A stretch of DNA of 38,107 bases from Saccoglossus kowalevskii (taxonomy: Eukaryota > Hemichordata > Enteropneusta > Harrimaniidae). The translations under genes were made by a program, and so were the position numbers. The DNA is taken from positions 23,258-61,364 of the forward strand of contig NW_003122415.1 in the NCBI RefSeq assembly GCF_000003605.2, in the 5' to 3' direction. This document shows positions 1 through 38,107 of the stretch, piece after piece. The notes beneath the pieces were generated by a model that saw only the letters and a program-made list of their open reading frames with translations, was not told the DNA's origin and made no database searches. Numbering within the stretch: position 1 is the first letter of the stretch; each line of letters opens with the position of its first letter.

Positions 1-582
1 ATTTTTTTCAGTGGATGTGTGACCTTGTGTCTGACACATTCATATGCAAATGACTAATCCGTGAAATAAACAGGGGCGGAGACAAACCACTCAGACACTC
101 ATTGTGTGTCAGATAGCTACTGATAACACATCCTAACATTGCTTTGTCTTGAGTTAATCTTTGAAACTTATAGGCACACAAATTAAACATGTGTTGTTGA
201 TTTCAGAAAATACTACTGAAGCTGCCTTGCTTCCCTTCAGAAAATCTACATTTTAACCAACTTACATGACATTCTAGGTTACGTTGACTTTGTCAGATGA
301 AAGTTTATAGTGCATTTCATCAATTAATAAATAAATGTGAAAATCATAATTTTCAACACAAATAATAGTCTCGCTACCTTAAACCAATACGAATAACGAG
401 CCACGTGACCAATAAAAATGATATATTTTGTTTATATTTTTGAGTATAGAAATTACATCATAAATATGCAAATATCAATGATGCCCTCCCTTAAAAGGCA
501 GTATCCAACATTCTTCATATCAGTATTTATATTTCACTCAAGTTATTCAGCATGCAAATATTGTGTATTAGAGTTCCCACCC
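1..582. other. Non-coding flank, no gene seen
   Basis: AT-rich sequence with only short chance open frames on either strand. I see no splice-bounded exon, RNA gene or repeat that I can name here. Confidence 0.5.
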
Positions 583-1095
583 ACAAAGAATACTGCGTGT
601 TTGTGCACGAAGTTGAACAAAGATTCATTGATATTATAGTTGCACACGTGCCAGTTAATTGTACCCGTTTCGGCGAATGTTGGTAGCACCTCCGTAATTA
701 AGTTTTCAGTCGTAGATATTGATTCAATGTCAAAGTTCAATGTATACTATATTTTAAACACAGCGCCGATATACACGTGAGGCCTAGTAATTCATCTGAC
801 TTAACCCAGAATGATGTCGTATTCCTGACTTTCGATTCGTTGGGCCTCACACGAAGAATGTTGCGTGTTCGTGTAGGAAATAAAACTAAGATTTAGTCAT
901 ATTCTACATCTACTTAAGCCAGGCGATGTTGCTTTTTCGGCAAATGGTATTGTAAACATGCTTTGTTTTTCAGTCCTAATTATCGATTTAATGTGTCTGT
1001 GATCAAATCATACGATGTCATAAACATCGATACGACGTCAGTATACATGTCAGCTCTCGTAATTCACTGTACTCAACCAATACCGCTGGTTGAAC
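583..1095. repeat. Diverged tandem duplication, period about 266-272 bp
   Basis: Two successive blocks share landmarks in the same order: an AAGAAT..TGCGTGTT..GTG motif at about 586 and again at about 853, a TTTTCAGTC motif in the middle of each, and a GTAATTCA..GACT-type motif at about 787 and about 1059. The offset is nearly constant, so this is an old tandem duplication and not a scatter of matches. A third, weaker relative of the end motif is at about 12930-12990. I see no coding content. Confidence 0.5.
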
Positions 1096-1261
1096 CAAAA
1101 GGTATGCCATACTTGTGAGCTACCGACAGAACAATTACATGATAACTGAGGTGAAAATACAAAGTCAATGTTATACTATCCAAAGAAAAATGCATGTTTT
1201 AACACTGTTATATTGCTACTTATCTGCTAATTCGCAAATTTGTATCTGTTTGATTTTGCTA

Positions 1262-1864
1262 TCGGGGGGGGGGGATCCTTTTCTCTCTGGGTTCTCTACA
1301 CGTGTCAGGGGGGAATATCGTCTCGTCTCTATATCGCGTCCCCTCGAGGTACGGGGTCGGGAAAGTCATTTAAGCTTTACAGTCAAATAAGACACAAACA
1401 ACGAAATACGTTTCAGCTCTCGTCTTAGTCGGTCATTCGAGCACTCAATAAGACACAGCGCCCTGGGGGGAAATCCCCAAGACTATCGCAAGGCTTAGAC
1501 TGCGTCTATCGTGGAGTACTCGCCAAGACCAACTCAAAACTCTTTATTCATTTTCAAAACATTAACCAATTACAAAGCAGTAAAAAAACTCTAAGGCGTA
1601 ACCTTCAATCATACAGCCAATCACACTAAGTACTGAATAGTTATATCTTTTGATTAATCGTTCACTACATTAATAACTACGGATACCAACTGTCAGAAAT
1701 AATAGTCTGAATAGCTACGGTTATCTCGTAATTAGTTCCAAATCACTGAGCCAAGTTTCGTCCAAAACTTCAAATAGGCCTAAACGATGACAGACATAAC
1801 ACAGCAATTCACTCGTAATCAGCTAATTAAGTCGGTCAACAGATACGCAAAAACAAATTCATGA
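1262..1864 (-). mobile_element. Dispersed repeat A, copy 1
   Basis: This block of about 600 bp recurs at 11849-12451 and 21544-22169 in the same orientation, with high identity and small indels. It begins at a G-rich edge (an 11-G run at 1264-1274 here) and the shared part ends at AAATTCATGA. Internal landmarks are an ACACGTGT palindrome, a short GGGG/CCCC hairpin at about 1464-1479, and on the minus strand an AATAAAG followed by TTTTGAG. I see no protein. Read on the minus strand, the shared part starts with TC and copies 2 and 3 end in CTGA before a T, as Helitron-type ends do, but I see no convincing terminal hairpin. The strand given reflects that tentative reading. A solo LTR or another non-autonomous element remains possible. 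Confidence 0.7.
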
Positions 1865-3270
1865 CGCATCACTTCACCCAAACTGAGTCATGCCTCCCGG
1901 CATAATACGTTCATAAATCAAAGATACCGTCATCTACTCATCGTCATATGGGTTAAATACAATACTAAGAAAAAGGTATAAATCAAAAGAGTAAAACACA
2001 CTGATTAATAAACTGATTATAAAGTCTAAATACAATGGTTATAAAGTCTCAAATAAAACAAGGGAAAGGCTACCAATAGGCCCGCTTTTCTCAAACGGTC
2101 CGCTGAGGGTAACCCTTCGCTGCACTGTCTCCCGTTACTAAGGTTACAAACTCTATATCAAAAGGTCAAAAAAACTAAGGCGTGGCGGTGTAACCAAGCG
2201 ATCGGCCAATCGCGGCCGTCGACAGCACGATTACATGATTACCAGAGATGCGTCTCTCGGTTAAAGCATTGCAAAGCGGTAACTAATAAACAATGAATAA
2301 AAAGCTATTAATCAAACTCCTGTCATATACGCTTATAAACTTCAACTGAACTCACAAGTCGTTAATCTAAACAAAAGTCATAAGGCGTGGAAACGGAATG
2401 CAAAGACAATGTCGCTTTCATAACACATTACTCCTCTGGCAAAAAGACGGAAAAAGGCTAAAACGATATACACTACTGAGTTACATATAATCCTGTCAAT
2501 CATGAAAAAAAGCTTGCGTTATCAAACAATACGTATATAAGCGCACTACCTCCCATCCCCCAAAAGACATTAAAAAACGTTACAAAGTGCTCTCAACTCA
2601 AAAAGCGTCAGAAATATTCCGGAAACAACACGTAAACAAAAACAACTCTTAAAACGTCGGTATCTCTGTACATCGACAAATCTCAAAACTCTTAAAAAAA
2701 TCATTGGGGCATTACTTTCCCCATCATAATCCGTACTCATAAACTCATTAAAACTCCATAAAACTTCACAAAACTCATAACACTGTGTTGCAAATACTTG
2801 TCCACTGAGGCGCGCTTAAATCGTTACAAAGGACCTCGCATGTCACTAAATATCATTTCAAAACAAGATCTGGGCGCTTACATAACATACAATTCGACAT
2901 CACAAAAAAAAACGATAAGACGATAGGAAAAGCAAGCAATACATTACATTACTGAGCAATGGTGTTGGGATTGTGAAAAATAGTTCAACGTCTTGAGTTA
3001 CACAGTGTCAGTTACAGTGTCTAGCGAGCAGTTCTCTAAGCAATACACAGATAGCTAAAGTTCTAATCAAAGTCTACAAGCGTCTCCTCTTGTCATCGCG
3101 TTAGTCCGGGTCGTTCTTTATCATCATCTTGTCTTTAATGTCGCTCAATTCTTAATTATTCAGTCCTATTCGATATTCGTCGTTCATAGGAGGTTCCGAA
3201 GTCTTCATCTCTTCAGCGTTGTACATCGAACACCTTCTGATCTATTTTGGGTTTTTCTTTTCTTAGCATT
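1865..3270. other. A/C-rich, G-poor stretch continuing from repeat A copy 1
   Basis: Unlike the other two copies, copy 1 runs on into about 1.4 kb of similar style: the plus strand is rich in A and C and poor in G, with recurring phrases such as CTAAGGCGT at about 1590 and 2175 and a relative (ATAAGGCGTGG) at about 2380. No open frame of note exists on either strand. It may be the interior of a longer member of the repeat A family, or a second element abutting it. The right limit is uncertain. Confidence 0.35.
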
Positions 3271-3274
3271 TCCT

Positions 3275-3395
3275 TGAATTTCAGTACAAAATATTAAACT
3301 ATGACAAGAATTTGTTAGTTTTTTTTCTGAATTTCAGCACGAAGTATTGAAATTTGAGACAACAGCTTGTTTTTTGTTGATTTTCAGGAATATAA
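3275..3395. repeat. Degenerate tandem repeat, period about 53 bp
   Basis: GAATTTCAG-type starts recur at about 3275, 3329 and (as GATTTTCAG) 3378, each of the first two followed by A..TATT.AA and then TTGTTAGTTTTT/TTGTTTTTTGTT. It is short and eroded, with no coding potential. Confidence 0.35.
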
Positions 3396-3869
3396 TTTTC
3401 AAATGTTAATATTCTATGATATTTTGAGCTTTTTAATAGGGGCATATAAAAACATATTTCTTCAGTAAGACTCGCAGCCTTCGATATAATTCAGTGATAT
3501 TTGGATGAAAAGTATTACTTGTTTTGCTTCAATGCAAAATTACCTTATATCATAAGAAAATTAATAATAGTACAGTAAGGAGCACACAATACACGTATAA
3601 AATAAATGCATATCAGCATATTATATTTTATTACTTAAAAGGCCAAATAAAAAACTAAATATCTACCTAAATTTAAAATACATATCTTTTTACATGATGT
3701 AATTACAATATCATTATGGTACGAGTATAAAAACAACACTATTCACCATTTATACATTGACATTTTGAATATTACTGGTGATCAGTTGAAGACAAGGAAT
3801 TGTTCCCCATATCTAATAGTCAAATCCATTTAACCATGGTGCACAATTGGTATTTCTAGGTATTTTGCT
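3396..3869. other. AT-rich spacer, no feature seen
   Basis: Very AT-rich, without an exon-like frame or a recognisable repeat. The missing upstream exon of the methyltransferase-like gene might lie here or further left, but I cannot identify it. Confidence 0.4.
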
Positions 3870-4786
3870 TCAAAACTGTTATTTTTGACTTCTCAAAAAC
3901 CATTAGCTGGATTGCTTTTATATTTATCATGTAGGTACCTCAGGTGGTCCTCTCTCAGGTTTGTTCATTTGCTGACGATATCTGCAAGATTTTATTTTTT
4001 TTTTAAATATTTTTGTCAAAAAAAGTTATTTTTGACAACTAGTCCAAAACCACAAGCCCATATGCTTTAATATATGCAGTAATGATACTTGGGATAGTCC
4101 TCTGTCAGATTTATTAAATTTGTGTCAAAATAGGCAAATTTGGGTTTTGAGTGAATATTTTTCTCATTTTTAGCTCCTGTGAAACGGGGCTTATGTGTTA
4201 CTGGGCTCTCTGAGCCATAACTCTGACTACAATGTGTTCCACTGTTAACTCAAGATCTACAATTTCAATTCAAATTAAATTTGGCACACAGCTAATATAT
4301 GATGAGTAGGTGTGCTGATTAGACTTTGGTGCAATTCCATGCATATTAATTAGATAATTATTGCATTAATTAATTTATAGTGGTCTTTGAACTTTTTTGA
4401 ACAAATATTTGACTTTGGTGAGTACTTTAATGCTATCGTAATTTGCATATTGCGATAACGTATTCACATGTTTATTGCTTCTAACAGGCTATAGTGTGAT
4501 AAATGATGGGCTCAAAAGGCTCCTCCAAACTTTCACGGTCAGGTTAAGGTCATTCAAGGTTACATGTTTATTGCATGTACATGGGTGCTGTGTAACATTG
4601 GGAGATCTGAATTTTACCTCTCCCCCCCCCCATGCCAAGGTCATGTGTGACAATCAATGGGTTTGAAATTTTTTCCAAGTTCACATGTGTGCTGCTCATG
4701 ATGGTATTCTTTAACAATTGTTTATGTCCATAGAGAATTCGTCTGCATTTGACAGCAGAGTTCTATCGACCGCAAGGTTGCTTGTT
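3870..4786 (+). mobile_element. Dispersed repeat B, long copy
   Basis: The left end carries CAAAACTGTTATTTTTGAC followed by CCATTAGCTG, and the right end carries GACCGCAAGGTTGCTTGTT. The same two ends, in the same order, occur only about 110 bp apart at 10470-10580. The left-end motif also occurs once more inside this copy (about 4015-4036). No protein is encoded. The pattern suggests a non-autonomous element with an internal-deletion derivative. The family is not identified. Confidence 0.45.
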
Positions 4787-4958
4787 TAAAATGTCACCGG
4801 TGAGCGATCAGGCCAATTGGCCTATTTTTTCTATTGTAATTGTAATCTCATAAGAATGCTTACTTCAAGATAAATCTGATTAGGAAGGTTCCCCTTTAAC
4901 TCATTAGTGCAAATTTCATGATTGGGTTAATTAATCTCTTAAATATTTTCTTTCCTAG

Positions 4959-5585
4959 AATCGAAATGATATCAACACCATTTGTTGTTTAGCAGAACTT
5001 AACCAAGACAGCTATGATGTTTTCAGACAAGTTCTTCAGCTTTTTGAGGAAGGAAGACTAAAAGAACAACGCCTTTCCAAAAAAGATCGCATACAAAAGC
5101 CTGACATGAAAACTTACTTGTTCAGGGACTTAATGTACCTAAAGGAAGATACCGTCAAGATCCAACTGTCCTACCTTGCTGATAATACGATGAGCATAGG
5201 TGAATTTACCAGGGAAAACACCTTCATGAAATCACTTGCTAACATCCAAAAACATTTTGTCACACAGTTAGGAGTAAAATCATGGCAGGAGGTAGAGGAG
5301 TTGTATCTTCACCATGCAACCAGAGAGTATTTGAAGAGATACATTGATTTGGACTTCAGAAAAGGAACACCGGAGGTCTTGGTCCAAGCCTGCCGATACT
5401 TAAAAGAAAACCATGCAAAATCCCATGATAATACCAATACAAGGCAGTATGATAAGTTCAGTGGTTCATCAAACACAACCAGTTATGCAGCTATCTTGCC
5501 TCCTCATGCTGTCAGTGCCCATGAAATAAAAAAAGTAGCCCCTGAATTTCAGGGAACTGGCTTATGCATTTTAAACATGCCAGAG
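4959..5585 (+). CDS. Methyltransferase-like gene, first visible exon
   Basis: The exon starts right after a pyrimidine-rich acceptor (TTTCTTTCCTAG, ending 4958) and ends at AG before a perfect GTGAGT donor at 5586. It holds exactly 209 codons, phase 0 at both ends, with no stop. Composition is clearly coding: charged, helix-prone residues with runs such as LFEEGRLKEQRLSKKDR and EVEELYLHHATREYLKRY. No in-frame Met precedes the one at 5106 (residue 50), so either an upstream exon exists or translation starts there. The last residues, GLCILNMPE, sit where a beta-strand plus the D/N-P-P-Y catalytic motif would be in a methyltransferase. The first about 190 residues match no domain I recognise. 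Confidence 0.75.
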
Positions 5586-7729
5586 GTGAGTTCTATACCT
5601 TCTCTGTAGTATAGTATTACTACTTTACTTATCCTGGTATAAGCTCATAAGCCCATCCTTCAATATATTAATGGAAACTGTTTACTAATAAATGTATTAT
5701 TGTTTATGAGAAAACAGTGTAACCAGAATAACCAGTTCATCTAAAAGGAACACGACCACTACATGTTAATTGACTTCCTGGTTTGTTCCCTTTGAAGGTA
5801 GTCCAGTAAGAAATAGTGCACTGTGTTTCTTGCTAAAGTCTCAACTTCCTGGGATTTGAATCGATGCAGATCATTTTTACCTTGACCTTGGAAAGGTATA
5901 TGAGGGGGAAATGTCTGACTCATCGTTGTCGCCGACCACGGTGTAAACAATTTTGTGGGTCCAATAACTCAAAAAGTGTTTATACATTTCTTTTCAAATC
6001 AACATATGTTGTTGAGTATTATAATATCTCGGCCAAGTTCGATTTTGGTGTGTCTAGCCCATATATTTTTAGAATTATTGATGAAAATATATTTTAAAAA
6101 TGTCCATAGACTTGACATTGGCTTGGTATATTGAAATTGGATCACTCTATTGTATGCAATCATGCCACAGCTAAATATAGATGTGTACTAAACCTAGATA
6201 TTTTAAATATGATATCAGTCCAGGAATGTTTCATGATAACTTTTAATTTTAATGTTGTAAATAATACTTCTATTTGGAGTTCTTTATATAAGATCTCTAA
6301 ATAAGGGATGGGCCATTTTACTTTAATGGGTGTAAATATTTTATGTGTAACCATGTAATTTGTGTCACTCTTGAAGAACACAAAACATGTGGAATATGGG
6401 TAGTCCATCTGAACTTGACTGTACATGCATTAGGGATGGACCAATATTCTTAGGGGGGTGTTCATATTATTCTATGTAATTAACAATTGGACCCCAGTAG
6501 GTTTGGTTGAGGCATTACTGGTTTGGCATTACTGGCATTTGGTTGAGGCGTGAATGTTCTAGATAATTACTGATCTGTTATTAAGGGACAGACGATTCAA
6601 CACAGGGTGGGTGATTTTAGCAGTGGTTTCAATATACTTCACAAGGTCAAGGTTTCAGTAGTTCAACTGTTTTTACTTGTTATCATTGTCATTGACAGTG
6701 TGTTTTAAAGAACTAAACCAAAATAATTTTAAAAATGTTTAATGTTATTGATTTATCGGATTCAGCCAATACCCCACCCTGAGCGATCATTGTAGGGATT
6801 GGGCTTTTAATTTAAAACCATGTACCAAAACAGGGAGATGTTTCAAAGAAATTTGGCAGCGAGTTGAGGGATGATTTAGTGAACTACATAACTAAAATAG
6901 CTGAAAACTGCATTCACATGTACACACGAGTGTAATTTTACATAGTGACATTAAATTAAAAGCAAAAAGTTATTAAAAACAGGTTTTTAATAAATCAATT
7001 TATGTGACATATCTTGCACAATATGTTGAGAATATTCTGACGAAACAATGAGATATAGAAATACAACCAAATTATTGTCTATGGTAATTCTAATAGTGGC
7101 CTCGTACCAAAAGCTCAGAATATGCAAAAAGTAAATGATCATATCCTAACAATAAAAAAAAAGTATAAATAGGAGAGCCCCCATAAATGTAATTGGCCAT
7201 GGCCTAAAATTTAGGTTCCCTTTGGCACAAATATTATGGATATCTATCCCCACCCACCAGAAATAATGGTCCACCCCTTAATGCACAAGTTTTACCATAT
7301 TGTGCAATGCCTTTCATATCAGTGAAAGTGTTAATGAATTTATGGACATTCCATGTCCTTCTCTGCACAGAAAATTTAGCATTGGAACTCCAATGAATTA
7401 TAATATTGTGTGCAGAGATAATGAACTGTCACCGCTGTTTCGGTTCCTGATGCATTGACATAAACCAGATTTAGGATATTTTCTATTATAAATATGCACC
7501 ACTCTTGACAAATGATGTGCATAAATTAAAACAATGGAATCATTGTGTGTGGAATGTTTCAATGCATATTTACTCAGAAGTTGCCAGCTGCAATAGTTTA
7601 CAAGGAGATATGAAGCAAGTAAACTTGTCCTTTTCTAATAAGAGTATGGAATACCAAAATCATTTTCCCATAGAGTATCTTTTTCATGATCCTGCAGGTA
7701 ATATATGGTCTGCTTTATTTTTATTGTAG
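5586..7729 (+). other. Intron of the methyltransferase-like gene
   Basis: Phase-0 intron of 2144 bp. It is AT-rich, with a short internal duplication (TTTGGTTGAGGC repeated between about 6500 and 6550). The open frames inside are short and lack coding character. I see no second gene in it. Confidence 0.6.
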
Positions 7730-7925
7730 ACATGGACTGATGAAGATTTGTCACATTTTACTGTAGCTTTGAGATCTGTGTGTCTGGACATTGGGGCACC
7801 ATATTATTCACTGGTTGTTTTAACTAAGATGTCAAAACTGTCAAACACAAAAAAATTGCTACAGTCCTTGGATATCTTTTCCAAAGTGGAAGATATATAC
7901 TACTTTATTGAAAACACAAAATCTG
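7730..7925 (+). CDS. Methyltransferase-like gene, second visible exon
   Basis: Acceptor TTTTTATTGTAG ends at 7729 and donor GTAAGT begins at 7926. The 196 bases give 65 codons plus one base, entering in phase 0 and leaving in phase 1, which matches both neighbours. The product starts TWTDEDLSHFTVALRSVC. This resembles the segment after motif IV in N4/N6 methyltransferases, where an aromatic-acidic turn precedes a helix and then a hydrophobic strand (YYSLVVLT here). It continues with a helix (KKLLQSLDIFSKVEDIYYF) of the kind that follows in that fold. The resemblance is by pattern, so moderate. Confidence 0.7.
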
Positions 7926-9330
7926 GTAAGTTGCAAATTAAATAAACATTATCATGAGTATGACTAATGCAAGCTACTATTTCAGATAGCCTTAAGTAAC
8001 GGAGTCATTGGTGTACGAAACATTTGCTAAAAGCTTTTTCGTCAGACACTGATCACAGCAAAATATCTGAATGAAATAGTACAGGAAAACACAAAATTTA
8101 TACAAAAATTGGCCAATAAGAAACCAGCAAAGACTGGCATTGTACTGGAATGGGCCAATCAGTGCCACTTGTCAAAGAGACCGACAGATTCTCAAGTTCT
8201 GTACAACTCGCAACTTATTCAAATATTTCAGTCGTTCGATGATTCAGGGCCCACAATTTTAAATAGCATAACTTAACCAGTCTTCTCACCAGGACGTGTG
8301 ATTGCATTATCCTGCACCACGTCATCATCTGATTTGAAAAATACTACAAACTTACTCCACTGGAGTAATAACAAGTGAAATAACAGTGAAAAGAAAGGCA
8401 CATAAATATGAATGATTAACACATTCACACATAAAACTCCAAAAAAAACACACCACAATAACGTATTGACAACATTTTTTTAGGTGTAATTGTGCTAATG
8501 TTTCTTAACGGCAAGCTTGAAAGCAAACTTTGCAATATTTTATTACGAGTGACAGCCATGTACAGTAAACTACATGAATGTAGATTTCCCTTGTGTGTGG
8601 TGGAACATTTTGCAGCAAAATTTGTTAAAATTGACTCGCTCTCATTACTTGTTCAAACAAATTAACAGCTAATTAAGGTGGTGGAAAAAATTTTAAACAA
8701 AATTCAGGGACATTTCTGAAAAATTTGTCATGGAAAGTTTCCAAAAATGAAAACTTTGCAGGTATGATTCATTCATAATTTTATAAAAAATATTATTCAG
8801 AAAAACTGAATTATCAGAAAGTTTTGTTTGACTCTCTTATATTGAATTTATTATCATGAAGTACTTGTACCTCATTTAGATGTAACTACAATTTTGCTGA
8901 AGTATTGTTTTGCACTGGCCGCCACATTAACTGAATTTAGCTACAATTGGTCCACGGCCAAACAAAGCAACTTGGGTGTACCGTACTAAATTTAGCACTG
9001 AACCATGCCAGGGTTTCCTGTAGGTGTTTTTTTTTGGGGGGGGGGATCAATCTCTAACATTCTAAGAGCTGAATTTGTTTTGTTTGTTTATTTGGGTGGG
9101 TGCAGAATCCCCCCCAAAAAAAACAGGCCTGGAGGAAGTCCTGCATGTATATGATATAATATCAACAAGGGTGCCAACTAATACTAAAAGAAATACTGCT
9201 TGCTCTGGAAATGTGTGGAATAGTTGGGTAAAACAATTCAGTTCAAATATCATGTAATGCTGGTCACTCTGCTTATATATTTACTTAGTCATGATGTACA
9301 AGAAAAACTTTTAAATCTTTTTTCCCCTAG
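7926..9330 (+). other. Intron of the methyltransferase-like gene
   Basis: Phase-1 intron of 1405 bp. The only structure I see is the homopolymer inverted repeat at about 9011-9138, listed separately. Confidence 0.55.
9011..9138. repeat. Inverted repeat with T/G and C/A homopolymer arms
   Basis: The left arm has TTTCCTG..GTG followed by nine T (9027-9035) and ten G (9036-9045). The right arm has seven C (9109-9115) and eight A (9116-9123) followed by CAGGCCTGGAGGAAG. The right arm is the reverse complement of the left over roughly 25-30 bases, with a few mismatches, and the loop is about 63 bp. It could fold as a hairpin or be a small foldback element. Confidence 0.5.
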
Positions 9331-9592
9331 CCAAGCGCACTTTTTGGAGTAGTGTGAATGGAATGCTCATAGCATATTGGTCTTCAACTGGCAGAATCAC
9401 CAATGATCAAATAAATTTTTGAACCAAATCAACCCCATCACAATTTGTTTAATGTAACACAAGATGAGCTGCTGTTAAATGAGGAGAACCAGATTGTGGA
9501 TGACGATCGAATTCCAGTACAGATTATGGAAATTATCATAAAATTATTCACAAGAGAAGGAGATTGGTTATTAGAAGTGGCAAGCAGTACAG
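9331..9592 (+). CDS. Methyltransferase-like gene, third visible exon, with internal frameshift
   Basis: Acceptor CTTTTTTCCCCTAG ends at 9330 and donor GTATGT starts at 9593. In the incoming frame the exon reads KRTFWSSVNGMLIAYWSS and onward, then meets TGA at 9420-9422. In the next frame it continues without a stop, from EPNQ through RIPVQIMEIIIKLFTREG to the splice site, and that frame joins exon 4 correctly. The switch needs removal of one base, most simply from the five-T run at 9416-9420. The exon length of 262 is one more than the phases of the neighbours allow. The NGMLIAYWSS segment fits the strand after the target-recognition region; the C-terminal part begins motif I. Confidence 0.7.
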
Positions 9593-10204
9593 GTATGTTG
9601 AAAATTCATATTCTATATCGACTAAGTGTTTGAAAGAAAAATAGGTGAGCTGATTACATTCATATATTGCAAAATTGGTGACAAAATATTAGTTTTTTTA
9701 GTGAATATTTTAATCATTTTTGACATTGAACCTCAAGTTGGATGACTTTGAATTTCAATATGGATGTTCCTAGCCTACAGTAAACTTCAGTAAATTTCAT
9801 TATGATATGTCCTCTGTACGAGATGCTTAGAAAGCGGCTCATTCCCATTTGGGCTTATACAAATCCATCTGCAAATAAGTTTTATTCTTTAATGTCATGT
9901 AATTCATTTGAAATTATTAGTAACTTAGCTGTTTTTATACAAAATGCATTTAAGTTGAGACAAGATGTACTTGACCTTTGACCAAAGATTTGTTGCATCA
10001 GTATTGTAATAAGCAAAAGGGGCCAGTGGCCTATAAGAGCAAATAAAAAAAATATATACAGTAAACTTAATTGTCTATTTCAACTGCCAAGTCGTTTGTT
10101 GTAAAATGTGCACTATAAATAGAATACATGTTTCTGTCATCAGGAAAGACTGAATTCCATGGCTAATTTAGATATTCAACCTTAATTGATTGCTTTAATT
10201 TCAG
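9593..10204 (+). other. Intron of the methyltransferase-like gene
   Basis: Phase-1 intron of 612 bp, AT-rich. It contains a GGCCAGTGGCCT palindrome-like motif at about 10021, resembling CCAATTGGCC at about 4812 just past repeat B. Nothing else is seen. Confidence 0.55.
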
Positions 10205-10356
10205 GTTCAGTACTGATTGGAGCACTGCGTTGTGGCAGAAACTGCATTTCTTTCGAAGAAAATGAAAACAAGTTTCCCTCTATTGTGAAAAGGGCTACAA
10301 CGGAAGAAAGTATTATAATGATGAATCTTTTTGGAGACAGTGCTTGTGGTGAATAA
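10205..10356 (+). CDS. Methyltransferase-like gene, last exon and stop
   Basis: Acceptor TTTAATTTCAG ends at 10204. The exon completes a split Gly codon and encodes 49 further residues before TAA at 10354-10356. SVLIGALRCGRNCISFEEN matches the helix and acidic strand that follow motif I in N4/N6 DNA methyltransferases (consensus TTLxAALRLGRxxIGIEID). The glycine- and phenylalanine-bearing loop just before it has eroded. The conserved acidic position at the strand end is present as E-E. The short tail ending in ACGE has no recognised role. Confidence 0.7.
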
Positions 10357-10469
10357 TATCTAACTGCAAGTTTTCTTAGCACCTGTGTGTTATTTCAAGT
10401 TCACGAGTGACAGTTGATAGGTTTGAAATGTTGTAAATTTTTGCATTATTACTCTTTGGTTCTTTTATG

Positions 10470-10580
10470 TCAAAAACTGTTATTTTTGACTTCCATTAGC
10501 TGATTTCCTTTCATATTGACCATTAGCTCTGCATTTCATATATATACAGAGGAGCTATTTTGACCGCAAGGTCGCTTGTT
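10470..10580 (+). mobile_element. Dispersed repeat B, short copy
   Basis: CAAAAACTGTTATTTTTGAC plus CCATTAGCTG at the left and GACCGCAAGGTCGCTTGTT at the right match the two ends of the longer copy at 3870-4786. The middle is reduced to about 60 bp. It lies in the presumed 3' UTR of the methyltransferase-like gene, while the long copy lies upstream of the first visible exon. Confidence 0.45.
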
Positions 10581-10970
10581 CTTGAAAGTTCGGGGGGGAT
10601 ATAAGAGAAGCAATTGAGTATTTAATCTATTGATGTCATCCCTTAATTACATTTGCCCATTTGTATATTTAACTGATTTTGAGTTTTTGTTTACTAGTAT
10701 TATTAGTCCAAATATGTCTGAACTTGGTACAAAAATAACAGATATTCTCGTGCACCTGTGATTGATTTTCGATATGTTTTTCCTTGAATAGTAAATATTT
10801 TTGTACATTTCTTCAGAATACTTTCATAATTTTACCACAGGTACCTTGAGTTAATTCTTTGTTTGCTGATGGCTATTTACAACGTCTAGTTTGTTGTCCA
10901 TTGTAGTAATATCTGCAAAACACATTGCCTGTATTTTCAATGTTTTAATATCAATATTATAATAAATTTA

Positions 10971-10976
10971 AACGGG
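10971..10976 (+). terminator. Candidate poly(A) signal of the methyltransferase-like gene
   Basis: This is the first AATAAA after the TAA of the last exon, about 615 bp downstream. The intervening 3' UTR would contain the short repeat B copy. Other AATAAA strings further on (about 11345 and 11492) are alternatives. Confidence 0.3.
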
Positions 10977-11180
10977 AGAATTAATGCTTGTACTGTATTT
11001 ATGTTCACGCCATCATAAAAGCACCCCAACCCAAATTTGTCACCATGGTCAAAATTGTGTATGGGAGGGATCATAGTATATCAGTGACAACTGATATTCA
11101 TCCTCTTGTTATTGTCATTGTCACCAGCTATCCAGTTTCCTGTTTGAAGCCCTCAGGTCATTGAAGAATCATGTACATAT

Positions 11181-11403
11181 GAACACTGTTGCTGATTGCC
11201 TAACTTTATGCTTGAAGAGTACAATACGCAGTGGACAAGTGAACACCATCACTCACTGCCCAGCTTTGTGCTTGAAGGCTGCAAGGCATGGTGCACAAGT
11301 GAACACCATCACTAACTTACCCACTTTTCTGTTTTAGCTGTCAAAATAAATGATGCCCTGAACGCCATGAAAAGATGGTGCCCAATTGAACACTATGCCT
11401 TGC
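11181..11403 (+). repeat. 60-bp minisatellite with an open frame (3-4 units)
   Basis: GAACAC-type unit starts occur at 11181, 11241, 11301 and 11388. The first two steps are exactly 60 bp and the last is 87 bp because of an insertion. Because 60 is a multiple of three, one frame stays open from ATG 11179 to TAG 11335-11337 (52 residues) and gives a 20-residue repeat of the type VNTITHCPALCLKAARHGAQ. I see no signal or domain. It is probably a non-coding minisatellite, with a small peptide as a less likely alternative. Confidence 0.55.
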
Positions 11404-11848
11404 TTTAAATACTTTATCTGTAGAAATGAGATTAATACTAGCAGATACAATCACAGTATTTTTTCCTTCTAAACATTGAACACTTTTAAAATAAAATATT
11501 AAAATGATTTTTTGGTGCTAAAATTATTTTGTTGTTTTTGTGTTTGTGGTTACTTTGTCAATCACCCCTTTTATCATAGAGAAAAACAATAATAATATGA
11601 ATATGCTTATAGGTTGTACTTTTTTATGCAAAATAATGAGTTACTTAAAAGAAAAGAAAAAGTCAAAATAGATCAGAAGGTGTTATCGTTGCCATACTGT
11701 TAACGGTGTTAGTCATCAAGCGCGGTTTTGTCTCTGTGGTCAAGCTGTTAGTTCGGTTCGCAAGAAAGACACACCTTCGCCATTTCACTTTTCTTCACAG
11801 GATGTCAATGTGCGTAGGACGCAATGCCCAGGGTTCTCACACCACGTA

Positions 11849-12451
11849 TCAGGGGGGAATCCTTTTCTTTCTGGGTTCTCCACACGTGTCAGGGGGAATA
11901 TCGTCCCGTCTCTATATCGCGTCCCCTCGAGGTACGGGGTCGGGAAAGTCACTTAAGCTTTACAGTCAAATAAGACACACACAACGAAATACGTTTCTAT
12001 AAGACACAGCGCCCTGGGGAAAAATTCCCAAGACTATCGTAAGGCTGACCCAAGACTCGCCCAAGACTCTCCAGGACTCGACTTAGACTGCGTCTATGTG
12101 GAGTACTCGCCAAGATCAACTCAAAACTCTTTATTCATTTTCAAAACATTAACCAATTACAAAGCAGTAAAAAGACTCTAAGGCGTAACATTCAAGCATA
12201 CAGCCAATCACACTAAGTACTGAATAGTTATATCTTTTGATTAATCGTTCACTACATTAATAACTACGGATACCAACTGTCAGAATTAATAGTCTGAATA
12301 GCTACGGTTATCTCGTAATTAGTTCCAAATCACTGAGCCAAGTTCCGTCCAAAACCTCAAATAGGCCTAAACGATGACAGACATAACACAGCAATTCACT
12401 CGTAATCAGCTAATTAAGTCGGTCAACAGATACGCAAAAACAAATTCATGA
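11849..12451 (-). mobile_element. Dispersed repeat A, copy 2
   Basis: Collinear with copies 1 and 3 from the TCAGGGGGG edge to AAATTCATGA. It lacks about 32 bp present in the other two just before the TAAGACACAGCG landmark (about 12000). It carries an extra CCCAAGACTCG-type mini-duplication at about 12050-12085. The short hairpin is at about 12014-12029. Minus-strand flanks are A before TC and T after CTGA, the dinucleotide context expected for a Helitron insertion. Confidence 0.7.
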
Positions 12452-13035
12452 TATTGCTGTGATGTTATGCACATGTTTGAAATCAGCAATCACGTACTCA
12501 TATTCGGAATTACCACCCACGACGACAAGATATGCAGTAATATGGGCAGGGTATTGTCCCCGTGCCAGACGGCATCGATGACACCAACTATAAATAGTTA
12601 CACCCACTCATTGGATTAAGTGATTTGTGTTGTCAGTTGATACAATGGTGTATTGTCAAAAGTTATACTTTGGACACAGTAAATGCCATAACAAGGTCAG
12701 TAATCTCCCATTCCTCGTATATTACTGATTTTAATCAACATTTTCTGGCTGAAACCCCAAAAGTTCTATATTTGTAAACAAAATACGTAATAGACAAAAA
12801 TAGAATTGAATGCTTGGGAGATTTATATTGAAAATACATTTCCACAGTTGCAGGTGATTGTTTCTGTTTTGAGAAATGTTATAGTAACAGTTCATTTTAA
12901 ACAAGTAAACAGCACTATGTCGCCAACTTGCACGTCAGTTTTCGTAATTCATGGGACTCAGTGAACCCAAAATGATGTCATAGAACACAGAACCGGCGAT
13001 CCTATCACATAATAATATATAAATTAGAACTTTAT
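12452..13035. other. Non-coding spacer
   Basis: No gene seen. At about 12910-12990 a stretch (GTAATTCATG..GACTCA..CCCAAAATGATGTCA) resembles the end of the tandem-duplicated unit at 583-1095, suggesting a further dispersed, eroded family. Confidence 0.35.
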
Positions 13036-13590
13036 GGTTGGTATTAGAAATAGGGGGGTTGTTTTTACAAAAAGGGTTGGAATCGCAAAAACTGCGGATT
13101 GTTATCACAAATATGGTATGTATTAGTGCTTTAGAAGGCAGTGTCTGTGTCAGAGTTTTTCAAAATAATATAGACACAATCTCACAGCTAACGTATGACT
13201 ACTATACGGTTAGTGCTAGTATGGATAGATCAACTTGTTGCCTGAAGTGTTTCGTGTTACTAGGAGAAATATTGCAAAACCTGGATTACACAGAAACTAT
13301 GGCGTTTACCAAGGACGTATTTGATTCCACAGAGGATTATGGTATGGTAATATAGTTGCCAAAGATGATGAGTATAACTTCACTATTCATACCGGAAACA
13401 AATTTATTGCAATTCTCTATGGAGAGATTTACCTTGTCAAGGAAAGAAAACATTTCTACTGACCTCAGTAGTGGGCAAGAAGAATTGGACCCCTAGACAA
13501 ATTCGTAGGACCTGATGGTTTCATAGGTGATGTAAAAGCTGTACTGAATTCCTCTGTTACTGTGGAATCGGGCAGTAATCAAGTGACATG
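13036..13590 (+). pseudogene. Decayed coding-like fragment, unidentified
   Basis: One frame is open from the window's left side of this fragment to TAG at 13353-13355, with coding-like composition (for example DRSTCCLKCFVLLGEILQN). Beyond the stop, a one-base shift gives another protein-like stretch to about 13458 (for example YNFTIHTGNKFIAILYGEIY), and further shifts carry coding-like sequence on to about 13590 (FVGPDGFIGDVKAVLNSS). The need for several shifts and the lack of splice sites at the breaks point to a dead copy. I do not recognise the family, and chance cannot be excluded. Confidence 0.35.
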
Positions 13591-13939
13591 AGGGATAGTT
13601 GTAAATCACGTGCATACTAAAGTATACAAGTAAAACAATGTAAAAAATAGTAATTCAAACGTACAAAATGCAGAGTTCAAAAGTAGGGTTTCGAAATGGC
13701 AGATTAAACACGCCAGTTGGAAACGTTACTGGGTAGTCACGTTTGACATCTGTCGACTTTTAAAAATGCAAATCGTGCAATTCAGAAATGTAACTGGTTT
13801 AAAACATGAAATGAATAAACAGTTATGCCATTCTTCAACCATCGTCCGAATTGCCCGGTCCCGTGTCTTGGACCTATAGGCCTCTACACGATACCGTGCT
13901 GGATCGCATAAGCTAATTGCGTATCTTAAGCAGTGAGAT

Positions 13940-13976
13940 CTGATTGGGCGCGCCTCAAAACAAGGCGCCCAATCAG
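13940..13976. other. GC-rich hairpin with divergent CCAAT boxes
   Basis: CTGATTGGGCGCGCCT (13940-13955) and AGGCGCCCAATCAG (13963-13976) are reverse complements apart from a two-base bulge, with a loop of about seven bases. Each arm holds a CCAAT core and GGCGC. In this AT-rich region the GC content stands out. It could be a promoter element, a cruciform or the trace of a foldback repeat. Confidence 0.6.
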
Positions 13977-14061
13977 CTTGGACGTACCAAATTATAAAAC
14001 AAAATTCCACTTCCTGTTTGTGTCGATATGAAGACATCCTTCCCACACAAAACTGCGTCAA

Positions 14062-15612
14062 TTGCCTTACCTGATGAGGCTTGAGGGTACTTCAAGTTCT
14101 GCCAAGGTCTGTTTAAATGCTTGGCCGAATGAACTTAGACATTGGCTAGCGAAGAATTTCTTCAACTTGCACGTTTAGAATTATTCCTTGAATAAAGCAC
14201 GGCTACAAAAACTCTTCTTGGATTTAAACAATCATAAAATGAAATAGCTCAAAAGTAAATGACATCATGTTCCTGATAGCAGAATGCCAGATAGAAATTT
14301 GAGTAACCTCTATGTTCGAACCCAATCTTCTTTTTGGCACAGTGAAACTTGGTCAGTGTTATATCTTCAATGTCACGAATTTTTAAAACAATTTATGAGA
14401 ACAGAGGCGTATAAAAGTCCTAGAAGTGATTTTAATTGCATGAAGCAAAGGTCAGTTTAGCTCAAGGCTTGTTTTACACATGATGAGTGTTCCTCGTCAA
14501 ATTCGATAATATAATATATTTTGTCACGGTGAGTAGCAGATTATTTACTGCGAACTGACGTCATATTTATCAGCGTCCGAGGAAGATACAATTGTACAAC
14601 ACCCAGATGTTCAGTGGTCGAAGTCAATAGTGAATTTCGACTGAGACGCAGAATGGTACTAGTAATATGAAGGGATCTTTATTCGGATGGTGACATCAGG
14701 AGGAAAAGCCTAGCCAGAGCATAGAGTACAAAAAGTTGTATCCGGGCGTTGGCCAGAGAGCAAACAAGTGAACCCAGGCCCTATGTTTATTTCCCCCTAT
14801 TTAGTCTTTCTAAAGTAAAATGTCCTTTTATAAGGTAAATCACGTGATACAAATTGATACATCACATGACTCAAAACACCTTTTATGATAGGACATTGAT
14901 TCAATACACCCGAATAAGTTTCCCGAAATACATTGAATACAACAAATACAACAAATACAAGGCGATTTACCACCTCCACATCGTGATGAAATACTTTACA
15001 GGCTGATTTGACACAGGTGATAATGTTTTACGAATTATATTATTACACGTGGTGCTATACACTGTCATACTTGCTAAAAGCGACACGGATATTGTTTTAC
15101 AAACCACGCTTGTTAATAGCAATGTGAAGATACGCTTGATATTGTTTCAATACCAGCGTCACCCGTGGGAATTGTGACAACGCCCATGATGGGTGTCCGT
15201 ACGAGCGATTGAATAATAGAATACATATCTCCCTTAAATCTCGCCCTCTATTGACGAACCTTTCTGTGTCACTGACAGTGATAATCATTCCAAGACAGCC
15301 ATGTAAAACAAACGAAAGCACTACTGGTTGAGGATATGGTGATGCCATTATTAACACCCCTGGTCTATGTCAATAAGACTGGGCAATCCAGACAGTAACA
15401 GCGAATATGTGATAGTTTACATTCATATATAATATATGTCATACAGAAACCGCAACAATTATTACTTGCAGGAATATCGACACTGATTCGACAAGAGCAT
15501 AAATACAAAAAGTGTAAGTGATTGTTTTAGTTTGGAGCACAGCAATTAACACAACATGAATATTTACTCTAATTCGTTCACAGTAAATATAGAAAAGACC
15601 AACAGAATATTC
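14062..15612. other. Long stretch without a recognised feature
   Basis: AT-rich DNA with only short, non-coding-looking frames on both strands. I see no RNA gene or dispersed repeat here. Confidence 0.4.
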
Positions 15613-15645
15613 GTGATTTTTTTTACTTCGAACGACATGAATTCT

Positions 15646-15837
15646 CGCCACGGGGAATATGATCCATCGATTTATTAGTGAATCTGACCTATCGCTATAC
15701 AAATCCTTAGTGAATCCGAACAATTTCTATGGTAATCATAAGTGAATATCATCCACCGATATAAAAATCATAAGTTATTATGATCCATCAATATGAAAAT
15801 CACAGGTTAATTTAATCAATCGTATTTGATTAAAATT
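15646..15837. repeat. 32-bp minisatellite, about six units
   Basis: Units begin at 15678, 15710, 15742, 15774 and 15806, each exactly 32 bp apart, with an incomplete earlier unit from about 15646. The consensus is roughly GTGAATATGATCCATCGATA followed by TAAAAATCATAA. Individual units differ by several substitutions but hardly at all in length. A possible fainter unit lies just left of 15646. The period is not a multiple of three, so coding use is unlikely. Confidence 0.75.
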
Positions 15838-18800
15838 AGCAAATGCAGCTCATATGTTTTGTAATTATCCCTACAATTTTTACCATATGCTTTTTCGCCC
15901 GTGTTTTATTTCAATTACGAAGGTTAATTGCAGACATGTCACAACATTTGTTTGCTAGAAGTCACAGGCTAATAGATCTTTCACGGAAGATACGTGGGAT
16001 GAATGAAATAACATACATTCAATAGTTGAACCCTCTTAGTGACCCATCAATTCATCCGGATATTTCGGTACATCTCACCCCAAGTGTGTACACATATCCA
16101 GTCTCGTTTCATTACAGAAGTATATTAGGGAATCAAAGATCAATTAAGCAAATTTGAGAATTATTCTGTTCACTAGTTGTGATTCGATTGGATCTGTCGA
16201 CCATGATGTATCAGTTGAATAGGATGAATGCATGGAGTCACAGAAAGACACTATCACGGAATTAACCTCATGATATCTTTTTGATCAATAATGCTATTTT
16301 CAATTTTATTTTCAAAACAGCAAGCTGGATTACGTCGATATTTAGTGTACACTGTAATTGTTAACACTCCGTGTGGATAGGATAATTGTATATTCATGGT
16401 GAATATCTTTGTTAATAACGATGTATGTTTTTTTTCAATTTGCATTAATTTGCAGTTTCTGACATAATCCTATTAACATTAACTTATTTCAGAAACATTT
16501 CTTATATAACAAGAACACACTCGTTGGTAATTATATTCAAGTGCAGAACGGTTTGATGATGTAATGAATAACATAGCATAGCAATCTACATTGGGTACAA
16601 TATATTTATGACAGCTATATTAGCGTAAATGGCTGCGCACTAACGCCATTAGTATATAGGAAAAATTGAATATTTAAGAGTGAATGAAATTTGCATTACC
16701 GTCAACATCCATTGTTCGATTGTTTATATTTATAAATATCAATCAAAATTTGTGTTTCCCATCAGCACATTTTTGGGATATGACGAAACAGGTTTACCAT
16801 ATAAATATCTCAGAAATGGCAATTTCCATTGTTTTTTGTCACATTGTTCGTGCGAACGAAAAGTAGTTCGGTGACGATACACTTTCATCGAGATGTTTCG
16901 AGCCACACCATGAAATAAGTTGTAATGGTAGCCAACTACATTAAAGTTGAGACCGATCGATAATATTTGTACATGTATAGTTTCCGTTTTGAGGAGCAAA
17001 CCTCAAAACATGAACAATTTATATTTGTAATTATGGTTTAAAATCACTTGTGTCACATCTGTCCAATTAGGGGATATGTATAACCTAAAAACCGATAAAA
17101 ACTATCTATTTGATCTGTGGTTACATGTACTTCTACATAGCCATGTTTGACATTTCGAGTAGTTCATAGTGACCAAGTTCTTATCACATATTATCATTTT
17201 AATGCGGAGACTTGAACACATCAATAACCTAAATTACTTCAACCATTATATATTGACATGGAAAAAGCTTCGGAATTGATTGTTATCATTCATCTAATAG
17301 CCTTTTAAGTATTCTAGCGCGCCCATAGAGGGCGTGGACCATACTACGAAACAAATAAGCCATTCATTGAGTATACAATCTGATGAAACTGAATTAAGGA
17401 ACGACCTAGGGAAAAGTGCAATTGAATTGCCAAGAAGTATATTCTTCAAGCACGGCACTGATAAACGAATCCAAAAAAAGTTGCACGCGCATTTTGATAC
17501 TTATACATTTTAGTCTATGTTGATAAGAGACACTTTGTTTATACATATAACTTTTCTTGAGTGTGATATTGACCTTTGACCCCGAGTTGGTGATTATATG
17601 TCATCTTTTCATGCTTTCATTATTATCATCATGGGTTGAATCGGCAATACTAATAGCTGTAACTATCCATATTTTTTTCTCCGATTTTTATTTTTAATAA
17701 AACATTTCCTGTGTAATTTATAAAGGCCATCGCCACACTAAAGGCATAGCATATACTCTATATACTGACGTTGTAAATTAAATCACTTGCAAGTGGACAC
17801 ATATGATCGCGGGGTTACTTCCCGTTCTTCAGTTTACAGTGATTACAGTACAAATTTATCGGGCGGGTGAGCGTAATGTCTCATCCATCTCCAGGGGATA
17901 CGCCTCTCTGACAAATTTTACGTGTTTTCCAATAATAGTATCAATCGTGCATTTGTACGGTCCCCATTACGTAACCGTGACTACTCGACTCTTAGTTTTC
18001 ACCTCGCATTTCGCGTGACATTAGCGTTGTATTGGTTCACTTTGTATGCATTTGTAACTAAAACAGTATTTCGGTGAGAATTGATCATCTTCAGGTGGGT
18101 ATATTTAAACAAAAGACGTCAATATTTGCATCTCTGCAATGGTTTCTGTGGTGACATCATATCTTCATATCTTGAAACTATGTCCAGTGACATGCATTGA
18201 CAATTTTTTTTTAAATATTTCAAAAAAGTACACGTTTCATTATATACAATATGCACACATACATGGTAACAAGCTGAGAAGATTAATGGTTTGCGAATAA
18301 TGTAATATATTAAAAATTAAGGCATTTGGTCTGCAATATACTTGTTAAAGATGTGTATTCGTCCGAGATGAAATTGCCTGCAATACACAGTGAAACATGT
18401 TTAGTGAGTGACTTACAATATTCCCTGTGCTTGGTTACGTAGTCCTACTTCCTTACTAACAATCCAGTTGGAACACGCGTTAAGAGTTCAACAAACGACA
18501 TGGCGGCTTTACAAAAAAACTGAAATTAACAGTGTTTTTGCTTAATATCAGGTTACTGAAATACGACTCTCTTCTCCACTGCAGATTCGTGTACAGATGA
18601 CTTCCAAAGGCGTATCAAGACTTCGTCAATGAACAAATGACTAGAATGATTACTCGCTTTTAGGTAAAGACTGTCATGTTTTCAGGCTATTATATTGTTA
18701 CTTTAAATCTAATCACCGTAGAGTAGATGAGATGAATATCAAACTAGAACCGCACCAAACTATCAAACGCGTGTTCATTCACTAAAATAATACACTTTAT

Positions 18801-20186
18801 ATAATATAAATGTCATTCCACATCACATTATTCCCGTGAAACCGATGGCAATCTTCCCATGCATAAAAAATATCACACAGGAAGCAAATTGTAGTGAAAA
18901 TTTAAATTACAATTAGATCTGTTTTATGAACTGGGGACATATAACTTATAACATATATGTAAAATGAGCAGCCACATTAGTATTTTTTAGCATACAACAT
19001 AAATATTGCATTGGATTTCAGGCACAGATTTTTATCATAATAGACAGAAGATAGACATTCACACGGAGACACATGGTAAAGCGGGGATTTAATGTCCACA
19101 GTGGATCCTCATCAAATGAGCTTTGCAAGGTCACATCCTTGTCGGATAATCAAAATGTCAATTTTGTCAAAATCTGAATATTTATCATCTGTAGATATTA
19201 TGTGTATGTAGTTATTTTTTTAAGTATTTTCATTTTAGTCCTAAATGTTTGTGTTTTATCATAACATACGATATCAATACATTTTCTCAAATCAGAGTCT
19301 TTTTACATCACACAGTGTAGGAAGTATGTATAATGTATGTAACAGATGATTGAATTATATTGAATTAATTAATTAATTAATTAATTAATAGTTTTATGTT
19401 TAACATATTTAATTTTACTGCGAAGTACCTTATACTCGATGTCGAGCAAATAACGTTAGTACCTTCCATGATATAAAGTAGAATAATATTTACCCAATCA
19501 ATGTCGAAATTCATAATCCGTCCATCAACAAAAACACAACTAACAAAAACAATTGACCACAACAAGTATATTACAGTAAATGATCGAGTAAAAGGAAGAT
19601 GTGTGGATCTCAAGACAGCCATGGATAGATGTCATGTAAATGAGCACATCCTACTCCATGCATTTACATACATATAAAACTGATTATTTATGTAACTTGT
19701 TATCATATTTGTTTTCTACATTCGACATAAACACATTAACGCCTTTGAACACTTTCTCTAAAGACACCTTGATATACTCGTTTTTTTCAAAGTGAATAGT
19801 TATAGAAAAAAACTCAATTAAAGTTGGGAAGAGAAGGTTGAAAAGAGTGATATTATTGTATATTCCCGTCATTACGGTAGTATCATGTAGTGAAATAATA
19901 ATTTCATTACACTATGTAATAATATTCTCAGTTAGTTAGTTTGTATTTATTAAAGTGTCATGTTTGATCATTTGTAGTCAGCAACCCCAAGACACAGTAT
20001 AAATATAACGAAGTATGAGAATGGTCAGGGGTCGGTGTCAACAAGAGTGGATCATTCGGTTTTAGGTAATCGTAAATGGGGATCACTTTTCAAGAACATT
20101 TAGCAACGCTTACCCTCCAACACGCTATCACCCATGTATACTGTTTTACGTTAACCGAGCAATAATATGTAAGTAGCTTTTACCAA
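15838..20186. other. Long gene-poor stretch
   Basis: No supported gene. Short open frames are typical of AT-rich chance. Small items seen are an ATGGCGGCT at about 18500 with no usable frame behind it (stop after seven codons), and the TTAA microsatellite listed separately. Confidence 0.4.
19363..19389. repeat. (AATT)n microsatellite
   Basis: Uninterrupted AATT/TTAA tetranucleotide run of about 27 bp. Confidence 0.9.
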
Positions 20187-20501
20187 ATGTTAGATATTTT
20201 TTGTGAACTCACACCCATTTACCACCAAACCAGAGTCAATAACTTTACCGACAGACCTGGTACGGCGAAGTATGATATTACAGGAAGTGAAATTATTGTT
20301 AGTGATAGGCTTGATCCCAATATGGAGCAATTGCCTCCTCGCTCATCACTCTTCATTATTTCTGGTTGATAATAGCAGAAGATCGACCATCGACTTAATC
20401 CGACGGAATCAGTACATTCTGACAGACATGTTCAAAATGGGAACGGCGCTGTGTATGGAAAGGTCATTACGTTGTATATTAATACTTTTTACACTATTGG
20501 C

Positions 20502-21191
20502 TCACTGATCAGGTGGAATACTAGGATCAAGTGCACAGCCAGGAGAAGAGGCTGCTTCAAATAGATGAACAGTAATTCGATACTGTATCGGATCTTGGTC
20601 GGACGAACACCACCAAAGATCATTTTTGCTTAGTTCAACTTGCTTGAATTGCATTGCTTCTATTTCACAAGACTCAGACGACTCAGATCCTTGGAGCAAG
20701 TACTGTTTCTTTAAAGTCGGATCTGCAATCCAGTACTACTCGAATTCACTTCAGCTTTTTTTATTTGACTTTCTGGAAGCGTATGGATCATTTTATGTTG
20801 TTTGACAGCTTGACCTTTTCAATCATTGGAAGTGTCCATTATCTCGTTTATAGATTCCATGACTAACACATGTAAGGATAATTTTGTCTTCAACAGACAC
20901 CTTTACGTCTGATTGTCTCTCATTAAAGTCATGTTCAAACATCTTAATTGCTTGTAATTGAGACTCGAAGGTGACATATTCGTTCTTCTGTGTATACAAG
21001 TCCACAATTTTGAATAACCTCCATTAAAGATAAGTTTTTATTTCATCTGGATCATCATCATTTCCTGACACGTGCAATCAAGAGACCAATGTCAACATCA
21101 GACTTGTATGGGTGTAACTTCTCAGTCACCTGCTGTAGGTGCGGCTATAGCTTAACTGTTTTAGCTCCTTAAGTTGCTGGCTGGTAGACAT
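20502..21191 (-). pseudogene. Decayed coding-like fragment on the minus strand, unidentified
   Basis: Reading leftwards from an ATG at 21191-21189 (MSTSQQLKELKQ), protein-like pieces follow in changing frames. They include VTEKLHPYKSDVDIGLLIAR at about 21120, a clean open piece at 21005-20823 (NEYVTFESQLQAIKMFEHDF) and another at 20699-20502 (EIEAMQFKQVELSKNDLWW). The joins need about three frameshifts and there are stops between. Composition is charged and non-repetitive, unlike the surrounding AT-rich frames. It ends about 350 bp before repeat A copy 3. I cannot assign a family. Confidence 0.35.
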
Positions 21192-21543
21192 TATAGTACT
21201 TAAAGTGATTTTAATTAGCAGTGAAAGCAAATAGGCTAGTCTCACGATCCCCCCTACCAGCCCCCAAACCGAAATAAAACACACAACAAAATTTTAAAAC
21301 TACGTGATGACACTACCAGTTGATATTTATGGAGATGATTAAAAATGACAGTAAGCGGGTTCAGTGTGTGAAAAAACAATACTTGACAATCACCCGTGAC
21401 ACGACGTGGCGGAGAGTACTGAGACAACCCAACGTAGCTAACTGGAATCGTGGTGTTTATAGCACAATGTCAGCAGATTGTGTGTGGAGAACAAAAAACA
21501 AACACTTTGTACCTAAAGTAGTAGTTGTAACTCCGGTGTATTA

Positions 21544-22169
21544 TCAGGGGGAAATCCTTTTCTCTCTGGGTTCTCTACACGTGTCAGGGGGGAAACTCGT
21601 CTCGTCTCTATATCTCGTCCCCTTGAGGTACGGGATCGGGAAAGTCACTTATACTTTACAGTCAAATAAGACACACACAACGAAATACGTTTCAGCTCTC
21701 GTCTTAGTCGGTCAATCGAGCATTCTATAAGACACAGCGCCCTGGGGAAATATCCCCAAGACTCTCTTAGACTGCGTCAACACTCGCCCCAAGGCTCTCC
21801 AGGACTGCTCTAGACTGCGTCTATCGTGCTGTGCTCCCCAAGACCAACTCAAACTCTCTTTATTCATTTTCAAAACTCTAACCAATTACAAAACAGTAAA
21901 AAGACTCTAGGGCGTAACCTTCAATCATAAAGCCAATCACACTAAGTACTGAATACGTCATATCTTTTGATTAATCGTTCACTACATTAATAACTATGGA
22001 TACCAACTGTCAGAATCGCGACGGATATCTCGTAATTAGTTCCAAATCACTGAGCCAAGTTCCGTCCAAAACTTCAAATAGGCCTAAACGATGACAGACA
22101 TAACACAGCAATTCAGCTAATAATCAGCAAATTAAGTCGGTCAACAGATACGCGAAAACAAATTCATGA
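21544..22169 (-). mobile_element. Dispersed repeat A, copy 3
   Basis: Collinear with copies 1 and 2. It retains the about 32-bp segment missing from copy 2, and it has an extra CTCGCCCCAAGGCTCTCC stretch at about 21780-21830. A short segment around 22014 is missing relative to the others (the TAATAGTCTGAATAGCTACG region is shortened). The hairpin at about 21744-21759 is perfect over six base pairs. It starts with TCAGGGGG and ends at AAATTCATGA. It sits between two decayed minus-strand coding fragments. Confidence 0.7.
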
Positions 22170-22889
22170 CAGTATCTGTGTGGTTAAACATCACTGGCAC
22201 AATGAGGGAATGATACAATTTTACAATATGTCTATTTGTGTAGTCTACTCGATGTGTTAGTGGTTTGAGCTCTTCAATAGAGAGAATGTTATTTACTGGA
22301 TCTCTCACTTTTACATAAAATAGTCGTCATGTAGAGTTGTAAGTTGTGAGCCCCTTCTTACACACATTATTATTTCGACATACTTATCACACACAATCTT
22401 TAGATATCAGTATATCCTTTCTCTCCTAAGTACACATCTATTGTTAATGTACCTTGGCAGTTTCGTCATTACTTTCTTGTACTGCTCAACATCCTCTAAC
22501 ACATTCAGATTTCCTCTGGTGATCACACAGAGTCTCATGAGTCACTTTTAATGGACAATTCATTTATTTGAATTTATTCATTTATGAATTTATTCATTTA
22601 TTTTCTTTCTATGGACTTCAGCTACCATAAATTTGTTACCATATTGCTCACTAGAGATACTACTGGCAACACTGAATATCACAAAGATAACAGTTGTTCA
22701 AAATTGACAAGCAAGACTATGGTTTCAGCTATTGTCACTAGCAGTTAAGCTACTACGCTTACCTGACGATCTGGTAATGAGTCCGGCACGCCTGGCTACG
22801 CTGAAGATATTTCTAAGCAAGAGAGAATGTTTAGCTTAGTGTCTAGAAATATTTGGAGACCTCAATGCAAAACTATTAAAAATGTGTTT
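22170..22889. other. Non-coding spacer
   Basis: No gene seen. It contains the 16-bp duplication at 22570-22601. Confidence 0.4.
22570..22601. repeat. Perfect 16-bp tandem duplication
   Basis: GAATTTATTCATTTAT occurs twice in direct succession (22570-22585 and 22586-22601), with a partial unit on the left. Confidence 0.85.
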
Positions 22890-23248
22890 CTATGAGTATG
22901 AGTATGGCACAGTGATTCGTGCAGTAAGCGACAATTGGGTCAATCTGTCTCTCTTCAAACAGACTTTTTTAATTTGTTCGCGAAAAAAACACGTTTCATT
23001 CACTGCAATCAGATAATACACAGCTAGGGCTGGTAGTTCATAATACTTCTGCATTGGCCTAGTGTCATTGTACACATTCTACTCAAAACGGCAACTCCAT
23101 AAGAGCATACTCTGGTACTAGACGTATAAGCCTGGCCTCTGAGATAGCAGACTTCTCGTTTTCCAACCGATGTTTTATGTGCAAAGATCAAGGTTGTTTC
23201 CTGAATACCAGGCTTAATTTCTTCACACCAAAAATCATCTTTATCCAT
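22890..23248 (-). pseudogene. Decayed coding-like fragment on the minus strand, unidentified
   Basis: From 23248 leftwards one frame gives DKDDFWCEEIKPGIQETTLI and onward to a stop at about 23024. An overlapping second frame, open from about 23075 to 22890, continues with PMQKYYELPALAVYYLIAVN. The change of frame near 23050-23070 looks like a single frameshift. A faint extension upstream (SDWAKHTFFLVLTSHNL at about 23265-23315) is in the first frame beyond a stop. Cys-rich and charged content is protein-like, but no domain is recognised. Confidence 0.35.
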
Positions 23249-23655
23249 ACACTTTCATAGATTGTGGGAGGTGAGAACAAGAAAGAATGTATGCTTCGCC
23301 CAGTCAGAATCCTGCGCAGGTATTATTTTAGAAAAGCAGGAGCGCCGAAAAAGCCGTTTTTTCTGTTATGCATCGGGGAAACAATCTACAGCCACATTCC
23401 TTACGACGATTAGCCAATGGGTAAAGCGCACACAAGCATGCCAGTTAACCACACAAACAGTTCACCTTCACCCTCACATTTAGGGGAAAAGATAGCAGTC
23501 AGGATATAGAAAAGGACGATGTAGTAATGAGGAATATGATGACACTGATATAAATACCATGAAACAACATACTGTATAGCAAGATCAAGGAGATGCAGGA
23601 ATAGAGACATGCATTTTATTATTCGTCATTGGTCAATTTTGTGTCACATTTTTGT

Positions 23656-23728
23656 ATTGGAGTTATTATTTTATTATTAATATTGGAGTTATTATTTTAT
23701 TATTATCGGAGTTATGTATTTTATTAAT
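23656..23728. repeat. Tandem repeat, period about 26 bp, three units
   Basis: ATTGGAGTTATTATTTTATT units start at about 23656 and 23682, with a third diverged unit from about 23706 (CGGAGTTATGTATTTTATT). Confidence 0.8.
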
Positions 23729-24434
23729 TTTACCTACGAAGAATAAAAATAAAATGGAGGAACTGATTTCTTTCTCACCGGAACTTCATGGCCATTCCCT
23801 AAATAGACAGGTATTATGATTGCAAACATGCATGCAAGATTGAACTTTTGACATCATGGCTGACAATCTTTAAATACGTCAACATATTTCACACTGTATG
23901 TCTTCGAGGAATGGAATTATTGTTAGTAGTTAGGTATTCACTCTCAAATCAGTAAATCGTGTCCCTAATTCATCATACTCGCATGAGGATGAGCTAATGG
24001 TAATCTTTCTTCATGAACGACGATTCTTTTTGCTAATGAGGCATATAATCTACGGAATTCGCGTTATTTTGTGCGTTTAATATCTGCGAATGGGCAATAT
24101 TGGATTACCAGGATGCACAAATGAGAATCACTACAAACGGTAATGGTGTGGATAAATGGTGATACACTTTCGTCGGTAAAAGTCAAATTAAGATACAGTT
24201 TTTATCCAAAGAAATATAGTGACCAAGACGTGACAGAAAGAATATACATGTGAATATAACAGTACATTGCCGAGTCATGTTAATTTATACCTAGTCAGTA
24301 GCAAACATGTGGTTAGTGACATCAATTCACTTGTCGAGTCATGGCTAGTTATCAAACTTCATTAGTGAAACAAAGTTACTTGTCAAGTAATTTTACAGGT
24401 CGAAGAAATACAAACAAATATTAAATATGAGCTC

Positions 24435-24470
24435 CATAATTATACATAATTATACATAATTATACATAAT
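24435..24470. repeat. 10-bp tandem repeat (CATAATTATA)n
   Basis: Three full units and a partial fourth, perfect. Confidence 0.9.
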
Positions 24471-24490
24471 CGAGATGCAAGGTATACAAC

Positions 24491-24541
24491 AAGGTCAACA
24501 AGATGGCCAAGAAGATCAACAAGATGTCCAAGATAGACAAA
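24491..24541. repeat. 21-bp tandem repeat
   Basis: Units AAGGTCAACAAGATGGCCA(AG) and AAGATCAACAAGATGTCCA(AG), then a partial third. One frame spells a Lys-rich KVNKMAKKINKMSK string, but no longer open frame surrounds it, so I treat it as a simple repeat. Confidence 0.65.
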
Positions 24542-27500
24542 CAGGATTGTTTATTTAGATAAATACTACAAAACATAGAAATAGTTGTTACGAGAAATGG
24601 CAGGTTTTTAGAGAATATAAAAGTCGATATATAAGTTTATGAGATTCTGTACTGATTTTTCCATGGCAACACATAAGCTATGCTATTCAGTCAAGCATAG
24701 TAAGACCTTGTGCAGAAACGCTGCTATTTATGGTTTAGTCATTCTCATCATCTATCTAGTCAGACATTGATAGGACTTGTAGTTTCTATATTTGTTACAT
24801 GACGATTAACTAATTTACATATTAGTAGACAACAAAATAATCGTCAAAAGCGTATATATGCTTGAACGCTGTGTTTGAACCGCAATGTACTATGGGATTG
24901 TGCCTAAACATTACTTTAGTAACTACTATCTTGTCTTGGAACATCAGACTGGCGAGAATTCAATCCTTGTTCAATGTTGATCGTTTGTAATTAACACTTT
25001 TAACTGCTTTGGTAACAGAATTGAAGGCTAGAATAATTAAAAAAAAACACATGCTTATAATAGATTTAATTGTTTGTATTAACCGGAAACAATTACCGAT
25101 CAAACGAAAACTATTTAGGCAGATATTACTGGCAAAAGCTTATCACATCAACATGTTTTACATAGATAATATAGACACCTTTATGAATTGACTCGGTCAT
25201 AGCCAAAGTAGATTTAACCAGTAACCTTGGCAACCGTGTGTTAATTATGCTAAACAAGGACAAACTACTAGCTGATGTAATGAATGTCTAAAAATATATC
25301 TGTAGATAGTCGTGACATTCATGCTTACACAGCTCGCTCACTTAAGTTCTTTTTAGATGAGAACTCGTGATTAGATAGCTATTAGTTTCTGGTCAACTGG
25401 ACAACATAATCACCATCATAATCAAGCTATGTAGCTTTGTTTATACATTGAGCATGTTACTAGGTAAGTAGACATGTTTTCCGATTTAAGTCCTAAATTC
25501 GAAGAATTTATATTTTAATTGTTCTGACTGACAATGTAATGTAATAAGTATAAATCCAAATGATAGGACGTTACATCTTAAAGAATTCTGTCACAACAAT
25601 ACAATTCGTTGAAATAAACTCCCACCCGAATTGGGAGATTGTATGGCGTCTGTGAGTGTATGCACATGTAGACACACGGTCATATATGGTCCGCCGAGCA
25701 CAACACATATAACCTTCCCCATCACATGGAAACTCAGCTACGTGTATGTACGTACGGTGTATACAGGTACTTCACACAATACAGAGATGCCAACCTTTAT
25801 CTTTGACAAATAGTAATGATTAAAATTTACGACGGTGAATATTTTCGACCCTACTGAATATCTAAAAACATACAAGCTGAAGGATTTATATAATTTATAC
25901 AATTTTATTACGCAGTTAACTGTTATCTCCTTCATTTTAGTTCATAATTGAAATTCAGGACTATATAACAACAAATTGAATTGTCAATGTGTGTTTAATG
26001 TTTGACTGCAAGGAATACAATTAACTTGACTTTGAACTTTTATTCAGATCATATTCTCTGAACAATATAATATGACTGAAAACAACTGAGAAGGAATCTG
26101 AATAACTGATATTATTTATGATTAATATTATAATCACATTTGATATGCAGCACATTTGTCCCTTTTAAGCAAACTTTACCCAAGTTTGGCAGAGTGGCAC
26201 GTGACACACCTCGTGACACACCACTTGCTTGTGAGTTAAGAGAGAAGCCAACACTTTGTTGCCCAAATTAGGTCTATACTTTGTCGTATTCTTTGTACCT
26301 AAACCGAATACCTTGCACAATGCACATTTTAATAAAAGATGGTCAGGAGTCCTTTCGTAACTTTTGCCAACATATTACGTCTTTTGGTGCAAATAAAAAT
26401 GATTTGCATCGCCATTGATTTTCACAATACTGTTACAATATCAAAAGAGAAATAGTCACAATGTTGTTTACATACTACACCAACATTAACGGAGTAAAAT
26501 TATTAGGGTCTGAGGGAAAACGGTCGAAGGTTGATCATTATCTTCTACGAATATTTTCAATTGTAGGTAAACTCCCTATGCAAAGCAATTTCCGCTGTGA
26601 TGCTTTCTCGCACGACTTGAACTGCAACATCGTCCTTTGACCTAATAGGTCAAGTCTGTTTTTAACCAATCAGAATGGAGTGTTGTATCGACACAATTCC
26701 CCGTGAATTCCCGAAGGCATTCTGGTAACGCAATGCGGAAGTAAATTATAGATGTCAAAGTACAATCTGTTGGAATTGATTTCATGGTAAAAAAAATGGC
26801 ATGTTGTTTTTAAATAGGGTAATTATCATTTTTTTAAAGGGTAAACTGAATATTGAATTGAGTATTTACCGACTTTCACGGTTGTTGACATGTCATTGTC
26901 GAAGCGTAGGTACCGTGGTTACCATGGTTTACACATTCGCACGATGTTTACGGCGGCATTTGATTACCGGTATTCGGAAAAGTGAAACAATGCTCAAAGA
27001 CCAGATTTTATGAACAGGCAGTCAAATTTGGAGCATTTTGGCAGGGATGGGGGCTTAGCGAACGTGAACCTGAAATTAGTAATGTACCAAAAGTTGGAGA
27101 TGGGTGTTTAGTCGTGCATGGGCGCTGAGTCGGACGAGTATGGTAAAATCGTAGTAATTATTTTCTGTATTGTAATAACGTAATCTAGCCCTCATTTGTA
27201 ATAATTACGCTGAAATAGTAATGATTGATAACAATATATACACACTGGGTGAATTTACCAATTGATCATACAGAGTTGCAGTTCAATCAGATCGTGTGTC
27301 TGGTGCATGTACATGCTCGTATGTATCATCCAATCAGTAGTCTCTACTTATTTATATACATGATGTAATTTAAAAGATTAAAAATAACTAACGATCATTG
27401 TAAGCGAATTAGCGCAGGTGTGATTTAAAATGGAGGTAATAATGAGTCTATTCATGACGTGGGCGTGTTCATAACAAACATAATAGGGTTAGAACAAATG

Positions 27501-28490
27501 AACAAACACAACTGTTGACGGTCGTTGTTTGATGTGGTACATGTTAAAGGTAGTCATACACTGTGTACATTTTGTGTTGGCAGGTTTAGTGAACTCATTA
27601 CACAATTAGATTATCTTTTGCCTTGGGTGTCGGGTGAAAGATAACAACAATGCATTGCCGTATCATCCTATATCACCGGACACCAAGAAGGAAATCAAAT
27701 ATTCATAATTACCATACTGTAGTTGATACCTCAAGACATGTGACACTCTGTATCTGAACATCGACTAAATATGAAGATAGATATGGAGGCTACTCTAATG
27801 TATCACATTATACAAATTGAACATATAACACATAGCCTAGGGTGTTTGCTTATACTAAATAAAATAGGGTAGCTCTGAATTATACGTTGCACACATATAA
27901 AGCCCTTCAAAACGTGTTTCAGTTTTCATGTTTAGACAGTCTTGGTGTCACACTCATACAATTTCGGAGCGGCTTCAAAAGTAGAAGATATTCCAAAAAG
28001 CACTCAAATTACCGGTACAAGTGCAAACATTTGATCGTTATTTCATAGTCCTTGATAATCTTGAATATATTGATATATTATTATTCAAATATACACACGT
28101 GTAAAAAACAACAATAATTATATAGTGCCAACATGCTATGACACACGTGTAAACATAATCAACTTAAGAAGGGTATATTTTATCGTATTTACGTATTAGT
28201 TGCACCAATACCAATGCTGGTTTCACGACAAATGACTGAGCACATATTCTGCAGCACAAATGCAGTGTGGTTATTTCGAGGATACCGAAAAGTATGTACG
28301 AAGACAATACAGCGGGAGTATCGACCGACGCCAAGCGGATGGCCATGCGACGGCGTACTGCCTGAGTGCATACTTTGCGGTATCCTCGTAATCCATCTTT
28401 TTCTCACAATGATACATCATAGGAATGCCGAAATCCAAAAAGTTTGGAACAGATTTGGCGAACTTCTTTGTGTGGGGTCTGGTCCGGTCA
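24542..28490. other. Long gene-poor stretch
   Basis: Mostly AT-rich DNA with no exon-like frame that I can support. Open frames on both strands overlap at 28164-28579 (up to 121 codons), but neither strand shows a domain or splice context, so I do not call a gene. Confidence 0.4.
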
Positions 28491-28496
28491 AACCCT

Positions 28497-28513
28497 GGGG
28501 GCCGCCATGTTTG
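28497..28513 (-). promoter_or_regulatory. YY1-like ATGGCGGCCCCC site
   Basis: On the minus strand the sequence reads AAACATGGCGGCCCCCAG, close to the AAGATGGCGGC core bound by YY1 and often found over start codons. The frame from this ATG stops after six codons and no good donor follows. It shares ATGGCGGCCCCC with the site at 37910-37921. Confidence 0.3.
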
Positions 28514-28599
28514 TTTTTATTATGTATTATTATAATCGTTCCATATTTGGAACTCGCATTTCTTGATATGGTGGGATGAAAAAATCCCCATAAAATACC

Positions 28600-31500
28600 G
28601 CAAAGTTACGGCATGCTGTAACGTATGGCGTTACTGTGACAGATGTATTCTCACTGAATAACTACAAGGCTAAATGAGCTCATAAGCTGCATGTTGTAGC
28701 CATTCGTCATAAGAACAGAAAATGGTCTATTACATATGCAACAAGTTTCAATTATAAATTGCATAATTATAAGTGACGTCACCATATTATACTGTAAAAC
28801 ATTATATTTTAGGTCCACTTCCGTATATATATTTTGAAACCAACATATTGCCTCTTAAAAAAGGCATACATTACTGCTAAAATACTATAATTCTATATTT
28901 AAAACTCCAGGACTTTATCGAGAATCAATTACATTATACAATTTTCAATAAGGTATATCTATCGCATTGTCATCTTTCCCACGTATCTCTCGTTCATGCC
29001 AGAAAGCGTACAGACAGTTACACTGGTTTTGTTCACAGCTGTGTCACAATGAAGTATTAATTCACAGTCGGTGCCTACGATAAAATGACATAAAGTTCAC
29101 AATTAACGGAATGCATATTCAGTCTTACGTACATCCTGTCTGCCAGTGAGAGTTGTCATATATATCGCAGGATATCAGCACATCTCTTGCGTTTTAATCT
29201 ACTATCTCAACCGAGAGTATATTCTGATTCTAGACGTACACTATCTTGCCGTTAGATGAGTGTCGAGATTTGTTGGCCGATTCTCATTCTATGATGATTT
29301 AATGCTTGAATATTATAAATTGTCATACCTAGACGATGTTAAATAATTAAAACCAGCTCCCACTAAATCGATATGTCTCATTGTGAAACTGGCGCCAAAA
29401 CACTCGTGGCTCATTTTAAATACACTCATATCCGCAAGCACAAAAATAAAGAATCAATTCTATTTTTGACAGTGTAGGTGATTTTTAAATCAATATAACT
29501 TCTGAACCACTTGATCACCTCGTGTTTTAGCAATTGACTGATGATAATCCATCATGTACATACGAGTACGTTTATTGAAATATGCCAAGACACTGAAATC
29601 TATGATTGTAACACACCAATGAAGTCTTATTGTTTGTAATCGTGTTTTGTGACTTATTTTCGCATGTGTACATTCATGTTCAATGGAATTTAAACCTATT
29701 TATACGACAACTTGCATACTTTTGGTAGAATTAGTTATATTTACGAGAACAGCACAAACGCAATTGCTTTAACAAGTTGTAGTTAAGGTGTTGTTTATTT
29801 GAAAGAATTTGTTTATGGAAAAATATGTTCATTAGCCTTGTATTTCATTGCATCATGGTTCTAGCAATTACTTTGGTTTTAATGTAGAGACTGGGCTGAT
29901 GTAACCAGGTAACCAGGCATGTTGACCCTAAGATGATGTAGCAATTTATATGCTAATAAATGATTCAATTTTAGTGGAATGATGATGAGTACTAGCATTA
30001 AATATTTATATCACGATTTTACCAACATTATTGTTTAACTGTTTTCGCACCTGTCAACACTACAGTATTCACGTACAAGTATTTAACTGGCTCTTAATAT
30101 GCATAGTTACTTAACATAGCGTTATTTTATCAAATTGTAATACGAACGTAATCATGAAAACATATTGTAATGATAATGTTGTCTTTAAGAAAAAAGATGT
30201 AGGACTACTTGTGTGCGTTTCTATGGAAACATGTTTTGCTTTAGGACTTTATGTCAATCGCGGCAAACACGTGACTGCGTGACTTAGTATTTAGTGGCAT
30301 AGGCAAGTATCACTTGTTAATTATACATGGCAATCGTATTTTATGTTCCCGTCTTAAGTGGTTGACAAATGTCTCATCATATGATGACTCATTCAGGAAA
30401 CATAAATTAGCTGTATTAATCAAGTGCTAGCTGAAGAGGTTATGATACCTCCCAAACCATCATCTGATTCATCGATGGTAGTCTTATATGCTTACATGTT
30501 TTAGGATCGGGAAGATGACATAGTGCCGAGGTATACAAGTGAATGTAAAACTCTATTTTGCTTAATTTAAAATCACTAGAACAGCAAAGTTTGAAATGGT
30601 TGGTGGTTCACGATGACCCTGTTTTTACGAGTGACTAAAGAGGAATAGCTGGTTTTAATAAATGTGGTTTATTTGTTTAAAACGATTCAACAGTGTTTGT
30701 TGAATTGCGTGTTGTTACCACGCGGCTCTCATTAATAACCTAAAGAATTATAATAATTAATTAAGAATATGCTAGGTATATTTTGAAAAAGATATTATTT
30801 GTTTGTAAGTTGAATGACCAAGTTTAATTATCACGATTATTTGGTTAAGATTTATTAAATTCTCACAAATGTATCTGTTGTAGAATCTCATCTCTGCTAA
30901 AACAACAAACGTAACTTGCAGAAACACGGAATAAGCTCCTGGTATTCATACCAATACATCACTCACACGTCCACGAGAAATGTTTATCATTAAACCAGCT
31001 CAATGAAGTCGTCCCCTGATAGAATAGACTACACTGCAGTAGATGAACATTTAGTAATGTCTTAATAATTCATTATAACTCCCTCCATTACACCAAAGAC
31101 AATTTATTTTGATTACACATAGAGTTTACACCCTTATCATGTCAGCCCCGTGTACGGTTTCATTGTCTAGACCAGATAAGGATTGAATATATATCGCGAC
31201 ATATAAAGAGTTTATACAAACAAAGAAAATACTATACATATGCAAGTAAATGGAAAAAATCAAAACCAACACAGACTAGTGATTCCAACAAACGGCAACA
31301 CATATCCCACCTGTCCATTTGAATGCCACCAAAACTATACGACAATATGTTTACATTTATGCAAGTTATCGGATTCATTAAAATGATGAACCTATTAAAA
31401 ATAGGGATATAAATAAAGATATAACACCATGTCATATCGCGCACTATTTTGAACACATAGTTGGTACGGCAGTGTACATTATCAAAGGTGCGAGTAGGTA

Positions 31501-32150
31501 CCGGTACATTTACAATACACCCTAATCGAAAAATCGATAATCAAAGTATGGATCAGACATTTCATTTTACAAGTTCTGGTGACCCAAAGGACATAGTCAG
31601 TCGAAGTGGCATTTGCATGATTTGTGTAGATTTCCCTGCTGAGCACGAATCAGGAATCGTATTAAGACTCCCTAGTGTGTGATAACATGTTATCTGACTA
31701 CATCGCCGGCAAATCGATGTATCTTCACATATTTACATATACATTCAACAAATGAACTAGATTTTCTGAAACGTAGGCAAAGTGTCTAAAATGTGAATTA
31801 TGTAACTATTCATACAGCTCAGTCTCGTTTATATCATATTCGTAAACAATATTCGACTAATGATATACAAATTTAAAAAAATGTAACCATGGCAACAATG
31901 CGGTATCGATAGTATACGTCAATTGTACACTACGTGACAGTTATGAATATTTAAACACGCAGAGTTGACCAGTGCGTTCCCAGGAGACTGTCCAATTGAC
32001 TCTGTCCATTCAATAGCATTTTGAAAATTAATTTAATCTTTAATTTATCTCTATAGAACCTTTCCAATCGTTAAAATCAACATATATATAGATGAGTCGG
32101 AAGCGTGTACAGAAGACGAAATATGATAGCGTTGTCCGGTACGTCACCAG
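28600..32150. other. Long stretch without a recognised gene
   Basis: AT-rich and non-coding as far as I can tell. A TTTTGGCGCC E2F-like motif (minus strand) at about 29391-29400 is the only motif I noticed. A 73-codon plus-strand frame at 31461-31682 has somewhat protein-like composition but no start or splice context to support it. Confidence 0.4.
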
Positions 32151-32151
32151 T

Positions 32152-32157
32152 TTTATT
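32152..32157 (-). terminator. Poly(A) signal of the GPCR gene
   Basis: AATAAA on the minus strand, about 32 bp past the stop codon of the receptor. It implies a very short 3' UTR. More distal signals could also be used. Confidence 0.45.
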
Positions 32158-32188
32158 ACATTTGCATGTCCGGTTATTTAAACAAGAA

Positions 32189-33565
32189 TTAAATACATCT
32201 ACCACAGGTCAACTTCCAGAAGGTTTTTCGGAAATCAACATTGAAGAAACCATAAATTAATGGGTTTAGCGCAGAATTTACGTATCCAAGCCACACTGAG
32301 GAACTGATGAGTATAGGTGGGATATGACAATTCCCACAAAAAGGTTCGATTACATAGATGAGAAAAAATGGAAGCCAGCAGAAAACAAAACACCCGATAA
32401 CAATTGCCAAAGTTTTAGCAATTTTACTCTCTCTCCGCAAGAGCATACGCTCTCGCTTTGTTTCGTCGAACTTCCTTTTTAGTGGAGAGTGTATGCTTCC
32501 ACTTCGCAGCGAATCGGTGTCACTCAAAGAATATCTTTTTATTGTTCGTTTTCCAGCAACAGAAAGGGTCTGTAAATTATCGTCACTTCTCTCAACTCGT
32601 TTATCTGCATCGTCATTTAACGACGCCGCTCTGCTCCTCTGGCGACTATCCACGAATGAAAGATTGTGGTTGTTGTCACCTGTAGAACCATAATTCGTGT
32701 TCATCAATTCTGTTCTCGTTTGACAGTTGTTGTTCCGAATGACAGCTGCCACACATAGCTGTTTTTTTCTCGGTGTTCCAGGCTCACTACCACTTCGATA
32801 ATCGTCGCTATAGCAACTGAGTTGTGGGGATTCCTCCTCTGCTATGAGGCATTTTTTTCGACGAATTGTGCTTCTTCTGCTGTCCCCAATGCTTCCAAAT
32901 CGTTTCTCACTATCACTGGCTACACGGAAGATCCTTGCGTAAACAAACACCATGACAAGTAGTGGTATGTAAAATGATCCACACGCCGAGTAAATTACGT
33001 ACCCTGGTTCTTTAGTCAACTCACATCTGGATGGATCACTACCGTGCTCGGGGTCTTTCCAGCCAAATAGAGGAGGAGAGGTGATCAAGACCGAAGCCAC
33101 CCACACCACTGCAATCATTGAGAAGCAATGTCGCTTAGAGCGCCGTGTCACGTATCGAAGAGGCTGCGTTATGGCAAAATATCTATCGAGACTGATGCAA
33201 CACAAGTTTAAGATAGATGCTGTACACAGTAACACGTCCATAGATATCCATATATCACAGAAGACAATGCCTAACCACCATTTACCGGTGGTTTCCCCAA
33301 GCACATGAAACGGCATGACCAATATGGCTACAAGTAAATCAGCCCATGCTAAGGACACGATATAATAATTAGTTACAGTGCGAAGTCGTCGTTGAGAATG
33401 AACCGCTGCGATCACAAGTACATTGCCGATAATCGCCGATAGTACAATTATGGAGAGCACAATTATAATCAACAACTGTGGATATAATTCAAACTGGAAA
33501 ACCGGACACGTATTCTCACCTTCCTCACAAGTGATGTTAACAGTAGAGTTGTGATCTCCATACAT
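32189..33565 (-). CDS. Class A biogenic-amine GPCR (dopamine D2 / octopamine / adrenergic-like), single exon
   Basis: A complete 458-residue receptor in one exon, Met at 33565-33563, TAA at 32191-32189. It should sit in the plasma membrane and couple amine binding to a G protein. Seven hydrophobic segments are evident. Key residues: N-glycosylation sites N6 and N10; GN48 (TM1), D76 (TM2), C103-C181 disulfide, D110 (the amine-binding Asp of TM3), DRY 127-129, W155 (TM4), S193 and S197 with A194 between (TM5 serines for phenolic or catechol ligands), P201, FVFCWLPFF 393-401 (TM6), Y428 and NPLIY 434-438 (TM7), and C454/C457 for palmitoylation. The third loop is about 165 residues with basic PKA-like sites (RRST 230, KRYS 343, RRES 377), and the tail is short. 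That architecture suggests Gi/o coupling. TM6-TM7 look most like D2 receptors, TM5 more like octopamine or alpha-adrenergic receptors, so the ligand is left open. Confidence 0.95.
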   Translation of the reverse strand: MYGDHNSTVNITCEEGENTCPVFQFELYPQLLIIIVLSIIVLSAIIGNVLVIAAVHSQRRLRTVTNYYIVSLAWADLLVAILVMPFHVLGETTGKWWLGIVFCDIWISMDVLLCTASILNLCCISLDRYFAITQPLRYVTRRSKRHCFSMIAVVWVASVLITSPPLFGWKDPEHGSDPSRCELTKEPGYVIYSACGSFYIPLLVMVFVYARIFRVASDSEKRFGSIGDSRRSTIRRKKCLIAEEESPQLSCYSDDYRSGSEPGTPRKKQLCVAAVIRNNNCQTRTELMNTNYGSTGDNNHNLSFVDSRQRSRAASLNDDADKRVERSDDNLQTLSVAGKRTIKRYSLSDTDSLRSGSIHSPLKRKFDETKRERMLLRRESKIAKTLAIVIGCFVFCWLPFFLIYVIEPFCGNCHIPPILISSSVWLGYVNSALNPLIYGFFNVDFRKTFWKLTCGRCI

Positions 33566-33581
33566 AACTGTTTTGTTTGGA

Positions 33582-33611
33582 TTATACTACTGATCTTTGT
33601 CTTCGTTTCAT
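33582..33611 (-). CDS. Upstream ORF 2 in the GPCR leader (9 residues)
   Basis: MKRRQRSVV then TAA, ending 16 bp before the receptor ATG. Its start codon overlaps the stop of upstream ORF 1 (ATGA). It is too short for a known peptide function. If transcribed as predicted it would reduce or regulate receptor translation by reinitiation. Confidence 0.35.
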   Translation of the reverse strand: MKRRQRSVV

Positions 33612-33631
33612 TCTCGTTCTGGAATCTTCAT
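33608..33631 (-). CDS. Upstream ORF 1 in the GPCR leader (7 residues)
   Basis: MKIPERE then TGA, between the predicted cap site (about 33685) and the receptor ATG. The TGA shares bases with the next ATG. The translation claim is inference from position only. Confidence 0.35.
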   Translation of the reverse strand: MKIPERE

Positions 33632-33710
33632 TACTCAGTTTACCTGCTCGTATGTTCGTATGTGAGTGAGAAAACTACACAATCTTTCTAAGAACAGACC
33701 ACAGTTTCAT

Positions 33711-33718
33711 TTATATAG
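33711..33718 (-). promoter_or_regulatory. TATA box of the GPCR gene
   Basis: CTATATAA (followed by ATGAAAC) on the minus strand, preceded by CCACCC, about 150 bp upstream of the receptor start. A cap site about 30 bp downstream would give a leader of roughly 120 nt. It could be mimicry in AT-rich DNA, but it is well placed. Confidence 0.5.
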
Positions 33719-33719
33719 G

Positions 33720-34378
33720 GGTGGTCGGCTGTTTGTAGCGATACACAAATTGCGGAAATATTGGTTATTAACAATACACAACATATCTACTTCAATATTG
33801 GTATTTACACGCAGGAATGATTAGAAATCAATGTGATTCATACAGGTGACGGCGTCTGTATACATCAAGTCAACTATGTGTCTACGCCTGACAGGTTGTG
33901 AGATAATGCAGAGCAGTAAATCGGTCGTTTTATATTCTATCTGGGTACGAATCTTACCATGTGTGCAAATTGCGGCTCTTTGAGTTAGCGTTTTCAACTT
34001 ACTAGTGACAATAGCGAACTCATATTCAATGTAATTCGAACGATATCCACTGAATTAAAATGCGGGACATTTTCCGGACAATTATTAGAATATGAATATT
34101 TAGAAGTAATTTGTATACTATAAACATTATTGGTCAATTTACTCAAGACGTGTTTTCGTTTATGATTCTGAAAAAACACACACAATGTTTAATAAAATAT
34201 ATGGAAACCCACTTTAGGCAGTTTTTTCACGCATGACAACCCACAGTAAAGTTGCTAAGATACTCCATTACTTATCTATAACACATACGATGATTATGTT
34301 CATCATTATTGAAATTTTCCCTCAAAAACACGTTGTCAACAATTTCTAAACAAATGGGGCAACTAGATGCAATAAATA
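33720..34378. other. Upstream flank of the GPCR gene
   Basis: No exon recognised. It would hold the distal promoter if the TATA box is used. Nothing specific beyond that is seen. Confidence 0.4.
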
Positions 34379-34396
34379 CAAACAAACAAACAAACA
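34379..34396. repeat. (CAAA)n microsatellite
   Basis: About four and a half perfect CAAA units. Confidence 0.9.
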
Positions 34397-34943
34397 TAGC
34401 ATTAACTGTTTATGTAACTTTAAACTATAATCGACCCACAGAAATATAACACCTCGTATATTCATTAATGGTGCGGATGTCACCTTAAATGAATCATGTG
34501 AAAATAACTGTGAAGACCACTATGAGGACAAGCTGAAAGGTATCCTGCCTTGAATTCTAAATCAAAAAATTAATAACTATTGCTGAAAATAATCTAGGCA
34601 TATTATGATATTGTCAGTGCTATAATTTATGTTATAATTCATCTATAATACAGACAAGTTGGCAACGAATATCACATCGCAATACACTCTGACAGAACAA
34701 TGATTCAATTGCCTTACAATAATTATGACGTCACGAACAATAGTTTACAATTCTGAAATTCTAATATATGTATATGATTTACAAATATCATACTATTAAA
34801 TGCTATATCAACTAAAATTGAAATAATTCACCCTACCATCCGTGAATATAGCAGGAATTTACATGTCCAAGAACAAAAGAACAAAAGACTGACAACAATG
34901 AAAAAAATGATGGCTGCCATATTCGTATAACAGTGTTAATTAA

Positions 34944-35110
34944 TTTTTTTTTAACACTTTATTTAAAGAGGGTAGGCCAATATACAATAAAGTAATTTTC
35001 ATTGGGCCCTCTGTAGGGACAAAAAACACAATATACATATTATAGGCTTGAGCCATTTACAACAAATTTTTCACTCAGATAAATTTTGTAGGTTTTCTTA
35101 AAAATGCCTA
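34944..35110 (-). mobile_element. Possible retroposon 3' end with AATAAA and A-tail
   Basis: On the minus strand the sequence runs through CCTACCCTCTTT, then AATAAA (34963-34958) and, a few bases later, nine A (34952-34944). That is the layout of a polyadenylated LINE or processed retroposon 3' end. Upstream on the minus strand (towards 35500) there is a gene-sized non-repetitive stretch in which I can follow only short broken frames. No reverse transcriptase motif is recognised, so this is tentative. Confidence 0.35.
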
Positions 35111-35504
35111 AAGAGGCTGAATTTAAACACAAGCTCATTTTATCTGCCAATGGACTGTTCGATTGTTAAAGCTAGTCCTTCTCCAAAAAAACCTTAGCTT
35201 TATAGACGAACAAAGACATTTTTAAGTCAGCATATGTACTACGGCATAGCGAATGAGTTGCAAAATATATAGGAGGGGTTGGTGTAAAAGTGTGGAAAAC
35301 TGATGATAGTAATTACAATCATCTCTATTGTCTTGTCTAGTGGAATGCTAACCTTTAAATCAAATTCAAGAAACATATTTAATTGTAATGTAAAGTTCAA
35401 TTGGATATACGATTGGAATGTAAGTATAAATTTCAGATCTTTGATGAAAAGTTAAAAAAGCTTTTTTGTACCGTTCATTTTTATATAATTTCTGTAAATT
35501 GTAC

Positions 35505-35526
35505 CTAAATTAAATTAAATTAAATT
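35505..35526. repeat. (TAAAT)n microsatellite
   Basis: About four TAAAT units in succession, then a diverged AT-rich continuation. Confidence 0.85.
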
Positions 35527-37903
35527 ATATAAATTAAAACAAGACCATGTAGAAAAGTAGGCACAGGTAACACACGTATCGGCTTTCCATGCCCACGTAT
35601 AATGCTACCCATCTTAAATTTATATTTATAATCTTTCATATCGATACGTATTTTTTGAAAACGGGAGGCTAGACTAGTTTAGTTATCCAACGACTAAGTT
35701 TAGCTTTTTATTTGCTAGGTTTCTTTTTTTTCTCGTTATTCTATCCCGTTTATATGCATACATGTACATTGATATGTAGGAATATATATGTATATATCAA
35801 TATGTACCCTTAGTATGTACAGTAATATATTCATAGAAAGCGACACAAGAATCAGTTGATATTACGAAACTTGTAAATAAGGCCCAAATATAGTTCAATC
35901 AAATCTAATTCACTGAATTTGCAGCTCTTGAATTGTGTTAAGCTAGCAGGAAATAATAAATAATGCATATGTTTCTTGATTGGGCGATGATTGGCGTCAA
36001 ACACAGCTAAAAGGATCGACATGAAGTATGAAATTGCATCGAATCCTTCTCTTAAGTAACAAATCTTTCACTGAAACTAATTCTAGCAGTAATTGTAAGC
36101 AATTACGAAGTATTTTATGTTGAAATAGTACCACATAACCATTTACAGAGTATAGAACAAACAGTCAACGTCCGTTAAATATAAAATAAAAGAATTATTT
36201 CAGCGATGAAGAGGGGGGGTAATTGGTTGGTAGCAAACAAAATAGTGCGCAATTTAAAACAACCCTACGCAGGGCCAACATGATTAAGCATTATCAGTAC
36301 GCGACTTCATGATAATTTATTTGTCTCTATACGAACTAACATGAACATGCTTGGTGAATTATGCGTTGCTCCATTTTACTAAAAGGCAAAGAGGTATATG
36401 ACAACGAGATGAGAGAGCCGCAACTAAACAATGGGCATCCCCTGTGGGAAGTTGGTAATAATGAAAAATTGATTTATTTAAGGTGTGCTCTAATTTGATT
36501 ATAGAGTTCACAGTTCACATCCGCGGAATGATTTCATAACGAATCTCTCGTGTGTTCCAACTGTTCATTAAAAACTTATCATTTTATCGTTTGTTTTGTG
36601 AAATCGAATCTGTATTCAGTAGTTCCACGCGTATTAATAATACATTTGAGTACGATGCCAAATATGGGCGTAAGGGGGTCCTGACAGGTGGGCTATTCAA
36701 CGTAATACAGTCATACAAATAAATTAGGTCAACTATATTTTGAGAAATACAATGCAATAATTTGTTTCTGTTAGCAGTTAACCAAATATTCATTAAGAAA
36801 TATAAAACACGTGTTTTACCGTTAAAAAATATGTAAATCAGGAATTTATATTTATTACTGTTAAAGCATGACAAAGTTTCTCGATGTATGGAACAATTTA
36901 CGTATGTTCTCAAATTTACTATTGCAATTTGTGTGTGTGACACTTGGAGCAGCATACCAGCCTTTAAGTGGTGCTTATACATAACATGGGGTCATAACTA
37001 AGCACTATTGGAGGAAATAAATACAATGCAAACATACATTACGGTGATTAGAGATAATCGAATGACGAAAAGCATTTCAACTACTAGAAATTAACAATAC
37101 GTTCATCAAGTAGCGCGCCAGTCTCACACCTGCTCACAATGTTGTGTACAAAACACACAAGGGACGCTGCAAATGACTATTGAAGTGAAACAGCATATAA
37201 CGAAATATGCAAAAAGCTGTTAAAAACGTGATATGCATAAATTGGGTAGATTCACCATCATCAGTCAGACTTCACCAGTTGCTTATCATTCTTTCTACAT
37301 CCGTGATACGATTCACACTACAAACTTACACCTGACAGAGCGTGACATATTCGTTAACACCCATAACTGCTTAGCTCGAACCACAAAACATGCGGTTGCC
37401 CTGGCCCATTCATAAACTGTATCCGCTGATAGAGAAAAAACATTCCCTGTGACTGACCTATTTCAGTTTACCAAAATGATTTTACGTGATTCACGAGGTC
37501 CTATCGTGACACATAGAATATAGCAAAACTATCGTGATCAGTGAAAATACATGAGAAACAAATAGTTTATAAAAAAACAGTTTCTTTAATGTTATGGCCA
37601 TCAATGACAACATTCATTATATTCACCTTGATTAATATTGTCTATTTATGAGGAATAAGAATAAAGACGTACATTATCTAATGACAGATATTGCTCTGAA
37701 ACAATAAATTACGTTGAATCATCAATCATTATCAGATTAGTTGTTACAAATATTCTCATTTCAAATATGTTGAGCTGCTTATGAACAGTTTCATACAATT
37801 ACCGTTTCTTTGTTTCCCGGGGTGTTTTCAACCACAGTCAACTGGCGCACACGTGATAATAAAATAAATACGATATTTACTATATGGGAGCACGGTTACT
37901 CAC
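35527..37903. other. AT-rich stretch without a recognised gene
   Basis: A minus-strand frame of 132 codons at 36584-36982 is the longest, but its composition is that of AT-rich chance (many Ile, Leu, Asn, Ser) and I see no acceptor before it. An imperfect AT-rich inverted repeat (ATTGATAT / ATATCAAT) lies at about 35768-35802. Confidence 0.4.
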
Positions 37904-38107
37904 CGTGATGGGGGCCGCCATCTTGAATGATGCATAAAACTAAATAAGAGACAAGTTGTGAAACGCGTTTTTCAGATTTCTACAAATCAGGACAAAAATA
38001 CCAATCTTTCACAAAAATACGGTCCGTTGGGGTTATATTAAGCCGACCGATAACAAAATTCGGCCTAATTCGTCGTTTTTGTGTGGAAAAATCCCTTGCA
38101 TACGAAC
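37904..38107 (-). CDS. Possible first exon of a minus-strand gene (MAAPIT, then donor)
   Basis: On the minus strand CAAGATGGCGGCC contains a strong start context overlapping a perfect YY1-like AAGATGGCGGC. Six codons (MAAPIT, 37921-37904) are followed directly by the consensus donor GTGAGTAA at 37903. The 5' leader would run to or beyond the window edge and contains other ATGs. I could not find the next exon. The same ATGGCGGCCCCC string at 28497-28513 lacks a donor, so a repeat-borne motif is an alternative. The product is unknown. Confidence 0.35.

Follow-up and report, generated by a model that had tools for sequence, protein, structure and literature searches.

We asked what a methyltransferase-like gene represents in the genome of the hemichordate Saccoglossus kowalevskii. 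The window, the whole stretch of 38,107 nt analysed here, carries a spliced gene at positions 4959 to 10356 that an initial annotation described as encoding a DNA N4/N6 methyltransferase-like protein with both signature motifs eroded. Our overall reading, which we consider probable, is that this gene belongs to a small animal family of pseudo-methyltransferases with prokaryotic ancestry, of which the copy in the window is a truncated member that is either recently inactivated or mis-assembled. Three longer relatives (C3194, C1554 and C1340) are present in the same 572 Mb genome, and the window copy corresponds to the last four exons of one family member, with the following features (window coordinates).

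4947–4958, plus strand: acceptor-like TTTCTTTCCTAG, seen in the sequence; in the relatives, an acceptor occupies this position, after exon P3
4959–5585, plus strand: exon E1, covering the middle region and the strand at whose end motif IV lies; open frame and identity to the relatives
5574–5585, plus strand: motif IV position, NMPE, then TW in the next exon; alignments with the relatives and phage homologues
7730–7925, plus strand: exon E2 (M2), the core that follows motif IV; GT-AG borders and tblastn matches to C1554 and C1340
9331–9592, plus strand: exon E3 (M3), from between the motif IV core and motif I to the start of motif I; reading frame interrupted within the exon
9416–9420, plus strand: T5 run, where the reading frame changes (1-base shift)
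9462–9463, plus strand: AG, candidate alternative acceptor that by frame arithmetic would join E2 in frame downstream of the break
9574–9592 plus 10205–10206, plus strand: motif I position, EVASSTG, the last Gly being shared between the two exons; alignment with the relatives
10205–10356, plus strand: exon E4 (M4), which completes motif I, continues to motif II and closes with a brief tail and TAA

All three introns of the window copy have GT-AG borders (5586/7729, 7926/9330 and 9593/10204), and the junction phases of 0, 1 and 1 are identical in the relatives, whose exon boundaries and intron positions agree with those of the window copy wherever they overlap. Because these boundaries, initially described as kept, are indeed common to the window copy and three relatives of the same genome, the four exons are more than a chance arrangement. 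Exon E1 is open for 209 codons (chance ~2e-7 at this base composition, for one given stretch and uncorrected for the number of places considered) and is 35%, 32% and 29% identical to C3194, C1554 and C1340, respectively, and exon E2 matched C1554 at 4e-8 and C1340 at 1.8e-6 by tblastn against 11 fetched genome stretches only. The first Met of E1 is codon 50, and since the acceptor-like sequence precedes this exon, position 4959 is not the start of the gene, which to judge from the sequence has, or had, exons further upstream. In the relatives, three additional 5´ exons encode a ParB-like domain, giving proteins with the order ParB-like domain, middle region and permuted N6/N4 amino-methyltransferase-like domain. 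A genome-wide, exon-by-exon search for PF01555 gave no match at 1e-3, a weak negative since the known relatives were missed too.

All three relatives scored above the curated cut-off of 26.7 bits for PF01555 (N6_N4_Mtase), with 53.0 bits for C1340, 38.2 bits for C1554 and 42.5 bits for the C-terminal part of C3194, and their best tblastn match to phage DNA methylases had an E of 4e-6. Profile-profile comparison of the methylase part of the family with eight phage proteins gave 95.7% (8.8e-9, one comparison), and none of 60 shuffles scored as high; the window copy alone reached 62.9% (7.1e-5, 0/60 shuffles) against the phage methylase profile. Motif IV lies ahead of motif I in the window copy, the permuted order that had been proposed. 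The description as methyltransferase-like thus holds as regards the permuted domain and the phage DNA methylase relatives, but the window copy itself falls below the PF01555 cut-off (22.2 bits for the whole and 23.4 bits, at 6.4e-5, for the last part, consisting of the second part of E3 and E4). A single-sequence AlphaFold2 prediction for exon 1 by itself reached a pLDDT of 42, too low to be informative on the fold.

The N-terminal parts of the three relatives matched the phage ParB part by profile-profile comparison at 91.7% (7.9e-7, 0/60 shuffles), with 0.2% for the middle region, which served as the negative control. Among the PHROGs, C1554 matched PHROG 498 within its ParB part (0.0015) as well as four families of ParB-like proteins (0.003–0.017), while C3194 matched one ParB-like family at 0.011; C1340 matched the methylase part of PHROG 498 at 1.1e-14 and, on its own, no ParB-like partition family. 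A phage ParB-methylase spans the PHROG 498 profile at 27–428, and the order of ParB followed by methylase in the relatives is the layout of this phage fusion family. As a profile, the N-terminal ParB-like domain of PHROG 498 was found in the three relatives but not detected for the window copy, its ~15 kb of upstream sequence included. A tblastn search of phages with residues 1–426 of C1554 returned 64 records; in the best 20 of the 64 (E 0.3–7), 17 were named ParB-like nuclease and three DNA methylase or methyltransferase. When the family was compared with the phage profile at whole length, only the methylase part aligned (67 columns, 94.1%) and the ParB part was absent. There was no ParB match in Pfam, where the best match of the N-terminal part was DUF6551 at 0.029, below the cut-off, nor in the PDB for the N-terminal part of C1340.

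The proposal of four exons in consistent phase is borne out by the exons, the GT-AG introns and the junction phases, but not within E3. Because the frame of this exon changes at the T5 run, the window exons lack a continuous reading: the entry frame runs to ...NDQIN and then a stop, and the exit frame is FEPNQPHHN.... The only stop codons in the window copy are those caused by the break, and there are none in 411 codons when the two frames on either side are read. In a simulation of neutral drift, the probability of finding no stop was 0.038 at 0.05 per site, and neutral drift beyond ~5% per site is therefore unlikely for this copy. A similar break is found in C1554, in an A run of the equivalent of E3 (M3), and since both lie in homopolymers, they may reflect sequencing error and not decay. 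Decay does happen in the family, as another copy (C2261) is clearly decayed. The ~15 kb that precede the window copy yielded no ParB exon (best profile E-values 0.53–0.73 on C1496:13258–61364). We interpret the window copy as a truncated family member that was recently inactivated or is mis-assembled, recent inactivation being most likely. With its ParB part missing and its frame broken, this copy is at least as likely to be a pseudogene as a DNA reader.

METTL14 is the inactive partner of the MT-A70 enzyme METTL3 and has a permuted amino-methyltransferase fold without catalysis. By analogy, the window copy could be a working, shortened pseudoenzyme that partners the longer relatives, its break being an assembly error, a polymorphism or bypassed by splicing, a reading we take seriously but hold to be the less likely one. 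The analogy lies in the non-catalytic permuted fold and not in descent, as METTL14-type partners are a different family (Pfam scans of the window copy and relatives gave no match to the MT-A70 profile of METTL3/14/4). The absence of stops outside the break, the intact intron borders, the homopolymer position shared with the comparable break in C1554 and the AG at 9462–9463, which could join in frame, are all consistent with a working protein. So is the conservation of codon positions 1 and 2 over position 3 (0.44, 0.61 and 0.29 of E1 bases identical to C3194, respectively). Against this stand the decayed state of C2261, the lack of an identified start codon or upstream exon, including the ParB exons, and the erosion of the SAM loop. 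The loop was first read as AxSxG in place of FxGxG, and motif I of the window copy is indeed EVASSTG, which is not of the FxGxG type. The relatives read DACCGTG, DACCGTG and DGTCGAG, with both Gly kept and the Phe replaced, and the alignment points to loop erosion that is specific to the window copy among the four.

Motif IV presents a different picture. The NMPE noted in the DPPY position does occupy this motif in the window copy, and the three relatives read DTPQ, DTPQ and DVPD, compared with DPPY in eight of eight aligned phage relatives. Because the canonical motif, [DNS]PP[YFW], is found in none of the four aligned animal copies (identified through searches at exon level that used exon 1 and the last part), its loss is family-wide in this genome. 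Erosion of both motifs is therefore correct for the window copy, but the absence of DPPY does not set this gene apart. All four copies instead carry [D/N]xPxxW in place of the catalytic motif, and the three relatives agree without exception in its Asp, Pro and Trp (D362, P364 and W367). Exon 1 has a low dN/dS when C3194 is compared with C1340 (dN 0.25, dS 1.92), a sign of constraint in the family. This constraint, the invariant residues and the retained SAM loop glycines would also fit longer relatives that methylate DNA or RNA by means of a variant catalytic motif, DxPxxW. We consider such activity improbable, however, as all four animal copies lack both the aromatic residue and the first Pro of [DNS]PP[YFW] while the eight phage homologues have DPPY, and as a rotifer enzyme became inactive when its SPPY was replaced by APPA (available text of PMC8885841).

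Slightly less probable still is that the genes belong to a mobile element and not to the host. Several copies exist, one clearly decayed, and a ~600-bp repeat occurs three times in the window (1268–1864, 11852–12451 and 21547–22170), two of the occurrences flanking the gene. However, the intron positions are common to four diverged copies, few copies were found, the window has no inverted repeat of at least 60 bases, its repeat was not found in the stretches fetched around the other copies, and an unsystematic look noticed no transposase beside the gene. Finally, that the protein is no methyltransferase relative at all, such as a Death-domain protein, is very improbable and largely refuted by the family evidence, since the weak Pfam match of exon 1 to Death (PF00531; 0.038, 14.6 bits) lies below the cut-off of 22.6 and is absent from the three relatives, all of which exceed the PF01555 cut-off, and the profile-profile match is above all 60 shuffles.

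Among known systems, phage and bacterial ParB-methylase fusions (PHROG 498; the DNA methylase of Gordonia phage RedWattleHog; Bacillus cereus Bce_0392) have the same order as the longer relatives, with an N-terminal ParB-like domain and a C-terminal permuted N6/N4 amino-methyltransferase. The animal proteins differ from these in a longer middle region (with no match in the phage ParB part), introns, an acidic tail and the lack of DPPY, and the window copy also in the lack of the ParB part. For Bce_0392, the ParB domain was reported to nick DNA (available text of PMC5512222). The OzzyJ phage methylase, of similar length, was rejected as a whole-length match; its motif IV (LDPPF) starts near residue 36 and so leaves no room for a ParB domain. 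The bdelloid rotifer N4CMT (PDB 8s9m–8s9o) is likewise a permuted N6_N4_MTase in an animal, with bacterial ancestry and introns according to the parts of PMC8885841 available; the sequence match to it was not significant (E 0.56–1.2). As described there, N4CMT is an active enzyme with SPPY and a C-terminal chromodomain, whereas the present family lacks a canonical motif IV, has a ParB-like N-terminus in its longer copies and gave no chromodomain match in Pfam scans of the window copy, C1340 and C1554.

Scans for a direct donor, made with an alignment of the three relatives and, for each scan, a pair of short patterns characteristic of the animal copies, yielded no relatives in 78 candidate stretches from IMG/VR or in 167 from GTDB genomes; with such patterns, a distant donor could have been missed. 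We infer that the ancestor was of bacterial or phage origin, acquired introns and lost methyl transfer, and that the family may have persisted as a non-catalytic nuclear protein that binds DNA and possibly SAM. More specifically, and only tentatively, a phage-type ParB-methylase fusion may have been domesticated as a non-catalytic, DNA- and SAM-binding nuclear family with [D/N]xPxxW as the conserved substitute motif. A DNA reader role is possible for the longer relatives. The window copy would be a duplicate in which loss of the ParB exons was followed by loss of the SAM loop and whose frame is now broken by a one-base shift; should the break be an assembly error, the product would be a shortened protein without catalysis or SAM binding that could act only as partner or scaffold.

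No animal ParB-methylase family was found in the titles and abstract beginnings of the open-licence PMC papers listed (in three cases 25 of 1,426, 15 of 100 and 8 of 1,276 matches), nor in the available parts of PMC12695648 and PMC13058721. The rotifer N6_N4_MTase is stated in the accessible portion of PMC8885841 to have no eukaryotic homologues, against which stand three longer, spliced animal genes with a PF01555 domain above the cut-off and a ParB-like domain. If the tentative domestication took place, this would be a second animal capture of a PF01555-type amino-methyltransferase besides rotifer N4CMT, one that turned into a sensor or reader. If the family is real and conserved, an animal would have retained a phage-type DNA-modification protein after loss of its catalytic motif, and whether animal 'methyltransferase-like' genes must imply 4mC or 6mA writing would become directly testable.

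Four exons on the forward strand, separated by GT-AG introns with matching junction phases, make up the methylase-like gene of the window, which lies within a 255,568-base contig of the 572 Mb assembly. The gene and one neighbor are as follows.

4959-5585, forward strand: exon 1 (E1)
7730-7925, forward strand: exon 2 (M2)
9331-9592, forward strand: exon 3 (M3), frame change inside
10205-10356, forward strand: exon 4 (M4)
32189-33586, reverse strand: rhodopsin-family amine receptor gene, 465-aa open frame; closest in PDB is the 5-HT1A serotonin receptor (E 3.6e-86)

We judged the assembly to be an animal genome from this receptor gene. Exon 1 is open for 209 codons (probability ~2e-7 for one given stretch at its composition). 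The initial annotation had described four exons in consistent phase, and the introns and phases agree with this, but the frame changes within exon 3 at a T5 run (9416-9420); its upstream portion runs into a stop after NDQIN, and its downstream portion reads FEPNQPHHN and continues through exon 4. The erosion of both signature motifs was borne out, motif IV reading NMPE and motif I EVASSTG. A gene start at 4959 was not, because a splice acceptor directly precedes exon 1.

Querying this genome with exon 1 gave five matches: the window itself, three relatives, C3194 (35%), C1554 (32%) and C1340 (29%), and one more (E 0.165), which we left out of the family count. Hand-built models of the three relatives each comprise seven exons (P1, P2, P3, E1, M2, M3 and M4) with identical boundaries and phases, of which the window gene corresponds to the last four; the models begin at P1, and the first exons appear to lie further upstream. 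C3194 and C1340 have no stop from P1 to M4. In C1554, an A run of M3 (~6740-6765 of L015, the stretch around C1554) contains a one-base frame break, in the same exon that is broken in the window copy. Breaks in two of the four copies hint at homopolymer errors of assembly. We also detected a decayed M2-M4 copy with stop(s) and frame breaks (C2261; 4103-5649 of its surrounding stretch L020), in which motif I looks intact (LDLCSGTG), as well as a weak match in C774 (E 0.22) that may be due to chance. Exon-by-exon profiles for P1, P2 and P3 found none of them in C1496:13258-61364, the part of the contig containing the window (best E 0.73, 0.62 and 0.53).

All three relatives exceed the PF01555 (N6_N4_Mtase) cut-off of 26.7 bits (C1340, 53.0; C1554, 38.2; C-terminal part of C3194, 42.5), and the window copy falls under it at 22.2-23.4 bits. 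In PDB, the C3194 part came closest to MboIIA (0.0021) and CcrM (0.0047), and the window copy to 2zie, a putative modification methylase (0.02); tblastn with the C1340 protein matched phage DNA methylases (best E 4e-6). Against a profile of eight aligned phage ParB-methylases, selected among the top matches in a set of 850 records, the C-terminal part of the relatives scored 95.7% (E 8.8e-9 for one comparison) and the window copy alone 62.9% (E 7.1e-5 for one comparison), with 0/60 column shuffles reaching the score in either case. Motif IV is DPPY in all eight phage homologues and DTPQ, DTPQ, DVPD and NMPE in the four animal copies; in every animal copy a Trp stands two residues after the motif. 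The simplest reading of these sequences is that the catalytic motif was lost once, before the animal copies diverged, though parallel loss in separate copies is possible. Of the two erosions, only that of the SAM loop is peculiar to the window copy, since the relatives read DACCGTG, DACCGTG and DGTCGAG there.

The ParB-like identity of P1-P3 is less secure than that of the methylase part. P1-P3 gave nothing significant in Pfam (best DUF6551, 0.029) and no ParB match in PDB, and the whole-length profile comparison returned the methylase part alone. Compared alone with the phage ParB part, P1-P3 of the three relatives scored 91.7% (7.9e-7, 0/60 shuffles), versus 0.2% for the middle region, which served as negative control. 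In PHROGs, C1554 matched the ParB part of the phage ParB-methylase fusion family PHROG 498 (0.0015), besides four ParB-like families at 0.003-0.017, and C3194 matched one ParB-like family (0.011); C1340 singly matched no ParB-like family there and hit the methylase part of PHROG 498 (1.1e-14). The best 20 of 64 phage records found by tblastn with C1554 residues 1-426, each weak (E 0.3-7), comprised 17 annotated as ParB-like nuclease and 3 annotated as DNA methylase or methyltransferase. One of these matches belongs to a phage protein that covers PHROG 498 at 27-428, so the phage and animal proteins share their two-domain order. The weaker ParB results do not alter our confidence in this reading, because the domain-wise profile comparison holds.

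Between the window copy and C3194, identical bases in exon 1 amount to 0.44, 0.61 and 0.29 at codon positions 1, 2 and 3, and C3194/C1340 gave dN 0.25 and dS 1.92 (dS is saturated for most pairs involving the window copy). These values indicate protein-level constraint for most of the history. The window copy, read on either side of the break, runs for 411 codons without a stop, and a simple simulation makes neutral drift above ~5% per site unlikely; it is thus either still constrained, the break being false or polymorphic, or recently inactivated. It has neither the ParB part nor the SAM loop, and we consider a recent pseudogene most likely, with a short partner protein as the alternative.

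A ~600-bp repeat, which looks like a dispersed element, occurs as three direct copies in the window (1268-1864, 11852-12451 and 21547-22170), spaced ~10 kb; their overall similarity is 84-86%, rising to 94-98% in places, and two of them flank the methylase-like gene, one on each side. Short segments at 3872-4171, 4240-4356, 6097-6319, 6557-6674 and 26458-26748 show 67-80% similarity to sequence beside the other family loci (L012, L013, L017, L020 and L022) and are probably common dispersed repeats of the genome.

The longer animal relatives share their layout with phage ParB-methylases. The ParB domain of B. cereus Bce_0392 is reported to nick DNA (PMC5512222), and the rotifer N4CMT, an animal counterpart, carries a chromodomain and is active through SPPY, in contrast to the non-canonical motif IV of the four copies here; according to its authors, the rotifer enzyme lacks eukaryotic homologues (PMC8885841). 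No animal ParB-methylase family was recognized among the papers listed in our literature searches. Its novelty is provisional, since that literature covers part of published work and our comparisons lay outside eukaryote sequence databases. We infer a prokaryotic or phage origin of the family; searches of IMG/VR and GTDB genomes found no direct donor.

Further 5´ exons, at ~1080-2030 of L013 (around C3194) and the matching part of L017 (around C1340), seem to encode Ser/Asp-rich sequence with a very basic KKKKSKKRKL-like stretch; their frame is ambiguous at a poly-A run, and a GC donor is possible for one of the introns. Together these features suggest a nuclear protein. The sequences themselves show domain homology, domain order, motif loss and constraint, from which DNA binding, SAM binding and nuclear location are inferred. 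These longer proteins are most likely non-catalytic and nucleic-acid-binding, perhaps with SAM binding retained: the ParB-like domain would contact DNA, and the methyltransferase fold would act as a scaffold or SAM sensor.
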